Below, one piece after another: positions 1 to 64,000 of a stretch of DNA of 64,000 nt. Source of the DNA: Phycisphaerales bacterium (GTDB taxonomy: Bacteria; Planctomycetota; Phycisphaerae; Phycisphaerales; SM1A02). Numbering within the stretch: the first letter of the stretch is position 1; each line of letters begins with the position of its first letter. The notes under the pieces were generated by a model, which was not told the origin of the DNA, did not search any database, and saw only the letters and a program-made list of their open reading frames with translations. The position numbers were made by a program, and so were the translations under genes. The stretch is from contig JABABM010000006.1 in NCBI GenBank assembly GCA_014238205.1, positions 4,303 through 68,302 of the forward strand, given 5' to 3'.

Positions 1-1178
1 CCATACATCATCAAGACAATGCCGCAGAGCCCCATGACAAGGATCCCCAGAGCCGTGCACGTCCAGACGGCCTTCTTCGCCATGCGTACATTGCCCGCTC
101 CGAGGAATTGCCCGGCAATCGACCCGGCGGCAATCCCAATGGCGAAGCCCGGCATGAAACTGAAGGCCTCCCACTGGACAGCAATGATGTGAGCACCCTG
201 GAGACCCTCCCCGGGCTCGGCCAGGTCTGTTGTTGTTCCACCGGTCGCCTCGAGAACATCTCCCGCACCACGCAGGGACACGATGCCTATGAACCAGAGG
301 ACAACCAGGTTCGCCGTCCACATCGAGCATCCTTCGATGAAATTCGGAATGCCGATTCTGATGACTCGCCATGCCATGGCCCATTCGACTTTCAATCGGC
401 CTGGGAACAGTTTCAGGTCGCGAATACCCCGACCGAGAACCAGCAGGGTCAACACGGCTCCAACAAGAAAACTCGCGGACGACCCCCATGCGATTCCCTG
501 TACATTCATGTCGTAGCTGAAGGGGTTCTCGTAAACAGACTCGCCCCAGCGAAGATCAGCCCCGGAAAGAACCCATGAAACCCCCACGTTGACGATGTTG
601 ACGATCACGGCGATCAACGAGGGGCGAATCGACTCGCCTGCCCCGTGCATGCACATTCCGCCGACCATCATGATCCCGAAGCATGGCAGTCCAAACGCGA
701 TGATGCGGACGTACTCGGTGCAGAACTCCTTTGCCAGGACCTGGTCCGTGTTGAACGCGACCTCGGCAAGCAGCGGGGCGCCTGCCCACATCAGTCCGGA
801 GACCAGCACGCCCCAGCCGAGGGACAGGCACAGGGCCTGTCCAAGTGCACGTTCTCCAAGAACTCGATCCCCTGCCCCCATCGCCCTCGCGATGATCGCC
901 TGTCCACCAATCCCCAGGCCTGCCATCGCAATTCCGATGAACCAGCCAACGTAGGACCCCACGCCGAGGCCATCCAACGCCTGTGTAACGATCTCCCCGG
1001 GAAGCGCTCCTGCGAGCATCTTGTCTACAAGCCCGACTGTTGCCGCCAGGAACTGCTGGATGAGGATTGGCAACGCCAGGATTGCGATTGCAATGGGGAG
1101 TGATTTCCCCACAAGTCGGCCCGACTTGATTTGGCCATCATCGCTCTTCAACTGGCCGGGCGTGCTCGACAAGTGCAC
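1..1178 (-). CDS. MATE-family efflux transporter (3' end outside window)
   Basis: A minus-strand frame stays open from about 1178 to the left edge, giving about 390 residues. It reads as a multidrug and toxin extrusion (MATE) transporter, a membrane antiporter that expels drugs or metabolites using an ion gradient. The N-terminal part shows LPILIQQFLAATVGLVDKM, then a helix ending GLGIGGQAIIARAMGAGD, the usual family pattern of helix 1, helix 2 and a short loop. Further hydrophobic helices follow. There is no ATG start. GTG (1178) or TTG (1151) are the likely starts, because an in-frame TAG lies just upstream of the GTG. It sits 36 bases downstream of the HEAT lipoprotein gene on the same strand and may be cotranscribed with it. 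The C-terminus is missing, and the substrate cannot be predicted. Confidence 0.85.
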   Translation of the reverse strand, partial: MHLSSTPGQLKSDDGQIKSGRLVGKSLPIAIAILALPILIQQFLAATVGLVDKMLAGALPGEIVTQALDGLGVGSYVGWFIGIAMAGLGIGGQAIIARAMGAGDRVLGERALGQALCLSLGWGVLVSGLMWAGAPLLAEVAFNTDQVLAKEFCTEYVRIIAFGLPCFGIMMVGGMCMHGAGESIRPSLIAVIVNIVNVGVSWVLSGADLRWGESVYENPFSYDMNVQGIAWGSSASFLVGAVLTLLVLGRGIRDLKLFPGRLKVEWAMAWRVIRIGIPNFIEGCSMWTANLVVLWFIGIVSLRGAGDVLEATGGTTTDLAEPGEGLQGAHIIAVQWEAFSFMPGFAIGIAAGSIAGQFLGAGNVRMAKKAVWTCTALGILVMGLCGIVLMMY

Positions 1179-1214
1179 AGGCTAGCAGGTTCATCTCGTG
1201 CCAACCTGCACGGG

Positions 1215-2051
1215 TCAGGTGTCATCCGATGCCGGTACGTCCCACGTGCCACGACGTTTCTCCTTTGGGGCGAGCCCCGCCGGCTGGGATGGTTGTTCGT
1301 AGGACTGCTGTATCCAGAATGCAATGTGCTCGAACCAGAGCTTGTCACGTTGGTAGGTCGGATAGAAGTAGTCCTGTCTCCCCGCGAACAACATGGACTT
1401 GTCGGCCTGGCGGTCATACCAGAGTTGCCAGTCGGTCCTGCTGAGTCCCCACTCCTGCCCCGTCAAGGTCGCAAGGGATTGAGCTGCATCAACGTTGACC
1501 GACAACCGCCGGTCATCAAGACCCAGCAGGAGAGCCTGGAATACCCGGTCCTCCGGATACTGTCCAAGAGCAACAGCAACAGCTGCCTTGACCTCGCCAT
1601 CATCGTCATCACTGGCAAGTACCCTGATGAGTTGTTCAACCACTTCTGGATTGTGCAGACGCTGCAACGCCTTGGCAGCGACCCACCTGACGTTCTGGCT
1701 GTCCGTGACCGATGTACTGATCCAGGGAACAATGAGAACTGCATCCTCCGATGTTCCATGGCGTCCGAGGGCCGTGATTGCAGCCGCTCGGACGAGCGGA
1801 TCCGTCTCATGCTCAACGTAATCGCGATACATGTTCAAGTAGACATCGGCACCGCCGAAATCCGCAGTCGACAGCAGGACAACCCCCTCCCGGCGAAGGT
1901 CGGCGTTGTAGGGATCAAGGGCATCAGTTGCGGCCTGCATCGGGCTCTTGGGCTGAAAACTCTCCCCGATGTCCTTGAAGTCGTCAAAGACACAGCCGGG
2001 CAGTGTCGGGCCGGCAGCCAGCAGGGTCAGCAGCAACCATGGAGATCGCAT
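1215..2051 (-). CDS. HEAT-repeat lipoprotein
   Basis: A 278-residue protein of unknown specific role. The N-terminus is a lipoprotein signal: MRSPW, a Leu/Ala-rich stretch, then a lipobox ending LPGC with the modified cysteine near residue 20. The rest is helical and repetitive, with elements such as DPLVRAAAITALGRHG and QNVRWVAAKALQRLHN that are typical HEAT or PBS-lyase-like repeats, which usually mediate protein contacts. The open frame extends upstream to 2165 into the EF-G-like gene. The start at 2051 is preferred because it puts the signal peptide at the N-terminus and leaves a 40-base gap. The C-terminal third is rich in Trp and Tyr and has no recognised domain. It is probably anchored in the outer membrane or facing the periplasm. 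Confidence 0.75.
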   Translation of the reverse strand: MRSPWLLLTLLAAGPTLPGCVFDDFKDIGESFQPKSPMQAATDALDPYNADLRREGVVLLSTADFGGADVYLNMYRDYVEHETDPLVRAAAITALGRHGTSEDAVLIVPWISTSVTDSQNVRWVAAKALQRLHNPEVVEQLIRVLASDDDDGEVKAAVAVALGQYPEDRVFQALLLGLDDRRLSVNVDAAQSLATLTGQEWGLSRTDWQLWYDRQADKSMLFAGRQDYFYPTYQRDKLWFEHIAFWIQQSYEQPSQPAGLAPKEKRRGTWDVPASDDT

Positions 2052-2091
2052 GCGTGGAGTATAGGTCAACTGCAACCCGATCAACGAAGCC

Positions 2092-4149
2092 TCAGTCCTC
2101 GTCTTCCTGGGGCTTGAATGCCTTGATGACATCAGCCTGGACATTGGGAGGCGTATTTTCATCATGCGAATATTCCATCGAATAGCTGCCGGCTCCGGCC
2201 GTTATCGACTTCAGCTGGTTGGAATAACTCATGACCTCGGATAAAGGCGCCTCTGCAGTCAGGACGGCCTGGTTGCCCGGAAGAATCTGGGTCCCCTGAA
2301 TTCGTGCCCGACGACCAGACAGGTCGGCTGAAATATCACCGATCATCTCTGCTGGAACGGTGATTTCAAGCGTGACGAATGGTTCAAGCAGGACCGGTGA
2401 TGCTTTCTGCACCGCGTCGACGAATGCCTTCTTGCCTGCGGAGACGAAGGCCACTTCCTTGGAATCAACCGGGTGATGCTTCCCATCGTAGACAGCAACG
2501 TGAATGTTCTGCATCGGGTAACCGGCAACGGCGCCGGAGCCCATGACCTGCCTGACACCCTTTTCGATTGCTGGCAGGAACTGCTTGGGTACCGAGCCTC
2601 CGAACGTTTCATCAGCGAAGACGAGCCCGTTGACGAGTTCTTCATCCTCAGCTGAGACGGGCTTGACACGAAGGTACACCTCTCCGAACTGGCCGGATCC
2701 ACCCGTCTGTTTCTTGTGACGATGATGACCTTCGGCTGCGCCCGTAATGGTCTCCTTGTAGGCAACCTTCGGCTGCCTCGTTTGAACTTCCACCCCGTAG
2801 CGGTCCTTCAGAAGCCTGAGTTTCGCCCTCAGGTGTTGTTCCCCGATGCCCCTGAAGACCGTTTCGTGTGTTGCTGCAACACGTTCCATGGCCAGGGTCT
2901 GATCCTCTGCAAGCATCTTGGCAATGGCCTCGCTGAGCTTTCCCTCGGCTCCCTTTGATGTCACCTCTATGGCCAGACCGAACATGGGTTTCGGCTGTGC
3001 AATCGGTACGATCGACGCAATGGTGTTTGCAGCCTCTGCATGAAATACGCTGTTGCAGACGATTTCGTCGATCTTCGAGACGACTGCGATATCACCTGGA
3101 ATGGCCGAATCCAAGTCAGATGAATCCTTGCCCTGCATCCGCATGAGATGGGACAGCCTGACCGGCTTGCGTTCGTCATCAAGTCGATGACTTTCACCGG
3201 GCTTGATGGAACCCTGGTGAATCCGCATGAAGGCGAGCTTTCCGACGAATGGATCAGAAGACAGCTTGAAGACATGCGCCAGCAGTGGATCGCCTGCATC
3301 ATGCGAGGGCTCGATGGACTCGCGTTCATCTCCCTTGATCCTCTGGAACGGTCGTGGCTGACCCTGCATCGGGTTCGGAAAGAGTTCAACAACCTGGTCC
3401 ACGAGTTCTCCAACCCCCACGCTTTCACGCGCGGACGTGAACATCACTGGAACAAGATGGCCTTCGAACATCGCCTGCCTGAAAGGACCAGCCAGGCTTG
3501 CACTGTCAACTTCACCCTCCTCAAGATACTGCTCCATGAGCGCTTCATCGGTTTCGACGACCTGCTCGATGATTGCCGTATGGAAACCATCGATCGAACC
3601 AAGGTCTGAATCACCTTCACCGGAAAGGAAGCACCGTTTGACCTTGCTGCCCCCCTCGCAGGGGACATTGATTGGAAGACATCGCCTCCCGAAGGCCTCC
3701 TGGATGGAATCGAGTGTTGACTTGAGATTCAATCCTGAATCGATCTTGTTGACGACGATTGCAACGGCAGCGCCGCAGTCGGAGGCACGAGTCATGGCCC
3801 TCCGGGTAACTGGCTGGATTCCGGAAGCCGGATCGATCACGATGACTGCTGTCTCGACAGCCGGAAGGACTCCAACCGACTTGCCGAAGAAATCCGGCCG
3901 CCCCGGTGTATCAATGATATTGACGTGGCATCCAGCATGATCAAGATGCATGACACAACTGTCGAGGCTGTGCTGGAACTCCTGTTCAAGATCATCCCAG
4001 TCGGAGACCGTACTGTTTTCCTCGACCTTCCCGGCCCTTGGAATGGCTCCTGCCCTTGAGAGCATCTCTTCTGCCAGGGTCGTCTTGCCCGAGCCCGATG
4101 CTCCAAGGATCGCGATATTGCGGATCTGTTCAGTCGTGTAATTCGGCAT
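2092..4149 (-). CDS. EF-G-like translation GTPase (divergent paralogue)
   Basis: A 685-residue protein with the full domain plan of elongation factor G: GTPase, beta-barrel, and domains III, IV and V. The P-loop reads GASGSGKTT (16-24) instead of the canonical AHIDAGKTT form. G3 reads DTPGRPDF (80-87), so the histidine that activates water in EF-G is an arginine (R84). G4 is NKID (134-137). The length and the altered switch motifs match the family of EF-G-like proteins seen in several phyla (FusA2-like), whose job is unsettled and which are not thought to be the main translocase. The gene has its own short leader and is divergent from trmL. Its normal EF-G partner genes (rpsL, rpsG, tuf) are not nearby, which also argues for a paralogue. 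Confidence 0.85.
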   Translation of the reverse strand: MPNYTTEQIRNIAILGASGSGKTTLAEEMLSRAGAIPRAGKVEENSTVSDWDDLEQEFQHSLDSCVMHLDHAGCHVNIIDTPGRPDFFGKSVGVLPAVETAVIVIDPASGIQPVTRRAMTRASDCGAAVAIVVNKIDSGLNLKSTLDSIQEAFGRRCLPINVPCEGGSKVKRCFLSGEGDSDLGSIDGFHTAIIEQVVETDEALMEQYLEEGEVDSASLAGPFRQAMFEGHLVPVMFTSARESVGVGELVDQVVELFPNPMQGQPRPFQRIKGDERESIEPSHDAGDPLLAHVFKLSSDPFVGKLAFMRIHQGSIKPGESHRLDDERKPVRLSHLMRMQGKDSSDLDSAIPGDIAVVSKIDEIVCNSVFHAEAANTIASIVPIAQPKPMFGLAIEVTSKGAEGKLSEAIAKMLAEDQTLAMERVAATHETVFRGIGEQHLRAKLRLLKDRYGVEVQTRQPKVAYKETITGAAEGHHRHKKQTGGSGQFGEVYLRVKPVSAEDEELVNGLVFADETFGGSVPKQFLPAIEKGVRQVMGSGAVAGYPMQNIHVAVYDGKHHPVDSKEVAFVSAGKKAFVDAVQKASPVLLEPFVTLEITVPAEMIGDISADLSGRRARIQGTQILPGNQAVLTAEAPLSEVMSYSNQLKSITAGAGSYSMEYSHDENTPPNVQADVIKAFKPQEDED

Positions 4150-4167
4150 GGCTTCCCTTCTCCGTAC

Positions 4168-4193
4168 CCTCGGCCAGCGGCTTCATGCCGAGG
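4168..4193. repeat. 7-base inverted repeat in divergent intergenic region
   Basis: CCTCGGC (4168-4174) and GCCGAGG (4187-4193) form an inverted repeat with a 12-base loop. It lies in the 103-base space between the divergently transcribed EF-G-like gene and trmL. It could be a hairpin in the EF-G-like leader or an operator, but no function is demonstrated. Confidence 0.35.
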
Positions 4194-4252
4194 CGGGGGG
4201 AGACAGAGTAGGATAATCGAAGGTCCTATCGGACGCACCTGTCATCCCGCTC

Positions 4253-4735
4253 GTGAATGATCCACTCTTCCACATCGTGCTTCTGGCACCCGAGATCCCC
4301 AACAATACCGGGAACATCGGCCGTACGGCCGTTGCTGCTGGCTGTGTGCTGCACCTGATCCATCCACTTGGATTCGACATGGATGAAAAAGCACGTCGTC
4401 GGGCCGGACTCGATTACTGGCAGCATCTCTCCTGCATCGAGCATGCCTCCTGGGATGATTTCCTGGCAACTGAACAACCACGCAGCCTCTGGCTCTACAC
4501 GACTCGATCAGATCGTCCCCATTGGGAGGCGGAATTCCAGAGAGGGGATTACCTCCTCTTTGGAAATGAAACAAGTGGAGTGCCCCAGGGCGTGCACGAT
4601 GATGTGACGAGGCACTGGGGCGAGGACCACCGAGTCCTGCTCCCGATGGAGTCGAAGGCACGAAGCCTGAACCTTGCAACAGCCGTCAGCGCCGCGGTGT
4701 ACGAGGGACTCCGAACCGTGGAATGCGGAACGTAG
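4253..4735 (+). CDS. trmL: tRNA (cytidine(34)-2'-O)-methyltransferase, TrmL-type
   Basis: A 160-residue SPOUT-class methyltransferase that probably methylates the 2'-O of the wobble nucleotide in certain leucine tRNAs. The length is exactly that of TrmL. The family motifs are visible: IPNNTGNIGRT near residue 15, LLFGNETSGVP near 100, and the C-terminal LPMESKARSLNLATAVS, which contributes to the trefoil knot that binds S-adenosylmethionine. The start ATG gives the usual short N-terminus MNDPLFHIVLLAPEIP. The gene is divergent from the EF-G-like gene and converges on glyA with a 12-base gap, so it may form its own short transcript. Confidence 0.92.
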   Translation: MNDPLFHIVLLAPEIPNNTGNIGRTAVAAGCVLHLIHPLGFDMDEKARRRAGLDYWQHLSCIEHASWDDFLATEQPRSLWLYTTRSDRPHWEAEFQRGDYLLFGNETSGVPQGVHDDVTRHWGEDHRVLLPMESKARSLNLATAVSAAVYEGLRTVECGT

Positions 4736-4747
4736 TGCTGAGGCCGA

Positions 4748-6043
4748 CTAGAGCGGGAATCGTTCACAGATCGAACGAACCGATTCGCAAACGGACTGGC
4801 ATTCCGACTCGTCACCCTGGGAACCCATGACTCGGTCAAGGAGTTCGACGACTTCCACCATCGCACCCGCATCAAGCCCCCGCGTCGTGACTGCAGCGGT
4901 GCCCAGTCGCAGACCACTGGTCACCATCGGTGGCCTCGGATCATTCGGGATTCCGTTCTTGTTCGTAATGATTCCTGCCATCTCAAGCCAGCGTTCCGCA
5001 TCTGCGCCGGTCAGTTCCGCATCCCGAGGCTGCAGATCGACAAGTACCAGGTGGTTGTCCGTGCCTCCACTGCAGAGTCGATACCCCTTCTCGACGAGCG
5101 CAGTCGCCATCGCCTGGGCATTGGTCACGACGTTCCGTGCATAGGTCTCGAACGATGGATCGAGCGCTTCACCGAATGCAATCGCCTTCGCGGCGATGAC
5201 ATGCATCAAGGGACCGCCCTGTGAACCCGGGAAGACCTTCCTGTCGACAAGCTTGGCTATCTCCTCGTCATCCGTCAGGATCATGCCCCCACGCGGACCT
5301 CGCAATGTCTTGTGCGTTGTCGTCGTAACGATATGGGCGTGTGGAAATGGAGATGAATGAACACCAGCGGCAACAAGTCCGGCAATGTGTGCGATATCCG
5401 CCATGAGCACGGCACCGACCTCATCTGCGATCGAACGGAATGCAGCAAAGTCGATTGTCCTGGGATAGGCCGAGTACCCGCAGATGATCATCCTCGGCTT
5501 CGTCTCGATCGCGATTCGTCGAATCTCGTCATAGTCGAGCAACTCGGTCTCGGGATCCAGGTCGTAGTCAACAATGTCGTAGAACGTGCCGGAGAAGTTC
5601 GGCTTCAATCCATGGCTCAGGTGCCCGCCTGACTTGATGGGCAGCGAGAGGATTCGATCCCCGGGCTTGCACATGGCCATGAAGGCCGCGATATTCGCGC
5701 TGGCTCCACTGTGTGGCTGTACATTTGCATGTGCGCATCCGAAGAGGGCCTTGGCTCGATCTCGGGCCAGATTCTCGATCTGGTCATGGAACTCGCAGCC
5801 GCCGTAGTATCGCTTCCCCGGGTAGCCCTCCGCATACTTGTTCGTCAACCATGACCCCATGGAATGCATGACAGCCGAGCTGACATGATTCTCGGATGCG
5901 ATGAGTTCAAGGGTGTTCGACTGCCGCTGAGCCTCTGCAGCCATGTGCCGCGAGACTTCCGGGTCAGCCTGTTCAAGAAGCTTCAACAGTTGCTGGGAAG
6001 CTTCGTCAAGGTGTTGTGATGTGGTCTGGTGGGCCTGTGACAT
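4748..6043 (-). CDS. glyA: serine hydroxymethyltransferase
   Basis: A 431-residue PLP enzyme that interconverts serine and glycine while loading one-carbon units onto tetrahydrofolate. The PLP lysine lies in TTTHKTLRGPRGG (K245). Other family marks are LIASENHVSS near the N-terminus, NKYAEGYPGKRYYGGC, and QPHSGASANIAAF. The frame is open far upstream, but homology begins only after MSQAHQ. An alternative ATG lies one codon earlier, at 6046. It ends 12 bases from trmL on the opposite strand. The enzyme is cytoplasmic. No folate or glycine riboswitch is evident in the short leader. Confidence 0.95.
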   Translation of the reverse strand: MSQAHQTTSQHLDEASQQLLKLLEQADPEVSRHMAAEAQRQSNTLELIASENHVSSAVMHSMGSWLTNKYAEGYPGKRYYGGCEFHDQIENLARDRAKALFGCAHANVQPHSGASANIAAFMAMCKPGDRILSLPIKSGGHLSHGLKPNFSGTFYDIVDYDLDPETELLDYDEIRRIAIETKPRMIICGYSAYPRTIDFAAFRSIADEVGAVLMADIAHIAGLVAAGVHSSPFPHAHIVTTTTHKTLRGPRGGMILTDDEEIAKLVDRKVFPGSQGGPLMHVIAAKAIAFGEALDPSFETYARNVVTNAQAMATALVEKGYRLCSGGTDNHLVLVDLQPRDAELTGADAERWLEMAGIITNKNGIPNDPRPPMVTSGLRLGTAAVTTRGLDAGAMVEVVELLDRVMGSQGDESECQSVCESVRSICERFPL

Positions 6044-6103
6044 CATTGAATGGTATCCGCTGGCTGGGCATGGGCAACACTCGGACCTTGATAGAATGGG
6101 GGC

Positions 6104-6688
6104 ATGTCGGGAACTATGAACAGTATCAAGGCCTGGCGTCCGATCGAGGCGCCGATGGGACTCTTCATGCTCGCCATCGACGAGCAGGATGCACTGCACA
6201 CCGACTGGCCGGACATCCTCGATCATCATTGGCCCTCGGACAGGCTGCTCGACGAAAGCTGCTGCCCTGGAGCATCCTTGACTCTTCAACGCTATTTCAG
6301 CGGTGAATCCCTCGATCCCGCGATGTTTCTTGACGCAAGGACTCCTGAGGGCCCTCCCTTCTATTCCCGCTGCTGGATGGCATGCCGAGGTATCAGCCTC
6401 GGTACAACGACCAGCTATGCAGAACTTGCACGACGAGCGGGCAGCCCGAATGCCATCCGCGCTGCGGCAAGCAGCATGAGACACAATCCACTGCCGATCT
6501 TCGTGCCCTGCCACCGTATTCTCGAATCCACTGGAGAACTGGGTGGATTCGCAGGAAGTACTGATCCTTCGAGCCACGCATTGCAACTGAAGCGGGAACT
6601 CCTGGAGTTCGAATCGACCATTGCTTCAAGGAACCGCCTGGACATGCATGAACCGGCTCTTGCCGAGGAAGGGATGTCATGCGTCTGA
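6104..6688 (+). CDS. methylated-DNA--[protein]-cysteine S-methyltransferase
   Basis: A 194-residue suicide DNA-repair protein that transfers alkyl groups from O6-alkylguanine to its own cysteine. The active-site motif VPCHRI is present (Cys136). Upstream lies the helix-turn-helix DNA-binding segment GTTTSYAELARRAGSPNAIRA in its typical form, of which TSYAELA and AIRAAASSMRHNPLPIF are the diagnostic parts. The N-terminal part is poorly conserved, as usual for Ogt-type proteins. No Ada activator domain is present. The start could also be the ATG at 6116. The stop overlaps the start of the UDP-glucose dehydrogenase gene by 10 bases, so the two are probably translated from one message despite unrelated functions. 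Confidence 0.92.
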   Translation: MSGTMNSIKAWRPIEAPMGLFMLAIDEQDALHTDWPDILDHHWPSDRLLDESCCPGASLTLQRYFSGESLDPAMFLDARTPEGPPFYSRCWMACRGISLGTTTSYAELARRAGSPNAIRAAASSMRHNPLPIFVPCHRILESTGELGGFAGSTDPSSHALQLKRELLEFESTIASRNRLDMHEPALAEEGMSCV

Positions 6689-8031
6689 CCATCGTCGGCA
6701 GCGGATATGTAGGCCTGGTTACCGGGACATGCCTGTCAAACACGGGAAACCAGGTCACCTGCCTGGATTTGGATCCTCAACGGGTAAAGACACTCCTTGA
6801 GGGAGGCTGCCCGATCCATGAACCGGGACTTGAAGAACTCCTCAGGGCCAACATCGCCTCGGAACGACTCCACTTCACTGACGATCCCTGCGAGGCATAC
6901 CGGGACGCCCAGGCCATCTTCATCTGCGTCGGAACCCCGACTGGAGATGATGGCACAACTGATCTGTCTGCCGTGATGTCGGTCGCTGATGACATCGCGG
7001 ATGCCATTTCCGCTGCATTGACTGCGCCCCACCCGCTGATCGTGGTGAAATCCACTGTCCCAGTGGGAACAACGATTGCCGTCCGGGAACGGATCAAGGC
7101 AAACGTCCAAAGTCCATTTTCCGTAGCGGACAATCCCGAGTTTCTCAAGGAAGGGAATGCCCTCAGCGATTTCCAGAAGCCCGATCGAATCGTCTGCGGA
7201 GTTGGAGATGACACGGCCCGGATGGTTCTTGAAGAGTTGTATGCCCCCTACGTCAGGCAAGGCAACCCCTGCCTGTTCATGGACATTTCTTCCGCCGAAA
7301 TGGTCAAGTACGCATCGAACGCCATGCTGGCCTGCCGCATATCGTTCATGAACGAGATCTCTCGGCTCTGTGATCATCACGGCGCCGACATCATGAGGGT
7401 TCGAGAAGGCATGTCCACCGACACCCGCATCGGCCGTGACTTTCTCTACGCGGGGCTGGGCTACGGGGGCTCCTGTTTCCCGAAGGACATCATTGCAATC
7501 ATCGAGATGGGCAAGGAGGCCGGACTGCCGACGCCACTCAACGAGGCCGTGCATGTCGTAAACCAGTCACAACGACAATGGTTCATCGAGAGGGTGCAGG
7601 CAGTACTTGGAACAGACATGAAGGGGCTCCGGATCGGAGTCTGGGGTCTGGCGTTCAAGCCTCGTACCGATGACATCCGTGAAGCACCCTCGCGAACGAT
7701 TGTCGCCGCCCTGCTCGAATCCGGTGCCGAGGTGATCGGGTACGACCCTGTTGCGGCTGACAACTTCCAGCAACTTGATACGGGGATGGAACGTGCCGAT
7801 GACATGTACGAAGCCGCATCCAACGTCGATGCCCTGATCATCTGTACCGAGTGGAGCGAGTTCCGTACACCGGAATTCGAACGCCTGCGGAGCAGCATGA
7901 GCAGTCCGTTGATCTTCGATGGAAGAAATCTCTGGGATCCAGAACGAATGGCAGGCCTTGGTTTCAACTACCTCTGCATAGGGCGGCCGAATCTCAACCC
8001 GGCAATATCACCGGCTGATACCCCCGCGTGA
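6679..8031 (+). CDS. ugd: UDP-glucose 6-dehydrogenase
   Basis: A 450-residue NAD-dependent enzyme that oxidises UDP-glucose to UDP-glucuronate, a precursor of exopolysaccharides and LPS sugars. The Rossmann motif GSGYVGL is at residues 7-13. The substrate-binding segment EFLKEGNA and the catalytic cysteine in GYGGSCFPKD (C266) are intact. The C-terminal UDP-binding domain includes GLAFKPRTDDIREAPS. Its length matches the bacterial family. Start ATG at 6679 lies inside the end of the preceding DNA-repair gene. No polysaccharide genes are adjacent, so the sugar made here must feed a pathway encoded elsewhere. Confidence 0.95.
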   Translation: MRLTIVGSGYVGLVTGTCLSNTGNQVTCLDLDPQRVKTLLEGGCPIHEPGLEELLRANIASERLHFTDDPCEAYRDAQAIFICVGTPTGDDGTTDLSAVMSVADDIADAISAALTAPHPLIVVKSTVPVGTTIAVRERIKANVQSPFSVADNPEFLKEGNALSDFQKPDRIVCGVGDDTARMVLEELYAPYVRQGNPCLFMDISSAEMVKYASNAMLACRISFMNEISRLCDHHGADIMRVREGMSTDTRIGRDFLYAGLGYGGSCFPKDIIAIIEMGKEAGLPTPLNEAVHVVNQSQRQWFIERVQAVLGTDMKGLRIGVWGLAFKPRTDDIREAPSRTIVAALLESGAEVIGYDPVAADNFQQLDTGMERADDMYEAASNVDALIICTEWSEFRTPEFERLRSSMSSPLIFDGRNLWDPERMAGLGFNYLCIGRPNLNPAISPADTPA

Positions 8032-8138
8032 AACCACCCCGACAGGATCGATGAAGTTCCCCTTTCCCCCCCCAGAGAGGTTGCAGACCGGTCCCGAGTC
8101 TGCTTTACTCACCCCACCCACGTTCTGGTGACAGGGGA

Positions 8139-9245
8139 ATGCGGAGCCTGCCGATGCCACCACGCCGGACCACGGCGTCAATCCAGGGAAGACCCTCATG
8201 GATGCCCTCCATGGCAATGGCCTCCTCCTGCCTGTTGAGCATCTTCTACGTCCTTCCAGCCATGGCTGCTGACGGGCCGGTGTGTGCAGATGGGGCTGCT
8301 CCCTCCCCGTCGATGTTTGCTCCGCGGTCGATCCCGGCACAGAAGATTCTCGATGTAAGTTGGTTCGTCTGGGGAATCTGTGGATTGATCTTCCTGATCA
8401 TGGCCGCATTGATTCTCTGGTGCATCATCAAGTACCGCCAGAGGCCCGGAGATGACACTGAAGCGCCACAGATATACGGTTCGAATCCGATTGAACTTGC
8501 CTGGACCATCATCCCGACCGTGATCGTCTTCGTGCTCTTCCTGGTTTCAGCCAGGACGATCTTCGAAATAGACCACACCAGCCCCCCTCCTGGTTCGCTC
8601 GAGATAACCGTGGTCGGTCACCAGTGGTGGTGGGAGTTCGACTATCCGGACCAGGGGTTCGTCACAGCCAATGAACTGCACGTGCCACTGACACGCGACG
8701 GCAAGTCTGTTCCGATCTACCTGACGCTTGAATCCAATGACGTCATCCACAGTTTCTGGGTGCCCCAACTTGCCGGGAAGACCGATGTCGTTCCCAACAG
8801 GCTCAACCACCTCTGGCTTCAGCCAACGATGGTGGGTACCTACGTCGGCCAATGTGCCGAGTACTGTGGTACCCAGCATGCAAACATGCTCATTACTGTC
8901 GTCGTCCACGAAGAGGATGACTTCAATGAATGGGTCACGAACCAGCGAACGGATGCAGTAGATGAACCAGGTGTGACTGAAGGTCGAAACCTGTTCCTGC
9001 AGACTTCATGCATCAACTGCCACAGGATCAGGGGAACGGTCGCAAACGGCACCTTTGCGCCCGATCTGACGCACCTGATGAGCCGGAGCGTGATCGGAGC
9101 CGGTGTTGTCGCCAATACCCCCGAGAACCTCAGTACATGGGTCTTTGATCCCCAGATGATCAAGCCCGGATGCCGAATGCCCTCCATGAAACTCTCACCG
9201 GAGGAGGTCAAGCAAGTTGTTTCCTACCTCCTCACTCTCAAGTAG
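8139..9245 (+). CDS. coxB: cytochrome c oxidase subunit II with C-terminal cytochrome c (caa3 type)
   Basis: A 368-residue first gene of the respiratory operon. A signal segment ends near PAMAADG. Two transmembrane helices follow (about 70-95 and 115-140), then the CuA cupredoxin domain with WWWEF and the binuclear copper ligands C239, C243 and H247 in CAEYCGTQH. A cytochrome c domain is fused at the C-terminus, with CINCH at 291-295 and a distal Met in RMPSM. This is the caa3 arrangement, in which the oxidase carries its own electron entry haem. The start is uncertain: ATG 8139 follows a weak AGGGGA, and ATGs at 8154 and about 8201 are also possible. The 107-base upstream gap probably holds the operon promoter. 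Confidence 0.94.
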   Translation: MRSLPMPPRRTTASIQGRPSWMPSMAMASSCLLSIFYVLPAMAADGPVCADGAAPSPSMFAPRSIPAQKILDVSWFVWGICGLIFLIMAALILWCIIKYRQRPGDDTEAPQIYGSNPIELAWTIIPTVIVFVLFLVSARTIFEIDHTSPPPGSLEITVVGHQWWWEFDYPDQGFVTANELHVPLTRDGKSVPIYLTLESNDVIHSFWVPQLAGKTDVVPNRLNHLWLQPTMVGTYVGQCAEYCGTQHANMLITVVVHEEDDFNEWVTNQRTDAVDEPGVTEGRNLFLQTSCINCHRIRGTVANGTFAPDLTHLMSRSVIGAGVVANTPENLSTWVFDPQMIKPGCRMPSMKLSPEEVKQVVSYLLTLK

Positions 9246-9261
9246 AAGAAAGCCGACACGA

Positions 9262-10941
9262 ATGACAACCCTTAAGCAACCAGGACAGACGAACGGCTCG
9301 GGATACCTCCGTGCACCGTTCCTGTCACGGCTGCATGAGTGGATTTCCACTGCCGATCACAAGAAACTCGGCGTGATGTACGTATCGACCGGCCTGATCT
9401 TCTTCCTGATCGGCGGGCTGGAAGCGACGATGATGCGATGGCAGCTTGCAGTCCCGGGGAACACGGTGCTTTCCCCAGAGGATTTCAACCGGCTGTTCAC
9501 GATGCACGGAACCACCATGGTCTTCCTGGTAGGGATGCCCATCTTGCTTGGTGTTGCCAACTACTTCGTCCCATTGCAGATCGGAGCACGTGACCTGGCC
9601 TTCCCGAGGCTGAATGCCTTCGGCTTCTGGCTCTTCCTCTTCGGCGGACTCCTCCTCTACTTCAGTTACTTCGGCGCACAGGGGCTCTACGGGATGGGAT
9701 CCGCTCCGGATGTGGGGTGGTTCGCCTATGCGCCCTTGACTGAACGGACCTATTCACGGGGCCACAGTACGGACTACTGGATTCTCGGCCTGCTTGTCAG
9801 TTCATTCGGATCGATCGCCACCGGCATCAATCTGATCACGACGATCCTGACCATGCGATGTCGTGGCATGACGCTCATGAAGATGCCGCTGCTGGTCTGG
9901 CTCATGCTCATCGATGCGATCCTGATCATGATCGCCATGCCTCCCCTGGCAGCCGCACAGGTCATGCTCCTCTTCGACCGACTCATGGGAGCACATTTCT
10001 TCGACCCCCAGGGAGGTGGGTCCGCCGTCCTCTGGCAGAACCTCTTCTGGTTCTTCGGTCACCCCGAGGTCTACATTCTCATTCTTCCGGCATTCGCCTA
10101 CGTCTCGGAGATCATCCCCGTCTTCTGCCGGAAGGTCATCTTCGGCTACCCGCTCATGGTTGCAGCGACGGTCTCAATCGGCTTCATCAGTCTTGGCGTC
10201 TGGGTGCATCACATGTTCGCCCTGGGCCTGAGCCCCATGGTCAACACCATCTTCATGGGATCCACCTTCCTGATCGCGATCCCGACCGGTATCAAGATGT
10301 TCAACTGGGTGGGAACCATGTTCGGCGGAAAGATCCGCTTCGATACGCCGATGCTCTTTTGCACCGGCTTCCTTGCCATGTTCCTCATCGGGGGATTGAC
10401 CGGCGTGATGCTCGCCACCGTCCCCTTCGACTGGCAGGTCAGCGATTCCTACTTCGTCGTCGGCCATTTTCACTACGTGCTGTTCGGTGGCCTCGTCTTC
10501 TCCATCTTCGCCGCCATCTACTACTGGTTCCCGAAGGTCACCGGAAAGATGCTGTCCGAATCGCTTGGCAAGTGCCAGTTCTGGCTGCTCTTCATCGGGT
10601 TCAACCTGACCTTCGGACCGATGCACGTATCCGGCATGCTCGGCATGCCACGCCGCATCTACACCTACCACGCTGATCGAGGCTGGGAGCTCTGGAACAT
10701 GCTCTCCTCCATCGGCGTCCTGATCCAGATTGCCGGCGTCCTCTTCTTCGCCTGGAACGTCTTCCGCTCACTCAGGTCGGGCCGGAAGGCCGGGCCGGAT
10801 CCGTGGGACGCCTGGACTCTTGAATGGTCGACGGCCTCTCCCCCTCCCGAATACAACTTCGAAGAAGAACCTGTCGTGTACTCACGCCGTCCCCTGTGGG
10901 ACAAGAAGCACCCTGAAGACCCCGATTGGAAGTACGAATAG
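9262..10941 (+). CDS. coxA: cytochrome c oxidase subunit I
   Basis: A 559-residue catalytic subunit of a haem-copper oxidase, a twelve-helix membrane protein that reduces oxygen and pumps protons. The signature WFFGHPEVYILILPAF includes the CuB histidine and the Tyr of the His-Tyr cross-link. GVWVHHMFALG supplies the two other CuB histidines, and VVGHFHYVLFGG supplies the haem a3 and haem a histidines. HGTTMVFLVG carries the low-spin haem ligand. The YVSEIIP sequence after HPEVY is the A-family form. The open frame begins at 9217 with an unlikely start inside coxB; ATG 9262 is chosen because MTTLKQPGQ fits the family N-terminus and clears coxB by 16 bases. Confidence 0.96.
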   Translation: MTTLKQPGQTNGSGYLRAPFLSRLHEWISTADHKKLGVMYVSTGLIFFLIGGLEATMMRWQLAVPGNTVLSPEDFNRLFTMHGTTMVFLVGMPILLGVANYFVPLQIGARDLAFPRLNAFGFWLFLFGGLLLYFSYFGAQGLYGMGSAPDVGWFAYAPLTERTYSRGHSTDYWILGLLVSSFGSIATGINLITTILTMRCRGMTLMKMPLLVWLMLIDAILIMIAMPPLAAAQVMLLFDRLMGAHFFDPQGGGSAVLWQNLFWFFGHPEVYILILPAFAYVSEIIPVFCRKVIFGYPLMVAATVSIGFISLGVWVHHMFALGLSPMVNTIFMGSTFLIAIPTGIKMFNWVGTMFGGKIRFDTPMLFCTGFLAMFLIGGLTGVMLATVPFDWQVSDSYFVVGHFHYVLFGGLVFSIFAAIYYWFPKVTGKMLSESLGKCQFWLLFIGFNLTFGPMHVSGMLGMPRRIYTYHADRGWELWNMLSSIGVLIQIAGVLFFAWNVFRSLRSGRKAGPDPWDAWTLEWSTASPPPEYNFEEEPVVYSRRPLWDKKHPEDPDWKYE

Positions 10942-10944
10942 TTC

Positions 10945-11577
10945 ATGTCTGCAACACCGACATCTCCCGTCACCCCGCTCCTTTCGCCTCCTGAAGCAAT
11001 GTCACAGGCGATGGACAGTGGCAAGTGCGGCATGCTCTGCCTGATCTGCTCCGAGATCACCTTCTTCGGAACCCTGCTGGCCGTCTACCTGTTCTACATA
11101 GGCAAGGATCCAGCCGGCACCCCCACCCCGAGCGAGGTACTCGAGGTCTCGGCGGCACCGATGAAGGTGGTCTTCAACTCGTTCTTCCTTCTTACAAGTT
11201 CCATCTGGATCACCCTTGCCGTGAGATCACTTCGAAAGGGAGCCATGCGAGCCTTCGCCTTCTGGTGGCTCCTGACGATTCTCTTCGGCATCGAGTTCCT
11301 TGTCGGCACCGGCATGGAGTGGTACGGAATGATCGCCGACCAGGGATTGACCATCAGGACCAACCTGTTCGGATCCGGCTTCTACACGGTCGTCGGCTTC
11401 CATGCTGCGCACGTGGCCATCGGCCTGTTCCTGCTGAGCCTTGTCTTCGTCCTGACGCTGCTTGGCTTCATGCACAAGCGGCATGCCGAGAAGATCGAGC
11501 TCCTCTCCTGGTACTGGCACTTCGTCGACGGCATCTGGATCGCCGTCTTTACCATCGTCTACATCATCGGCCGCTGA
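10945..11577 (+). CDS. coxC: cytochrome c oxidase subunit III
   Basis: A 210-residue integral membrane subunit of the oxidase. The family pattern is clear: MDSGKCGMLCLICSEITFFG in helix 1, a run of helices, GFHAAHVAIGLFLL with the conserved histidines, and the C-terminal SWYWHFVDGIWIAVFTIVY. It has five helices, as usual for caa3-type subunit III, not the seven of the mitochondrial form. It starts 3 bases after coxA and ends 6 bases before the next gene, so translation is likely coupled. Confidence 0.94.
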   Translation: MSATPTSPVTPLLSPPEAMSQAMDSGKCGMLCLICSEITFFGTLLAVYLFYIGKDPAGTPTPSEVLEVSAAPMKVVFNSFFLLTSSIWITLAVRSLRKGAMRAFAFWWLLTILFGIEFLVGTGMEWYGMIADQGLTIRTNLFGSGFYTVVGFHAAHVAIGLFLLSLVFVLTLLGFMHKRHAEKIELLSWYWHFVDGIWIAVFTIVYIIGR

Positions 11578-11583
11578 TACCCC

Positions 11584-12429
11584 ATGGCACATGACACGCA
11601 ACAACCCGGCACCGAGAACGGCATCCACCTTCCAGCACCGACCTCTTCGCCGTTCGTCTGCGCCTTCGGAGTGACACTGATCTTCACGGGGATCGTCACG
11701 ATCTGGAGTGTCAGCATCATCGGCTTCGTCATCGCACTTGTCGGAGCCATTCGGTGGTGGAAGGAAGTGCTCCCGGACAACGTCCACCAGCTTGTTCCAT
11801 TGGAAGAGGAACGTGTCTCCATCGACCCCAAGCCAGGCGGTGTTGCACACCTCATGGTCCCCGGTGGCACGCACCGAGCCAGAATTCCGATCGAAATCCA
11901 CCCCTATGGTGCTGGAGCCATCGGTGGACTGCTCGGTGGCCTTTCCATGGCGATCATCGCCATCGTCTACGGGATCATTGCAGAGGGCAGCCCCTGGTAC
12001 ACGGTCAACATCCTGGGCGCAACAATCCTGCCCTCGCTCAGCCAGGAGGATGCCTCTCAACTTGCACAATGGCATACATGGGGCTTCCTCTTCGGCACCC
12101 TGATCCACGTGTCCATGTCGATCATGATCGGCCTGCTCTACGGGGTCGTACTTCCCATGATTCCCCGGGGAAGAATCCTCTTTGCTGCAGCCTTCATACC
12201 ACTGCTCTGGTCAGGGCTGGCCTGGGGATCACTCCGGGTGGTCAATCCCGTCCTGAATGACCATGTCGACTGGACGTGGTTCATCATTTCGCAGATCGTC
12301 TTCGGCGCAGTCTGCGGATTCATCGTGACACGCAGCGAGCGAATAAGCACGATGCAGAACTGGTCGATGCTCGAACGAACCGGCATGGAAAGTCCAGGAG
12401 TTCCTTCAATCGGTGGAGATGACGAATGA
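11584..12429 (+). CDS. multi-pass membrane protein of the oxidase operon, subunit IV-like N-terminus
   Basis: A 281-residue protein that I do not recognise as a named family. Residues about 25-65 form a pair of hydrophobic segments ending IRWWKEVLP, resembling the short cytochrome oxidase subunit IV/CoxD found after coxC in many operons. A soluble linker follows with IPIEIHPYGAGAIGGL, and then about four more helices (roughly 115-145, 165-195, 200-225, 230-255). Several conserved-looking His and Trp residues (QWHTWGFLFG, LIHVSMS) sit at helix ends. It lies between coxC and the dihaem cytochrome and overlaps the latter by 4 bases. It may be an accessory or structural subunit bridging the oxidase and the cytochrome b complex. 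Confidence 0.6.
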   Translation: MAHDTQQPGTENGIHLPAPTSSPFVCAFGVTLIFTGIVTIWSVSIIGFVIALVGAIRWWKEVLPDNVHQLVPLEEERVSIDPKPGGVAHLMVPGGTHRARIPIEIHPYGAGAIGGLLGGLSMAIIAIVYGIIAEGSPWYTVNILGATILPSLSQEDASQLAQWHTWGFLFGTLIHVSMSIMIGLLYGVVLPMIPRGRILFAAAFIPLLWSGLAWGSLRVVNPVLNDHVDWTWFIISQIVFGAVCGFIVTRSERISTMQNWSMLERTGMESPGVPSIGGDDE

Positions 12430-13190
12430 TGCAACGCCTGACCTCATTGAGCATGGCGATCATCGGGGTATTCCTCGTCGGCTGTGACTGGATGCCGGGC
12501 AAGCCCACGCGAGCCGAGGAATCGGTGCTTCCGACCGATGTCCATGCATTCAATACGCTCTACTCGGCCAACTGCAGTGGATGCCATGGCGCCAATGGGC
12601 AGTTCGGTGCTGCACGACCTCTCAACGACCCCCTCTACCTCTCGCTGGCAGACACCGCCTACCTCGTACAGGTCACGACCGACGGGGTCCATGGCAGCCT
12701 GATGCCCCCCTTTGCACGCAAGCAGGGCGGCGGGCTCACGAACCAGCAGGTCAGTGACATCGTCAATGGAATGCACCGAACCTGGGGCAATGCCGACGAC
12801 AGCCAGGCCGCACCACCTCTGGTTTCAAGCACGAAAGGGAATCCCGCACGTGGAAGTTCCCTGTTTGCGTCTCACTGTGCAGCATGCCATGGCAAGGGTG
12901 GAACCGGTGGCCGGACTGCAGGCTCGGTCGTCGACAGTACGTACCTGTCACTTGTCAGCGACCAGTCGCTTCGGAGTGTCATCATCTGCGGCCGACTGGA
13001 CCTGGGCATGCCCAACTGGCAAGGGACCCTCAATGGTTCGCCTGCCAGTGAGCGTGATGGCCTGCCGCCTCTCAACGACAGGCAGATCAGCGATCTGGTC
13101 GCCTTCCTGGCATCACACCGGGTGGAATTCCCCGGCGCCCCCTTCCCATCACTGGGCAACCCGCGAGGCAGTGGAACACAGGTGCCATGA
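12426..13190 (+). CDS. dihaem cytochrome c lipoprotein (QcrC-like)
   Basis: A 254-residue exported electron carrier. The signal peptide ends in a lipobox, FLVGC, with the lipidated cysteine at 20. Two class I cytochrome c domains follow, with haem motifs CSGCH (50-54) and CAACH (151-155) and distal Met candidates in SLMPPF and LGMPNW. The domain order, haem lipoprotein then Rieske then cytochrome b, is that of qcrC-qcrA-qcrB. This makes it a candidate for the tethered cytochrome that passes electrons from the cytochrome b complex to the caa3 oxidase. The start overlaps the preceding stop by four bases (ATGA). Confidence 0.88.
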   Translation: MMQRLTSLSMAIIGVFLVGCDWMPGKPTRAEESVLPTDVHAFNTLYSANCSGCHGANGQFGAARPLNDPLYLSLADTAYLVQVTTDGVHGSLMPPFARKQGGGLTNQQVSDIVNGMHRTWGNADDSQAAPPLVSSTKGNPARGSSLFASHCAACHGKGGTGGRTAGSVVDSTYLSLVSDQSLRSVIICGRLDLGMPNWQGTLNGSPASERDGLPPLNDRQISDLVAFLASHRVEFPGAPFPSLGNPRGSGTQVP

Positions 13191-13202
13191 GGACATACGA
13201 CA

Positions 13203-13778
13203 ATGCCTGAATCATTTGACTACAAGGAAGCCCCGGATGTACAGATGCTCGGCGAGCCCGGGGGGCCCGCGCCATCACGTCGCGGATTCCTCTTCTGGCT
13301 TGGAGCGGCACTGAATGTCGTCGTTGGCCTGCTCGTCGCCGTTCCCATTCTCGGGTACGTCTTCTCCTCGTGGAAACGTGACGACTGGCAAGCCTGGGTC
13401 GACCTGGTCCCTGGCGGCGTTGATGACTTCCCTCCTGGCCAGACCCGGCTGGCAACCTATCGCAACCCACCCGAATTCGATGTGACCTGGGATGGGTATA
13501 CAGCCGACACCCCCTGCTGGGTTCGGCGTCTTGAAGATGGAAGTTTCAACGTCTTCGCCATCAACTGCACGCACCTTGGCTGCCCGGTCCGCTGGTTCCC
13601 AGAATCAAAACTGTTCATGTGCCCATGCCACGGAGGTGTCTACTACGCGGACGGCTCGCATGCCGCCGGCCCCCCGCCTCGTGGGCTATACCCCTACAAG
13701 ATCGACCAGGACGCGCTGAAGCAGGGACGACTTCGCATCCTCGCCGGCCGACTTCCAACACTCCAGGAAACAACCTGA
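13203..13778 (+). CDS. Rieske iron-sulfur protein of the cytochrome b complex
   Basis: A 191-residue [2Fe-2S] subunit. The N-terminus has a twin-arginine-type motif, SRRGFLFW (25-32), and one hydrophobic helix that stays as a membrane anchor. The cluster ligands are in CTHLGC (122-127) and CPCHGG (140-145), spaced closely enough for a short cluster-binding subdomain. A GPPPRGLY proline loop follows. Its role is to accept an electron from quinol and pass it to cytochrome c. It is 12 bases after the dihaem cytochrome gene and 13 bases before cytochrome b. The high similarity of its motifs to QcrA/PetC makes the call firm, although the distinction between bc1 and b6f types is not settled by this protein alone. 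Confidence 0.93.
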   Translation: MPESFDYKEAPDVQMLGEPGGPAPSRRGFLFWLGAALNVVVGLLVAVPILGYVFSSWKRDDWQAWVDLVPGGVDDFPPGQTRLATYRNPPEFDVTWDGYTADTPCWVRRLEDGSFNVFAINCTHLGCPVRWFPESKLFMCPCHGGVYYADGSHAAGPPPRGLYPYKIDQDALKQGRLRILAGRLPTLQETT

Positions 13779-13791
13779 GATCCACTCACCG

Positions 13792-15249
13792 ATGTTTGCA
13801 TCCGTCATCAACTGGTTTGAAGAACGCCTGAAACTCGGGGAGACCCTTGGTCCCTCGATGACGCACTCCGTTCCCATGAGTGCCAGATGGTGGTACGTCT
13901 TCGGAAGCATGACGTTGACGATCTTCATGCTGCAGATTGCAACTGGAATCTGCCTTTCCCTCGTCTACGTACCCTCGGCCGATGAAGCCTACGCCAGTCT
14001 CGAGTACCTCAACTACCGGCAACAGATGGGGTGGTTCCTTCGCGGGATGCACGTGTGGGGTTCCCACCTGATGATCGCCTTCATGACGATCCACATGATC
14101 CAGGTCTTCCTCTACGGTGCCTTCAAGTACCCACGTGAACTGACCTGGATCGTCGGTGTGCTCCTCTTCCTGTGCACCCTGGCCATGGGGTTCACAGGAC
14201 AGGTCCTTCGATGGGATCAGGATGCCTACTGGGGCCTTGGCGTCGGCATGGCCATGGCCGGGCGAGTCCCCTTCATCGGTCCTGAACTGGTGTATTTCGT
14301 GCTCGGTGGCCCGACCATCGGCGGCGAAGCGCTCTCCCGATTCTTCGCGCTGCATGTCTTCGTGATCCCAGGGACCCTGATCATGCTCATCGGCGCCCAC
14401 CTGTTGCTGGTCATCAAGTGCGGCATCAACGAAGCCCCGACCCCGGGATACCAGGTCAACAAGGCGACCTACAGGGAGACCTACGAGAAGGAAGTGCACA
14501 AGCGAGGAATGCCCTTCTTCCCGAACGCCGCGGGCAGGGACATGATTGCCTGTGGAATCGTGCTCTTCCTCGTGTTCTTCTGTGCAGCCTTGTTCGGACC
14601 AGCCGGGCCCAACGGCGAACCCGACCCGACACTCATTCATACTGCTCCACGGCCTGACTTCTATTTCCAATCGATCTTCGCCGTGCTTGCACTGCTTCCA
14701 CCCTACATGGAGACATTCCTGATCATGGCATTCCCGGTGCTTGCACTGGGAGTACTCCTGCTGCTGCCGTTCACCTCGGGCGATGGAGAAAAGAGCTGGA
14801 GACGCCGTCCCTTCTCGGTGATCACGGTCATCTTCATTCTGCTTGTCCTGAGCAGCCTGACATACCTTGGGTACAAGTCCCCCTGGTCACCAGTCATGGA
14901 CGCCTGGAGCGGCATTCCAACGCCGACACAATACGTCCAGGGAAGATCTCCCCTGGAACTGCAGGGTGCATTGATCATCCAGGGCAAGCAGTGCAGGAAC
15001 TGTCACATGCTTGAAGGTCGAGGTGGAGAGCGAGGACCTGAACTGGACTATGTCGCTACCCGGCTGACCCGGGATGAACTCATCAGGCAGGTTGTCCAAG
15101 GTGGTGGGAACATGCCCGCATACGGCAAGAACCTTTCTCCATCGGAGGTCACGGCCCTGGTCTCCTTCCTCATGACACTCCACCCGGAATGGGAGCGCGA
15201 GCCTGGCGCCGAGGAATCGAACGTGCCACGCCCGACGACCGGTCCCTAG
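13792..15249 (+). CDS. cytochrome b (b6/subunit IV type) fused to cytochrome c
   Basis: A 485-residue quinol-oxidising subunit. The first half is a four-helix cytochrome b with paired histidines in GSHLMIAFMTIHM and FFALHVFVIPGTLIMLIGAH, the latter giving the 13-14 residue spacing of haem ligands. Residues about 215-375 carry a subunit IV-like part with three further helices. After a proline-rich link, a cytochrome c domain has CRNCH (401-405) and NMPAYGKNL with a possible Met ligand. Fusing a haem c to the end of cytochrome b places an extra redox centre by the Rieske protein. Such fusions are known in several phyla. The gene is in the same run as coxBAC. Confidence 0.92.
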   Translation: MFASVINWFEERLKLGETLGPSMTHSVPMSARWWYVFGSMTLTIFMLQIATGICLSLVYVPSADEAYASLEYLNYRQQMGWFLRGMHVWGSHLMIAFMTIHMIQVFLYGAFKYPRELTWIVGVLLFLCTLAMGFTGQVLRWDQDAYWGLGVGMAMAGRVPFIGPELVYFVLGGPTIGGEALSRFFALHVFVIPGTLIMLIGAHLLLVIKCGINEAPTPGYQVNKATYRETYEKEVHKRGMPFFPNAAGRDMIACGIVLFLVFFCAALFGPAGPNGEPDPTLIHTAPRPDFYFQSIFAVLALLPPYMETFLIMAFPVLALGVLLLLPFTSGDGEKSWRRRPFSVITVIFILLVLSSLTYLGYKSPWSPVMDAWSGIPTPTQYVQGRSPLELQGALIIQGKQCRNCHMLEGRGGERGPELDYVATRLTRDELIRQVVQGGGNMPAYGKNLSPSEVTALVSFLMTLHPEWEREPGAEESNVPRPTTGP

Positions 15250-15294
15250 CCACCAACCGGCTTCAAGCACGCGGAAACAAGTACCCTGTCCTTC

Positions 15295-17634
15295 ATGTCA
15301 CCCACCACGCGGGCCATGCTGGAATCCTGGAACTTCGACCCCCTCCTGTGGTTCCCCCTGCTGCTTGCCCTGGTGCTCTACTTCCGTGGCTGGCGGCACC
15401 TCCATGGCCGCCTGCCAACCCGTTTCCCGAGATGGCGGCTGTACTGCTACACCTCCGGCCTGTGGGTGACATGGCTTGCCATCGCCTCGCCACTGGATGC
15501 ACTTGGAACACTCCTGCTCTCGGTCCACATGACACAGCACCTGCTGTTGATGATGGTGGGCCCACCATTGATCCTCCTTGGAGCACCTGGTCTGCCGATG
15601 CTCATGGGACTGCCTCGGACCATTCGCAGGTACTGGGTCGGCCCCTTCCTTGCATGGGGCGCATTCCGTCGAGGAGCTCGCTTCATGGTCCATCCTGTCG
15701 TTGGGTGGACCTTGTTCTTCATCGCGACCTGGGCTTGGCATGTTCCCGTTCTCTACGAAGCGGGTCTCCGAAATCCCACGTGGCATGTCATTGAACATGC
15801 ATGTTTCATCTTTACAGCGACGCTCTTCTGGTGGCCGGTGATTCAACCATGGCCCAGCAGCCCCCACTGGCCCCGGTGGGCAATGATTCCATACCTGCTC
15901 CTGGCCGATCTTCAGAACACGATCTTCTCCGCCTTCTTCTGCTTCAAGGAGACACCGCTCTATCAGTCGTATGCATCTGCGCCTCGCATCACCTCCCTGG
16001 ATGCGCTCCAGGATCAGTCGCTTGCGGGTGCGATCATGTGGGTTCCAGGATCGATCATCTACCTGGTTCCAGTCGCAATCCTGCTCCGCTCACTGCTGGC
16101 GCCAAGGCTGGTCAATCCTGCCAAGATGAAGCTTGCAGTTGCAGGGCATGCCTCCCGGGTCTCCCTGACTGTCCTTGATGCACATGGCCAGGTGCAGGAA
16201 TCATTTGGAGGCGGCATCACAGAACGTGATGCTGCGTTGAAGGACCATGGAAGGCGAGGCTCGCTCATTGCTCATCCAGCCTTCAGGCGAAGTCTGCAGT
16301 CGATCATGATCCTTCTGGCCGTTGCCGTGATCCTTGATGGCCTCCTTGGTCCCGAGGTAAGTCCGTTGAACCTTGCCGGTGTGCTTCCCTGGACGCACTG
16401 GAGAGGGCTGGTCGTCCTGGCACTGCTGCTAGCAGGGAACCTCTTCTGCTTTGCATGTCCCTTCATGCTGCCCAGGGAACTGGGCAAGAAACTGTTCAAT
16501 CCGACACGGCCATGGCCAACCTGGCTTCGATCGAAATGGATCGCTGTCGGGCTGCTGCTGGGGTTTCTCTGGTCCTACGAGGTACTGAGCCTCTGGGACA
16601 GCCCGTGGCTGACGGCATGGATCATCATCGGGTACTTCTTCGGGGCCATCGTCATTGATTCGTGTTTCCGCGGCGCCAGTTTCTGCAAGTATGTCTGCCC
16701 GATCGGGCAGTTCCATTTCGTCCAGTCCCTGGCGTCGCCTCGCGAGGTTCGCATTCGAAGTGCGTCCGTCTGCAGTACCTGTTCGACACACGACTGCATC
16801 AAGGGCAACGAGCAGCACCGTGGATGTGAGCTTGACCTGTTCCAACCCCGGAAGAACGGAAACATGGACTGCACGTTCTGCCTCGACTGCGTGCGTGCCT
16901 GTCCGCAAGACAACGTGGGCCTGCTCCCGAGCATCCCGGGCAACAGCCTTGTCCACGATCCCAATCGCTCATCGGTCGGCAGGTTCTCAACCCGGTGGGA
17001 CATCTGCGCCCTCGTGGCGGTACTTGTCTTCGGCGCCTTTGCCAATGCACTTGGCATGGTTGGGCCGGTCCTCGAGACGGAAGCTCGCTGGCAGGAACAA
17101 CTTGGCCTCGAATCGATTCTTCCGGTCGCCACCGCGACGTTCTTCACAGTTGCAGTACTCATCCCGGCCGTACTCCTGCCGTTGGCGGGCCTGCTCTCCA
17201 AGGCAGCAGGCCCATCGCGGGAACGTTTCAAGGCGATCACCATCCGAGGAACCCTCGGGCTGGTTCCGATCGGATTTGCCATGTGGCTCGTCCACATGCT
17301 CTTCCACCTCCTGACAAGCTGGCTCACTGCCTGGCCAGCTGCGCAGCGTGTCATGCAGGATCTCGGAGTGAGCCTGTTTGGCGAACCTGCCTTCGCCATG
17401 TCGTGCTGTGGACCTGCCCCAAACTGGCTTCTGCCTGTTGAGATCCTGCTCCTTGATCTTGGGCTCCTGCTTTCTCTCTACGTGCTCTACAGGCTGGCCA
17501 GGCAGATGGTGACCGGGGTCATCTCGGAACTTCGCTTTCTCCTGCCGTGGGCCGTGGTGGCCTTCGCCCTCTACTGTGCAGGCGTGTGGATCATTCTTCA
17601 ACCCATGCAAATGCGGGGGACCATGCTGCCATGA
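15295..17634 (+). CDS. CtaG-like oxidase assembly domain fused to a NapH/CcoG-like polyferredoxin
   Basis: A 779-residue membrane protein with two parts. Residues 1 to about 285 match the CtaG family that helps assemble caa3 oxidase, with MTQHLLLMMVGPPLILLG and a seven-helix pattern. After a soluble linker (about 285-335), residues 340-779 resemble the membrane polyferredoxins NapH, NosR and CcoG. These contain FCFACP (C385, C388), CKYVCP (C464, C468), CSTC...C (C493, C496, C501) and a complete 4Fe-4S motif at C526, C529, C532 and C536. More helices follow. CcoG-type proteins handle copper reduction during oxidase assembly, so a fusion could couple copper reduction to delivery. The open frame is continuous, with no sign of a missed stop. 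Confidence 0.85.
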   Translation: MSPTTRAMLESWNFDPLLWFPLLLALVLYFRGWRHLHGRLPTRFPRWRLYCYTSGLWVTWLAIASPLDALGTLLLSVHMTQHLLLMMVGPPLILLGAPGLPMLMGLPRTIRRYWVGPFLAWGAFRRGARFMVHPVVGWTLFFIATWAWHVPVLYEAGLRNPTWHVIEHACFIFTATLFWWPVIQPWPSSPHWPRWAMIPYLLLADLQNTIFSAFFCFKETPLYQSYASAPRITSLDALQDQSLAGAIMWVPGSIIYLVPVAILLRSLLAPRLVNPAKMKLAVAGHASRVSLTVLDAHGQVQESFGGGITERDAALKDHGRRGSLIAHPAFRRSLQSIMILLAVAVILDGLLGPEVSPLNLAGVLPWTHWRGLVVLALLLAGNLFCFACPFMLPRELGKKLFNPTRPWPTWLRSKWIAVGLLLGFLWSYEVLSLWDSPWLTAWIIIGYFFGAIVIDSCFRGASFCKYVCPIGQFHFVQSLASPREVRIRSASVCSTCSTHDCIKGNEQHRGCELDLFQPRKNGNMDCTFCLDCVRACPQDNVGLLPSIPGNSLVHDPNRSSVGRFSTRWDICALVAVLVFGAFANALGMVGPVLETEARWQEQLGLESILPVATATFFTVAVLIPAVLLPLAGLLSKAAGPSRERFKAITIRGTLGLVPIGFAMWLVHMLFHLLTSWLTAWPAAQRVMQDLGVSLFGEPAFAMSCCGPAPNWLLPVEILLLDLGLLLSLYVLYRLARQMVTGVISELRFLLPWAVVAFALYCAGVWIILQPMQMRGTMLP

Positions 17635-18176
17635 TGGCCTGTCGATACGCCATTCTGGTACTCCTGCTGGGGCTGCTCTCGGAACCACTCCTGGCTGACG
17701 GCGGCATCGTTCGTGCATCAACTGTCAGTGGCTCGTGGCGACTGACCATGTTCTCCTCCCCGACACCGCTCCGGGCCGGTCCCGTCGACCTGTCGGTGCT
17801 CCTCCAGGACGTGGCAACAGACCAACCAGTGCTCGGCGCAACAGTCAATCTCATGCTTCGACACCCCGACAGCGAACCCCTCCTCGTCGAGGCCACTCGT
17901 GCATCGGCAACGAATCGCCTCCTCTACGCTGCGCTCCTTGAACTGCCGCATGCAGGGACATGGACAATCGATGTCCTGGCGGTCAAAGGCGATCTTGAAG
18001 GACGCCTCCAGGCAGGCCTCGAGGCTGGGCCACCCCTTCCCCGCCTGCTGTCCCTCTGGACATGGCTGGCAATCCCGGGGATCGTGCTCATTGTGTTCGT
18101 GCTCAACCAGTGGCTCATCCGGACACGGCACGATTCACCAGACCCAGAACCAGGCCCAGGCCCAGGATCATCATGA
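17631..18176 (+). CDS. YtkA-like exported protein with C-terminal membrane anchor
   Basis: A 181-residue protein with a signal peptide (MMACRY, a Leu-rich core, ending LLADGG) and a single YtkA-like beta-sandwich (about 35-140). The sandwich has TPLRAGPVDLSVLLQD, VLGATVNLML and HAGTWTIDVLAV, the usual pattern of this domain. One helix lies at about 147-167, followed by a short charged and proline-rich tail. YtkA-like domains often occur near copper-handling and oxidase-assembly genes, and FixH/CcoH proteins resemble them. The ATGA overlap with the CtaG fusion gene indicates translational coupling. A role in oxidase assembly is inference from context. Confidence 0.7.
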   Translation: MMACRYAILVLLLGLLSEPLLADGGIVRASTVSGSWRLTMFSSPTPLRAGPVDLSVLLQDVATDQPVLGATVNLMLRHPDSEPLLVEATRASATNRLLYAALLELPHAGTWTIDVLAVKGDLEGRLQAGLEAGPPLPRLLSLWTWLAIPGIVLIVFVLNQWLIRTRHDSPDPEPGPGPGSS

Positions 18177-18706
18177 ACAAGCAGCCGACGATTGGAAGAG
18201 ATGACACCCAGGTGATTCCTCGCAGGCGGAGTGGGTCTCGAGCCAACAGGTGGATCATGTTCGGCATCATCGGGATCGTCGTGCTCTTCACGCTCCTCCC
18301 GATGATCAAGGCCTGGCAGTCGGTGGGCGCATTCGAACGGGAAGCCCGGGAAGCGGGCTTCACCATGAGAGAAGGTGTCTCACTGGTCGTGGAAGAGAAG
18401 ATCACGAACCCGACGTACCTGCGTGGTTATGAAACAGTTGAAATCCACCAGGGAGCCGATGCCGACATCGCCATTGCAACTGCCTCAGCCATGCTTGACG
18501 GGCGGTACGCCGGATCCGTCTCGTTTCTCGGCAAGGAGCTGACAATCCTGCCCGGGGCCGTCATCGAGGGAGACCTCAACCTTGCCGCAGCCAAGAGCGT
18601 CATCCTCCGTGGCGAGGTCCAGGGCGAGATCATCGGGAATGTCGGGCGGGTGTTTCAGCCTCAAACGGCAGATCCAGCTGCCAACGAGGAGCCTGACGAC
18701 CTATGA
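18173..18706 (+). CDS. membrane protein with bactofilin-like repeat domain
   Basis: A 177-residue protein that I cannot name. Residues 1-27 are basic and cytoplasmic, and a helix spans about 28-46. The C-terminal part has short repeated beta-strands such as LGKELTILPGAVIEGDLNLA and SVILRGEVQGEIIGNVG. This is the pattern of polymer-forming bactofilins, which assemble into filaments. The gene overlaps the YtkA-like gene by four bases (ATGA) and precedes the WXG100 gene by 36 bases, so it is either the last gene of the respiratory operon or the first of the secretion-like cluster. No oxidase function is known for such domains. Confidence 0.55.
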   Translation: MNKQPTIGRDDTQVIPRRRSGSRANRWIMFGIIGIVVLFTLLPMIKAWQSVGAFEREAREAGFTMREGVSLVVEEKITNPTYLRGYETVEIHQGADADIAIATASAMLDGRYAGSVSFLGKELTILPGAVIEGDLNLAAAKSVILRGEVQGEIIGNVGRVFQPQTADPAANEEPDDL

Positions 18707-18742
18707 TTGAGTTCGTAACTTTCCAAGGTGAAAGGAGATTCC

Positions 18743-19015
18743 ATGGCCAAGGCCATCGTCGATCCAACTGAACTACGCAAGTTCGCCAATGACCTGAAGC
18801 GATTCAGTGAAGAACTGCATACGCAGATGAACATGCTGAATACCAGGAGCCATGCACTCGGGCAGTCGTGGAAAGACCAGGAACACAGGAAGTTCCTGGA
18901 TGAGTTCGAGCAGGCACTTCGAGTCCTCCTGAAGTTCCAAGTCGTCGTGAAGGAGCACATTCCCTTCCTCCTTCGCAAAGCACAGCGAGCCGAGGATTAC
19001 CTCCAACAGCGTTGA
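18743..19015 (+). CDS. WXG100-family protein (type VII secretion substrate-like)
   Basis: A 90-residue helical protein of the length and pattern of ESAT-6/WXG100 proteins. It has two amphipathic helices joined by a turn with W43-K44-D45 in place of W-x-G, in SWKDQEHRKFLDEF, followed by the conserved hydrophobic spacing of helix 2. There is no signal peptide and no cysteine. WXG100 proteins form helical-hairpin dimers and are exported by, or guide substrates to, an FtsK/SpoIIIE ATPase. The start at 18743 is supported by AAAGGAGA at 18731-18738. An upstream ATG at 18728 would place the ribosome site inside the coding region. It is followed by the coiled-coil gene after a 17-base gap. Confidence 0.8.
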   Translation: MAKAIVDPTELRKFANDLKRFSEELHTQMNMLNTRSHALGQSWKDQEHRKFLDEFEQALRVLLKFQVVVKEHIPFLLRKAQRAEDYLQQR

Positions 19016-19032
19016 CCTCACGGAGTTCCGCC

Positions 19033-19689
19033 ATGGCCGAACAGGCCAATGTTCGTTCCATCGATTCGATAGCCGTCTTTCGGGCGGCGCTCATCAACTA
19101 CATCGAATCCATCCGCGCAACCACGAGTGAAGCCAAGAGCCATGTTCTGCGCATGCAGCACTGGGTCGGTGAAACCCAGAAGCTCGAGTGGACACGCAGG
19201 AAGAAGAAGTGCAACGAGCAACTGGCCAATGCCAGGAGCGACCTTGAACGAGCCAAGATCGCACGACCAGACGCACATCCATCCATGTTCAGCGACCAGG
19301 TCAGGGGAGTTGAGCGAGCCAAGCAGGCCCTGGCCCACAGTGAAAACAAGCTGGTGGCCATCGCTCGCTGGTCTCGTGAACTGGAACGCGAAGGCATGCT
19401 TTTCCAGGGAAGTCTGCAGCGGCTTTCACGAGTCGTCGATGGCGACCTGGAACGATGCACTGCCTGGATGGCTGCGCTGATCGAGCACCTGAATGCCTAT
19501 CTCAAGACTCCACCACCGAAACTTCCCAAGGCAGAAGCGGCTGAAATGAATCAACCAGGTGCACGGCGAGGCGGCACCGAACCGACAAGATCAACAAAGG
19601 GAGATGACGGCAATGAGCCTGACTTCGAATCGAGCCAAACTCCAACGGCTGACGAAGGACCTGACGATCAAGTGGGATCGAACGACTGA
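19033..19689 (+). CDS. coiled-coil protein of the WXG100 cluster
   Basis: A 218-residue protein of unknown function that is mostly alpha-helical. Residues about 10-165 show continuous heptad-like helix: IAVFRAALINYIESIRAT, RRKKKCNEQLANARSDLERA, VERAKQALAHSENKLVAIA. The tail (about 170-218) is disordered and rich in Pro, Gly, Asp and Glu. There is no membrane segment or signal peptide. It sits between the two WXG100-like genes, and its end overlaps the second one by 77 bases in another frame. Its position suggests a chaperone, adaptor or structural partner of the system. The start ATG 19033 removes a poor N-terminal extension and lies just after the preceding stop. Confidence 0.7.
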   Translation: MAEQANVRSIDSIAVFRAALINYIESIRATTSEAKSHVLRMQHWVGETQKLEWTRRKKKCNEQLANARSDLERAKIARPDAHPSMFSDQVRGVERAKQALAHSENKLVAIARWSRELEREGMLFQGSLQRLSRVVDGDLERCTAWMAALIEHLNAYLKTPPPKLPKAEAAEMNQPGARRGGTEPTRSTKGDDGNEPDFESSQTPTADEGPDDQVGSND

Positions 19690-19825
19690 AGACTGGAACG
19701 ATCCCATGAGCAGGCGTTTCCAGACCGAGTTCCTGGAACTTCTCCAGCGCTCCGTGGTCGCATCATCCGAGGCGATGGACACCATGAACGAAGTCCTCAT
19801 GCGTGCCCAGCGGGATTGCGAGTGA
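19613..19825 (+). CDS. second small WXG100-like protein
   Basis: A 70-residue helical protein with a W28-N29-D30 motif between two helices, in EDWNDPMSRRFQTEFLELLQ, closely matching the W-K-D pattern of the upstream WXG100 protein. Its first helix is about 15 residues shorter than usual. The start at 19613 has AAGGGAG about ten bases upstream; ATG 19604 would add three residues. The first 77 bases overlap the coiled-coil gene in a different reading frame, implying coupled translation. It could be the partner subunit in a WXG100 heterodimer, as EsxA/EsxB are, but this is inference. Its small size makes it easy to miss in automated annotation. Confidence 0.68.
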   Translation: MSLTSNRAKLQRLTKDLTIKWDRTTEDWNDPMSRRFQTEFLELLQRSVVASSEAMDTMNEVLMRAQRDCE

Positions 19826-19900
19826 CCCCCCCTCTGACCCTACAATGAAGCAGGAGGCCGCCGCATCACGGGGCCTAGGGGATCAAGAACAACGACCACG

Positions 19901-22900
19901 ATGAACGACTCCCATTCACCCAGCCATGCTGCAGCACTGATCGAGCAACTTCGCTCGCTGGTCAATCGGACCACGACCATGATCTCGAAGGCTGACGAGG
20001 ATCTCTCGTCGATCACTTCGAAGGCTGATGAGAAACGTACCGAAGAAACAACCGCGTTGGAGGAACGCAACACCGAGGCCAGGGAAACCGAGGAGGGGCG
20101 ACATGAGTCCGCCATGACCTCTCTTCAGCAGGAAGTGCAGGAACGCATTGCCCATGCCAAGGAGCAGTATGAAGGCCGCAAGAGTGAAATCAACGAAGAA
20201 GCCGACCAGATGCAGAGCTCGGCTCGAAAGAATCTCAGCGAGCAGGAATGGCTGGCCGAGAGTGTCTTCGAAGCAACCGGCAGCGAACCACGCAAGCGAC
20301 TTGAACTGACTCGAAGGGAAATCAACAGGTACCTTGAACGCCTCGACCAGTTCGAGGAGTCCGAGGCGAAGTTCCGGACACGATGCAAGATGACCTGCGC
20401 GGATGCATCCTCACAACCATCGATCGCCGAAACAAGCAGCGATCTCGAGGATGCACTTGCCTCGATCGGTTCACAGATCGATGTCTGCCAGAACGCTCTC
20501 CGATCGCTCTTCCGACTTCCCGCTCCTCGATGCTTCATCGGTCCGGTGCCGCTGCTGCTGATTCTCCTTGGTGAAGTTCTTGCATGGGCTGGCTTGACTG
20601 CCTATTTCATGCTGTCTGAGCAACAGGAGTTTCTTGATGCCGCGACGGGGTCTCTCTGGTGGAGCCTGCTGAGCCCTGCCGCTGTTCTCATTGCCCTGCT
20701 CCTTGTCAAGCAGATCGCACTCAGGCAGTACCGGTCGCGAAGAAACGTCGTGGCTGAAGAAATCGCCAGGGCTCGAGCCATGTGCGATGACATTGATCGT
20801 GTCGGGGAAGAACAGTGCAACATCGAGGAAGACGCACATCGGAACAAGCGGGACCGGGAACTGAAGCAGGCCAGGGAGACGATCGCCCCGAAGCTTGAAC
20901 AGATCTCACCTCGCCGCGAACGACGACATGAGAAACTCGAGGAGAACTACAAGGAACTTCTTGAGAAGATCAATGAACGCCAGCGGGAGAAGGTCGAGGA
21001 GGAGACTCGGCAACACGACGACATCGTCGGCGTACTGGATGCCGAGGAAGCGGATGCTCGAAGTGCGATCGAATCTTCCTGGAACAGTACTACTGATGCG
21101 GCAAGGACGTCGCATGCGTCCACGGAAGATGAACTCAAGTCCCGCTGGAACGAAGGCACATCGTATTTCCGTGAAGCGATGGATGCGATCGACATCATGT
21201 CCAGGGAGTGCATTCCCGACTGGGACGATGCATCCTGGTCGGACTTCAAGGGCAGGGACACTTTCAATGGACTGATCCAATATGGAAGTTACGACGTCGA
21301 CATGAGCACACTGGACGAGGCAGGCATGCCGCCTCCGGATCGCTTCCCCTGGCCCATGGAAGACAGGTTCACCATGCCGGCCATGCTTCACCTTCCACAT
21401 TCCGGGTCGCTCTACCTGGAGTTCTCGGAGCATGGCAGGGAGCAGGCCGTTCGAGTCCTGCAGGCCTCAATGCTGCGAATGCTTGCATCGATGCCTGCAG
21501 GAAAGATCCGTTTCACCGTGATCGACCCTGTTGGACTTGGGCAGAACTTCGCCGGGTTCATGCACCTGGCCGATCACGAGGAAGGTCGCATCCTCGAGAA
21601 GATCTGGACCGAGTCCCGGCATATCGAGCAGCAGTTGATGGACTTGTCGGAGCACATGGAGACCGTGATCCAGACCTACCTCCGCAACGAGTACGAAACA
21701 ATCGACGAGTACAACATCGCAGCCGGGGAAATTGCCGAACCTTACAGGTACCTCGTAATCGCCGACCTGCCGGTAAACCTCACCGAAACTGCTGGCAAAC
21801 GACTGTCGAGCATCATGCAGACCGGCGCTCGGTGCGGGGTCTACACCCTTGTCGCCTGCGATGCGAGGCAGAACCTGCCCAGAGACGTCCTGCGTGAAGA
21901 TCTCGTGGAGCACAGTGACGTCATCCAGATCGGCGATGGAGGCTGCAAAGCTGCGGATGCCGCCTTGCAACCATTCACGTTGGAACTTGACACACCTCCC
22001 GGGGATGAACAACTGACCAGGATCGTCAAGGCTGCCGGAGATGCCGCGGAACAATCCCGCCGTGTCGAAGTACCCTTCAACATGATCGCCCCGCCTCCCG
22101 AGGAGTACTGGACAGGATCAACCGCCAAGGAGATCCGCGTCCCACTTGGACAGACCGGCGCCACGAGGCACCAGAACCTCGTGCTTGGCCGGGGCACTTC
22201 CCAGCATGCACTCGTTGCAGGCAAGACGGGTTCCGGTAAATCGACGCTGCTGCATGTGCTGATTACGAACCTTGCACTCTGGTACAGCCCGGACGAGATC
22301 GAGTTCCACCTCGTCGACTTCAAGAAGGGCGTGGAGTTCAAGACCTATGCCGAACACGGGCTCCCCCATGCCCGGGTCATCGCGATTGAAAGCGATCGGG
22401 AGTTCGGACTCAGCGTCCTTCAGCGGATTGACCGTGAACTGAAGGAGCGAGGGGAGCGATTCCGCGATCTTGGCGTCCAGGATCTTGCCTCGTTCAGGTC
22501 AAATACGGGCGAATCCTTGCCACGAGTGCTGCTTGTCGTCGATGAATTCCAGGAGCTTTTCGTAGACGACGACAAGTTGTCACAGGATGCCGCACTCCTG
22601 CTCGACCGCATCGTGCGGCAGGGTCGTGCATTCGGCATTCACGCACTGCTTGGCTCACAGACACTCGATGGCTCCTATTCTCTGGCAAGAAGCACCCTCG
22701 GACAGATGGGCGTGCGGATTGCCCTGCAATGCACCGAGGCGGATTCCTACCTCATCCTCAGCGAAGAGAATGCGGCAGCAAGGCTCCTGGAGCGACCTGG
22801 CGAAGCAATCTACAACGACGCCGGGGGGAAGGTCGAGGGAAACAACTCCTTCCAGGTCTGCTGGCTTGATGACTCGGTACGGGACCACTATCTCGACGTG

Positions 22901-23830
22901 GTCCACTCCCTTGTAAAGGAACGGAACCTGGACCTTCCGACCCCCTTCGTCTTTGAAGGAAACATCCCGGCTGATCTGACCGAGTGCCGACTGCTTGAAA
23001 CCGCCCTCGCAGAACAGCCGACACATACACCTGCTTCGATCAACTGCTGGGCCGGCGATGCCATCGCCATCAAGGACCCAACGGCCTTCACACTCCAGTT
23101 GCAGAGTGGCTCGAACCTCATGGTCGTCGGCCAACGCGAAGAGTCTGCAACAGCGCTCTTCATGGCATCGATGCTCTCGGCTGCGGCACAATCACCACCA
23201 GTGGCTTCAACCGGCGAGCCTGGAGTGCGATTCGTCATACTCGACGGGCTTGCCTCCGATTCCGATCTCCATGGCCGACTCGAATCCCTGGGAACAAGCC
23301 TGCCCTACGCCTGTACGGCTGGGACACATCGGGAGTCCAGGGAGATCCTGAACGAACTTGGCGCTATTCTCGAGGAACGCAGGTCCACCGGCGAAGCCTC
23401 CGGGCCGAGGACCATCGTGATCCTTCATGGGCTGCACAGGCTCAGGGAACTTCGAAGACCGGAAGATGACTTCTCCTTCTCGATGCGTGATGAAAATGAA
23501 CCTGCCAGCCCCCATGCCATCCTGATCGAACTTCTCAAGGATGGACCGGCACTTGGCATCCATGTTCTCACCTGGGTCGATACGCTGAACAACCTCAACA
23601 GGACACTCGATCGAAGCAGCCAGCGGGAATTCGAGATGCGAATCCTCTACCAGATGAGTGCAAACGATTCATCACAATTGATTGATTCACCTGCTGCAGG
23701 CGGTCTTGGGCTCCAGCGAACCCTGTTCTGCAGTGAAGATACTGGAACCGAGGAAAAGTACAGGCCCTGGGCCATGCCCGAAGAGGCCTGGCTGAATGCT
23801 GCGGTCGAACGACTTCGTACACGGCCCTGA
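19901..23830 (+). CDS. FtsK/EssC-like ATPase with coiled coils, core of a type VII-like system
   Basis: A 1309-residue membrane ATPase. Residues 20-200 are charged coiled coil. Two helices at about 212-237 and 252-272 anchor it, and a second coiled coil runs about 280-410. Three FtsK/SpoIIIE-like ATPase domains follow. The middle one is intact, with Walker A GKTGSGKST (774-782), Walker B VVDEF (D881, E882), and an LLGSQTLDG sensor. The first lacks a P-loop, and the third has a degenerate one (GQREESAT, from 1077). In EssC/EccC of Firmicutes and Actinobacteria the chain also has tandem ATPase domains that push WXG100 proteins across the membrane. The FHA domains of EssC are absent here; coiled coils replace them. 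The start is the first ATG after the gap. Confidence 0.85.
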   Translation: MNDSHSPSHAAALIEQLRSLVNRTTTMISKADEDLSSITSKADEKRTEETTALEERNTEARETEEGRHESAMTSLQQEVQERIAHAKEQYEGRKSEINEEADQMQSSARKNLSEQEWLAESVFEATGSEPRKRLELTRREINRYLERLDQFEESEAKFRTRCKMTCADASSQPSIAETSSDLEDALASIGSQIDVCQNALRSLFRLPAPRCFIGPVPLLLILLGEVLAWAGLTAYFMLSEQQEFLDAATGSLWWSLLSPAAVLIALLLVKQIALRQYRSRRNVVAEEIARARAMCDDIDRVGEEQCNIEEDAHRNKRDRELKQARETIAPKLEQISPRRERRHEKLEENYKELLEKINERQREKVEEETRQHDDIVGVLDAEEADARSAIESSWNSTTDAARTSHASTEDELKSRWNEGTSYFREAMDAIDIMSRECIPDWDDASWSDFKGRDTFNGLIQYGSYDVDMSTLDEAGMPPPDRFPWPMEDRFTMPAMLHLPHSGSLYLEFSEHGREQAVRVLQASMLRMLASMPAGKIRFTVIDPVGLGQNFAGFMHLADHEEGRILEKIWTESRHIEQQLMDLSEHMETVIQTYLRNEYETIDEYNIAAGEIAEPYRYLVIADLPVNLTETAGKRLSSIMQTGARCGVYTLVACDARQNLPRDVLREDLVEHSDVIQIGDGGCKAADAALQPFTLELDTPPGDEQLTRIVKAAGDAAEQSRRVEVPFNMIAPPPEEYWTGSTAKEIRVPLGQTGATRHQNLVLGRGTSQHALVAGKTGSGKSTLLHVLITNLALWYSPDEIEFHLVDFKKGVEFKTYAEHGLPHARVIAIESDREFGLSVLQRIDRELKERGERFRDLGVQDLASFRSNTGESLPRVLLVVDEFQELFVDDDKLSQDAALLLDRIVRQGRAFGIHALLGSQTLDGSYSLARSTLGQMGVRIALQCTEADSYLILSEENAAARLLERPGEAIYNDAGGKVEGNNSFQVCWLDDSVRDHYLDVVHSLVKERNLDLPTPFVFEGNIPADLTECRLLETALAEQPTHTPASINCWAGDAIAIKDPTAFTLQLQSGSNLMVVGQREESATALFMASMLSAAAQSPPVASTGEPGVRFVILDGLASDSDLHGRLESLGTSLPYACTAGTHRESREILNELGAILEERRSTGEASGPRTIVILHGLHRLRELRRPEDDFSFSMRDENEPASPHAILIELLKDGPALGIHVLTWVDTLNNLNRTLDRSSQREFEMRILYQMSANDSSQLIDSPAAGGLGLQRTLFCSEDTGTEEKYRPWAMPEEAWLNAAVERLRTRP

Positions 23831-23852
23831 TCCCAGTACCATGGAGACACCC

Positions 23853-23926
<74 letters not shown>

Positions 23927-23959
23927 TTCCACGGGTCCACGGAAGAACGAGGGGAACCC

Positions 23960-26533
23960 ATGAAGCAAGCGGTGGCCCTGACCATCCTGGCATGTACGAC
24001 ATGTGTCTTCGGCAACAATGACGAGACATGGTGGTCGTGCATCGCACTTGAGAAACCAGCCGTACCTGGATCGAACATGGACGAGCACCCCATCGATCGG
24101 TTCCTCGCCATCGAGATGGAGTCCCTCGGGCTGACCCCATCCAATGAAGCCGACGCTCGTACCCTTGTACGCCGTGCAACGTATGACCTGACCGGCCTCC
24201 CGGCTTCACTTGAGTCGATCAAGGACTTTGAAGACGATGATGATGCAACCGCTTGGAACGCATGCATCGAACGACTTCTCGAGTCCGAGCAGTACGGGGT
24301 CAAGTGGGGAAGGCACTGGCTTGACCTGGTCCGCTGGGCAGAGACGAACTCCTTCGAACGCGACAGTCGCAAACCAGCCGCATGGCGGTACCGCGACTGG
24401 GTGATTGATGCCTTCAATTCGGACATGCCCTATGACCGCTTCATTCTCGAGCAACTGGCTGGAGATGAACTTCCAGACCGATCCCTTTCGTCGATGATCG
24501 CCACCGGGTACTACAGGCTCGGCATCTGGGATGACGAGCCGACTGACATTCCGCTTGCACAATACGACGACCTTGACGGGATTCTCGACACCACCTCACG
24601 AGTGATGCTTGGAATGTCCATGGGCTGCGCCAGGTGCCATGACCACAAGAAGGATCCAATACCCCAGGTCGATTACTATCGAATGCTGGCCTTCTTTCAC
24701 GGCATCACACCGTACAAGTCGACCCCCGGAAACTCGATCCAGGAGATTGACTTCCTCAAGACGGTTCCGAACAACCTCGACAACCCGGACATCGATCTCC
24801 ACCGCGAGCAGGCCTGGAACGAGGAACGCACCCGACTTGCCAACTCGATCATCGAGTCACATGCAGGCATTGTGAACTCGCCGGCGCCGCCCGTGGAACG
24901 AAATGGGCTGATCCTTGCCCTCGAGGATGGCTCACGGGAAATCGAAACCCCGGTTGCCGATGATTTCACCGTCGAGTTCCAGTTCAAGACCACTGAAGAG
25001 TGCCCGGGAGATCATCATCGAAACTGGTGGACCGGCAGCGGACTGATCAGCGCCGAGGTCCCGGGAATCGTCAATGACTGGGGCATCACGCTCCAGGGCA
25101 ACGGATACATCGTTGCCGGCACGGGAAATCCGGAGCGAAGCATCTCCTCCGCCGGCGGGTACAACGATGGGAGATGGCACCACGTGGCCTTTGCCCGTGA
25201 TCGCGAATCCGGGATCTTCACCCTGTACATCGATGGTGAACCCGTTGCCTCGGAAACAGGATCGCAGGAACCACTGGATGCGTCACCTGTTGTCCTGGTA
25301 GGCGAGCTGTTGCCTGGACGGAACGTCTTCAAGGGAGCAATACGTGACGTTCGATTCTGGGATCGCGTGCTCCCTCATCGGGGAATCGTCGACCTGGCCC
25401 TGGGACTCTCCCCCCTCCCCTCCGCCCCCGGATATCCAGAGTACGAAGTACTCGTCGAAAAGTTCATGGAGCTCCATCGCCCTGTTCCACTGACGACGGA
25501 TGTCCTGTGTGTCATGGAACCGGATACAACGCCTCCAGAAACCCGAGTGCTTGACCGGGGAAACCCGGCTGCGCAACTGGAAGTCGTTGAAGTCGGGTTC
25601 CCCGGCATGCTCGGTGGAGGAGAACCCGGGTCGATCAAACCAACCGATGAATCCTCTGGACGAAGACTTGCATTGGCTCGGTGGATCAGCGATCCGAACA
25701 ATATTCGCACAAGCCGGGTGCTCGTAAATCGCATCTGGCAGCACCATTTCGGTACCGGGCTCGTCCCGACCCCCAATGACTTCGGCATGCTGGGACTTCC
25801 TCCGACACACCCGGCGCTGCTCGACTGGCTGGCCTGCGAGTTCATCGAGCGTGGCATGTCCATCAAGGAGATGCACCGCCTGATCATGACTTCCAAGGCA
25901 TACAGACGATCGGGAAGCCCAGTAGGTGATGCACGTTCTCGAGACCCGCTCAATATCGCTCTCAGCTGGTACCCGATGCAACGACTGACCGCCGAAGAAC
26001 TGCGTGACTCCCTTCTTGCAGTCAATGGAACATTGAACCTGGAACTTGGGGGGCCATAGATCTATTCGAAGATGCCTGCAGAGGTGCTCGCGACGTCATC
26101 GAGACCAGATGCGGCATGGGGCCACTCCACGCCTGAACAGGCAGCACGCCGTTCCGTCTACATCCACTTGAAGCGATCGCTCCTGGACCCGATGCTGACT
26201 GCATTCGACCTGGCCGATACTGATTCGACCTGCCCCGTCCGGTTCGTCACCTCGCAGCCCACCCAGGCCCTGACGATGCTCAACAGCGATTTCATCAACA
26301 CCCAGGCTCACCTGCTGGCCGACAGGCTCCGGGCTGAATACAGCACCTCCGAAGAACGTGTCACGGGAGGCATCGAACTGGCTCTCTGCCGCACAGCGAA
26401 CATGACCGAGGTCCGGCAGGGGCTTCTGCTCCTTGAGGAATTCCAGGAAGCCGACGGCCTTGACCCGGGACTTGCTCTCGATCGATACTGCCTCCTCCTG
26501 CTGAACCTCAACGAGTTCATCTACGTAGATTGA
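23960..26533 (+). pseudogene. DUF1549-LamG-DUF1553 secreted protein interrupted by an in-frame TAG
   Basis: A planctomycete-type secreted protein of about 857 codons if read through. The signal peptide ends near CVFGN. DUF1549 (about 45-255) includes the CARCHDHK motif, which could bind haem c. A LamG/concanavalin-like insert (about 325-490) has GRWHHVAFARDR and FTLYIDGEPVAS. DUF1553 follows, with ARWISDPNN and RVLVNRIWQHHFG. A TAG at 26057-26059 stops the frame at LELGGP, exactly where relatives continue with Ser-Val/Ile-(Tyr/Phe). Four codons later the same frame resumes with MPAEVLATSSRPDAAWG, so there is no frameshift, only one base change such as TCG to TAG. The remaining 157 codons look fully conserved. 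Either a recent nonsense mutation, a sequencing error, or read-through explains it. Confidence 0.82.
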
Positions 26534-28020
26534 CCATCCAGATGCATGATCCAGCTGACACACCCCGCAATACCTTCTGTGGACGAACCCGCAGGGAGTT
26601 TCTCTGGGATACCGGGGGAGCATTTACCTCCGTTGCGCTTGCAGGGCTGCTGAGTTCGGATGGCTTCCTCGGCGGGCGAGCCCTGGCGGCTGATGGAATT
26701 ACGCCGATGGTCAATCCACTGGCTCCGAAGCCTCCACTGATCGCACCAAAAGCCAAGTCCGTCATCTTCCTCTTCATGTACGGCGGCCCGAGCCAGGTGG
26801 ATACATTCGACTACAAGCCCCGCCTGTACAACCTCGATGGCAAGACCATCGATGTCCAGACCAAGGGGCGAGGCGGTACGAAGAGCCAGGGACGTGTTGT
26901 AGGACCGAAGTGGAACTTCAAGCAGTACGGTGAATGTGGCAAGTACGTCTCGGACCTGTTCCCACACCTGGCTCATCACGTCGATGACATGGCCTTCATC
27001 CACTCGATGTATGCCGAATCTCCACTCCACGGCTCGGCCATGCTCATGATGAACTCGGGAAGAGTGCTCAGTGGAAGCCCTGCACTTGGTTCCTGGGTGA
27101 ATTACGGACTTGGATCGGTCAATGAGAATCTGCCCGGGTTCGTCGTCATGCTCGATGAAACCGGCGGCCCCATTTCTGGGGCCAAGAACTGGAGCAGCGG
27201 CTTCATGCCAGCCACCTACCAGGGGACGGTACTGCGACCTCACGGCTCCCCCATCCTCGACCTGAAGCGACCAGAAGGCATGAGCATGCAGGAGCAGCGA
27301 CGCCTGCTTGATCATCTGCAGTCCATGAACCAGGAGCATCTGCTCGATCGCAGCGGAGATCCGGCGCTCGCTTCGCGGATCTCCACGTATGAACTGGCCT
27401 TCAGGATGCAGCAGCATGCTCCCGAAGCCGTCGATCTCGACATGGAGACCCAGGAGACCAGGAACCTGTACGGAATGGACCGGGAACGAACTCGACCGTT
27501 CGGGCGCAAGTGCCTGCTTGCACGACGCCTTGTCGAACGAGGCGTTCGGTTCGTCCAGATCTACTCCGGGGGAAACCACAATGACGCGAACTGGGATGCC
27601 CACGGAGATCTCGTGAAGAATCACGAGTTCCATGCCGGTAACACCGATCTTCCCATTGCGGGGCTGCTCTCAGATCTGAAGCGACGTGGAATGCTTGACG
27701 AGACCCTGGTCGTGTGGGGCGGCGAGTTCGGCAGGCAACCCACCGCTGAATATGCAGAAGGCACTGGACGTGATCACAACTCCGCCGGGTTCACCATGTG
27801 GATGGCAGGAGGAGGGATCAAGGGAGGAATCAGCATCGGCACCACTGACGAGTTGGGCAACCGCGCCGTGGAATCGCCATTCCACGTACGGAACCTGCAT
27901 GCAACGATTCTTCATCAGCTCGGCCTTGACCCCAATGCACTGACCTACTTCCATGCCGGACTGGATCAGAAACTGGTTGGTGTCGAAGGCGCCGAACCGA
28001 TCTACGATCTCCTGGCCTGA
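26530..28020 (+). CDS. DUF1501 protein with Tat signal
   Basis: A 496-residue sulfatase-like DUF1501 protein, the usual neighbour of DUF1549/DUF1553 genes in planctomycetes. The N-terminus has a twin-arginine signal, RTRREFLW, followed by a hydrophobic stretch ending ALAADG, so it is exported folded. The family pattern is clear: FLFMYGGPSQVDTFDYKP, AFIHSMYAESPLHG, VWGGEFGRQPTAE, and RDHNSAGFTMWMAGGGIKGG. Its substrate is unknown. Members are thought to act with their DUF1553 partners in polysaccharide use. The start is uncertain: TTG 26530 overlaps the preceding stop (TTGA), and ATG 26542 also works. The message is presumably shared with the interrupted gene upstream. Confidence 0.9.
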   Translation: MTIQMHDPADTPRNTFCGRTRREFLWDTGGAFTSVALAGLLSSDGFLGGRALAADGITPMVNPLAPKPPLIAPKAKSVIFLFMYGGPSQVDTFDYKPRLYNLDGKTIDVQTKGRGGTKSQGRVVGPKWNFKQYGECGKYVSDLFPHLAHHVDDMAFIHSMYAESPLHGSAMLMMNSGRVLSGSPALGSWVNYGLGSVNENLPGFVVMLDETGGPISGAKNWSSGFMPATYQGTVLRPHGSPILDLKRPEGMSMQEQRRLLDHLQSMNQEHLLDRSGDPALASRISTYELAFRMQQHAPEAVDLDMETQETRNLYGMDRERTRPFGRKCLLARRLVERGVRFVQIYSGGNHNDANWDAHGDLVKNHEFHAGNTDLPIAGLLSDLKRRGMLDETLVVWGGEFGRQPTAEYAEGTGRDHNSAGFTMWMAGGGIKGGISIGTTDELGNRAVESPFHVRNLHATILHQLGLDPNALTYFHAGLDQKLVGVEGAEPIYDLLA

Positions 28021-28049
28021 TATCCACACACACTTCCTGGACCCCCCAC

Positions 28050-28886
28050 ATGCGAATCACTGCCGTCCTCATCCTCGTGCCATGCCTGCTTGCAGGCGGA
28101 GTGGTCGGAGACATGCTTCGCGTCCCCGGAGACCATGAAGCAATCCAAGGCGCGAGTGATGCCTCCAGCGACCGCGACACCATCCTGGTCGGACCGGGCC
28201 GATGGGTGGAACGACTGGATCTCGACGGCCATTCCATCACGCTGAAGGGATCGGCAGGACCGGACTCGACCATTGTCGATGGAACCGGGAACGGCCGTGC
28301 TCCAACCCTCACGTGCGATGATGGGGAGAACAATGCAACCCGGATCATCGACATGACCCTCATTGGTGGAAAGGGAAAGAACATGATTCCACGCGGGGAA
28401 ATCCAGGGCGGCGGCGTTCTCGTTGTTGATGCTTCTCCCATTTTCATCAGGTGCACCATGCGAGACAATCATGCACAGTATGGTTCAGGAGGCGGGGCCT
28501 CGATCATCGGCGGAAGACCGATCTTCATCGACTGCACGTTTCAGCAGAACAAGTCGGACCACATTGGAGGAGGGCTCCTCGTGAAGGAGGGCCAGCCACA
28601 CTTCATCAACTGCACAATTGCAGACAATATTGCACCCACGGGAGCCGGCCTCTATGCCTGGAGAGGCACCTCTTCGTCGTTTCTTGGTTGCCGGTTCATT
28701 GGAAATGAAGCTGAAGGCCATGGTGGCGCCGCTGCAGCGTGGGATGCCGAACTGGACTTCACCCAGTGCCGCTTCACGGGAAACAAGGCACCCCTGGGCG
28801 GAACAGCCGTTTCAGCCCTTGAAACGGCCCCAAATATGGTGCAATGCACCCTGGATGATGGACAGGATGTCGAAACGCACGACTGA
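28050..28886 (+). CDS. secreted right-handed parallel beta-helix protein
   Basis: A 278-residue protein with an N-terminal signal peptide (MRITAVLILVPCLLAGGVVG). It then has repeating short strands with Gly-Gly turns: SPIFIRCTMRDNHAQYGSGG, PIFIDCTFQQNKSDHIGGG, PHFINCTIADN, and SFLGCRFIGNEAEGHGG. This is a right-handed parallel beta-helix of the pectate-lyase type, commonly used for polysaccharide binding or cleavage, although no catalytic residues can be assigned here. Asn-rich turns stack in typical fashion. There is no C-terminal anchor or dockerin-like repeat, in contrast to the larger beta-helix protein at 59843. It is 29 bases downstream of the DUF1501 gene. Confidence 0.75.
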   Translation: MRITAVLILVPCLLAGGVVGDMLRVPGDHEAIQGASDASSDRDTILVGPGRWVERLDLDGHSITLKGSAGPDSTIVDGTGNGRAPTLTCDDGENNATRIIDMTLIGGKGKNMIPRGEIQGGGVLVVDASPIFIRCTMRDNHAQYGSGGGASIIGGRPIFIDCTFQQNKSDHIGGGLLVKEGQPHFINCTIADNIAPTGAGLYAWRGTSSSFLGCRFIGNEAEGHGGAAAAWDAELDFTQCRFTGNKAPLGGTAVSALETAPNMVQCTLDDGQDVETHD

Positions 28887-28920
28887 GCCAAGGACAATGT
28901 TCTTCGCATACAATCGTCGG

Positions 28921-30840
28921 ATGCGACCCATGAAGGCCATCTACTCGTATTCCATCGCCATGTTGCTTGCAGCATCCTGCGTCTCCTGCAGCACGATCGA
29001 ACGTGCTCGGCCAAGGCCCTCGACTGCTTCAACAGTGACCAAGATCGATGATCCTGGTGAAACCAGCATCATGCGTGGAACAGTTGGCGCTGAAACAATC
29101 ATCCTCGGGTACTCGGATTCTTCCTCCCCGGCCCACCAGCCGATCGTCGTCCGTGGGTACGGCCTCGTGGTCGATCTCAATGGAACTGGTTCCAGCGACA
29201 TTCCTCCCGCAATCCGGGCCCACATGATCGACCTCATGGACCGCCAAGGTGTAGGCCAGATGAGCTACAACGCTGGTGGCATCTCCCCTGAAACATTGCT
29301 CAACTCGACAGATACCGCCGTCGTCATCGTCGAGGGAGTCATACCGCCTGCCTCTGTTGGTCGGCTCACTCCACCCTCCATTGCAGGTCGAACTGCAAAC
29401 AGCATCCCGGGAACAATCTTCGACTTGAGGGTCTTCGCCGATCCAAACACGGGCACGACAAGCCTTGAGGGTGGTCGACTCTACACGACCGACCTGCGAC
29501 CAGGCCCGATCGTGGTAGGAAGCCGACAGGCTTCGATCCTGGCCAAGGGGAAGGGATCGATCTTCATCAATCCCTTCACCAATCCCAGCGGCCAGTCCGC
29601 GACATCGGTGAACAAGTTGACGGGCCGTATTCTCAACGGGGGCGAGGTCATGGAGGACATGCCCTTGAAACTCATGCTGATGGAGCCGAGTCATACGAGG
29701 GTTCGCATCGTTCAGGATGCGGTGAATCGTCGCTTTCCGCAGGAATCCGGCCAACAAGATGCGACTGCAACTGGCAAGAGTGATGCCGTCATCGAACTGA
29801 CCGTGCCTCCGTCGATGAGGAACAACACGGAGGACTATGTGCAACTTGTCATGCACGTGACACTCAGACAGGCCAATGCGGAGTCAGTGGCGCTTTCGAC
29901 ACAGAAATTGCTTCTTGCTGACGTTGACAATGCGTCAACTGCCTACTGGAGATGGTGTGCAATCGGCGACCGGGCACTGCCTCTGGTCAGGGAACTGTAT
30001 GACGATCCGGAGGAGCAGCCTCGCCTGGCTGCACTCAGGACTGGTGCATTTCTGGGCGATCCGATCGTAGGAAAGCACCTGAGGAAACTCGGCACGAGCG
30101 GAGAACTCGGCCAACGTCTTGAAGCTGCAGAGCTTATGAAGACCCTGCCCGAAGATCCAAGGACCGACAGGACTCTCAGGGAAATGTTGAATGATCAAGA
30201 TGTGGAAGTCCGCCTCAGGGCATATGAGGCATTGGCTGAGCGGAACGACCCACTGATGAAACGAACCAGTATCAGTGGGAAGTTCATGCTTGATCAGGTC
30301 GAATCCGACTACCCGATGATCTACATCTCCCAGTCAAAGTTGCCCAGAATCGCCATCTTCGGAGGGGAACTCTCCATTGAGCAACCCATCACGATGGGCG
30401 CATGGGAGAATCGGCTTCTCATACAGGATTCCAACGAGCACGATGACAAGATCGAGGTCTATTACAGGCCTGCCAGGGGTGGAGGTGCCAGGATTCTCCA
30501 GACAGACAAATCTGTTGGCGAGTTCATCGAATCACTCGCCCACCAGCCTGATCCCGATGACCCTCGGCCAGGTCTGGACCTGACGTACAGTGAAACGGTC
30601 GGTGCCATCCATGCCGTTTGGAACCAGGGGTACCTTGCCTCCGACTTCAAGGCCGAACAGGACCGCCTGCTGGCAATGATCAGAAGATATGGCACCTTGT
30701 CCTCGAAGACTGAACGCCCCGAATTCGAATCAGACAACTCTGGACAGGACGCCCCAGGCTCGCTTGATACTGCGACAACTCCCTCAACCAGAGCAGTCAC
30801 CCCCCTCAGGAAGTCTGGAAAGCCAGCCACAACTCCCTGA
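28921..30840 (+). CDS. FlgI-like (P-ring protein-like) lipoprotein with HEAT-like region
   Basis: A 639-residue protein with a lipoprotein signal (LLAASC, cysteine at about 20). Residues about 60-330 resemble flagellar P-ring protein FlgI: QPIVVRGYGLVVDLNGTGS and GRTANSIPGTIFDLRVFADP, then SLEGGRLYTTDLRPG. A middle section (about 340-430) has helical repeats LVRELYDDPEEQPRLAALR and TDRTLREMLNDQDVEVRLRA, similar to HEAT repeats. The C-terminus is low-complexity. FlgI normally forms the peptidoglycan ring of the flagellar rod, but no other flagellar gene is in this window, and FlgI has no lipobox or HEAT repeats. The start could also be the ATG at 28930, or at 28897. Confidence 0.72.
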   Translation: MRPMKAIYSYSIAMLLAASCVSCSTIERARPRPSTASTVTKIDDPGETSIMRGTVGAETIILGYSDSSSPAHQPIVVRGYGLVVDLNGTGSSDIPPAIRAHMIDLMDRQGVGQMSYNAGGISPETLLNSTDTAVVIVEGVIPPASVGRLTPPSIAGRTANSIPGTIFDLRVFADPNTGTTSLEGGRLYTTDLRPGPIVVGSRQASILAKGKGSIFINPFTNPSGQSATSVNKLTGRILNGGEVMEDMPLKLMLMEPSHTRVRIVQDAVNRRFPQESGQQDATATGKSDAVIELTVPPSMRNNTEDYVQLVMHVTLRQANAESVALSTQKLLLADVDNASTAYWRWCAIGDRALPLVRELYDDPEEQPRLAALRTGAFLGDPIVGKHLRKLGTSGELGQRLEAAELMKTLPEDPRTDRTLREMLNDQDVEVRLRAYEALAERNDPLMKRTSISGKFMLDQVESDYPMIYISQSKLPRIAIFGGELSIEQPITMGAWENRLLIQDSNEHDDKIEVYYRPARGGGARILQTDKSVGEFIESLAHQPDPDDPRPGLDLTYSETVGAIHAVWNQGYLASDFKAEQDRLLAMIRRYGTLSSKTERPEFESDNSGQDAPGSLDTATTPSTRAVTPLRKSGKPATTP

Positions 30841-31048
30841 GAACACCCCAGAGCGTGATAATTATCGTTGTACCAGCCCTAGGGACGATAGAATGGGGCC
30901 CGTTGGGGAGTCTTGAACACCCCTTGGGATGAAATGAAGAAGGGCCGCGGCGCTGTTGTGGCTGGTTACTTGGGGCTGGAGTGCCCCACCATGCCCGGCA
31001 GCGAGATCCAAGGATGGATTCCGACGGCTGGCAGGAGGTCCAAGCCGC
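30841..31048. other. 208-base leader between FlgI-like gene and smc
   Basis: The largest gap in this part of the window. It has a possible promoter for smc: TTGTAC (30868-30873) and TAGAAT (30889-30894), but the 15-base spacing is short, so support is weak. AGGAGG at 31033-31038 is a strong ribosome site for the smc ATG at 31049, with ten bases of spacing. The frame is open upstream, which would otherwise suggest a longer protein. Confidence 0.4.
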
Positions 31049-34000
31049 ATGCGGCTCGCAAAAGTTACCATTTCCGGCTTCAAGTCCTTCGCGGACCCGG
31101 TTGAAATCAGGTTCGACCACCACAAGGTGGGCATTGTCGGACCTAACGGCTGTGGAAAGTCCAACATTGTCGATGCCATCAAGTGGGTTCTGGGCGAAAG
31201 ATCTGCCAAGAGCCTTCGTGGCGATGCCATGCTTGACGTCATCTTCGCAGGCTCCGCAGGCCGCAAGCCGCTTGGAGCCGCTTCCGTCACCCTCAGCTTC
31301 ACCAATCCTGTCACCAATCCTGGAGCACAGGATCCGTCGCAACGTCGGCTCCTTGCAGTAGATACAGATACTGTTGACGTAGGACGCCGCCTCTATCGTG
31401 ATGGTCGAAGCGAATACCTGATCAATGGAAAATCCTGCCGCCTCAAGGACGTGAAGGAACTCTTCATGGATACGGGAATCGGGGTCAATGCCTACTCGAT
31501 CATCGAGCAAGGCAAGGTCTCCGCCATGCTCAATGGCAGCCCGATCGAACGTAGAAACATCGTGGAGGAAGCCGCAGGAGTAGCCAAGTTCAAGACCAGA
31601 AAAATTGAGGCAGCTCGCAAACTGGAGCGTTCCGAGGTCAATCTCGTCCGCGTCCGTGAACAGTTGGCAAGCACGGAAAGACGCCTGCGAATTGTCAAGG
31701 GGCAGGCAGTCAAGGCCAGGAAGTTCAAGGAACTTGATGAACGATATCGTTCGCTTCGGACCGAACTTGCACTCGACCAGTACCACGAATTACAGGAACG
31801 CCTCTCAGGACTGACCAGCCGACTCTCCGACCTTGAACTCCAGTGCCACCAGGTGGAACAACGACTTGTCGAACTGGATGAGACGGCCCAACAGGCTGAA
31901 CTGAACCGGCACGAACAGCAGGAACGACGCCAGGAATTGGAGAGACAACTCCAATCGAACGATTCCGCGTCGAGACAGGCTGCACAACGACGGGAAATGA
32001 CCTCCAGCCGACTGGAAGAGTTGAAGACGCAGCTGGCTGTTGACGGGGAGCGTATCAAGGAACTTGAACACCGCCTTCGCAGTCAGGAAGACGACCAGCA
32101 GTCCGCTTCGGATGCAATGGCTGCAGCCGCCGAGCAACTTGCCGAAACAGAAAGACGAGTCGATGACTCGAGTCGCGATGTTGCCCGCCTTCACCAGGAG
32201 AGCGAACTGGCAGAACGACGAATCGAAGCGACCAGGAGTGAACGCGATCGCCTTCTTGCCCGCCGTTCCCATGTGCAGTCGACTTCAACGGCCATCGAGG
32301 GACGCGTAAGGGAAATAGAGGAACAACTTGAACGCCTTGGACAACGCAGGGCAAGTCTCGTTGAAGAACGAACACTCCTCGAACGCGATCGCATCGAGAA
32401 TGACAAGGCGCTCGAGTCTTCGCAGCGCGTAGCCCGTCGGCTGGAATCGGAGCTCTCCTCCCACGACGACGTGGCTGCGGACCTGAGCGAACAGCATGCC
32501 GACATGACCGAGCACCTCGCATCGGTTCGACATGACCGTGCCGGCATCGGCTCGAGACTGCACCTTCTCGAGGAAATGCAGGATGCACGTGAGGGGCTGA
32601 CCGACCACGTCAAGCGAATCCTTTCGGACACGGACCAATGGCCTGGCATCGAGGGAATGCTCGGTGATGCCCTGACAACATCTCGAGACCACGCCAGGCT
32701 TGTTGAAGCAGTCCTCGGACGTGACCTCGAACTCCTGCTTGTTTCAGACGAAGACACCCTCCAGGATCTTGCAGGGCAACTGCTTGAATCCAACTACCAG
32801 GCCAACCTGCATGTTCGTAATGGAGAACCGCCAGCAGTTGATCGCTCCGACCTGCCGGAAGGTGCTCTTCCCCTCCTCGACCTTGTACAGGTGGAGGCAA
32901 AGGCACTGGGGGCAGCACATGATCTTCTTGGACATACGGCGGTAGTGGACAATCTTGAAACCGCACTTGCCTGCAGAACCACATCTTGGCGACTCGTTAC
33001 ACGCACGGGCCTTGTCCTTGATACCAATGGCTGCATCAGGGTAAGTGGAGCCTCTGCCGCTGGCGAACACGGGTGGCTTTCCCGGCGACTGGAAATGGAG
33101 GACCTCGGCGACCAGGTTCAACAGCTCGACGGAAACATCTCGAGCATGACGAACAATCTTGCTGAAATTCTCTCTGAAACCACTCAGGCACGCGAAGTAC
33201 AGCAGCAGACGGGGCGACTCCTTGCCGAGGAACTCAATGCTGTTGCAGAACTTGAATACAACCACCGCCGCTTTGACAGGGACCTTGAGCGTATCGTCAG
33301 GGAACAGCGGACGATCGATATCGAGAACGAGGAGCTCGACTCCCGACGCAACGAACATTCCGAGGAACTGGTTTCGATCAAGGAAGAGCTCACCCGCATG
33401 GATGGTGAATCGGCGAACTGTGATGAACGTATCGCCGAGACTGAAACTGCATCACAATCGATCGCATCGCAGTGGAAACAGTCCCAGGAAGACCTCACAG
33501 CCCAGCGAGTCGAGCTTGGCCAGATCAGTGAACTCTACGAGGCGAGGCAGCGTGAGCGAAGCCACCTGTCCCTTCTTGCCGAGGAAACCGGCGGCGAACT
33601 CATTCGTCAGCGACACCATGTCAACACGCAGATGGCTTCAGTGGATCAGCATGAAGCGGCAATCACGACTGCCGACGAGGAGATTGCTACTTCCCGCCAG
33701 AACGCAGCTCGTTCACGAGCGGAAATCCACTCGGCTGACCAGGCGTATTCCACGTCCGAAACCTTCCTCACCGAGCTTCGGGAACAGCTTGAGGCTGCCC
33801 GGAACAAGGCACGGCAACTGGACCGTGACCGCAATGCCCTCGAGATCAGCAAGCGGGAAGCGGAGGTCAAGCGTGAGAATACAGAGGAACGAGTATTGGC
33901 CGATCTCGAAATCGATCTTCTTTCCGCATGGAAGCTCGTAGCAGATCAACGACGTGCCGATCCCCAGGAACCGTTGGATCAAGAGGCGGTAGAAGAAGAG

Positions 34001-34780
34001 ATCGCTGAACTTCGCGACACCATCAAGAGCCTGGGCAACGTCAACCTCGACTCGATCGAGGAAGAAACGACCCTGGAGGAACGCAACGAGGATCTCGTCA
34101 AGCAGGTCGATGACATCGACCTTGCAGTCACACAACTTGGGAGCCTCATCGAGGACCTTGATGTGAAGTGCAGGGACCGATTCGAGAAGTCGTTCAAGGA
34201 GATCCGTGAGCAGTTCGCAGGCAGCAATGGCATGTTCCGTCAGCTCTTCAACGGCGGCAGCGCAGACCTCTTCCTCCAACCAGATGAAGACGGCAATGTC
34301 GACATTCTCGAATCCGGCATCGAGATCACGGCGAAACCGCCTGGCAAGAAACCGCGTGTACTCAACCAGCTTTCCGGTGGCGAGAAGGCGATGACTTCCG
34401 TTGCGCTCGTCATGGCCATCTTCAAGTCCAAACCATCGCCATTCTGCATTCTCGACGAAGTCGATGCACCGCTTGATGATGCCAATGTAAGCAGGTTCTG
34501 CAGCACGCTCGACCAGTTCCTCGACAAGAGTCACTTCATCGTCATCACCCACCACAAGCAGACCATGCTCAATTGCGATGCCCTGTATGGAATCACCATG
34601 CAGGAACGAGGCGTCTCAAAGCTCGTCAACGTCGAAGTGGAAGATGTCGGCCAGGATGGCTCCATCCGCAGGACAACGGAGACCGAGGCCACGGAAACGG
34701 TCGAGGAAGAGGATCCTCCCGCGATGATCGTGACGAACCCGGCTGCCTCCGAAGCATCCACCCCCGCGAAGGCCCTCTGA
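31049..34780 (+). CDS. smc: chromosome segregation protein SMC
   Basis: A 1243-residue condensin ATPase. The N-terminal head has Walker A GPNGCGKS (31-38) after [15 protein letters not shown] long coiled coil (about 170-510) leads to a hinge (about 515-665, with [14 protein letters not shown] and LLGHTAVVD), and a second coiled coil (about 670-1030) returns. The C-terminal head has the ABC signature LSGGEKA (1108-1114) and Walker [14 protein letters not shown] (D1136, E1137). It organises and segregates the chromosome with ScpA and ScpB, which are not in this window. The ATG at 31049 is chosen because AGGAGG precedes it and family homology begins at this point. It ends 3 bases from the convergent hydrolase gene. 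Confidence 0.96.
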
Positions 34781-34783
34781 GCC

Positions 34784-35623
34784 TCAGCAACCTCCTGCAA
34801 TCCTGACCATCACATCGCCCAGTTCCTGAAGTGCAGGTGACGGCGGTTGTTCGGGAGAGAATGGATTGGGTGTATTGAACACGTGGTTTGCCCCCTCGAT
34901 GAGGATGGCTTCGCCTGTCCCCCCGGTTGCATCTGCTATTTCACCAGCGTCCTTGACCGGTACGGCATCATCCAGCACCCCATGGATCACGTGAACAGGA
35001 ACCGTAATTCGTCCTGCAAGCGAAAGAAGATCGTGGGCCCCGGGGTCGTCGAGCTGTTCGTTGAGCCATGAGGCCCCGACGTGAAGCACCTGCCCGGTTC
35101 GACTTGACGGAGAGGGCAGACGACCATCCGAAAGCAGTCGTTCCCGATCCTCCCCCTTCATGCCAAGACAGGCAGAGGGTGCAGCAAGCGTCACGATGCC
35201 ACGCAGGCCCTCGATCGCCTCCTCACCGGCATGACGTCCCCCGGCAAGCAGGCATGTCGCTCCCCCGCGGGAATGTCCTGCAAGGAGCATGCCAGACACC
35301 TTCCCTCCCGGCAACACGCCTTCCCGCAGGCGGGCAAGCAGAGTCAGGATGTCATCAACCTGGCGATTCCACGTGTCTTCCTGGAATGCTGCTTCGTCGA
35401 AGGAACCATGACCGTGCCCCATCCCGCCATGACTGAAGTTGAACCGGTGCGCAACGTATCCGGCCTTCGAAATCGTCTCGGCAAGCCATGGAATGAACCC
35501 GTAGTCCTTGTACCCCTTGAAACCGTGCGCAAGCAGGACATGAAGGCCGCCATGCTCATGCGGTTCGTGCGTCGTGCCGAGGATCGGACGGCCCGAACTG
35601 CCTGGAGTCGACCAGTCAGACAT
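34784..35623 (-). CDS. alpha/beta hydrolase (dienelactone hydrolase-like)
   Basis: A 279-residue cytoplasmic hydrolase. The nucleophile elbow GHSRGG carries the catalytic Ser. LLAHGFKGYKDYGF holds the oxyanion region near the N-terminus. HVIHGVLDDAVPV supplies the acid Asp, and EGANHVFNTPNPF supplies the catalytic His, completing the triad. The substrate is unknown; esterase, lipase or acyl-peptidase activities are all possible. The ATG at 35623 shares one base with the stop of the isocitrate dehydrogenase gene (TGATG), so translation is coupled. A GTG at 35626 is also possible. It converges with smc with a 3-base gap and no visible terminator. Confidence 0.88.
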   Translation of the reverse strand: MSDWSTPGSSGRPILGTTHEPHEHGGLHVLLAHGFKGYKDYGFIPWLAETISKAGYVAHRFNFSHGGMGHGHGSFDEAAFQEDTWNRQVDDILTLLARLREGVLPGGKVSGMLLAGHSRGGATCLLAGGRHAGEEAIEGLRGIVTLAAPSACLGMKGEDRERLLSDGRLPSPSSRTGQVLHVGASWLNEQLDDPGAHDLLSLAGRITVPVHVIHGVLDDAVPVKDAGEIADATGGTGEAILIEGANHVFNTPNPFSPEQPPSPALQELGDVMVRIAGGC

Positions 35624-36657
35624 CACAGCCGGGCCACGATGGCTTCAGCGAAGGCACGGGTCCCCAATGTTCCTCCCAGGTCACGCGTCTTCTCACCCGC
35701 AAGGAGGCATGCGTTGTAGGCATCTCGAATGCGATCCGCCACCTCCGTGCACCCCGTGTCACTCGTACGTTCCGCCATGTGCCTCAACATCATGACGGCG
35801 CTCATGAGGATCGCAAGAGGATTGGCGATGTCCTTGCCGGCGATATCCGGAGCGGAACCATGGACCGCCTCGAAGACGGCGTCATCACCATCACCGAAGT
35901 TTGCTCCGGGAGTCATGCCCAGTCCACCGACAAGACCAGCGCAGAGATCCGAGACCACGTCGCCATAGAGGTTTTCACAGAGAATGATGTCGAACAGTTC
36001 AGGAGACTGAACCAGTTTCATGCACCCGGCATCGATGATGACTTCCTCGTATTCAATCCTGTCGCCATACTCGGCCTCGTGCAGTTCCCTTGCGCACTGT
36101 ATGAACAGGCCGTCAGACACCTTCATGATGTTCGCCTTGTGAAGTACGGTGACTTTCCCGCGATTCCGGGCAACGGCGTATTCGAAGGCGAACCGGGCAA
36201 TCCGGACCGAGGCAGTCCTGGTAGCTACCTTCAATGAAGTCACCACTCCATCGCTGATCACGTTCTCGATTCCCGCGTAGAGACCCTCCGTGTTTTCCCG
36301 AACCACGACGATGTCAACCGGTGCATCTGAAAACCTCGTTGGTACCCCATCGACGGAACGAACCGGTCGTACGGCTCCAAAGAGGTTCATCCGCTTTCGC
36401 AGGGCTACGTTCACGGATGTGAACCCCTCGCCGATGGGTGTCGTGCAGGGTCCCTTCAGGGCGATGTGGTGCTCTCGGATCGCATCCAGCGTCTCGGAAG
36501 GAAGGACTTCATCCGACCCCGCCTCAATGGCCGCAAGCCCCGCATGGTGACGATTCCAGGCAATATCGGCCCCTGCAGCCTCAAGGACCATGCATGCGGC
36601 ATCCGTCACTTCAGGCCCTATGCCATCTCCGGGAATCAAGACCACCTGGTGTTTCAT
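35623..36657 (-). CDS. NAD-type isocitrate dehydrogenase (beta-decarboxylating family)
   Basis: A 344-residue metal-dependent beta-decarboxylating dehydrogenase. The N-terminus VLIPGDGIGPEVT is the family signature, and VRENTEGLYAGIE and NPLAILMSAVMMLRH are also characteristic. The substrate loop reads GEGFTSVNVALRKRMNLFGA, with Ser-Val-Asn preceding the LRK arginine as in NAD-isocitrate dehydrogenases. Isopropylmalate dehydrogenases lack this Ser-x-Asn. HKANIMKVSDGLF fits the IDH3 type. The TCA-cycle reaction to 2-oxoglutarate is therefore the best guess, although homoisocitrate or tartrate relatives cannot be ruled out. The ATG at 36657 is preferred over the longer upstream frame. The divergent FAD oxidoreductase gene begins about 70 bases away. 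Confidence 0.88.
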   Translation of the reverse strand: MKHQVVLIPGDGIGPEVTDAACMVLEAAGADIAWNRHHAGLAAIEAGSDEVLPSETLDAIREHHIALKGPCTTPIGEGFTSVNVALRKRMNLFGAVRPVRSVDGVPTRFSDAPVDIVVVRENTEGLYAGIENVISDGVVTSLKVATRTASVRIARFAFEYAVARNRGKVTVLHKANIMKVSDGLFIQCARELHEAEYGDRIEYEEVIIDAGCMKLVQSPELFDIILCENLYGDVVSDLCAGLVGGLGMTPGANFGDGDDAVFEAVHGSAPDIAGKDIANPLAILMSAVMMLRHMAERTSDTGCTEVADRIRDAYNACLLAGEKTRDLGGTLGTRAFAEAIVARL

Positions 36658-36728
36658 ATCGAGCCAGAGCTCCTCTCTGCAGGTGAGAAGATACCAGCGT
36701 CTTGACGGCCCCGGGTGACGCGTCGAGG

Positions 36729-37973
36729 ATGTGCAGGATGACGGCCCCTTCTTCTCCCCTTCCTGTCGATGTCCTGGTCCTCGGTGGCGGAGCCTCCGGG
36801 CTCTGGATCCTCGATGTGCTCCATCGAGCCGGCCATCGCGTCCTGCTCCTTGAGGCAGGAAGCCTGGGCCAGGGACAGACCATCGCATCACAGGGAATCA
36901 TCCACGGGGGCTTGAAGTACGCCCTTCGCCTGGGTCCATCAGGATCTGCTCGAATGATCCGTGACATGCCCCTGAGATGGAGGAGGGCATTGGGTGGCGA
37001 ACTGGCCCCGAACCTGGCTGGAACACAACTCCGGAGCGACTACTGCTGCCTCTGGGCCATGCCGGGCCTCCGTTCGAGAATAGGACTGCTTGGAGCCCGC
37101 TTCGGACTGCGGACAAAACCATTGCCGATGCCGATTGAAGCACGGCCCGAGCCCCTCAAGTCATGGACCGGGCCTGTTGCCCGAATAGACGAACAGGTCA
37201 TCGAACCACAGAGCATGCTCAGCCTGCTTGCTTCGCAGCACAGGGATCGCTGCCTGAAGATCGACCTGGAAAGTGGCTTCGAGTTCTCGATGAACGCACA
37301 AGGTGGAGTCGACCTCGTACGACTTCTGAATCCAGAGACCAGTGCACCACTGGATCTCCAGCCCAGGCATGTGGTCCTGGCCGCAGGCGCTGGAAATGAA
37401 AGAATTCGTGAACTCATGGGGCTCCCAGGACAGGCCATGCAGCGACGCCCCCTCCACATGGTTGTCGCCAGGGGATCCCTTCCAAGGCTCAACGGACACT
37501 GCATCCGTCATGGTGCACCATGGCTGACCATCACATCGACAGTTGACTGCGCAGACCGGATCGTATGGCAGATAGGCGGAACCATCGCTGAAGAGTGCGT
37601 TGGAAGGGATCGCAAGGAAACCATTGAACGGGCCCGCAACTGCATTCACGAAGCCCTGCCCGATCTGGACCTTGCCGGCATACAGTTCGGGACCTACACC
37701 GCAGATCGAGCAGAGGCCACAACGGATGGAGGAGCTCGTCCTGAAGGACCTGCCCTTCTTGTCGATGCAAACATCATGACAACATGGCCGACCAAGCTTG
37801 CGCTGGTGCCGATGTTGTGTGATGCCGTGAACGAAGGGATTCCGGTCGTTGCCGACGAGGATGAACCCGCAATTGACCTGCACGAATGGCCCCGCCCGAG
37901 TGTGGCGCTGCCCCCGTGGGAAAGGGAGGAGACGTGGACCGACGTTCACTCGGCCGCAGTGGCCTCGACGTAA
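36729..37973 (+). CDS. FAD-dependent oxidoreductase (DAO / glycerol-3-phosphate dehydrogenase-like)
   Basis: A 414-residue flavoprotein. The dinucleotide-binding motif VLVLGGGASGLWILDVLHRAG begins near residue 20. A second segment, SQGIIHGGLKYAL, resembles the FAD contact of the DAO and glycerol-3-phosphate dehydrogenase families. VVLAAGAGNERI is the C-terminal GAG half of the FAD site. The substrate is unknown. The gene overlaps the aldo/keto reductase by 40 bases, so the two are probably coexpressed. The start is uncertain: ATG 36729 or 36738 are both plausible, and a TTG further upstream is less so. No signal peptide or membrane helix is present. Confidence 0.82.
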   Translation: MCRMTAPSSPLPVDVLVLGGGASGLWILDVLHRAGHRVLLLEAGSLGQGQTIASQGIIHGGLKYALRLGPSGSARMIRDMPLRWRRALGGELAPNLAGTQLRSDYCCLWAMPGLRSRIGLLGARFGLRTKPLPMPIEARPEPLKSWTGPVARIDEQVIEPQSMLSLLASQHRDRCLKIDLESGFEFSMNAQGGVDLVRLLNPETSAPLDLQPRHVVLAAGAGNERIRELMGLPGQAMQRRPLHMVVARGSLPRLNGHCIRHGAPWLTITSTVDCADRIVWQIGGTIAEECVGRDRKETIERARNCIHEALPDLDLAGIQFGTYTADRAEATTDGGARPEGPALLVDANIMTTWPTKLALVPMLCDAVNEGIPVVADEDEPAIDLHEWPRPSVALPPWEREETWTDVHSAAVAST

Positions 37974-38710
37974 CACCTGTTGGTTTCGGCACCTTCAAGC
38001 TCGGCCGGAACGAGGGAATGAAGTATCCAGATGGATATGAGCTTCCTTCCGATGAAGAAGCCTCGCTGGTGCTCAATGGAGTGCTCGACCTGGGGTTGAA
38101 CATCCTGGATACAGCGCCTGCCTACGGCTGCAGCGAGGAACGCATCGGCAGTTTCGTTTCGAAGCGACGCTCCGACTACGTGCTCTGTACGAAAGCCGGA
38201 GAACAGTGGGTGAAAGACGGTCCCTGCTACGACTTCTCCCCCTCGGCAATTCGAGCATCCCTGGAAGGAAGCCTCGAGCGACTCCAGGTCGATCACGTTG
38301 ACATCCTCCTGATCCACTCCGATGGCAGGGATCTTGAACACCAGGCCGACGGACTCCTTCCGCGACTGCTCCAGGCACTCCGAGATGAAGGCAAGACCCG
38401 GCTCATCGGGTTTTCCGGCAAGACACCCGAGGGGATCACAGCGGCCATCGACTGGTCCGATGTCGTGATGCTTGAATACAACTACCAGGAGCAAGGCATG
38501 GAGGAGAGCATTCGAAGAGCCGCCGACCAGGGTGTCGGTGTGCTGGTCAAGAAGGGGCTTGGAAGCGGACACCTGGATGCTGCTCGTGCCCTGGAGTTCC
38601 TGCTCCGAGATGCTCCAGTGAAGGACGCGATCAGTTCAACCATCATCGGAAGTCGCTCGCTGGAACAAATGACCCGGAATGTCGCCCTGGCCGATGAACT
38701 CCTGGGATGA
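37934..38710 (+). CDS. aldo/keto reductase
   Basis: A 258-residue NADPH-dependent TIM-barrel oxidoreductase. It shows RSLGRSGLDVTPVGFGTFKLG at the N-terminus, ILDTAPAYGCSEERIG with the catalytic Tyr, VLCTKAGE with the catalytic Lys, and DILLIHSDGRD with the catalytic His. The tetrad is complete. The C-terminal coenzyme site includes SSTIIGSRSLEQ. The length is short for the family, in the range of galactose dehydrogenase-like members. A GTG start at 37934 is chosen because GGGAGGA at 37924-37930 precedes it. It overlaps the FAD oxidoreductase by 40 bases. Substrate unknown. Confidence 0.88.
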   Translation: MDRRSLGRSGLDVTPVGFGTFKLGRNEGMKYPDGYELPSDEEASLVLNGVLDLGLNILDTAPAYGCSEERIGSFVSKRRSDYVLCTKAGEQWVKDGPCYDFSPSAIRASLEGSLERLQVDHVDILLIHSDGRDLEHQADGLLPRLLQALRDEGKTRLIGFSGKTPEGITAAIDWSDVVMLEYNYQEQGMEESIRRAADQGVGVLVKKGLGSGHLDAARALEFLLRDAPVKDAISSTIIGSRSLEQMTRNVALADELLG

Positions 38711-38711
38711 C

Positions 38712-39551
38712 TCAGCTCTCAAGCGGAACGACGAGCACCATGCCGATCTTGAGACGATCCGGATTTCCACTGAGTTGTTTCGAGTTGGCATTGAAGATGA
38801 TGTCCCACCTGTACTCCTTGCCGTAGTATCGCAATGAGATCGATGAGAGAGAATCCCCGGTTTCAACCGTGTGATGTACCGTGCCAGGGCTTGGCTTCGA
38901 TGGTGTGCTTGCAGTGGAAGCCGTACGTTTCGTCACTGGAGCTGGAGGAATCTTCAACTCCCTGCCGACACGAAGTCTATCCGGGTCCACTCCCGGGTTG
39001 GCTGAAACAATACGGTCCCATTTGGTCACTGAACCGTAGTACCGGAGCGAAATTTCACTGAGAGTTTCCCCGGGAGCAACGACATGCTTCGTGATGGTTG
39101 CAGGAGTCGTTGCGGTTGTCTCGACTGTCTTCGTCGGCTTGTTCTTGACTGAAGGACGTCCCTGAGCAGTTGTCGCGACCGGACGCCGTAAACCCCTGCC
39201 CGCTCCTGCGTCGCTGGTGACAGGCTCCTGAATAGTCGAGGTCTGCAACGGGGTTCGTGCTCCCATTTCTATTTCGTCAGGCTGTCCTTCACTCTCCACC
39301 TGTGATACCAGGTTCGGCGGGGGACTCGATGGCGTGGGGTCCGGGACCCTGGCAATCGGGTCCCTGGTTTCAGGAATCGGCATGGCCTGCTTTGATTCCA
39401 AAGCAGCCTTGTCAGAAGCAGGCGCCTCCGTGGCTGGACCTGCGGATGCGAGGGGTTCAATCTGGTGCTCCGGCGAACCGCCGTAGAACCAGACCAGGAA
39501 CCCGATGAAACCGAGTGATACGAGCAGAACGACCTTGCTGCCAACTGACAT
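38712..39551 (-). CDS. membrane-anchored protein with two LysM domains
   Basis: A 279-residue protein with a single N-terminal helix (VVLLVSLGFIGFLVWFYGG), a long Pro/Thr/Ser-rich linker, and two LysM domains (about 158-205 and 228-279). Both domains have the form GETLSEISLRYYGS...WDRIVSANP and GDSLSSISLRYYGK...WDIIFNAN. LysM domains bind peptidoglycan, so the protein probably spans from the inner membrane to the cell wall. The ATG at 39551 is preferred because GGAG lies 8 bases upstream; the ATG at 39563 has no ribosome site. It is 1 base from the convergent aldo/keto reductase. No enzyme domain is present. Confidence 0.88.
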   Translation of the reverse strand: MSVGSKVVLLVSLGFIGFLVWFYGGSPEHQIEPLASAGPATEAPASDKAALESKQAMPIPETRDPIARVPDPTPSSPPPNLVSQVESEGQPDEIEMGARTPLQTSTIQEPVTSDAGAGRGLRRPVATTAQGRPSVKNKPTKTVETTATTPATITKHVVAPGETLSEISLRYYGSVTKWDRIVSANPGVDPDRLRVGRELKIPPAPVTKRTASTASTPSKPSPGTVHHTVETGDSLSSISLRYYGKEYRWDIIFNANSKQLSGNPDRLKIGMVLVVPLES

Positions 39552-39651
39552 GACGAACTCCATTTAGATCAGGATGTAAGACGCCCCCTCATGTATAGAG
39601 ATCGGACAACGGCATGCAGGAACTTCTATTTTCCTTGGCGACAGATGCTGT

Positions 39652-42600
39652 TCAGCCTGGAAATGGCTCGCCTTCAAGCAACGGGACCTCTTCCCCGGTG
39701 TCCTCGAGGGGCTCGTCCCGCTCCTTCTTGCTTCGATAGACCATCGGGGATGCGATGGCAACGGAGGAGTAGGTTCCGACGAATACACCGATCAGGAGAG
39801 CGAACGCGAAGGCCCGGATACCCATGCCACCGGTGATGTAGATGATCAGGACGGCAATCAGGGTTGTCACCGAGGTCAGTACCGTACGGCTGAATGCCTG
39901 GTTGATCGAATCGTTGACCACCTCCTTCGATGGAAGCGAACGCTTGCCACGATTCTCCCTGACTCGATCAAGGATGACGATGGTGTCATTCAGGGAATAG
40001 CCGATTACGGTCAACAGCGCGGCGACGACTCCCGTATCGATAAGGAACTCATCGATCATCAACGTCTTCCAGAAGAACTCGTGGCCTGCGAGGTATCCTG
40101 ACAAGGCGAGACAGCCGAGCACGATCATGACATCATGGGACAGGGCCAGGATTGCGCCAAGCGAATAGTAGAACGATCCGAACCGGATCCAGATGTAGAA
40201 CAGGATTCCTGCCAGTGACAGGATGACTGCACCGATCGCATTGGCCGCCCGGGTCTGTGCCACCGACGGGGCGAAGGAACTGACCTGCTCGAAACTGCTG
40301 CGTTTCGTCATGGCTGCCCTGGCCAGATCCCATTCACGCGATGCCAGTCGCCTGTCTACGAGCGCGGCCTCCGAACGGAGATAGTTGATATCCGGATCCG
40401 TAACGAGGACTGCTACCGAGGTCCACTCATCCGCCGATGCAGCGGACTGGTTGATGCCGAAGACGGCCACGTCCCTGCCTGCAGTATCCGAGGAGAAGTC
40501 TGGGTCCTGTCGCATCTGGTCCAACCGCTGCTGGACGTCTTCGAGCGAGATGGGCGGACTGATGTCTTCTACTCGAATGAGAACGCCGCCTCGGTAGTCA
40601 CTGATGTCGGCTTCCAGTCCGTCTGCCTCAAGCACCTCGCCAAGCGTCTTGCCTTCGATGGGCAACGTGTATCGAGCGAATGCATTGGATTCGGCGCCTG
40701 CAAACTGTCTTGGTTCCGAGATGGCCAACTGGTCACCGAACTCGGCAAGCAATGCGGATTCCACGATCGGCTGGATGCCCTGGTCGTCCTCAATGTTCGT
40801 TGGATTGGCGATTTTCACCTGGAATGAATCTGCCACGGTATTTCCCGAAGCATCCATTCCCGCCAACCCCACTGTCAGGACCTTTGCATTCCGAAACTCC
40901 CGGAGCGTCCGGTCCTCCAGCGAATCCCCCTCACCAGCCGAGGCACCGATCTGGCGGACACGTGAAAGAACTGAATCCTCCCCACTGTGCCGGAGCATCA
41001 GATTGCCTTCTCCACTGGGGGCCGTGTCCATGGTGACTGCAACACCACCACGGAACTCCGTATCGAAGAGCTCGACACCCCTGGAATAGCAGAGCACGAT
41101 TGAAGTGATGACCAGAACGGTCGAGAACGCCCAGAAGAACATACGCAAACCGATCCAGTCGATCTTCGGTCGGAGGAGTCGTCCGATGACAGGGATCGCG
41201 GATGCAAGCATCGGCAAGCTGCGACGCTTCATGACGTGGGCATAGATGTCGAAGATGTATCGTGTCACGAACAAGGCCGTGAACAGGGTTGCCAGGATGC
41301 CGATGGTCAGGGTCAAGGCAAATCCCTTGACCTCCGTCGTCGGTTGCATCATCAGGAGCACTGCGCAGACAATCAGGTTCGTCAGGTTGGCATCAAGGAT
41401 GGTGCTGTAGACCCGGCTGTAGCCTTCCCGGATCGCCTCTCGCAGGTCTCGAGCACCGCCCTCGATCTCTTCACGAATACGCTCGTAGATCAGGACGTTT
41501 GCATCAACAGCCATGCCCATCGTGAGAACGACACCTGCCAGACCCGGCAAGGTGAATGTCCCGTGCAGGAGGGACATGACGCCGAAGATGATGATGCCAT
41601 TGCAGATCAACGCGGCATCCGCAACACAGCCGGCAAAGAAATACCAGACGAGCATGAAGATCGCGACGGTGATGATGGCCCAGAGGAATGCATCGAATCC
41701 CCGGCCGAGGTTGTCTGCCCCGAGCGATGGACCCAGGACATTCACGGCGATGGGTTCCTTGGAGAGCCTGGCCTCCAGTGCGCCCGAGGCCAGAACGCGG
41801 ATGAGGTAGTCGAGATCCTCATCATTGAATGTGCCCGTGATCTGCCCGTTATTGGAGATATGGGACTGCAACGTCGGCGCGGTATAGACCTTGCCGTCAA
41901 GGACGATCGCCATGGGCGAGCCCACGTGCGGCTGCGTCAGGCGGGACATGCCTGTTCCGCCGGCATGATCCAGTCGGAATGAAACCGAGGGTCGACCGAA
42001 TCCATCAGCGGAACGACCCGTTGACTCGATTGACCAGTCCGCTTCGTTCTCATGCGTCAAACTCTTGGGGTCGGTCGTGTAGAGCAGCAGGTAGACGACG
42101 CCATCCACGTCGGCTGCAACAAGCCCGCGGCCCGAGAAGTAGGCCTGCGACCCGGCTTCAAGTGCGGCCAGTTGCTCAGGAGTATTCGCCCATTGCTGCA
42201 GGTCATGGATCGGGAACCAACTGGCGATCATGGAGTCCGTATTCTCAGGACCAACTTCTGCAAGTTGTGCACGAAGGTCGACTGTATTGACTCCCTCGGC
42301 TTTCCCTTCCTCGACAGCAATGTGGAACTCGAGCACTCCAGCACCCTGAAGCAGCCGCATGAGGTCAGCTGGATCATCCAACCCTGTCCGCTTGGCCTGA
42401 TAGGCATCAAACGTGGTAACAGTTACATCGAGTACTTCGCCCAGGTGGGGGTACTCGTCGAGGATCACCTGAAGCGTTGCTTCCCGGGGAGAGACCGCCC
42501 TTTGGGCAAGTCCATCATCACCTCGAACTATGTTGCCCTCGTCATCCTGGAGTACTTCGCCTGTGGACGGCAGTTCAAGAGCCCGAACAACACGGCTTCG

Positions 42601-43212
42601 ATCGAGGCTCATCGCAAGCGTCTCGCTGAAGAGTTCCTCGAACTCGATCTCCGCATCGGCCAACTCAAGTTGAATCGCCCGGATGACCGCAGGCTCATCG
42701 TTGGTCAATTCGGCGGTCTGCAAGCGAGTCTGGACATCAACCACACCGTTCCATGCATCCTGGAGTTCGACTATGAGTCTTCCGCGATCACTTGATTCAC
42801 CACCACCGAACCGAGAAATCGCCTCCCGCATCTCCAGGGATGCTTCAAGAGCGCCCCCGTCGATTTCCGCCTCGTCGATGAATCGCTCCAATGCCTGATC
42901 GTAGGCTCGCGCCAGTCCCTTGACCTCCTCGTTGGGGAGGGGCATGACGACCTCGATGCGATCTGCGCCAAGCGGGGTCATGGCGATGTCGAGGACACCC
43001 TGTGGATTCACACGATCGCTGAGTACACGAATCGTCTGGTCAAGTACCTGTGTCCTGTCGGCGCCTTCGGGCATTCGTACCGAGTAGACGAGGCTGACTC
43101 CACCACTCAGGTCGCGGCCAAGCCGCACCTTCTCTTCCGGAGGTAAGGTTGCCCAGAGGCATCCCCCGATGATTACGATGATGAGAATGGTCTTCCAGAA
43201 GATGTTCTGCAT
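39652..43212 (-). CDS. secDF: fused protein-export membrane protein SecD-SecF
   Basis: A 1186-residue fusion of the two RND-type subunits that use the proton gradient to pull proteins out of the SecYEG channel. The SecD half (to about 720) has VRLGRDLSGGVSLVYSVR at its N-terminus, a large periplasmic domain, GMAVDANVLIYERIREE in helix 4-5 and a C-terminal six-helix set. The SecF half (about 735-1186) has VELFDTEFRGGVAV, then SLNDTIVILDRVRENRGKR and TLIAVLIIYITGG. Both halves keep the conserved Asp residues in transmembrane helix 4. The periplasmic region is unusually large (about 300 extra residues). yajC lies 39 bases upstream on the same strand, as usual. Confidence 0.95.
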   Translation of the reverse strand: MQNIFWKTILIIVIIGGCLWATLPPEEKVRLGRDLSGGVSLVYSVRMPEGADRTQVLDQTIRVLSDRVNPQGVLDIAMTPLGADRIEVVMPLPNEEVKGLARAYDQALERFIDEAEIDGGALEASLEMREAISRFGGGESSDRGRLIVELQDAWNGVVDVQTRLQTAELTNDEPAVIRAIQLELADAEIEFEELFSETLAMSLDRSRVVRALELPSTGEVLQDDEGNIVRGDDGLAQRAVSPREATLQVILDEYPHLGEVLDVTVTTFDAYQAKRTGLDDPADLMRLLQGAGVLEFHIAVEEGKAEGVNTVDLRAQLAEVGPENTDSMIASWFPIHDLQQWANTPEQLAALEAGSQAYFSGRGLVAADVDGVVYLLLYTTDPKSLTHENEADWSIESTGRSADGFGRPSVSFRLDHAGGTGMSRLTQPHVGSPMAIVLDGKVYTAPTLQSHISNNGQITGTFNDEDLDYLIRVLASGALEARLSKEPIAVNVLGPSLGADNLGRGFDAFLWAIITVAIFMLVWYFFAGCVADAALICNGIIIFGVMSLLHGTFTLPGLAGVVLTMGMAVDANVLIYERIREEIEGGARDLREAIREGYSRVYSTILDANLTNLIVCAVLLMMQPTTEVKGFALTLTIGILATLFTALFVTRYIFDIYAHVMKRRSLPMLASAIPVIGRLLRPKIDWIGLRMFFWAFSTVLVITSIVLCYSRGVELFDTEFRGGVAVTMDTAPSGEGNLMLRHSGEDSVLSRVRQIGASAGEGDSLEDRTLREFRNAKVLTVGLAGMDASGNTVADSFQVKIANPTNIEDDQGIQPIVESALLAEFGDQLAISEPRQFAGAESNAFARYTLPIEGKTLGEVLEADGLEADISDYRGGVLIRVEDISPPISLEDVQQRLDQMRQDPDFSSDTAGRDVAVFGINQSAASADEWTSVAVLVTDPDINYLRSEAALVDRRLASREWDLARAAMTKRSSFEQVSSFAPSVAQTRAANAIGAVILSLAGILFYIWIRFGSFYYSLGAILALSHDVMIVLGCLALSGYLAGHEFFWKTLMIDEFLIDTGVVAALLTVIGYSLNDTIVILDRVRENRGKRSLPSKEVVNDSINQAFSRTVLTSVTTLIAVLIIYITGGMGIRAFAFALLIGVFVGTYSSVAIASPMVYRSKKERDEPLEDTGEEVPLLEGEPFPG

Positions 43213-43251
43213 GGTGCCGTTCGCCGCTTTCAACCTGGTGGTTCGGTGGGC

Positions 43252-43692
43252 TCAATCGCCCGAGTCACTGCCTTCCTGGGTGAGTACCGTCTGCACTGCA
43301 GCCCGGGAGAATGTCATGCGGATATTTGAGCTCGTATCAACCTGCAGTACCACCGTATCGTCCTTGACCTCGACGACGGAACCGATGATGCCCCCGATCG
43401 TCTGGACTGAATCATTCTTGGACATCGAATTCAGCATCGCTTGACGCTTCTTCTTCTGCTTTCGCTGGCCGAAACTTGAGAAGATGATGATGCCGCCGAA
43501 GACAACCAGCATCAGTAGAACGATGTCCATGCCGAACAGCCCTGATGCTGGAGCCTGCTCCGCAGCCGGCATCCCTGGCTCGACAGGAACAAAGGACTGT
43601 GCATCAGAACCACCGCCAACAGGCGGAGGACCTCCAAGCGTGGCGGTCGTAAAAACCATCCCTTCAGCCTGCATACTCACGCCCATACCCAT
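43252..43692 (-). CDS. yajC: preprotein translocase subunit YajC
   Basis: A 146-residue Sec accessory protein. After a Gly/Pro-rich N-terminal stretch there is one hydrophobic helix (VLLMLVVFGGIIIFSSF), immediately followed by the charged segment GQRKQKKKRQAMLNSMSKND. VQTIGGIIGSVVEVKDDTVV is the typical YajC soluble part. YajC usually sits next to secD or tgt, and both are here: tgt is upstream and secDF downstream. It is longer than the typical 85-110 residues because of the N-terminal extension. GAGGGA about 7 bases before the ATG at 43692 supports the start. Confidence 0.92.
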   Translation of the reverse strand: MGMGVSMQAEGMVFTTATLGGPPPVGGGSDAQSFVPVEPGMPAAEQAPASGLFGMDIVLLMLVVFGGIIIFSSFGQRKQKKKRQAMLNSMSKNDSVQTIGGIIGSVVEVKDDTVVLQVDTSSNIRMTFSRAAVQTVLTQEGSDSGD

Positions 43693-43714
43693 GGCAATTC
43701 CCTCGAATAAATGC

Positions 43715-43733
43715 CGCCGCCCCGTGGGCGGCG
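43715..43733 (-). terminator. strong hairpin between tgt and yajC
   Basis: CGCCGCCC (43715-43722) and GGGCGGCG (43726-43733) form a perfect 8-base stem with a 3-base loop. It lies 11 bases past the tgt stop and 23 bases before the yajC start. On the minus strand the hairpin is followed by GGCATTTATT, which is only moderately U-rich, so it may be a partial terminator or attenuator that lowers yajC-secDF expression relative to tgt. On the plus strand ATTTT follows it. A stabilising role in the message is also possible. Confidence 0.45.
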
Positions 43734-43743
43734 ATTTTCCTGA

Positions 43744-44946
43744 TCAGGAAGTCCTGACAGCCTCTCCCAGCACGGGCCAGTCCCGTTCCAAGGAGAGCCA
43801 CGCATCATCCCTGATGGCCCGACGGATGTCCAGCATGAGCGATTGGAAGTGCTGGATGTTGTGCATGCTCACTAGAATCGGCCCCAGCATCTCCTCGGCA
43901 AGAAAAAGATGCCTGAGGTATGCGCGGCTGAAGCCCCCTTCTGGGTGGTCCAGATCGACCTCCAGGCTTCCTGGAGTACCGGCACAGGCCAGGCATGTAC
44001 AACGTGGGTCAAGGGGGAGGCTGTCATCCTTGAAGCGGGCATTCTTCAGGTTGATACGACCCTCGCGAGTAAATGCGGAAGCCGTACGGCCGTTCCGGGT
44101 CGGCAGCACGCAATCGAACATGTCGACTCCACTGGCTACAGCCCGAACCAGATCATGCTCGTACCCCACCCCCATGAGATAGCGTGGTTTCTCCCTTGGC
44201 AGTTGTGGAGCTGTATCTGCAACGATGCCATGTATGAGCTCAGGAGACTCCCCCACGGCCACTCCACCAATGGCATACCCGGGAAGGTCGACTGCGGTGA
44301 CCTCGGCAAGTGACCTGGCTCGCAGGGCTGGATCGGTTCCGCCTTGTACGATCCCGAACAGGGCCTGTTCCGAGGGTCGCGCATGTGCCTCCACGCACCG
44401 ATGGAGCCAGGACGTGGTCCGATCGACGGCCTCCTCGAGGCGACGCGTGTGCGACGACTCGTCATGATCGTTTCCACCCAGCACGCTCGGAGGACAATCA
44501 TCGAATGCCATGATGATGTCTGCACCAAGGTTGTTCTGAACTTCGATTGCACGCTCGGGTGTCAGGTCGATGCGTGCTCCATCAATGATGGAGTTGAAGA
44601 TGACTCCATCGTCGTTGATGGAACTGGTATCTGACATCGAGAATGCCTGGAACCCTCCCGAGTCCGTAAGGATCGGTCCATCCCAACCCATGAACCTGTG
44701 CATCCCCCCCTGCCGGGCAACAAGGTCATCACCTGGGCGGAGCATGAGGTGGTAGGCATTGTTCAGGAGAACCTGCGTCCCGGTCATGCGAACCAGTCCC
44801 GGCAAAAGACCCTTGACCGTTCCACGTGTACCCACAGGCATGAAGGCTGGCGTATCGAACGACCCGTGTGGTGTCTCGACGACTCCGCATCGGGCGTGGC
44901 CGCCGGGGAGAACATCCGTCACGGTGAATTCAAGTGGGCTCTTCAT
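43744..44946 (-). CDS. tgt: tRNA-guanine (queuine) transglycosylase
   Basis: A 400-residue enzyme that swaps guanine 34 for preQ1 in tRNAs with GUN anticodons, the first committed step of queuosine modification. TIM-barrel signatures are TPAFMPVGTRGTVKGL, ILTDSGGFQAFS with the catalytic Asp, FGIVQGG, and LPTRNGR with the second Asp nearby. The zinc site is CTCLAC with a later Cys/His (MHNIQH). The GTG at 44955 overlaps the rhomboid stop (GTGA), and an ATG at 44946 gives the more usual N-terminus; the latter is used here. Gene order tgt-yajC-secD is common in bacteria. Confidence 0.95.
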   Translation of the reverse strand: MKSPLEFTVTDVLPGGHARCGVVETPHGSFDTPAFMPVGTRGTVKGLLPGLVRMTGTQVLLNNAYHLMLRPGDDLVARQGGMHRFMGWDGPILTDSGGFQAFSMSDTSSINDDGVIFNSIIDGARIDLTPERAIEVQNNLGADIIMAFDDCPPSVLGGNDHDESSHTRRLEEAVDRTTSWLHRCVEAHARPSEQALFGIVQGGTDPALRARSLAEVTAVDLPGYAIGGVAVGESPELIHGIVADTAPQLPREKPRYLMGVGYEHDLVRAVASGVDMFDCVLPTRNGRTASAFTREGRINLKNARFKDDSLPLDPRCTCLACAGTPGSLEVDLDHPEGGFSRAYLRHLFLAEEMLGPILVSMHNIQHFQSLMLDIRRAIRDDAWLSLERDWPVLGEAVRTS

Positions 44947-44951
44947 CTCGA

Positions 44952-46085
44952 TCACGATGCGTCGTCACGACGCGAGGCCTCCTGGAGGATCTTCTTTTCC
45001 TTGCGTGTCAGGCTTTGCAGTCCCTCCTGCGAAATCTTGTCGAGAATCCGATCAACTGAATCGACACGAGGCTTGGTTCGCCCACGGACCGCAAAGTGCT
45101 TCGAAGTCGGATCGACCCTTCCTGCAAAGTCGAAGATCCCATGGAGTGATTCAGGGTGACGGATGAACCACCAGCCTGCAGCAGCTCCACCCAGGTGCGC
45201 TGCTTCCCCACCTGCGTTCCGGGTATTGATCAGGATGCTGGCAATCGAGATCCCAACGAGGCCGTAGGCCAGCGTTGATAGTCGCATCGGGATGACGAAG
45301 AAGAGCAGAACCCTCGCCGTTGGAGCAAGAAACGCACCTGCCATCAACACCCCGAAGACGCCTGCGGAAGCACCGATGAGCGGAGTCCCCGTGGCATTGA
45401 CCAGCAGGCCCGGCACCGAGCTGACTCCGAAGACCTGGGTTGCCATGTATCCACCGAGGTTGAGTACCAGGTAGAGCAATGCTCCGAAGATGCCGCAGAG
45501 CAGATAGAAGGCCAGGTATCGCTTGCCACCGAGGTAGCGTTCGACCAGCGGCCCGAAGAAGTACAGGCCGATCATGTTGAACAGGAGGTGGTACAGGTTG
45601 GCATGCAGGAACTGAAAGCCGACCAGTCGCCAGATCTGCGCATTGCCCAATACCTGCCTTGTCGAGAAATGAAACCACTTCTCGATCGGCCGTACCAGGG
45701 AGCCCTGCGCAATGGCAACGACATTGCCCTCCTTGTCAAGGAGGGGAAATCCCCCGATCCGCTCCTCAGAGAGTTCATCGCCATTGAAGACACGGACATC
45801 TTCTTCCTGCCATCGGCTGGACAACGTGAGTTTCTCTGGTCGGTCACGACCAAACTGGGTGGGATCTGCAACATCAACAGCCCAGGTATTTGAACCAGGA
45901 TCATGAACCCAGTAATAGCCGGTCTCAAGTGGAACGCGGGCGAAGAAACCATCAAGCACGAAGACGGAAACGCAGATCACGACCAGCCATGTATTGACCG
46001 ACCACCGGCCGGATCCTCGTTCCAGGGATCCGGAATAGGGGTGCATCCCCTGGGGCCTGGCGTAGTCTCGATCATGCAGACCCAT
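44952..46085 (-). CDS. rhomboid-family intramembrane serine protease
   Basis: A 377-residue membrane protease. The catalytic serine is in GASAGVFG, and the catalytic histidine is in AAHLGGAAAGWW. FLHANLYHLLFNMIGLYFFGPLVE in the first half carries the second conserved region, including the His and Asn that help form the oxyanion hole. Six transmembrane helices are likely. An N-terminal soluble region (about 50-140), rich in charge, and a C-terminal acidic and basic tail frame the core. The substrate is unknown. ATG 46085 is preferred to TTG 46094, and GGAGGTG lies about 10 bases upstream. It follows a NUDIX gene, with its start essentially abutting the stop. Confidence 0.9.
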   Translation of the reverse strand: MGLHDRDYARPQGMHPYSGSLERGSGRWSVNTWLVVICVSVFVLDGFFARVPLETGYYWVHDPGSNTWAVDVADPTQFGRDRPEKLTLSSRWQEEDVRVFNGDELSEERIGGFPLLDKEGNVVAIAQGSLVRPIEKWFHFSTRQVLGNAQIWRLVGFQFLHANLYHLLFNMIGLYFFGPLVERYLGGKRYLAFYLLCGIFGALLYLVLNLGGYMATQVFGVSSVPGLLVNATGTPLIGASAGVFGVLMAGAFLAPTARVLLFFVIPMRLSTLAYGLVGISIASILINTRNAGGEAAHLGGAAAGWWFIRHPESLHGIFDFAGRVDPTSKHFAVRGRTKPRVDSVDRILDKISQEGLQSLTRKEKKILQEASRRDDAS

Positions 46086-46090
46086 CGTAT

Positions 46091-46639
46091 TCAACCACCT
46101 CCACTGCCATGCCCACCGACGGCCAGCAGTTGCATGGCTGCCAGGGACTTGCCATCTACCATGGCCCCCGAAGCAAGCATTCTGGAGAGTTCAACTGGCG
46201 AAACGATCACGACCTCGATCTCCTCATGTGGTTCCAGTTGCTGCGTGCCCTCTTCCAGTTCACCTGCAAGGAAGACATGCATCAGTTCATCGGCAAATCC
46301 AGGCGATGTGAAGAATGAACCCAGTGGCTCCATCCTACCGGCCTTGTAGCCCGTTTCTTCCATCAGCTCTCGTTCTGCGGTCACCAGTGGTGATTCTCCC
46401 TCCTCCAGCGTGCCTGCAGGAAACTCCAGGAGGGCCTTATCGACCGCAACCCGCCAGTTGCGTACCAGGACGTAACGACCATCGGACAGGATGGGAACAA
46501 TGAGCACCGCCCCGGGGTGGCGTACAACACTCCGGGTGATCTCCGAGCCTTCCTGCCCGAGGAAACTACACTCCTCGACATTGAAAACACGACTCTCGTA
46601 GACCTGTTGGCATTGCACGGCACGGCTCATGGGTACCAT
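46091..46639 (-). CDS. NUDIX hydrolase (ADP-ribose pyrophosphatase-like)
   Basis: A 182-residue hydrolase that cleaves nucleoside diphosphates linked to another group X. The NUDIX box fits GTLEEGESPLVTAERELMEE followed by TGYKAG, with the metal-binding Glu pair intact. Flanking features, VRHPGAVLIVPIL and VRNWRVAVDKALLEFPAG, and the family's C-terminal strands resemble ADP-ribose pyrophosphatase. The start could be the ATG at 46639 or 46630. It is transcribed away from the mlaF-like gene, whose ATG is only 12 bases from this start. The two promoters must therefore lie partly inside each other's coding sequence. Confidence 0.88.
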   Translation of the reverse strand: MVPMSRAVQCQQVYESRVFNVEECSFLGQEGSEITRSVVRHPGAVLIVPILSDGRYVLVRNWRVAVDKALLEFPAGTLEEGESPLVTAERELMEETGYKAGRMEPLGSFFTSPGFADELMHVFLAGELEEGTQQLEPHEEIEVVIVSPVELSRMLASGAMVDGKSLAAMQLLAVGGHGSGGG

Positions 46640-46651
46640 GGATGATAGAGG

Positions 46652-47476
46652 ATGCCTCCCACTCCAGCCCAACTCGACGATCCTCCCCACCAGCCAGCCC
46701 TCATCCGGCTGGAAGGTGTCTCCAAGAGTTTCGGAAGAACAAGAGCTCTCCAGGACATCTCCATGGAAGTACCACGTGGCGGCACCACGGTCGTCCTGGG
46801 GCCCAGTGGCTGTGGAAAGAGCGTGATGCTGAAGCACATCATCGGCCTCCTGAAGCCTGATTCGGGCAGAGTCTTCTACGAGGATTCACGGATCGACAGA
46901 ATGCGGGAACCTGAACTCGTCGAGATCCGGAAACGGGTCGGGTTCCTGTTTCAACAAGGCGCCTTGTTCGACTCGATGACTGTCGGGCAGAACATCGGCT
47001 TTGCACTCAGGGAACATACGAACCTGCCCTGGACGGAACGCCGACAGAAGGTTGAGCACATGCTTGAACTTGTCGGTGTCCCCGGCACGGCGGATCGCAT
47101 GACTTCCCAACTCTCGGGAGGCCAGCAGAAACGTGTTGCACTGGCACGGGCTGTCATCCTGGAGCCTGATGTGGTTCTCTACGATGAACCGACAACGGGG
47201 CTGGATCCGATCAGGGCGGACGTGATCTCGAGGCTGATTCTGCGGCTCCAGGATCGTCTCTCCTTGACAAGCGTCGTCGTGACTCACGATATACAGACTG
47301 CGTTCAAGATCGCCGATAGCATGGTCATGATGAAGGATGGACGGATTCTCCTCGCTGGCCCACCATCGTTGTTCAAGAACAGTGATGACGAAGCGGTCCG
47401 CAGGTTTCTTGAAGGTGAAGCCAGCCCCGAGGAACTCGGGGATCTTGCCGTTGCACCGGAGGACACCAGCTCGTGA
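46652..47476 (+). CDS. mlaF: ABC transporter ATPase, MlaF-type
   Basis: A 274-residue cytoplasmic ATPase of the Mla/MCE lipid-transport family. Walker A is GPSGCGKS, the signature is LSGGQQKRVALARA, and Walker B is VVLYDEPTTGLDP; the His switch lies in VVVTHDIQT. The N-terminus LEGVSKSFGRTRALQDISM is typical of MlaF. It should pair with a permease (MlaE) and an MCE protein (MlaD) to move phospholipids between the membranes. The mlaD-like gene overlaps it by four bases, but no mlaE is present. There is no clear ribosome site before ATG 46652, which is the only plausible start. Confidence 0.88.
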   Translation: MPPTPAQLDDPPHQPALIRLEGVSKSFGRTRALQDISMEVPRGGTTVVLGPSGCGKSVMLKHIIGLLKPDSGRVFYEDSRIDRMREPELVEIRKRVGFLFQQGALFDSMTVGQNIGFALREHTNLPWTERRQKVEHMLELVGVPGTADRMTSQLSGGQQKRVALARAVILEPDVVLYDEPTTGLDPIRADVISRLILRLQDRLSLTSVVVTHDIQTAFKIADSMVMMKDGRILLAGPPSLFKNSDDEAVRRFLEGEASPEELGDLAVAPEDTSS

Positions 47477-48435
47477 ACCAGACTGCACGCGATTTCCTCA
47501 TCGGACTCTGCTCCATCGTGGCCCTCGTCGGGCTTGGCGTCCTGCTCATGCGGTTCGGAGAAATCAACACCTCCAGTCGGTACCTGGTCACGATCCCGAC
47601 GGTCGAGGCTGCTGGATTGCGGCCTGGAAGCATGGTTACCTTCAATGGCGTGAAGATTGGGGTGGTTGAGTCAGCTGAACCTTCCGGCGATCCTCGATGG
47701 CCGGTGACGATCCTCATCGGGATCGACGAGGGGCGGTCCATTCCATCGAATGTCACTCCCTACTCCAACAGCAGCCTGCTCGGCACTGGTGGAACCCTCG
47801 CACTCCAGGTGGAAGCTGCCGAGAGGAACGTTGAACCACTTCCAATGGACGGGACCGCGATACTCCTGGGCCCCATCCGCTCCCTGATGCTCACGAGACT
47901 CAACGACGCGTTGGATGAACGACTGGATCCGATCCTTGGCTCCGTCGAAACGCTGTCTTCAACCTACAACGATTTGGGCATTGGACTTCTGGCCCTCGTC
48001 GGCCCCGGCAGCGAGGAGGGCCATACGATCCGCAGCACGCTGGCTCGAGTCAACGGCGCACTTGAGCTGACGGAAGCCTGGCTGGGTGACGAGGATCTTC
48101 GCACCGAAGCACATGATCTGCTTGGCACGAGCGTCATCTTCGTCAATCACGGAATCGACATGGTTGATCGGCTTTCTGCACTCACTCAGAACCTCGATGC
48201 ACGCAGCGAGACGCTCCTCCAGCAGTTCGGGCCGGTCTCAAGCGAGTTGACCAGGCTGCTCCAGACCACCGATCGTGTCATGTCGGCTGTCGAGGAGGGG
48301 AAAGGGACGATCGGCCAACTCGTCAACAACCCAGATCTCTACAAGAGCCTTGAAGCGAGCATGCTTCAGCTGCACGAAGCCATCGTGCAGTTCAACCTGC
48401 TTGTCGAGCAGATACGGGAAGAAGGGCTGTTCTAG
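47473..48435 (+). CDS. mlaD: MlaD-like MCE-domain protein
   Basis: A 320-residue protein with an N-terminal helix (FLIGLCSIVALVGLGVLLM), an MCE domain (about 38-125) with AAGLRPGSMVTFNGVKIGVV, and a helical C-terminal region with LLQTTDRVMSAVEEGKGTIG. MCE proteins form hexameric rings in the periplasm that carry lipids. GTG 47473 overlaps the mlaF stop (GTGA), so it is translationally coupled. The C-terminal part has the helical features of longer MCE proteins such as PqiB or Mce1A tails. It converges with kup, with 12 bases between the stops. Confidence 0.85.
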   Translation: MNQTARDFLIGLCSIVALVGLGVLLMRFGEINTSSRYLVTIPTVEAAGLRPGSMVTFNGVKIGVVESAEPSGDPRWPVTILIGIDEGRSIPSNVTPYSNSSLLGTGGTLALQVEAAERNVEPLPMDGTAILLGPIRSLMLTRLNDALDERLDPILGSVETLSSTYNDLGIGLLALVGPGSEEGHTIRSTLARVNGALELTEAWLGDEDLRTEAHDLLGTSVIFVNHGIDMVDRLSALTQNLDARSETLLQQFGPVSSELTRLLQTTDRVMSAVEEGKGTIGQLVNNPDLYKSLEASMLQLHEAIVQFNLLVEQIREEGLF

Positions 48436-48447
48436 GCGAAACCCGGC

Positions 48448-50409
48448 CTAGACATCCACTCTCAATCCGATTTCAACGACCTGCTCGGAAGGAAGTTCGA
48501 ACACGTCCGTCATCGAGGACGCGTTTCGTGCCATCCACGCGAACAGTCCCTTCCTCCACAACCACATGGAGCTGTCCCCGCCTGTCATGATGATCTCGCG
48601 GCGGGTGAAGTAGGACAGGTGCTCCATGTCGATCTCAAGCCCCCGATTCCGTGCCAGTTGGAGCAGTCGAGGAACATTCGGGACCTGCAGGTATCCATGG
48701 TGGCCCTCGACATGACAGAACCCCTGCCCGAGTTCCTCCATGTCCAGTTGCTTGCTTCGAGGCAGGCGTGCCACCGGCGAAGGAACCATGGACATGATGA
48801 TGACTCGCTCATGGAGGACAGGCATGCGCTTGTAGAGACTGACAAGGGAAGAAGGCGTTGTGTCCTTCATCGCGGTCAGGAACACACCTGTCCCAGGCAC
48901 CCTGGCAGGCTGAGCCACGGGAATCTGCGTAAGAAAGTCCGACAGTGGTTCAATGGCTTCAGGATGTTGCTTCGCCAGGGCAGCACGACCTGCGCGCCAC
49001 GTCGTCATGAGCAGAATCATCATGAATGCGATGACGAGGGGGAACCAGCCACCCTCAGGAATCTTGAAGAGATTCGCGCCCAGGAATGCCAGGTCGACTG
49101 CAATGAAGACCAGGATCATCGGAGCGATGCCCAACGTCGGCCACTTCCAGACTTTCTTCGCAACGACCGCAAGCAGGATCGTCGTCGTCGTCATGACCGT
49201 AGTGACCGCAACACCGTAGGCGGCCGCAAGATGTTCCGGTGTCAGGAAGATCAACACGGCCAGGACACAACCGACTCCCATGGCCCGGTTGATGGCCGGC
49301 AGATAGATCTGGCCCTCCTTCTCGCCCGAGGTATGAACGACACGCATGAAGGGAAGCAGCCCGATCTGGATAGCCTGCCTCGTCAGGGAAAACAGACCCG
49401 TGATGATCGCCTGTGATGCGATGACTGCCGCCAGCAGGGCCAGGCCGATCATGGGCCAAGAGAACATTTCCGGAATGATCTGGAAGAAGGGGTTACCCAT
49501 GTCCGTCTCAGCCGCAGGAAGTCCCCACTTGCCCGCATGTGTCTGGCCCAGGAGCCAGGCTCCCTGTCCAAAGTAGTTCAACAGGAGGCACGGCCAGACG
49601 ATTCCACACCAGGCAATCGTTATAGACCGACGATTGAACTGGCCCAGGTCCGCGTACAAAGCTTCACCACCCGTAATGCAAAGCACAACCAGGCTCAGCA
49701 GGATGAAGGCTCTCCATGGTTGAGCTTGAAACAGATCGATTGCGTACCCGGGGTTGACGGCCTCGAGAATCTGGGGAGTCTTTACGATCGACATGAGACC
49801 GAACACGCCGATTGCCACGAACCACGCAATCATGATCGGGCTGAAGATGATGGCGATCCTCTGGGTTCCGACGCGTTGCCAGAGGAAGAGCCCAAGAAGA
49901 ACAACAATTGCAATGGGAACGATGTAGTTGTCGAACTTGCTTGAAATGCTCTCAAGGCCCTCTGCAGCTGACAGGACGGAGATCGATGGCGTCACGACTC
50001 CATCTCCGTACAGCAATGCAGCTCCACAGATTGCCACCAGCAGAATCACGGCCGACCTGACGGCACGACCCTTCTCTGAACCGGCTCTCTTTATCAGTGA
50101 GAGCATTGCGAAGATGCCCCCCTCGCCCTGGAACTGGGCACGAAGAAGGACTGTCACGTATTTCAGGGTCAGGACAAGCAGGAGCGCCCAGAAGATGAGC
50201 GACAGCACGCCGAAAACGCTTTCAATCGTTGCCGATACGCCAAGGCTTGATGAGTTGAAGCAGGCCTTGAGCGTATAAAGCGGACTTGTCCCGATATCAC
50301 CGAACACGATGCCCAGACTGGCAATTGCCAGGGCAATGTTCGAGGGGGGTGGGGATTCACCCTCCTTTGACAAGACCAGTTTCTTCGTAGCGCCTGGAGT
50401 CACTCCCAC
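48448..50409 (-). CDS. kup: KUP-type potassium transporter
   Basis: A 653-residue potassium/proton symporter. The N-terminal region IVFGDIGTSPLYTLKACF is the family signature, and QGEGGIFAMLSLI and GDGVVTPSISVLSAAEGLE are also diagnostic. Twelve hydrophobic helices run to about residue 450. The cytoplasmic C-terminal domain (about 450-653) is long and rich in charged residues. A GTG start at 50409 is used; a second GTG lies two codons later. It ends close to the convergent mlaD-like gene. Upstream, the ompA terminator separates it from the OmpA lipoprotein gene. Confidence 0.93.
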   Translation of the reverse strand: MGVTPGATKKLVLSKEGESPPPSNIALAIASLGIVFGDIGTSPLYTLKACFNSSSLGVSATIESVFGVLSLIFWALLLVLTLKYVTVLLRAQFQGEGGIFAMLSLIKRAGSEKGRAVRSAVILLVAICGAALLYGDGVVTPSISVLSAAEGLESISSKFDNYIVPIAIVVLLGLFLWQRVGTQRIAIIFSPIMIAWFVAIGVFGLMSIVKTPQILEAVNPGYAIDLFQAQPWRAFILLSLVVLCITGGEALYADLGQFNRRSITIAWCGIVWPCLLLNYFGQGAWLLGQTHAGKWGLPAAETDMGNPFFQIIPEMFSWPMIGLALLAAVIASQAIITGLFSLTRQAIQIGLLPFMRVVHTSGEKEGQIYLPAINRAMGVGCVLAVLIFLTPEHLAAAYGVAVTTVMTTTTILLAVVAKKVWKWPTLGIAPMILVFIAVDLAFLGANLFKIPEGGWFPLVIAFMMILLMTTWRAGRAALAKQHPEAIEPLSDFLTQIPVAQPARVPGTGVFLTAMKDTTPSSLVSLYKRMPVLHERVIIMSMVPSPVARLPRSKQLDMEELGQGFCHVEGHHGYLQVPNVPRLLQLARNRGLEIDMEHLSYFTRREIIMTGGDSSMWLWRKGLFAWMARNASSMTDVFELPSEQVVEIGLRVDV

Positions 50410-50467
50410 AGGGTAGCGTCAATACCCTGAACCTACCCGGAACTTCATTCATGCACGGCTGCACATC

Positions 50468-50502
50468 AAAAAGAACGGGACTCCGCAAGCGGAGCCCCGT
50501 TC
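50468..50502 (-). terminator. intrinsic terminator after the OmpA lipoprotein gene
   Basis: On the minus strand a GC-rich stem, AACGGGGCTCCGC with GCGGAGTCCCGTT (one G-U pair), is followed by CTTTTTG. It lies 22 bases past the ompA stop and ahead of kup. The structure is a textbook rho-independent terminator and should end the ompA transcript so that kup needs its own promoter in the following 60 bases. Confidence 0.85.
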
Positions 50503-50523
50503 CACGTTCAGTACTGCGGATGC

Positions 50524-51165
50524 CTATTCAGCTACGACAATCTCGACACGCCGACTGCGTGACTTGGTGTCCATGGCCATGTCCGGGCCATAACTCATGA
50601 TTGAAACATCAGCGGGATCAACTCCGCAGGATATGAGGTACTCCCTGACTGCATACCCGCGTTCAAATCCAAGGTGATGGTTGCTCTTGTGTCCGCTCTT
50701 TCGAATGGGATCGGAATCGGTGTGTCCGATCACTCGAACCGTCTTACCCGGGTAACTGGACTTCAACACATTGGCGACCTGGTTGAGCGAACTCCTCGCA
50801 TTCGACTTCAAGGACGTACGACCGGAGTCGAAGAGAACGTCGCTGGAAACGGTAACCGTCACATCCCGGCCAGAGACACTGGTCGAAACACCTTCGATTC
50901 CATCAAAGGCGGTTCCCCTCGATGTTGATATCGAGACAGTTTGAGGAGCTGCCGTAAACTGGTCTTCCAATTCCCGTATGGTCCTGTTTGCTTCCTTGAG
51001 ATCGGCATACGCCGCCTCAAGTGCTCGATCCTGTGTGCCGAGTTGGTCACGGAGTTCTATGTTCTCGCTCTCCAGCAAACTCGACTTGTCAGTTGTCATG
51101 TCACAGCCGACAAGCAAGGCAAGGCTTGCGACGGCTCCAAGTCCAATCAGGTGCTTGACTCGCAT
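50524..51165 (-). CDS. OmpA-family lipoprotein (Pal-like)
   Basis: A 213-residue outer-membrane-associated protein. The signal peptide ends in a lipobox, LLVGC, with cysteine at 21. A coiled-coil region follows (about 28-75; LLESENIELRDQLGTQDRAL and similar). The C-terminal OmpA domain (about 95-213) binds peptidoglycan, with LFDSGRTSLKSNARSSLNQV, RVIGHTDSDP, and the Arg-rich end SRRVEIVV. Pal-like proteins link the outer membrane to the wall, often with TolB, which is absent here. It has its own terminator and is likely monocistronic. Confidence 0.92.
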   Translation of the reverse strand: MRVKHLIGLGAVASLALLVGCDMTTDKSSLLESENIELRDQLGTQDRALEAAYADLKEANRTIRELEDQFTAAPQTVSISTSRGTAFDGIEGVSTSVSGRDVTVTVSSDVLFDSGRTSLKSNARSSLNQVANVLKSSYPGKTVRVIGHTDSDPIRKSGHKSNHHLGFERGYAVREYLISCGVDPADVSIMSYGPDMAMDTKSRSRRVEIVVAE

Positions 51166-51317
51166 GGGTTGGAATCCTTTCCAGTTGCTGCCCGGTCACG
51201 CGGTGGTCGCCCAGTTCGATACAGGGCCTCCCCTGCCGGCATGGCGGCGTACGACCACGTACCAGCCACCCTGCCACTAGTGACCAGATCGGCCATGAAG
51301 GGGCTTGAGGCTGAAAA

Positions 51318-52580
51318 TTATCGCTCTTTGAGTCGAGGTTCTGCTGCCTCGACTGTCTCAACCAGGGCCGGGTGCGGCATCTGGATGGTCGGAACAAGGA
51401 CTGCCCAGGCATCGATGACGACAGGCCTTCCTATGAACAGCAGAGCCGCAGCCAACGCAAGATGCGGGCCATAGGGCAATTCCCTGCGGCTTCCCTTGGA
51501 AACTACAGAGAGCAGGCCACCGATGAAGACCCAGCTGAGACCGATGAACGGAGCCAGAAAGAAGACGAGGATCGGGTCAAACCAGCCCAGACAGGCACCG
51601 ACAGCACCCAGCAGGTGGACATCGCCAAGCCCCATGGCTTCCCTCCCGAATGCAAGGGTCCCCAGCAACCGAACGATCCAGACCAGGCCCGCACCGACGA
51701 GGTAGCCCAGCATGCTTGCTCCCAGTGCTTGCAGGAAAAGTGGAGGCCCGCCTTCAGGAAGAAGCATGCCCAGGCCTCCTCCTGCAAAGAGCCCGATGAT
51801 GATCGGCATCAGGTAGACAAGTTCAACGCCCATCTCTCGACGTGCATGGGGATACTCCGCAAGCGGCTCTCCCTCCTTGACGTACTGGTCATAGTCCGCG
51901 AAGGACCACTTGAGAACTCCACGGGCAAGCAACAGTCGGCTGCAGCAGACTCCGATCATGCCGCATGCGGCAACCATGAACCACCACCAGCTCACGCCGG
52001 GAATGGGCCATGCCTCCACCGGTGTCCATCGTGCAATGAGCAACGACTGCAACGGCCAGAACAGGAAGGCCATGATCGTGATGAAGACCGGCAACTGGAT
52101 CGGAATGGTGTAGGTTCGCGCATCGATGACCGTCATTGCAAACAGACCGGAAAAGAGAAAGGTCAGGATCGTGTATGCAGGCCACCCTTTCGCGAATCCC
52201 TGCACCGACCACCACTCGCCTCCAACCTCACCCCAGTACGGGGTTCTCCAACCGATCCAGAACAGCAGGACGTACATGCCAAGGAAGAAACAGGCAGTAC
52301 CAAGCTCGACCAGTGGATATCGAAGCGAGATCCGCTCCCTGCAGAAGCGACACTTGCCTCGCAGGAGAAGCCAACCAAGGATCGGCAGGTTCTCACGAAA
52401 GAAACGCAACCGACCACCACAGGTCGGACAACGACTTGGTGGTGATACAAGACTAATGCCCATCGGCAGTCGATGAACAACGACATTCAGGAAGGATCCA
52501 ACGCAGGCACCGAGGCAGAAGACGAAGATCGCCCATGGAAGGTGCTGCAGAAGCGTGGACGTGAGAGTGGAAGACACCAT
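51318..52580 (-). CDS. prepilin peptidase (GspO/PilD-like)
   Basis: A 420-residue membrane aspartic protease that cleaves and usually methylates type IV pilin and pseudopilin leaders. The N-terminal zinc domain has CPTC (51-54) and CRFC (77-80). The two catalytic Asp residues are in VIDARTYTIP and GLGDVHLLG. Hydrophobic helices surround them. A longer loop between helix 2 and 3 than usual explains the extra length. The start follows the xseB stop at once (TAGATG), so the three genes xseA-xseB-peptidase form an operon. No pilin gene is in this window. Confidence 0.92.
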   Translation of the reverse strand: MVSSTLTSTLLQHLPWAIFVFCLGACVGSFLNVVVHRLPMGISLVSPPSRCPTCGGRLRFFRENLPILGWLLLRGKCRFCRERISLRYPLVELGTACFFLGMYVLLFWIGWRTPYWGEVGGEWWSVQGFAKGWPAYTILTFLFSGLFAMTVIDARTYTIPIQLPVFITIMAFLFWPLQSLLIARWTPVEAWPIPGVSWWWFMVAACGMIGVCCSRLLLARGVLKWSFADYDQYVKEGEPLAEYPHARREMGVELVYLMPIIIGLFAGGGLGMLLPEGGPPLFLQALGASMLGYLVGAGLVWIVRLLGTLAFGREAMGLGDVHLLGAVGACLGWFDPILVFFLAPFIGLSWVFIGGLLSVVSKGSRRELPYGPHLALAAALLFIGRPVVIDAWAVLVPTIQMPHPALVETVEAAEPRLKER

Positions 52581-52844
52581 CTAGTCGGCGCCGTTCCCAC
52601 CATCCCCTGTCAATGCCGGATCATCGAGCGAGAGTTGCTTCAACTCCTCGTCAGCTGCATCCAGCAGGGTACGGCACCGCTGCACGAGAGCCTGTCCTCG
52701 CCGGTGAAGTTCCATGGCCTCCTCGAGGGCGATATCGCCCTCGTCGATTCGCTCGATGAGCGTCTCCAACTCCTCCGCGGCTGCCTCGTAAGTCAACGTG
52801 GCAGGATCAGGAGCGGCCTTGGGCTTCTTTGGTTTCGTGCTCAT
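52581..52844 (-). CDS. xseB: exodeoxyribonuclease VII small subunit
   Basis: An 87-residue helical protein with the XseB pattern LTYEAAAEELETLIERIDEG, then DIALEEAMELHRRGQALVQR. It forms a multimer with XseA and helps degrade single-stranded DNA. The N-terminal tail is Lys- and Pro-rich. The ATG overlaps the xseA stop (TGATG) and the stop abuts the prepilin peptidase ATG, showing tight coupling. Confidence 0.93.
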   Translation of the reverse strand: MSTKPKKPKAAPDPATLTYEAAAEELETLIERIDEGDIALEEAMELHRRGQALVQRCRTLLDAADEELKQLSLDDPALTGDGGNGAD

Positions 52845-54304
52845 CAGGCTTCCACTGTACCAGACGGGTCATTTTCACCCTTCTCGACCCCCTCGACTCG
52901 AGAAAGCACCTGCCCATCGGAGAAGTGCGATGTGAGCAGTTCCCCCACCTGAATCCCTCCAGTGGAACGAAGTGCACGCCCTGCTTCATCGACCGTAACG
53001 GAAAAACCTCGCTCAAGGACCGCTTGTGGACCTATTGCCTCCAGGGTGTCGGACCTTGCATGCAGGTGCGATCGTCTGGCTCCGAGTTGGTTGCCCGCCT
53101 GGCGAGGCAGATCTCGTGACCATCGGGCGAGGCGAGCCTCCTCGTGCTGGATCCGTACAGCCATGGCATTGCGAAGGTGCAGGGACCGTGTTGCAACCTG
53201 AGTTCTCCGTGCCGCAAGTTGCCGCTCCGGTCGACGCTCGGCCAGGTGCCCGATACGACGCTCAAGAGCATGCAGTCGCTTGGAAACGAGCAGTTGAGCT
53301 CCGGAACACAGACGATCTCGACCTGCGTTGACTGTCTTTCTTGCAGACTCGAGAATTCGGCTGATGAAGAGTTGCAGTCGTCGCTCCCTGTCATCGAACT
53401 GCCGTTGCAGATCCTGTGCGTCGGGCATGAGTGCCACGACCGCCTGGGTTGGCGTCGAGGCCCTGTGGTCCGCGACGAGTTCAGCAATCGATGTATCCGA
53501 CTCGTGACCGATGGCGGCGACGATCGGTGTCGAACAGTTGTATATCGCTTCGGCTACGACACGTTCATTGAATGACCAGAGATCCTCCAGTGAACCGCCA
53601 CCTCGCGTGACGAGCATCGCATCGATGCCAAGTGACTTCGCAGCAGTGTCCACGCAACGGATGGCCTGGGCGATTCGTTCCGATGCGCCTTCCCCCTGGA
53701 CGGGAACGTCAACGAGCACAAGGGACACGGAGGGACATCGGTCCCTGCTGGTCCGTTGGACATCGGCGAGGGCGGCGCTGCCTGCGGCCGTCAACACGGC
53801 AACACGTCGCGGGAGCAAGGGCAGTTCCTGCTTGTGCTCGACATCGAACCAGCCCGCTTCACGAAGTTCACTGCACATCGCCTCGAAGCGGGCCTGCAAT
53901 GTTCCCAGTCCGGCTGCTTTCAAACGCTCAACGATCAACTGCGTCCGACCCTGCTTGGCGTAATGCTCGACATGGCCGGTGACTTCCACGGCATCCCCGT
54001 CCGCCGGTTCGAAGGTGACGCCACGTGCACGCGATGACCACATCGCGCAATCCACCTTGGACGCCTCGTCCTTCAGCGAGAAATACCAGTGGCCGTTTCG
54101 ACTTCGTTTCAGGTTGCTCAGTTCACCCTCGACGCGAAGGGACCTGGGCAGTCCCTCCTCGAGAGCATCAACGATCAGGGCCGAGAGCGCTGCCACGGAC
54201 ATCGGCTCCTGGGCCCGGGGAGCAGGCTGAGGGGGAACTGGTGTTTCGTTGGATTCAAACAGGGAGTCGGTGGGCACGGGTACAGGGTACTTCCTGCGGG
54301 GCAC
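52844..54304 (-). CDS. xseA: exodeoxyribonuclease VII large subunit
   Basis: A 486-residue nuclease subunit. An N-terminal OB-fold (about 50-130) is marked by VEGELSNLKRSRNGHWYFSL. The catalytic domain includes VAVLTAAGSAALADV, the family motif RGGGSLEDLWSFNE, and PIVAAIGHESDTS with the conserved Asp, then STPTQA. A helical C-terminal region follows. Start: GTG 54304 or ATG 54202; the second lies just before the usual homology region. It is divergent from recG, with about 56 bases between the starts. Confidence 0.93.
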   Translation of the reverse strand: MPRRKYPVPVPTDSLFESNETPVPPQPAPRAQEPMSVAALSALIVDALEEGLPRSLRVEGELSNLKRSRNGHWYFSLKDEASKVDCAMWSSRARGVTFEPADGDAVEVTGHVEHYAKQGRTQLIVERLKAAGLGTLQARFEAMCSELREAGWFDVEHKQELPLLPRRVAVLTAAGSAALADVQRTSRDRCPSVSLVLVDVPVQGEGASERIAQAIRCVDTAAKSLGIDAMLVTRGGGSLEDLWSFNERVVAEAIYNCSTPIVAAIGHESDTSIAELVADHRASTPTQAVVALMPDAQDLQRQFDDRERRLQLFISRILESARKTVNAGRDRLCSGAQLLVSKRLHALERRIGHLAERRPERQLAARRTQVATRSLHLRNAMAVRIQHEEARLARWSRDLPRQAGNQLGARRSHLHARSDTLEAIGPQAVLERGFSVTVDEAGRALRSTGGIQVGELLTSHFSDGQVLSRVEGVEKGENDPSGTVEA

Positions 54305-54360
54305 GGAAGCACGTCACCATCGGCCCACGATGCGAGCCTCGAACCACTTACACTGTTGTC

Positions 54361-56481
54361 GTGACGAGTGATGCAACCGATCAACACGTCCTGGCCCTCA
54401 CCACCGGCCTCGTGCTCCTGCCCTCTGTTGGCGAACGCCATGCCCCTGCCTTCGGCACGATGGGACTGCGGTGCGTTGCCGACCTGCTGGTCCACCTTCC
54501 AACCCGATACGAATACGAGGAAGCCGAGCAGCCCATCGTGGCGCTGAACACGCTTGTTGGCGCATCGGGAAGAAGCGAGGTCCAGGTTTCGACCCGTGGC
54601 GAGGTTGCCAGTGTCAAGAAGGGGTTTGGACGCAAGCCACGCATCGAGATCCAGCTTGATGATGGAACCGGCACCCTGGACGTGGTCTTCTTCAACCAGC
54701 CCTGGATCAGGCACAAGCTCCACCCGGGGCAGCAGTTGAAGGTTGCAGGCACTGTCAAACTGCACCAGTCCCGTCTGCAGATGGCCAATCCACGCTGGGA
54801 GCAGGTTGACCCGGAATCACCTGCCCCGCCAAGCGAAGCAAGACTCCTCCCGGTGTACCCGGCAAGCGAGTCTGTCTCATCAATGGCCATTGCAAGAGGC
54901 ATTGAACCCATCCTGGATGATGCCGTCGCCCTGCTCGAGGACCACTTGCCGGATGACTACAGGCACACGAACAACTTCCCGACGCTCTCGGAGGCCTACC
55001 TGGCCATGCACCGACCTGGAAGCGAAGAGGAGGTTGCCCACGCCCGCCGTCGCCTGGCCTTTGATGAACTCTTCATGCTGCAACTGGCTGTCATGATGAA
55101 ACGGCACCACAGGATCCAGACGCTTCGAGCGCCTGCGTTGCCCCTTGACATGACACTGCATGAGCGGATCACGGCGAGGATCCCCTTCACCCTGACCGAG
55201 GCCCAGCAGCAGGTCGTCGACGAGATCGCCAATGATGTTCAACGCCCAGTCCCCATGAACAGGCTCCTGCAGGGCGATGTCGGTGCGGGCAAGACGGTGG
55301 TGGCGCTCTACGCCATGCTCATGGCGGTGGCAGCAGAGCAACAGGCGCTTCTGCTTGCTCCCACCGAATTGCTGGCCGAGCAGCACCATGAATCCATCAG
55401 CACGATGCTTGCTTCCTCGAAGGTACGCATCGCACTGCTGACAGGCTCCCTGTCGGCACCGGTACGCAGAGCACTGCTCGAGGATCTGCGAGCTGGAGAC
55501 ATCGACATCGTGGTAGGGACGCATTCCATCCTCAACGAGAGCGTGGAGTTCAAGAGCCTTGCAGTTGCAGTCATCGATGAACAGCACCGTTTCGGCGTCC
55601 ACCAACGAGCGGCGCTTCGTCGTGGAAACAGCGAGGAAGTCCCCCACCAGCTGGTGATGACCGCGACACCGATTCCTCGAACCCTCTCGATGACGATCTT
55701 CGGTGACCTTGACGTCTCGACGATCCACGGTCGATTGCCGGGTCGCTCGCCTGTCTCGACACGGCATGTTCCATCGGACGAGTCCATGCAGGTCTATGAA
55801 TCACTTGCACAACGCGTGGGTCGTGGAGAACAGGGCTTCGTCGTCGTTCCTGTCATCGACGAGTCCGAGAGCCTGCTGAAGGACATCGGAACACACCTGC
55901 AGATGCTCCAGGACGGCCCGCTGTCCAGCTGCCGCATCGCCGCGCTGCATGGACGCATGGATGCCACGGAACGCGATGCCGTCATGCACCGTTTCCGCGA
56001 TGGCGAACTTGATGTCCTGGTCGCCACGACCGTCATCGAGGTGGGCATCGACGTACCAAACGCGACCATGATCATCATCGAGCAGGCCGAACGCTTCGGC
56101 CTTGCCCAGCTTCACCAGCTGCGAGGTCGTGTCGGCCGTGGTGATCTGCCCGGGGAATGCGTACTCGTGGCCGACCCGGTGACGGAGGACGGCGAGGCGA
56201 GAATCTCCGCCATCATCGAGACCAACGACGGGTTCAGGATCGCCGAGTCGGACCTGAAGATCCGTGGCCCCGGGGAGTTCATGGGCGCACGTCAATCCGG
56301 CCTGCCCCCCTTCCGCGTGGCGAACTTCGAGCGTGACTGGGACCTGCTGCGGCTGGCCCGGCGTGACGCCGAGGCGTGGATCGACCAGGATCCGCACCTC
56401 CAGTCACCATCGCATGCACTGATCCGCTCCCGGCTGATGAAGCGGTATCGACAGAGCGTTGGACTCGTCGACGTCGGGTAG
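54361..56481 (+). CDS. recG: ATP-dependent DNA helicase RecG
   Basis: A 706-residue replication-fork helicase that reverses stalled forks and processes Holliday junctions. The wedge OB domain covers about residues 60-170. Helicase motifs are GDVGAGKTVVA (motif I), LLAPTELLAEQH (Ia), VIDEQHRFGV (motif II), TATPIPRTL (motif III), and VIEVGIDVPNATMIIIE. The RG-rich end QLHQLRGRVGRGD is the TRG-like end. The start is a GTG; the open frame extends upstream across xseA, but only residues after it match RecG. It runs into polX nine bases downstream. Confidence 0.95.
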   Translation: MTSDATDQHVLALTTGLVLLPSVGERHAPAFGTMGLRCVADLLVHLPTRYEYEEAEQPIVALNTLVGASGRSEVQVSTRGEVASVKKGFGRKPRIEIQLDDGTGTLDVVFFNQPWIRHKLHPGQQLKVAGTVKLHQSRLQMANPRWEQVDPESPAPPSEARLLPVYPASESVSSMAIARGIEPILDDAVALLEDHLPDDYRHTNNFPTLSEAYLAMHRPGSEEEVAHARRRLAFDELFMLQLAVMMKRHHRIQTLRAPALPLDMTLHERITARIPFTLTEAQQQVVDEIANDVQRPVPMNRLLQGDVGAGKTVVALYAMLMAVAAEQQALLLAPTELLAEQHHESISTMLASSKVRIALLTGSLSAPVRRALLEDLRAGDIDIVVGTHSILNESVEFKSLAVAVIDEQHRFGVHQRAALRRGNSEEVPHQLVMTATPIPRTLSMTIFGDLDVSTIHGRLPGRSPVSTRHVPSDESMQVYESLAQRVGRGEQGFVVVPVIDESESLLKDIGTHLQMLQDGPLSSCRIAALHGRMDATERDAVMHRFRDGELDVLVATTVIEVGIDVPNATMIIIEQAERFGLAQLHQLRGRVGRGDLPGECVLVADPVTEDGEARISAIIETNDGFRIAESDLKIRGPGEFMGARQSGLPPFRVANFERDWDLLRLARRDAEAWIDQDPHLQSPSHALIRSRLMKRYRQSVGLVDVG

Positions 56482-56490
56482 AATGCCTCC

Positions 56491-58230
56491 ATGGCTGCAC
56501 GCGATGAACTCATCGAGCTCTTTGAATCAATGGGCTCGATGCTGGAACTCCTCGGGGCCAACGCCTTCAAGGTCAACGCACATCGTCGAGTCGCCCGTGT
56601 CCTGGAGGACATGACGGAGGACATCACGTCCTACGCCGATGATCCCAAGGGACTGACTGCCTTCGATGGTATTGGAGCCGGAAGCGCCAAGAAGATCTGC
56701 GAATACCTGCAGACTGGACGCATCAGCGAGCATGATGCCCTGCTCGAAGAGATCCCCGACGGCCTGCTGGACGTGCTGCAGGTGCCTGGGCTTGGACCCA
56801 AGACGGTTCGCAACCTCTGGGAGCATGCCGACATCGAGTCGATGCAGGACCTGGAGGCGGCCATTGCATCAGGCGGCCTGGTCAAGGTTCCCAGGCTCGG
56901 CGCGAAGACGATCGCCAACATCGCCGACTCGATCCAGTTCATGAAGAAGGCCGGTGAACGCATGCCCATCGGGCGTGCGTTGCCGCTGGCGGAACTGATC
57001 GTGGAACACCTCCGCGAACAACCCGGCGTCACCTCGGTGGAATACGCCGGATCGCTGCGTCGAGGACGCGACACCATCGGCGACCTGGACCTGCTTGCCT
57101 GCTGTGATGATCCTGCCGGTCTCATCGAGCACTTCAAGTCGACCAAGGGCGTCGAGAAGGTGCTGTTGGCTGGTGAAACCAAGTGCTCCCTTCGCCTTGA
57201 CCGTGGCGTACAGGTCGACCTGCGTGTCGTACCCGAGGAAGCCCTCGGCGCCGCGTTGATGTACTTCACCGGTTCCAAGGAGCACAACGTGAAACTCCGC
57301 GAGCGTGCGGTGAAGGCTGGCCAGCGTCTCAACGAGTACGGCCTGTACCCGGACGACGGCAACGAGGAACCACCACAGGAACGAGGGGTTGATCCCATTG
57401 CCTCCAAGAGCGAGGCCGACATCTACGAAGCGCTTGGTCTCCCCTTCCATCCACCGGAACTGCGTGAAGACCGGGATGATCTTGAAACGGTTCCGCCGCT
57501 GGTCGAGATTGATGACATCGGCGCCGAACTTCATGCGCACACGACGGCCAGTGATGGCCACTTGTCCATTGAAGAGCTCGTTGCCGAGGCCAAGCGTCGG
57601 GGATTCCACACCATCGCGGTCACGGATCACTCCCGCAGCAGTGTGCAGGCAAACGGCCTGGATGAGGACCGCCTGCGCAAGCACATCGACGAGGTCCGCA
57701 AAGTGGATGCAGCAACCAAGGGCATTCGCGTACTGGCTGGAAGCGAGGTGGACATCCATGCCGACGGAAGCCTGGACTACAAGGACGACCTGCTGGCACA
57801 ACTGGACATCGTCGTCGCGTCCCCACACTCTGCCCTGCGGCAGGACTCGGACAAGGCGACCAAGCGCCTGGTGCAGGCCATTGCCCACCCCCTGGTCCAC
57901 ATCATCGGGCACCCCACGGGTCGGATCATTGGTCGCCGTGCCGGGCTGGAGCCTGACCTGCACGCCCTGATCGAAGCGGCCCTTGCACATGACACGGCCC
58001 TGGAGATCAATGCCAACCCGCAGCGACTGGACCTGAGGGATGTGCACGTACGTGCCGCGGCGGAGGCAGGCTGCCTGCTTGCAATCAACACCGATGCCCA
58101 CGCAGCCAAGCACTTCGATTTCCTCCGCTACGGGGTCCTGACTGCTCGCCGTGGACGTCTTGGACCCGATCAGTGCATCAGTTGCTGGAAAGCAAAGCAA
58201 CTGCATGACTGGCTTGCTTCAAAGCGGTGA
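56491..58230 (+). CDS. polX: DNA polymerase/3'-5' exonuclease PolX
   Basis: A 579-residue repair enzyme with three parts. The N-terminal polymerase beta-like portion has a helix-hairpin-helix region (FDGIGAGSAKKI; VPGLGPKTVRNLW), and the catalytic site includes GSLRRGRDTIGDLDLL. The C-terminal PHP domain (about 345-579) has ELHAHTTASDGHLS and AVTDHSRSS, plus a late Asp-His pair (INTDAHA), and gives 3'-5' exonuclease activity. Metal-binding residues are intact in both domains. PolX acts in base-excision repair. It is 9 bases after recG and 24 bases before ffh, so all three may be cotranscribed. Confidence 0.95.
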   Translation: MAARDELIELFESMGSMLELLGANAFKVNAHRRVARVLEDMTEDITSYADDPKGLTAFDGIGAGSAKKICEYLQTGRISEHDALLEEIPDGLLDVLQVPGLGPKTVRNLWEHADIESMQDLEAAIASGGLVKVPRLGAKTIANIADSIQFMKKAGERMPIGRALPLAELIVEHLREQPGVTSVEYAGSLRRGRDTIGDLDLLACCDDPAGLIEHFKSTKGVEKVLLAGETKCSLRLDRGVQVDLRVVPEEALGAALMYFTGSKEHNVKLRERAVKAGQRLNEYGLYPDDGNEEPPQERGVDPIASKSEADIYEALGLPFHPPELREDRDDLETVPPLVEIDDIGAELHAHTTASDGHLSIEELVAEAKRRGFHTIAVTDHSRSSVQANGLDEDRLRKHIDEVRKVDAATKGIRVLAGSEVDIHADGSLDYKDDLLAQLDIVVASPHSALRQDSDKATKRLVQAIAHPLVHIIGHPTGRIIGRRAGLEPDLHALIEAALAHDTALEINANPQRLDLRDVHVRAAAEAGCLLAINTDAHAAKHFDFLRYGVLTARRGRLGPDQCISCWKAKQLHDWLASKR

Positions 58231-58254
58231 TGAGCGAGGTACACTGACCCTTTC

Positions 58255-59763
58255 ATGCTTGATGCACTCACTGACAAGCTTGGCGCCGCTCTCACGAAAC
58301 TCTCGGGTCGTGGCCGCATTACCGAGGACAACGTCCAGGAGGCGATGGCCGAAGTCCGCACGGCCCTGATCGAGGCGGACGTGCAACTTGAAATCGTCGA
58401 ATCCTTCTGCGAAGGCGTGATGATGGATGCCGTCGGGCGGGAGGTCACCAGGAGCCTCAAGCCAGGGCAGCAGATGATCGGCATCGTCCAGGAACACCTG
58501 TCCCAGTTGATGGGCCCGGCTGCAACCGAACTCTTCTTCGTCGATCCGGGTCCCACGGTCATCATGCTCTGCGGCCTGCAAGGCACGGGCAAGACGACGA
58601 CCTGCGGCAAACTGGCCGCCTGGTTGAAGCAGCGTGGAAAGAAGACACTCGTGGCAGCGGCCGACCTGCAGCGACCGGCGGCCGTCGAGCAGTTGCGTGT
58701 CGTGGTCGAGGGCGTCGAGGCCGGCGCCAAGGGCCAGGCCGCCGTGGAGTTTCATGGCGAGCCGGAGAAGTGTGGGGAACACGGCACAGCCGTTGGCGCA
58801 GCGGTCGAGGTCTGCATCAATGCACTTCGCAAGGCACGGGCCGAGCGGCACGACGTCTTGATCATCGACACGGCTGGTCGACTGCATGTCGACGATGAAC
58901 TCATGGATGAGTTGCACGCGATTCAACGCGCGGTGCAGCCTCACCAGGTGCTGCTGGTCGTAGATGCCATGGTCGGGCAGGACGCGGTGCACTCGGCGAA
59001 GACCTTCCATGACCGGTTGACGATGGACGGCGTGATTCTCACGAAGCTCGACTCGGACACACGTGGAGGCGCTGCTCTCTCGGTGAAGGAAGTCACGGGC
59101 ACGCCCATCATGTTCATCGGAACGGGCGAGAAGTTCGATGCATTGGAGCCCTTCCATCCTGAACGCATGGCCGGGCGGATCCTGGGCATGGGCGACGTGG
59201 TCTCGCTGGTGGAGAAGGCCCAGGACGAGGTGGACGAAGCCGAGGCGGAGGCCCTGGCGGAGAAGATGATGAAGGGCGAGTTCTCGATGAACGACTTCAT
59301 CAAGCAGATCAAGTCGATTCGCCGCATGGGCTCGATGAAATCATTGCTTGGCATGTTGCCTGGAGTGGGCAAGGCCATACGGAACATGGACGTGGACGAA
59401 TCGCAGCTTGATCGCCTCGAGGCGATGGTCGGTTCAATGACCGACGATGAGCGTGAGAATGCCAAGCTCATCAACAAGTCACGCGTGCGGCGGATTTCCA
59501 GGGGTTCGGGCTCGTCGAATACGGACGTGAACCGGTTGCTGAAGCAGTTCCAGATGATGAAGAAGATGACCAGCCAGATGGCCGGCATGGCGATGCTGGG
59601 GAAGATGAAGGCCATGAAGGAGGCCGGGGCCGACCCGGATTCGGCCATGACCGGCATGGGCATGCCGGACATGAGCGCCTTGGCTGGAATGGGCCGCGGT
59701 GGCAAGAGCACCAAGACCAGCAGCGTGAAGAAGAAGTTCAAGCAGCGGAAGAAACGCAAGTAG
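58255..59763 (+). CDS. ffh: signal recognition particle protein Ffh
   Basis: A 502-residue SRP GTPase that brings nascent membrane proteins to FtsY. The N domain is helical. The G domain has GLQGTGKTTTCGKLA, LIIDTAGRLHVDDELMDEL, and TKLDSDTRGGAALS. The M domain (about 330-490) is rich in methionines, such as MKKMTSQMAGMAMLGKMKAM, for signal peptide and RNA binding; this region resembles the expected finger loop. The C-terminus is Lys-rich. FtsY and the 4.5S RNA are not in the window. Confidence 0.95.
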   Translation: MLDALTDKLGAALTKLSGRGRITEDNVQEAMAEVRTALIEADVQLEIVESFCEGVMMDAVGREVTRSLKPGQQMIGIVQEHLSQLMGPAATELFFVDPGPTVIMLCGLQGTGKTTTCGKLAAWLKQRGKKTLVAAADLQRPAAVEQLRVVVEGVEAGAKGQAAVEFHGEPEKCGEHGTAVGAAVEVCINALRKARAERHDVLIIDTAGRLHVDDELMDELHAIQRAVQPHQVLLVVDAMVGQDAVHSAKTFHDRLTMDGVILTKLDSDTRGGAALSVKEVTGTPIMFIGTGEKFDALEPFHPERMAGRILGMGDVVSLVEKAQDEVDEAEAEALAEKMMKGEFSMNDFIKQIKSIRRMGSMKSLLGMLPGVGKAIRNMDVDESQLDRLEAMVGSMTDDERENAKLINKSRVRRISRGSGSSNTDVNRLLKQFQMMKKMTSQMAGMAMLGKMKAMKEAGADPDSAMTGMGMPDMSALAGMGRGGKSTKTSSVKKKFKQRKKRK

Positions 59764-59790
59764 CCCTGTTCAACATGTCATGGAATGAAC

Positions 59791-59814
59791 AACCCCGCGC
59801 CGAGGCGCGGGGTT
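59791..59814. terminator. GC-rich hairpin between convergent ffh and the beta-helix gene
   Basis: AACCCCGCGCC (59791-59801) and GCGCGGGGTT (59805-59814) form a near-perfect ten-pair stem with a short loop. It lies 28 bases past the ffh stop and 28 bases before the convergent beta-helix stop, so it can serve both directions. A clear U-tract is missing on either side. Confidence 0.6.
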
Positions 59815-59842
59815 GAATGTTGCATGAGTTTAGAAGACTGGC

Positions 59843-61954
59843 TCAGGCCTCGTTGCACTGGCCCCAGTTGGAGAGCACCTCGAGCAGGTCCAGGATGTCC
59901 ACCCAGCCGTCCTCGTTGATATCACCGGCCGCATTGTCTGTATTCCAGACCGCAATCACGTAGAGCAGGTCGAGGATATCGACGTTGTAGTCGATGTTGG
60001 TATCACCAAGGCAGAAGCCAGGCACACCCTCGCAGTCATCACTGAAGGTATTGCCACCAAGGTCATCCCAGGCTCCGATGAGGTGCGTAGGCGAGTTGGC
60101 GCAGAAGGCCGTGTCCTGCAAACTCGCGGAACTGAGTACGCTGTAGATGCCACCACCGCTGACCTTGCCGATATTGCTTGACACCGTGCAGCCCACGAGG
60201 CTCGAAGTGCTTGCCTCCGTATTGCAGATGGCCCCTCCCCAGGTCGCGGAGTTGCCGGACAGAACCGTATTCGCCAGCAATGGGGCACTACCTACATTGC
60301 AGATACCTCCACCGCGTCCGGTATCCGGCTCCTGCCAGAAGAGGGCCCCGTTGTTGCTGATGGTGCAATTGATGAGCGAAGGCGAACTAGCGGTGTTGTA
60401 CATGCCACCACCGTTCTTGGCGGTGTTGTTCGTCAAGGTGCAATTGGTCAGCGTAGGGTTGCCACCGCTGACATGCATGCCACCCCCATCATCGGCACTG
60501 CCACCGGTGATGACCAGGTTCTCGAAGTGGGCATCCGAGTTGCAGTAGATGACCGTATCGGTGAACTGGGCATCGATTGTCACAGCCGGGCTGCCGCCCC
60601 CGTCGACTGCGCCACTGATCGTGATGTTCTTGCCGTTGAGATCTATTCCCGACTCGTTGTACGTGCCGGCCGCGATCTGGATCGTGTCGCCGTCGTACGC
60701 GGTGGCGATGGCCTCCGCAATGGTCCCGTACTCACCAGGAACATTCAGCGTGCCATCGTCATCCGGGCAGGAACCGTCGAAGATGGTATTTCCACCACCA
60801 TCGACGTAGTCACCGACGATCGCATCAGGCGTATTGTCGCAAACCGTGCTGTTGAGGATGGTCAGGGTGGTCGAAGCGCCAGAATTGTGGAAGATCCCGC
60901 CGCCGCTGCCATTCAATGTGACGTTGCCCGTAACAAGACAATCGTCCATCGTGACCGTCGAGTAGGAGTAGACATTGACTCCACCGCCATTCTCGTCAGC
61001 TGAGTTGTTCTGGAATATACATCCCTGGATGTACTGCACGCTGTTGCCACCATCCGCATGCAGTCCTCCGCCGTGAATCGATGCTCCATTCAATGTGAAG
61101 CTGCAGTCGGTGATCGTGATGTCGGCGCCCCAGACATGCGCCCCACCTCCATATTCGTCGGCACAATTTTCCAAGAAACGACAATCGGACATCACGAATG
61201 GCAGCGCAAGGCCCCCCGCATCCAGACCACCCCCGCTCCCATTCTCTACACAGTTCCCTTGGAAGGTGCAGTTGGTCACTGTTGCCCCGCCGACATAGAT
61301 GGCCAAGGCACCTCCATCGGTAACGACGTTGTACCCGCCTGTGAAATACAGGTTCTCAAACGTACTGGTTGCATTGCCATTCGAACTAGAGAAGGTGATG
61401 ATTGAGAGGGCACTGCTGCCGCCAGAGCCGTCAATGATTGTTGCAGGCAGACCGCTCCCGTCGACTGCGCCACTGATCGTGATCGACTTGTCAAACTCGA
61501 TATCCGACTCGTTGTACGTGCCGGCCGCGATCTGGATCGTGTCGCCGTCGTACGCGGTGGCGATGGCCTCCGCGATCGTCCCGTACTCACCAGGAACATT
61601 CAGCACACCGTCGGCATCGATCCGTGCAACCTCCTCGCACAGGACCAGCCGATGACTGTAGTCCAGGTCATCATCACCGCTTTGGCAATCACACAGACTT
61701 GTGTTGTTGTGGCCATCTGTGTAATTGTCCCAGCTGATGTAGAGATCCCAGGCGTCTGCATCACCACACAGCACCGTGCCGAGCGTCCCTGCGGGAAGGT
61801 TTACGGCGCCGCTGGGATTGTCGACCAGTGCGACGACTCGGTCACCGACCGAGTACTCCGAGTCGCAGGCGCAATCAATGACCTGGGCCGAAGCCAAAGC
61901 TGAAAAGAACGCGACACTGATGATGGTAAAAACGATGCAGGACAGCCTGTTCAT
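59843..61954 (-). CDS. secreted beta-helix protein with C-terminal dockerin-like repeats
   Basis: A 703-residue exported protein. The signal peptide is MNRLSCIVFTIISVAFFSAL with cleavage near ASAQ. A Cys-rich N-terminal domain (about 25-115) is followed by two related beta-helix units, each opening with NVPGEYGTIAEAIATAYDGD and DTIQIAAGTYNES; these right-handed parallel helices bear stacked NCTF and DCSF turns. The end has two calcium-binding dockerin-like repeats, GDTNIDYNVDILDLLYV and GDINEDGWVDILDLLEVL, with the last residues WGQCNEA. This terminal pattern is typical of secreted Phycisphaerae proteins and may be a sorting or anchoring tag. A GGGGAG seven bases upstream supports the ATG at 61954. 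Confidence 0.85.
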   Translation of the reverse strand: MNRLSCIVFTIISVAFFSALASAQVIDCACDSEYSVGDRVVALVDNPSGAVNLPAGTLGTVLCGDADAWDLYISWDNYTDGHNNTSLCDCQSGDDDLDYSHRLVLCEEVARIDADGVLNVPGEYGTIAEAIATAYDGDTIQIAAGTYNESDIEFDKSITISGAVDGSGLPATIIDGSGGSSALSIITFSSSNGNATSTFENLYFTGGYNVVTDGGALAIYVGGATVTNCTFQGNCVENGSGGGLDAGGLALPFVMSDCRFLENCADEYGGGAHVWGADITITDCSFTLNGASIHGGGLHADGGNSVQYIQGCIFQNNSADENGGGVNVYSYSTVTMDDCLVTGNVTLNGSGGGIFHNSGASTTLTILNSTVCDNTPDAIVGDYVDGGGNTIFDGSCPDDDGTLNVPGEYGTIAEAIATAYDGDTIQIAAGTYNESGIDLNGKNITISGAVDGGGSPAVTIDAQFTDTVIYCNSDAHFENLVITGGSADDGGGMHVSGGNPTLTNCTLTNNTAKNGGGMYNTASSPSLINCTISNNGALFWQEPDTGRGGGICNVGSAPLLANTVLSGNSATWGGAICNTEASTSSLVGCTVSSNIGKVSGGGIYSVLSSASLQDTAFCANSPTHLIGAWDDLGGNTFSDDCEGVPGFCLGDTNIDYNVDILDLLYVIAVWNTDNAAGDINEDGWVDILDLLEVLSNWGQCNEA
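60649..60749 (-). repeat. 101-base direct repeat, copy A (inside the beta-helix gene)
   Basis: This stretch matches 61504-61604 at all but two of 101 positions. The copies are 855 bases apart, an exact multiple of three, so both are in the same reading frame and encode the same start-of-unit segment. The second unit of the beta-helix protein begins here. Confidence 0.9.
61504..61604 (-). repeat. 101-base direct repeat, copy B (inside the beta-helix gene)
   Basis: The partner of 60649-60749, marking the first unit of the beta-helix protein. A further 25 matching bases occur at 60601-60625 and 61459-61483, with more divergent sequence between, so the duplication was probably longer and has partly eroded or been homogenised. 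Confidence 0.9.
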
Positions 61955-62054
61955 GCAATTTCTCCCCTTGCTCTTGAACAGGGCCATCATCCCAGAAGAC
62001 AAGAGAGAACCAAGCAAATTGTAAAGAAACCAACGCTCCCTCGCTTTCATGGCA

Positions 62055-62086
62055 TCAAAAACAACATCGGCCGGCTGATGCCGGCC
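62055..62086 (-). terminator. intrinsic terminator after the Minf_1886-type gene
   Basis: On the minus strand GGCCGGC (62086-62080) and GCCGGCC (62075-62069), with loop ATCA, are followed by GATGTTGTTTTTG. The stem has seven perfect pairs and a U-rich tail. It sits 29 bases past the stop of the gene ending at 62115 and ahead of the beta-helix gene start. Confidence 0.85.
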
Positions 62087-62114
62087 GCGGTTCAGTCAAG
62101 GGTTGAATGTACGG

Positions 62115-62561
62115 TCAGTTGTTCGACCCGCCACCGATGCAGCCGAGCAGTTCGTTGTGGCTGAAGACATCGTGGAAGTCGAAGACCGCGTGGAAATCAT
62201 CCAGCGTGTCGTCATTGCTGCTGCTCATCAGTTCCGCATCGATCATCGCAAAGACGATGCGACCGAAATCATCCGTCCGCTTGATGTTCCACCGCTCAAG
62301 GACGACCGGGGCCATCATGCCGTACTGATCGAGAGCGAAGTTCTTCAGGCCCATGCACAGTTCCTGGCCACTGACATGGCGATCCATCTCCTGCATTGAC
62401 GTTGGGTCGGCAACATCGAAGACCTGCTTCGAAGTGAAGGTCAGGCCCTCCTGCACGAAGTTGAACGCAGGCAGGGGATAGGGCCCTGCTGCGTGAACCA
62501 TTGCTCGCCAATCGATTTGTTGCGTGGGATGTGCCATGCAGATCTCTTGCTCCAGCACCAT
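62115..62561 (-). CDS. Minf_1886-type small conserved protein
   Basis: A 148-residue protein resembling the uncharacterised Minf_1886 family of planctomycetes and verrucomicrobia. Family marks are FNFVQEGLTFTSK, RHVSGQELCMGLKNFALDQYG in parts, PVVLERWNIKRTDDFGRIVF, and an acidic end with DDTLDDFHAVFDF. These proteins are cytoplasmic, with no known function. The first codons MVLEQEIC could be replaced by the ATG at 62538, which gives MAHPTQQ. It has its own terminator and a 200-base upstream region, so it is probably monocistronic. Confidence 0.72.
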   Translation of the reverse strand: MVLEQEICMAHPTQQIDWRAMVHAAGPYPLPAFNFVQEGLTFTSKQVFDVADPTSMQEMDRHVSGQELCMGLKNFALDQYGMMAPVVLERWNIKRTDDFGRIVFAMIDAELMSSSNDDTLDDFHAVFDFHDVFSHNELLGCIGGGSNN

Positions 62562-62761
62562 GATATCGGGCAGTGACCCCCGTCAACATTGAATTCCACG
62601 ATTTCATGCCCTTCATGGACATGATACGGAGGATTTTCTCCGCCAAGCCTGCGTAACTCCGGCCTGTCATTGACAAGCCAACCAGGTACCCAACGGGTCA
62701 AGCAGGATCAAAAAATGATTGGAACAACACCTTCACACTGCCCATCAAGTCCCGAGGTGTT

Positions 62762-64000
62762 TCAGGATGCCCGATGTCCAGGATCAACGACCCAGCGGGG
62801 TGCTCCGCGGGTGGCATGCACCCCTGCCAATCCCCCACTTCTACCCCCCGAGATGTCCACGGCAATGACACCGGCAACCGGCCCTGGGGAGAAACTCACC
62901 AGGCTCGGATCCAGTTCCAGGGCCCGGGCTCCCTGTACGGTCGCCATGGAGAGCAGGGCCATTGGATCTGCCCCATCACGAACATGCAGGTGACGCATCT
63001 CGTCCAAGGTCGAGATGCGATCGGGTGTGTCCAGGCACTGCAGTGAATCGGTTCCCAGGGCGACACACATGCCGGCATCGAGCATGTCCATGTAGCGATG
63101 ATCCTGCCTGCCAGCGTGTGGATGCCCGAAGTAGTCACTTGCCCGGGGACAGTAGACCACTCGCGTCCCTGCATCCGCCAGCAACTGGATATGCGCTTCC
63201 TCGATGTAGTTCAGGTGTACCGCAAGCATCGGTCGCTGCTGGAGCATCGATGCCAGCGCCTCGACCGGGTGACATCCGGGCATGGTCGTAGCATCATTCC
63301 AGGCACCAAGGTGCTCGGCCAACTCGCGGAATGGTCCGCTGGAATCGGAGAGTACCTGCTCTTCCTCCAGGCTCTCTGCCAGGTGGGTTGCAAGGGGAAT
63401 CCCAAGTGCAGCGCACGCTTCGTAGAGTGCAAGGCCACAGGAATAGGGCGCATGCGGCGAAACCCCGATGCGTATGCCATGTTCTCCAGGCTGCATGCTT
63501 CCAACCCGCTCCTGAATGGTTTCGATGGACTGCTCCTGCGCCGAGCCCAGGCCCATGCATTCCAGGAAACAGGACCCTTCCAAGGAACTTGCCTGAAGCA
63601 GGTCCACGCCGATATCGCTTCCTCGACCAAGGATGTCGCCGACAAATGCCACGCCGCCAGCGAGGCTCAGGCTGATCCCGTGTGCAAAGGCTGCTTCCAA
63701 CTCACCTTCATCCTGTGACATTCGATGGGCACGAATCCCACCCAGCCAGGTATCAAAATGGCCATCGAAGGGCCTTGGGCCGATCCCACTGAGATCCAGA
63801 TGCGAATGGGCATTGACCAGCGCCGGCAGAAGGACATCGCCTTGACAATCCTCAACCTTGGCTTGTGAAACGTCCCCAATCTCCCCGGGTGCTCCTGCTG
63901 CAATGACCTCATTGCCCTGAATCAGCAGGACTCCCGGCTGGGCCTCGACACCTGCAGCATCGATGACAGCCCCAGCCTGGAGGAGTCGAAGTTCTGGATC
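62762..64000 (-). CDS. amidohydrolase of the TrzA/deaminase family (5' end outside window)
   Basis: The C-terminal 412 residues of a metal-dependent hydrolase. Metal and active-site marks are NAHSHLDLS near the edge, VSPHAPYS, LAVHLNY, and ALGTDSL with the late Asp. The pattern fits the TrzA/AtzA group that includes cytosine, S-adenosylhomocysteine, and aminofutalosine deaminases; the last belongs to the menaquinone pathway that many planctomycetes use, but no mqn genes are near. The frame is open from 64000, so the true start lies to the right of the window. The ATG at 63721 is internal and not the start. The 200 bases downstream hold no gene. Confidence 0.85.
   Translation of the reverse strand, partial: DPELRLLQAGAVIDAAGVEAQPGVLLIQGNEVIAAGAPGEIGDVSQAKVEDCQGDVLLPALVNAHSHLDLSGIGPRPFDGHFDTWLGGIRAHRMSQDEGELEAAFAHGISLSLAGGVAFVGDILGRGSDIGVDLLQASSLEGSCFLECMGLGSAQEQSIETIQERVGSMQPGEHGIRIGVSPHAPYSCGLALYEACAALGIPLATHLAESLEEEQVLSDSSGPFRELAEHLGAWNDATTMPGCHPVEALASMLQQRPMLAVHLNYIEEAHIQLLADAGTRVVYCPRASDYFGHPHAGRQDHRYMDMLDAGMCVALGTDSLQCLDTPDRISTLDEMRHLHVRDGADPMALLSMATVQGARALELDPSLVSFSPGPVAGVIAVDISGGRSGGLAGVHATRGAPRWVVDPGHRAS

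Follow-up and report, generated by a model that had tools for sequence, protein, structure and literature searches.

The window (the whole 64,000-nucleotide stretch of Phycisphaerales bacterium DNA that was analysed) contains an oxidase operon on the plus strand, to which the gene and motif coordinates of the operon given below refer. It begins with coxB, encoding subunit II with a fused cytochrome c (8139..9245), coxA for subunit I (9217..10941; PF00115) and coxC for subunit III (10945..11577; PF00510). There follow a 281-aa membrane protein without a Pfam match (11584..12429), a dihaem cytochrome c (12426..13190), a Rieske protein (13203..13778) and a cytochrome b with a fused cytochrome c (13792..15249); coxB and these last three rest on Pfam matches. 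Next comes the gene studied here (15295..17634), a fusion of an oxidase assembly domain and a redox module. The order closes with a FixH/YtkA-like membrane-anchored protein (17631..18176), whose start codon lies on the fusion stop codon in an ATGA overlap. Its match to PF05751 (E 4.2e-4, 20.8 bits) falls below the cut-off of 23, and YtkA is matched weakly in 7 of 17 members. Because CoxB carries a fused cytochrome c domain, we class the oxidase as caa3-type; an earlier note on this DNA had correctly put the fusion next to caa3 genes, and its place is near the end of their operon. Past the operon, this planctomycete has at 18728-23830 of the window a type VII secretion-like cluster, which is syntenic in four relatives (L031, L032, L033 and L040) and encodes a WXG100 protein (PF06013, E 1.3e-6), a 225-aa protein of unknown family and an FtsK/SpoIIIE ATPase of 1309 aa.

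The operon context of the fusion is conserved. All 13 relatives examined (L031-L043) keep the cox-bc genes and the fusion in synteny, and the 281-aa membrane protein is retained in each of these 13. Among the best 80 of 285 relatives, 51 fused loci have at least 7.5 kb of upstream sequence: all seven cox-bc genes lie upstream in 43 and coxA in 45, and in the remaining six, coxB, coxA and coxC are absent from the fetched stretch. A FixH/YtkA-like gene, detected with a profile built from trimmed seeds, follows within 900 nt in 65 of these best 80 loci, and five of the other 15 are contig ends. Two verrucomicrobial fusions (L080 and L120) have no cox genes within the locus, and each adjoins a similar 272-aa gene, which in L080 encodes a universal stress protein by Pfam.

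The fusion opens with ATG and runs through 779 codons with no internal stop, encoding a 779-aa protein with 16 predicted membrane helices and both termini predicted outside. The earlier note had read this single frame as a CtaG-like domain, a linker and a NapH/CcoG-like part, a layout that Pfam, TIGR02163 and the uninterrupted frame bear out. Residues 27-267 (15373..16095) are assigned to a Caa3_CtaG domain by ligand conservation and by PF09678 (E 3.5e-57; 194 bits, above the Pfam cut-off of 27.7), which matches all 13 members of alignment A1. Against the equivalog model TIGR02737, the protein scores 63.4 bits, below the cut-off of 279.35. Judged by these profile scores, the CtaG half is a member of the Caa3_CtaG superfamily outside the Bacillus equivalog. 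A Pfam search of the window protein gave no match to Cox11_CtaG (PF04442), and the Pfam hits of 13 fusion members, up to E 1, included no CopD domain. The variable linker (residues 269-327; 16099..16275) is predicted to be cytoplasmic and has a pLDDT of 41-49 across most of its length. The rest (residues 328-779; 16276..17631) is a polyferredoxin module with extra C-terminal membrane helices, recognised by a sub-threshold TIGR02163 match and by alignment with unfused relatives.

Domain searches thus put the Caa3_CtaG domain above its cut-off and the NapH-like module below. NapH/MauN-type ferredoxin proteins are the best family match of the redox half: residues 373-541 reach E 7.1e-7 and 29 bits against the NapH model TIGR02163 (cut-off 213.05), which is also found in 12 of 13 fusion members. 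Pfam ferredoxin models match the window copy weakly, and relatives reach E 2.6e-5 for Fer4_5. The CcoG/FixG model TIGR02745 gave no match for the window protein and matched one of 13 members at E 0.0047, short of its cut-off. In profile comparisons, one for each family, the module aligned with NapH at E 2.3e-14 over both CxxCP/CxxxCP regions and the cluster region, and with CcoG at E 2.8e-7 over the two Cys-Pro regions. By this similarity the module has its homologues in the NapH/CcoG superfamily and is nearer to NapH than to CcoG, passing neither curated cut-off. The earlier label of NapH/CcoG-like therefore holds for the superfamily and not for membership in either family. Apart from its score, the module differs from NapH/MauN proteins in its oxidase operon and in a C-terminal membrane part with HxxxH and PMxMRG.

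We aligned the window protein with the 74 fused loci among the best 80 of 285 relatives, giving 75 rows. Twelve cysteines are conserved, each in 74-75 of 75 rows. Four lie in the motifs that the earlier note had recognised, C385-F-A-C388-P (residues 385-389; 16447..16461), predicted at the cytoplasmic end of a membrane helix, and C464-K-Y-V-C468-P (residues 464-469; 16684..16701), both present in 75/75 rows. The other eight, C493 to C536, then P537, make up a ferredoxin loop (16771..16905; 74-75/75 rows) with the spacing C493-x2-C496-x4-C501-x9-C511 and C526-x2-C529-x2-C532-x3-C536-P. The 4Fe-4S motif noted earlier is present, and its count needs correcting, as the eight loop cysteines likely suffice for two clusters, not one. 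The second motif fits CxxCxxCxxxC; the first, CxxC-x4-C-x9-C, is unusually spaced. Two clusters of the CxxCxxCxxxC form occur in all 20 CcoG proteins of a 61-genome set, and the fusion has one.

Conservation extends to membrane sites that the earlier note had passed over. H667-x3-H671 (17293..17307), within a predicted membrane helix, is present in 75/75 rows and in unfused relatives too. The protein ends in P-M-Q-M-R-G (17602..17619), predicted outside, and PMxMRG closes all 73 rows that cover the position, an invariance that is partly built in because the loci were found by the patterns QPMxM and NLAG, the former favouring the motif. It is also invariant in the 13 rows of A1, gathered without the QPMxM pattern, and PMxMR stands in 16/16 rows of A2. 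In the CtaG half, H78, M79, Q81, H82, H149, H164, H168, D240 and Q241 are invariant in every covering row. D240 (75/75, predicted outside) is a candidate for the invariant outer-side Asp of the family, D249 in B. subtilis. We rejected chance as the source of these motifs on their conservation over 75 rows.

The predicted topology, 16 helices with N- and C-termini outside, places 38 Lys/Arg residues in loops on the inside against 5 in loops on the outside. An AlphaFold2 model from 79 sequences reached a mean pLDDT of 89.5 and a pTM of 0.69, with the linker disordered, and so surpassed an earlier model built on 13 sequences (pLDDT 73). All 12 conserved cysteines are predicted on the cytoplasmic side. 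The CtaG His/Asp ligand cluster is predicted mostly at outer helix ends on the periplasmic side, H667/H671 inside a helix and the C-terminal Met pair M771/M773 outside. A PDB sequence search with the single protein found no match, and one with the module profile retrieved solely ferredoxin-like Cys stretches (best E 0.0044). On the model, Foldseek gave no match at E <=0.001 and VIA-align none with a Z of at least 8, neither of which by itself establishes a new fold.

This topology bears on whether electrons might pass outward to the periplasm through the module. On such a reading, the clusters would send electrons to Sco, to the cysteines of the CuA site in CoxB or to periplasmic copper and hold these in the reduced state, and CtaG would only anchor the protein to nascent oxidase. 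The H667/H671 pair in the membrane and the outer-face Met residues offer a possible path; moreover, one unfused module adjoins Sco (L122), and CtaK/YtkA and Sco belong to CuA assembly (PMC9145763). However, in the 75-row alignment, read with the predicted topology, the module has no conserved pair of cysteines on the periplasmic side; the 12 that are conserved are all predicted cytoplasmic, and we consider electron export unlikely.

One fused homologue separates the clusters from the membrane sites. This protein (L014 in G006; L014:304-2271, minus strand) has lost all ferredoxin cysteines and retains CVACP, CAWVCP, HxxxH, PMxMRG and the CtaG motifs, so the Fe-S clusters may be dispensable in some homologues. 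If its assembly is correct, the membrane Cys, His and Met sites would be important even without clusters, which argues for metal binding at these sites and against an absolute cluster requirement.

The window genome carries one copy of the fusion in a fragmented assembly of 78 contigs, which leaves room for an artefact, a frameshift or assembly error that joined two genes, as the earlier note had cautioned. We found no frameshift. In a search of 61 genomes (its own and relatives), 20 gave some match, and in 13 of the 61, the window's and 12 related genomes, the fusion is a single ORF. G008 is a fourteenth fusion genome, counted by the order of its pieces; runs of N with duplicated ends interrupt this copy, so that it is not shown as one ORF, and we rejected introns or splits there. 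The survey for the same fusion that the earlier note had proposed was made on named genomes, with the redox-half profile and loci found by the peptide patterns QPMxM and NLAG. The CtaG domain shares the ORF in 74 of the best 80 of 285 loci. Four of the six others (L054, L072, L115 and L118) start at contig edges, and L105 and L122, both Gemmatimonadota, are genuinely unfused. In a comparison with the congener G001 (87% identity), the CtaG part has a dN/dS of 0.045, the linker one of 0.166 and the remainder of the protein one of 0.059; these low values indicate purifying selection on both halves and thus that the fusion is not a chance product. That it is an artefact is almost inconceivable.

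The fusion occurs in Planctomycetota, Verrucomicrobiota, Acidobacteriota and Myxococcota, and the family is found in many members of the first three; one cultured carrier is Lacipirellula limnantheis I41 (L058). An even phylum sample of 199 genomes gave some match in 49, the full-length fusion in 3 and strong module-only matches (>500 bits) in 6; viral contigs gave no match. A candidate triple fusion of CtaG, module and FixH (L095) was not counted, as four unreadable residues stand at the join. G029 has a second redox-module fragment with an internal TGA (L029, in G029:C230) as well as an intact fusion. Besides its fusion, G004 encodes two divergent stand-alone CtaG proteins of 327 and 304 aa (L025 and L030, in G004:C44), and three Sco matches share their contig.

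How the join arose can be read from a tree of 87 fused and 21 unfused redox modules (108 in all, duplicate or partial loci having been removed before counting), built by a quick method and rooted on the Nap-associated branch. Fused rows and four contig-edge rows form one branch (SH-aLRT 99), in which Planctomycetota, Verrucomicrobiota, Acidobacteriota and Myxococcota are all represented, and the fused and unfused states are separated by one change. As far as the sample shows, a single joining event therefore occurred and was then kept. Separate genes with no functional link had been named as a finding that would speak against the note, an objection that fails on the single clade of the fusion. 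Unfused versions do exist, and the one with the fullest neighbourhood, L122 (Gemmatimonadota), lies in a row of SCO1 (E 1.5e-34), YtkA (E 3.6e-10), module and FixH-like gene. YtkA also precedes the unfused modules of L151, L152, L153 and L154, and L156 has similar upstream sequence; the L155 contig begins at the module, and no YtkA-type gene was seen upstream in L105. Other modules (L015 and L016, in L044 and L045) carry an N-terminal YHS domain and lie beside Nap-type nitrate reductase genes, and L159 to L162 have similar clusters, judged from ORF order and sequence. In L045, YtkA is matched very weakly (E 0.24) by a C-terminal stretch of the neighbouring NapH protein.

These neighbourhoods point in two directions: unfused modules beside copper factors support a copper role, and modules in nitrate-reductase clusters support a general electron-transfer origin. 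The fusion might accordingly be a NapH-like quinol or respiratory conduit in which the module takes electrons from menaquinol or supplies them to an enzyme, joined to CtaG for electron transfer and not for metal loading. NapH is its best family match and the stronger of the two profile comparisons, and relatives, some with YHS domains, adjoin NapA- and NapG-like genes. Yet the Nap-associated modules branch apart from the fused clade, no NapA/NapG-type reductase gene lies beside the fusion in the operon, and the partner to which the module is fused is a copper-site factor, as are some of the nearest neighbours of unfused modules. We regard such a conduit as quite improbable.

Assembly factors were counted across the same 61 genomes. 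Cox11 was found in none and Sco in 54. PF09678 exceeds its cut-off in 16, including by definition all 14 fusion genomes; the two without the fusion include one contig-edge fragment (G011). CcoG is over its cut-off in 20, ccoN in 21 and both together in 19, and from these co-occurrence counts we conclude that CcoG pairs with cbb3 and the fusion with caa3. Fusion and CcoG meet in one of the 14 fusion genomes (G016), a weak exclusion (Fisher p 0.024, 0.056 within family, kinship ignored).

Several known systems share parts of this architecture. CtiP of Corynebacterium glutamicum, needed by the bc1-aa3 oxidase, is a CopD-Caa3_CtaG fusion with 16 predicted segments (PMC9145763). Like the window protein, it joins Caa3_CtaG to a second membrane copper-related module, but its partner is an N-terminal CopD, for which the source passages mention no Fe-S motif, whereas the window partner is a C-terminal polyferredoxin. 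CcoG, encoded in a ccoGHIS cluster adjoining oxidase genes, is a cupric reductase that has two copper sites besides its two 4Fe-4S clusters (PMC7558416). CcoG/FixG/RdxA proteins resemble the window module in being membrane proteins with CxxxCP motifs and two 4Fe-4S clusters, which for the module are predicted. They differ in that CcoG serves cbb3, and the window protein has another first-cluster spacing, extra C-terminal helices and a fused CtaG, and falls short of the curated CcoG model. Archaeoglobus fulgidus CopZ combines an Fe-S domain and a copper chaperone in one protein and mediates the reduction of Cu(II) (PMC7558416); unlike the window membrane fusion, it is cytosolic and no oxidase assembly factor.

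In Bacillus subtilis, Caa3_CtaG, CtaK/YtkA and Sco act in caa3 assembly (PMC9145763, PMC13344008) as products of separate genes, in contrast to the fused CtaG of the window. CtaK/YtkA is thought to work with Sco, and added copper does not cure the ctaG defect (both PMC13344008, PMC9145763); PMC13344008 also reports no CcoG homologue in Firmicutes. The name CtaG covers two unrelated families, and no Caa3_CtaG structure was available to PMC8239418. One model takes the cytoplasm as the source of copper for CuB, and the role of Caa3_CtaG in CuB insertion is described as tentative (PMC9145763). The earlier claim that CtaG aids copper insertion accordingly survives for a Bacillus-type Caa3_CtaG, not for Cox11, and with the CuB role tentative. 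In the open literature, with most subscription papers outside the search, we found no description of a CtaG-polyferredoxin fusion, papers on FesM and polyferredoxins held nothing useful on it, and a literature search found no copper or redox assay for the family. The domains and the style of fusion are known; their combination and conserved operon role look undescribed.

Haem, instead of copper, might be what the electrons serve. Cox15 is ferredoxin-dependent, and the module could give electrons to the haem A synthase CtaA while the haem a3-CuB centre forms. CtaG function is intertwined with CtaA in forming that centre (PMC8239418). Against this, ctaA was not seen among the scanned operon genes, and the inactive oxidase of B. 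subtilis ctaG mutants retains haems a and a3 (PMC9145763); we judge a role in haem A synthesis very unlikely.

We favour, with about as much doubt as conviction, the reading that the fusion is a dedicated caa3-type oxidase assembly factor that couples a supply of electrons from Fe-S clusters to the handling of copper, most likely by reducing Cu(II) and passing Cu(I) on to CtaG. This assembly-factor reading is favoured because the fused proteins form a single clade, the join is present in 74 of the best 80 of 285 loci and the gene lies in the cox-bc operon; because the 12 cysteines are predicted inside, the CtaG ligands outside and H667/H671 is conserved; and because Cox11 occurs in 0/61 genomes, Sco in 54/61 and CcoG in 1/14 fusion genomes. 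Its copper component is helped by the unfused L122, which adjoins Sco and YtkA. It is weakened because the module fails the CcoG cut-off, its first cluster spacing is unusual and it has Nap-cluster homologues, and because L014 lacks the ferredoxin cysteines, 6/51 loci have no coxA within the fetched sequence and the CuB role is tentative. What we observe is the fused gene and how it is conserved, one origin within the sample, the operon and the conserved ligand set; copper involvement, reduction, its direction and the CuB target we infer. The integrated copper device of the earlier note thus stands as a conserved fusion in an oxidase operon; its copper reduction is conjectural, and relatives occur in nitrate-reductase clusters.

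In the mechanism we propose, a cytoplasmic donor would reduce the two putative 4Fe-4S clusters in the cytoplasmic loop, and these would in turn reduce Cu(II) at the cytoplasmic face, where the CxxCP/CxxxCP thiols lie. The resulting Cu(I) would pass to the His/Asp ligands of CtaG, perhaps by way of H667/H671 within the membrane and the two Met residues on the outer side, and CtaG would deliver it into CoxA at CuB; the coupled FixH/YtkA-like protein may assist on the outer side. In its boldest form, which we think doubtful, the protein would be a one-piece vectorial machine, in which built-in Fe-S clusters drive Cu(II) reduction at cytoplasmic thiols and Cu(I) is relayed via His/Met sites to CtaG and CuB. 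It would then be to caa3 oxidases what CcoG is to the cbb3 type, and a dedicated P-type ATPase might not be needed.

The fusion bears on two questions, the function of Caa3_CtaG and the identity of the copper reductase that serves caa3 oxidases; a recent study takes up the need for a cupric reductase that acts locally (PMC13344008). A natural fusion of CtaG with a NapH/CcoG-superfamily module links both steps in a single protein with invariant Cys, His and Met. That the same join is kept in several phyla suggests that copper reduction and delivery may be carried out by one device. To our knowledge, oxidase assembly has been little studied in Planctomycetota, Verrucomicrobiota and Acidobacteriota, the phyla in which this family is widespread.

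Follow-up and report, generated by a model that had tools for sequence, protein, structure and literature searches.

The architecture of the locus described here is already known, its broad class having been noted in 2012 by Zhang et al. (PMC3482391, table footnote 6), who reported mobile systems of WXG proteins with YueA-like ATPases and named planctomycetes and verrucomicrobia. As in our locus, those systems combine a WXG protein with an ATPase of three HerA/FtsK domains, of which the middle one alone is active. The HP0062–HP0066 WXG100 cluster is known in Helicobacter pylori (PMC3397514, PMC4978471); it also has an FtsK partner gene, and the turn of HP0062 is of the W-R-D type, resembling the W-x-D turn of WXG1 described below. 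Published CoCoNuT-linked homologues (PMC11090510) likewise have an ATPase in which only the central of three domains is active and whose N-terminus forms a long coiled coil, accompanied by a pair of WXG100-like proteins and a coiled-coil protein. They differ from our locus in having no TM helices, in the fusion of the coiled-coil protein to a restriction-type nuclease and in their location within TerY-P defence operons. The ATPases of T7SSa, T7SSb and T7SSc–j have four NTPase domains, and nearly all of the new T7SS subtypes possess the ubiquitin-like TsxB (Garrett et al. 2024, PMC11217815). An EccC/EssC-type ATPase co-encoded with WXG100 proteins is common to these systems and our cluster.

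The cluster consists of four neighbouring plus-strand genes at positions 18743–23830 of the window (the whole 64,000-nucleotide stretch of DNA that was analysed): wxg1, cc2, wxg3 and the gene for an FtsK/EccC-like ATPase (Table 1). All four genes of the row given in a preliminary description of the sequence were confirmed. One of the products is a motor anchored in the membrane and the other three are its helical partners; the set is related to the core of type VII secretion. An SD-like AAAGGAG lies directly 5′ of wxg1. The start of wxg3 is the ATG at 19613 (alternative, 19604), and the gene shares 77 nt with the 3′ end of cc2.

Table 1. Genes of the cluster and features of the encoded ATPase.
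Feature	Nucleotides	Strand	Residues	Description
wxg1	18743..19015	+		90-aa WXG100 protein; hairpin turn W43-K-D45
cc2	19033..19689	+		218 aa; predicted long helical hairpin (H10-77, H83-158); disordered acidic tail of ~58 aa
wxg3	19613..19825	+		70-aa short WXG100-like protein; W21, turn W28-N-D30
ATPase	19901..23830	+		1309 aa; EccC/FtsK-type
N-terminal coiled coil			1-205	
TM helices			~210-228 and 250-275	Hydrophobic helices
Second coiled coil			276-420	
First RecA-like domain			430-734	Degenerate
Middle domain (D1)			735-1010	Active
Walker A, middle domain	22220..22243	+	774-781	GKTGSGKS
Walker B acidic pair	22541..22546	+	D881-E882	Invariant in 113 orthologues
Last domain (D2)			1045-1309	Degenerate

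The ATPase, a motor of the EccC/FtsK type, has two membrane helices, and the only one of its motor domains that is active corresponds to EccC D1. The FtsK_SpoIIIE match (PF01580) is confined to residues 746–920, the Walker A motif G774-x-TGSGKS781 is invariant in 113 orthologues at its G, T and GSGKS positions, and domains 1 and 3 possess no P-loop. The earlier observation that only the middle of the three domains keeps Walker A and B therefore stands, and the pattern recurs in 113 of 113 orthologues. The Pfam search of the ATPase found no FHA domain and, as had been noted, coiled coils are present instead. The preliminary description had seen a conflict with EccC, in which the first ATPase domain is the competent one. 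This conflict dissolves, since HMM–HMM comparison of the middle domain with EccC gave a score of 162 for D1, 115 for D2 and 66 for D3, which led us to reject an inverted EccC logic; matching against EccCa versus EccCb also favours D1. The first degenerate domain, which has no significant HMM–HMM match among the EccC domains, probably stands where EccC has its DUF domain, judging from the domain order and from an alignment with YukB, which begins upstream of D1. With the two domains placed in this way, the ATPase is in keeping with catalysis in EccC. The ATPase reads best as D0-D1-D2, three RecA-like domains with D3 absent, and does not have the four NTPase domains (DUF/D0 and D1–D3) of T7SS.

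WXG1 is a true WXG100 hairpin. It matches the Pfam WXG100 profile PF06013 with an E value of 1.1e-6 and 29.2 bits (cut-off, 27.3 bits), the profile is matched by all 50 members of the WXG1 family, and the nearest solved relative is H. pylori HP0062 (PDB 3fx7, E = 2.5e-12). The W-x-G turn of the superfamily is replaced by W-x-D. The WXG3 protein of the window did not match Pfam WXG100 on its own, and weak matches were obtained for 11 of 52 family members in single-sequence searches. The iterated WXG1 family profile recovered WXG3 in the orthologous loci with E values of 1e-11 to 1e-20; W21, W28 and D30 are invariant (n = 52), and a Cys near the C-terminus is conserved. The family profile and the weak single matches suggest that WXG3 is a shortened WXG100 relative. 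The claim of two WXG100-like proteins was borne out directly for WXG1, and tentatively for WXG3, through the family profile but not by its own Pfam search. An association of the WXG3 Cys with the ATPase TM helices (nominal p = 5e-4) reflects only about two independent TM losses and is not claimed here.

CC2 is, in its AlphaFold2 model, a long helical hairpin with pLDDT of ~98 in the helices. A Foldseek search with the model returned generic coiled coils only (E > 0.02), and assignment to another known fold was rejected. Assignment as an LXG protein was rejected, as there was no LXG profile match and the TelA-LXG fold matched only at E = 0.15. The position of CC2 in the cluster is conserved among the orthologous loci and is the site where mobile relatives hold cargo. 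The homology with the Helicobacter cargo protein is not significant (E = 4.5), and the putative correspondence of the two is based mainly on position.

The four-gene order is kept in 62 of the 69 sufficiently long loci, which come from Planctomycetota, Verrucomicrobiota and Lentisphaerota; the cultured Verrucomicrobium sp. BvORR106 (L105) also carries the four-gene cluster. Chance is thereby excluded, and the conservation of gene order that the preliminary description had proposed to check is established in three phyla. No other neighbours are conserved in the PVC loci beyond close relatives. Among 294 planctomycete genomes, WXG1 was found in 40 of the 41 that bear the ATPase and in none of the other 253 (Fisher 1e-48, not corrected for phylogeny), and this co-retention includes genomes in which the genes are megabases apart. 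The system is chromosomal and single copy, and within one family nearly every genome has it (34 of 37). In the tree, the PVC sequences form one group, with Verrucomicrobiota on one branch and the plasmid relatives outside; plasmid copies occurred only outside the PVC group in the sample examined. Local synteny is conserved among close relatives. The PVC form is apparently inherited vertically. Mobility, a trait of the class of Zhang et al., is not seen in the PVC group, as indicated by the phylum-wise tree, the local synteny and the single copy; in contrast to those mobile systems, the present one also has two TM helices, and its CC2 is mostly free of cargo. The novelty lies in the strict co-retention and in a form that sits on the chromosome, is apparently inherited vertically, is mostly anchored in the membrane and carries little cargo.

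None of the standard T7SS partners (EssA, EssB, EsaA, EccB, EccD, EccE and mycosin) is encoded within the cluster, in agreement with the preliminary description. Genome-wide searches gave no match for YukD/EsaB or for LXG, the latter having been suggested as a substrate to look for, and none for EccB in a search run without a positive control. YukC/EssB gave only sub-threshold, partial-profile matches inside longer proteins, which we attribute to the kinase-like portion of YukC. The EssB/YukC and EsaB/YukD pair of T7SSb was accordingly not found. Of the partners that accompany the ATPase in T7SSa (EccB, EccD, EccE and mycosin) and T7SSb (EssA, EssB and EsaA), none lies in the cluster and none of those tested in the genome was found, and no other membrane component of the system was detected. 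The difference claimed from the Firmicutes and Actinobacteria types therefore holds, the other membrane parts of T7SSa and T7SSb being missing from the cluster. The proposed minimal planctomycete secretion or envelope system is retained as a WXG100–FtsK/EccC unit, but it is neither restricted to planctomycetes nor newly seen. Matches to SspH and mad8 in a defence database reflect the common FtsK domain.

We put it at about an even chance that the cluster belongs, as a chromosomal and membrane-anchored member, to the small class of systems that pair WXG100 proteins with a three-domain EccC-like ATPase, and that it is domesticated for a steady envelope or housekeeping role. The ATPase would form a hexamer in the inner membrane, on which WXG1, WXG3 and CC2 would dock as a helical substrate or targeting complex similar to EsxAB or LXG-Lap complexes. 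The middle domain may then use ATP hydrolysis to drive this complex across the inner membrane or assemble it there. In the plasmid relatives, a nuclease toxin is fused or placed at the CC2 position; the mostly cargo-free CC2, the strikingly conserved WXG1 and the apparent vertical inheritance suggest that the planctomycete form is domesticated and not a fast-evolving weapon. Export by the cluster is likely, though some orthologues lack the membrane helices, and we infer the label 'secretion system' for it.

A somewhat unlikely alternative is an intracellular machine for stress response or defence, in which the ATPase ring and WXG adaptors load, unfold or release CC2 or, in mobile relatives, a nuclease. 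Both membrane helices are missing in four orthologues (L155, L074, L101 and L135) that retain the whole cluster, the ATPases of the plasmid relatives have no clear TM helices, and one of these relatives sits in a VWA/PP2C/kinase/CARF island. The TM-less CoCoNuT-linked homologues, tied to restriction systems (PMC11090510), are consistent with such a machine, as is the lack of the YxxxD/E export motif in the last 25 residues of WXG1 (0 of 50) and WXG3 (0 of 52). However, two TM-like helices are present in 103 of the 113 PVC orthologues, in the same place relative to the motor as in EccC/EssC, and the PVC loci show no recurrent neighbours of a defence type.

Antibacterial, T7SS-like toxin delivery, with CC2 as the cargo carrier and the toxins encoded elsewhere or lost, is improbable. 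It draws on a Helicobacter plasmid with the order WXG1, WHH nuclease-domain protein, SUKH immunity gene, 77-aa protein in the WXG3 place and ATPase. This relative of the ATPase (L206) has 823 aa and no clear TM helices and matches the motor region of the window's ATPase at E = 1e-75, and the nuclease and immunity genes replace CC2. In a Caballeronia relative, a D...ExK-like pattern without a Pfam match is seen in the C-terminal region behind the coiled coil, and in four of the PVC CC2 proteins an Imm33-like domain at the C-terminus scores above the Pfam cut-off. Most PVC CC2 proteins, however, end in a disordered tail without a domain, no immunity genes recur near the cluster, the genome has no LXG protein, and WXG1 evolves slowly (column identity averages 66%, compared with 33% in WXG3 and 30% in CC2). 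An FtsK/SpoIIIE-like DNA translocase for chromosome segregation or budding is very improbable despite the FtsK_SpoIIIE domain and the unusual division of planctomycetes, because the genome encodes a separate canonical FtsK-type protein (C28; 828-aa frame, 215 bits), the ATPase search found no FtsK gamma domain, the best fold match is T. curvata EccC (E = 3.8e-32; FtsK motors match less well, ~3e-15) and the WXG100 partnership is strict, so that the ATPase is not the chromosomal FtsK with a gamma domain and without WXG100 partners that the preliminary description had set against its own reading.

Returning to the domesticated envelope system, we tentatively propose that diderm PVC bacteria possess a T7SS-like core that is ancient, vertically inherited and anchored in the membrane, and that needs no more than an ATPase, a pair of WXG100-type proteins and one helical hairpin. 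This core may be domesticated from, or ancestral to, the mobile WXG–ATPase toxin cassettes and may serve a housekeeping role in the envelope rather than toxin delivery. With its four strictly conserved genes the unit is small, and the one-to-one retention of WXG1 and the ATPase makes it a clean genetic target. The system bears on whether one motor domain and no further membrane partner suffice for a type VII-like motor to work, and on the purpose of an apparently non-weapon version of T7SS-like machinery.

All four genes assigned to the cluster in the preliminary description were confirmed on the + strand of the window. As read from the sequence, wxg1 and cc2 are separated by 17 nt, cc2 and wxg3 overlap by 77 nt, and wxg3 and the ATPase gene are separated by 75 nt, a spacing that would be compatible with a single transcript. 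The source genome (2.44 Mb) is planctomycete with Phycisphaerales affinity, and its ATPase is 80% identical to the counterpart in a Phycisphaerae MAG, the nearest named relative. Directly upstream of wxg1 (18152–18706) lies a gene for a bactofilin-like protein with one hydrophobic helix, which scored 20.5 bits, below the Pfam cut-off of 27.9; several close relatives also have a protein at this position. The segments at 23960–26059 and 26072–26533 seem to be one gene, probably of the DUF1549/DUF1553 type (PSD1-like), broken near 26060 by a frameshift that may be genuine or an assembly error.

Coordinates of the cluster genes in the window and of related features at other loci
Feature	Locus	Position	Strand	Remark
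wxg1	window	18743–19015	+	
cc2	window	19033–19689	+	
wxg3	window	19613–19825	+	
ATPase	window	19901–23830	+	
ATPase orthologue	L074	9956–13663		TM-less
ATPase orthologue	L101	9254–12952		TM-less
ATPase orthologue	L155	9504–13199		TM-less
ATPase orthologue	L135	2898–6974		TM-less
Helicobacter sp. NHP19-012 plasmid cassette	L206	4134–8536		WHH nuclease and SUKH-1 replace CC2 between WXG1 and the 77-aa gene
Caballeronia plasmid pSBC2-5 WXG100-ATPase cassette	L208	2955–14771		flanked by two VWA genes
CC2	L145	7904–8965		Imm33-like (PF24719) domain
CC2	L148	13214–14230		Imm33-like (PF24719) domain
CC2	L150	7847–8947		Imm33-like (PF24719) domain
CC2	L067	4890–5960		Imm33-like (PF24719) domain

The ATPase was found as a single copy in 34 of the 37 genomes of the host's family (two genomes of that family show it in two pieces), in 5 of the 24 genomes sampled elsewhere in the order, and in 41 of 294 genomes phylum-wide; a scan of named genomes added Verrucomicrobiota and one Lentisphaerae genome. 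In the ATPase tree, the PVC sequences formed one group with Verrucomicrobiota as one branch, and the plasmid sequences lay outside it on long branches of unsure placement. A sequence titled Alphaproteobacteria (PBMH01000006.1) grouped firmly with Phycisphaerales and probably represents a mislabelled bin. The gene order noted in the window proved to be conserved: of the 69 loci with enough sequence to score it, 62 have the three small genes upstream of the ATPase gene in this arrangement, and no further neighbour is conserved beyond close relatives. Among the 294 planctomycete genomes, WXG1 occurred in 40 of the 41 with the ATPase and in none of the other 253 (Fisher 1e-48, not corrected for phylogeny). 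The small genes are present but unlinked from the ATPase gene in one planctomycete family and in one further genome (G300), and in five genomes with this arrangement WXG1 alone was found at the unlinked site. Because WXG1 is retained even there, the ATPase and WXG1 are the invariant pair.

The Pfam WXG100 profile gave WXG1 a score of 29.2 bits, above its cut-off of 27.3, and all 50 aligned orthologues matched the profile (best E 9e-12), whereas the window WXG3 alone gave no Pfam match; the proposed WXG100 assignment thus held directly for the first protein, and the second was picked up by the iterated WXG1 profile. The turn of WXG1 is W-x-D (WRD in 34, WQD in 11, WKD in 3, others in 2), and W-x-G occurred in none of the 50. 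The WXG1 family profile matched Helicobacter pylori HP0062 (3fx7, E 2.5e-12), followed by EsxB and Staphylococcus aureus EsxA structures; the WRD hairpin and FtsK-type neighbour of HP0062 were already noted in a 2012 review (PMC3397514). WXG3, at 70 aa, is shorter than WXG1, and among 52 WXG3 proteins W21, W28, and D30 are invariant and 48 carry, in an otherwise variable tail, a cysteine close to the C-terminus (two to a few residues away). The domain profile search found no known domain in CC2. AlphaFold2 predicted with confidence that it folds into a long helical hairpin, which is followed by a disordered tail. Mean column identity is 66% for WXG1, 33% for WXG3, and 30% for CC2, and this slow evolution argues that WXG1 partners the motor stoichiometrically and is not a rapidly evolving effector.

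The ATPase scored 113 bits against NCBIfam EccCa, 86 against EssC, and 84 against EccCb, all under the equivalog cut-offs. The model of residues 425–1309 (pLDDT 86.8) contains three RecA-like domains, and its best PDB match was the cytoplasmic region of T. curvata EccC (E 3.8e-32); single motors of FtsK reached about 3e-15. The claim that only the middle domain keeps Walker A and B extends to all 113 orthologues: both motifs are invariant there, and neither flanking domain has a P-loop. This had seemed to conflict with catalysis by the first domain of EccC. In HMM-HMM comparison with three EccC sequences, however, the middle domain scored 162 against D1, 115 against D2, and 66 against D3, the last domain scored 48 against D2 and 41 against D3, and the first domain gave no match. 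The simplest reading is the order DUF-position domain, D1, and D2, with D3 missing; the middle domain then corresponds to D1, and the conflict disappears. Two TM-like helices are present in 103 of the 113 orthologues. A clean loss of the pair is seen in four PVC orthologues, in which the rest of the cluster is intact. In three of these (L074, L101, and L155), WXG3 lacks the C-terminal cysteine and has an extra tail of about 20 aa (APYGM.RSR).

Among plasmids, relatives of the motor region that are complete or nearly so came from Rhodococcus, Caballeronia, Deinococcus, and Helicobacter (E between 1e-75 and 1e-167), and four of the five have a WXG1-like gene near the motor (E 3e-10 or better). 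On the Helicobacter plasmid, WXG1 is followed by a helical protein of 340 aa with a WHH nuclease domain at its C-terminus, then by a SUKH-1 immunity protein and a 77-aa protein, with the ATPase last. The Caballeronia series starts with WXG100 and a coiled-coil protein whose C-terminal region resembles a nuclease on visual inspection; two small proteins come next, and then the ATPase. Beside the Caballeronia cassette lie CARF DUF1887, PP2C phosphatase, and kinase genes, which make this a TerY-P-like defence island. Four planctomycete CC2 proteins combine the helical hairpin with an Imm33-like C-terminal domain, of the immunity type, that scores above the Pfam cut-off. A fifth shows weak similarity, and most have the disordered tail only. 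The plasmid nuclease cargo and these fusions suggest that CC2 occupies the cargo position, although the sequence homology of CC2 to the cargo proteins is weak (E 1e-5 at best among 33 proteins).

For the mechanism, the analysis shows the component identities, the domain states, and the co-retention. The ATPase may form a hexamer in the inner membrane and engage a helical complex of WXG1, WXG3, and CC2, whose export or assembly would be driven by ATP. A role inside the cell instead of export is a serious rival, if a less likely one, because the four PVC orthologues without TM helices have counterparts in the plasmid and CoCoNuT versions, which also lack them. The proposed reading as a minimal secretion or envelope system is supported in part. 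This kind of system is already known. It was described by Zhang et al. (2012, PMC3482391), who noted WXG proteins together with a three-domain ATPase active in its middle domain in planctomycetes and verrucomicrobia, in CoCoNuT systems (PMC11090510), where the same ATPase type is accompanied by a coiled-coil nuclease and a pair of WXG100-like proteins, and in the H. pylori pan-genome paper (PMC4978471), where HP0062/HP0066-type genes were termed a minimal T7SS set; a 2023 review (PMC10765036) lists Gram-negative cases as lacking functional confirmation. The case for the present system is built on comparative evidence, and its planctomycete form differs from the known kind in being chromosomal, single-copy, mostly membrane-anchored, and mostly cargo-free.
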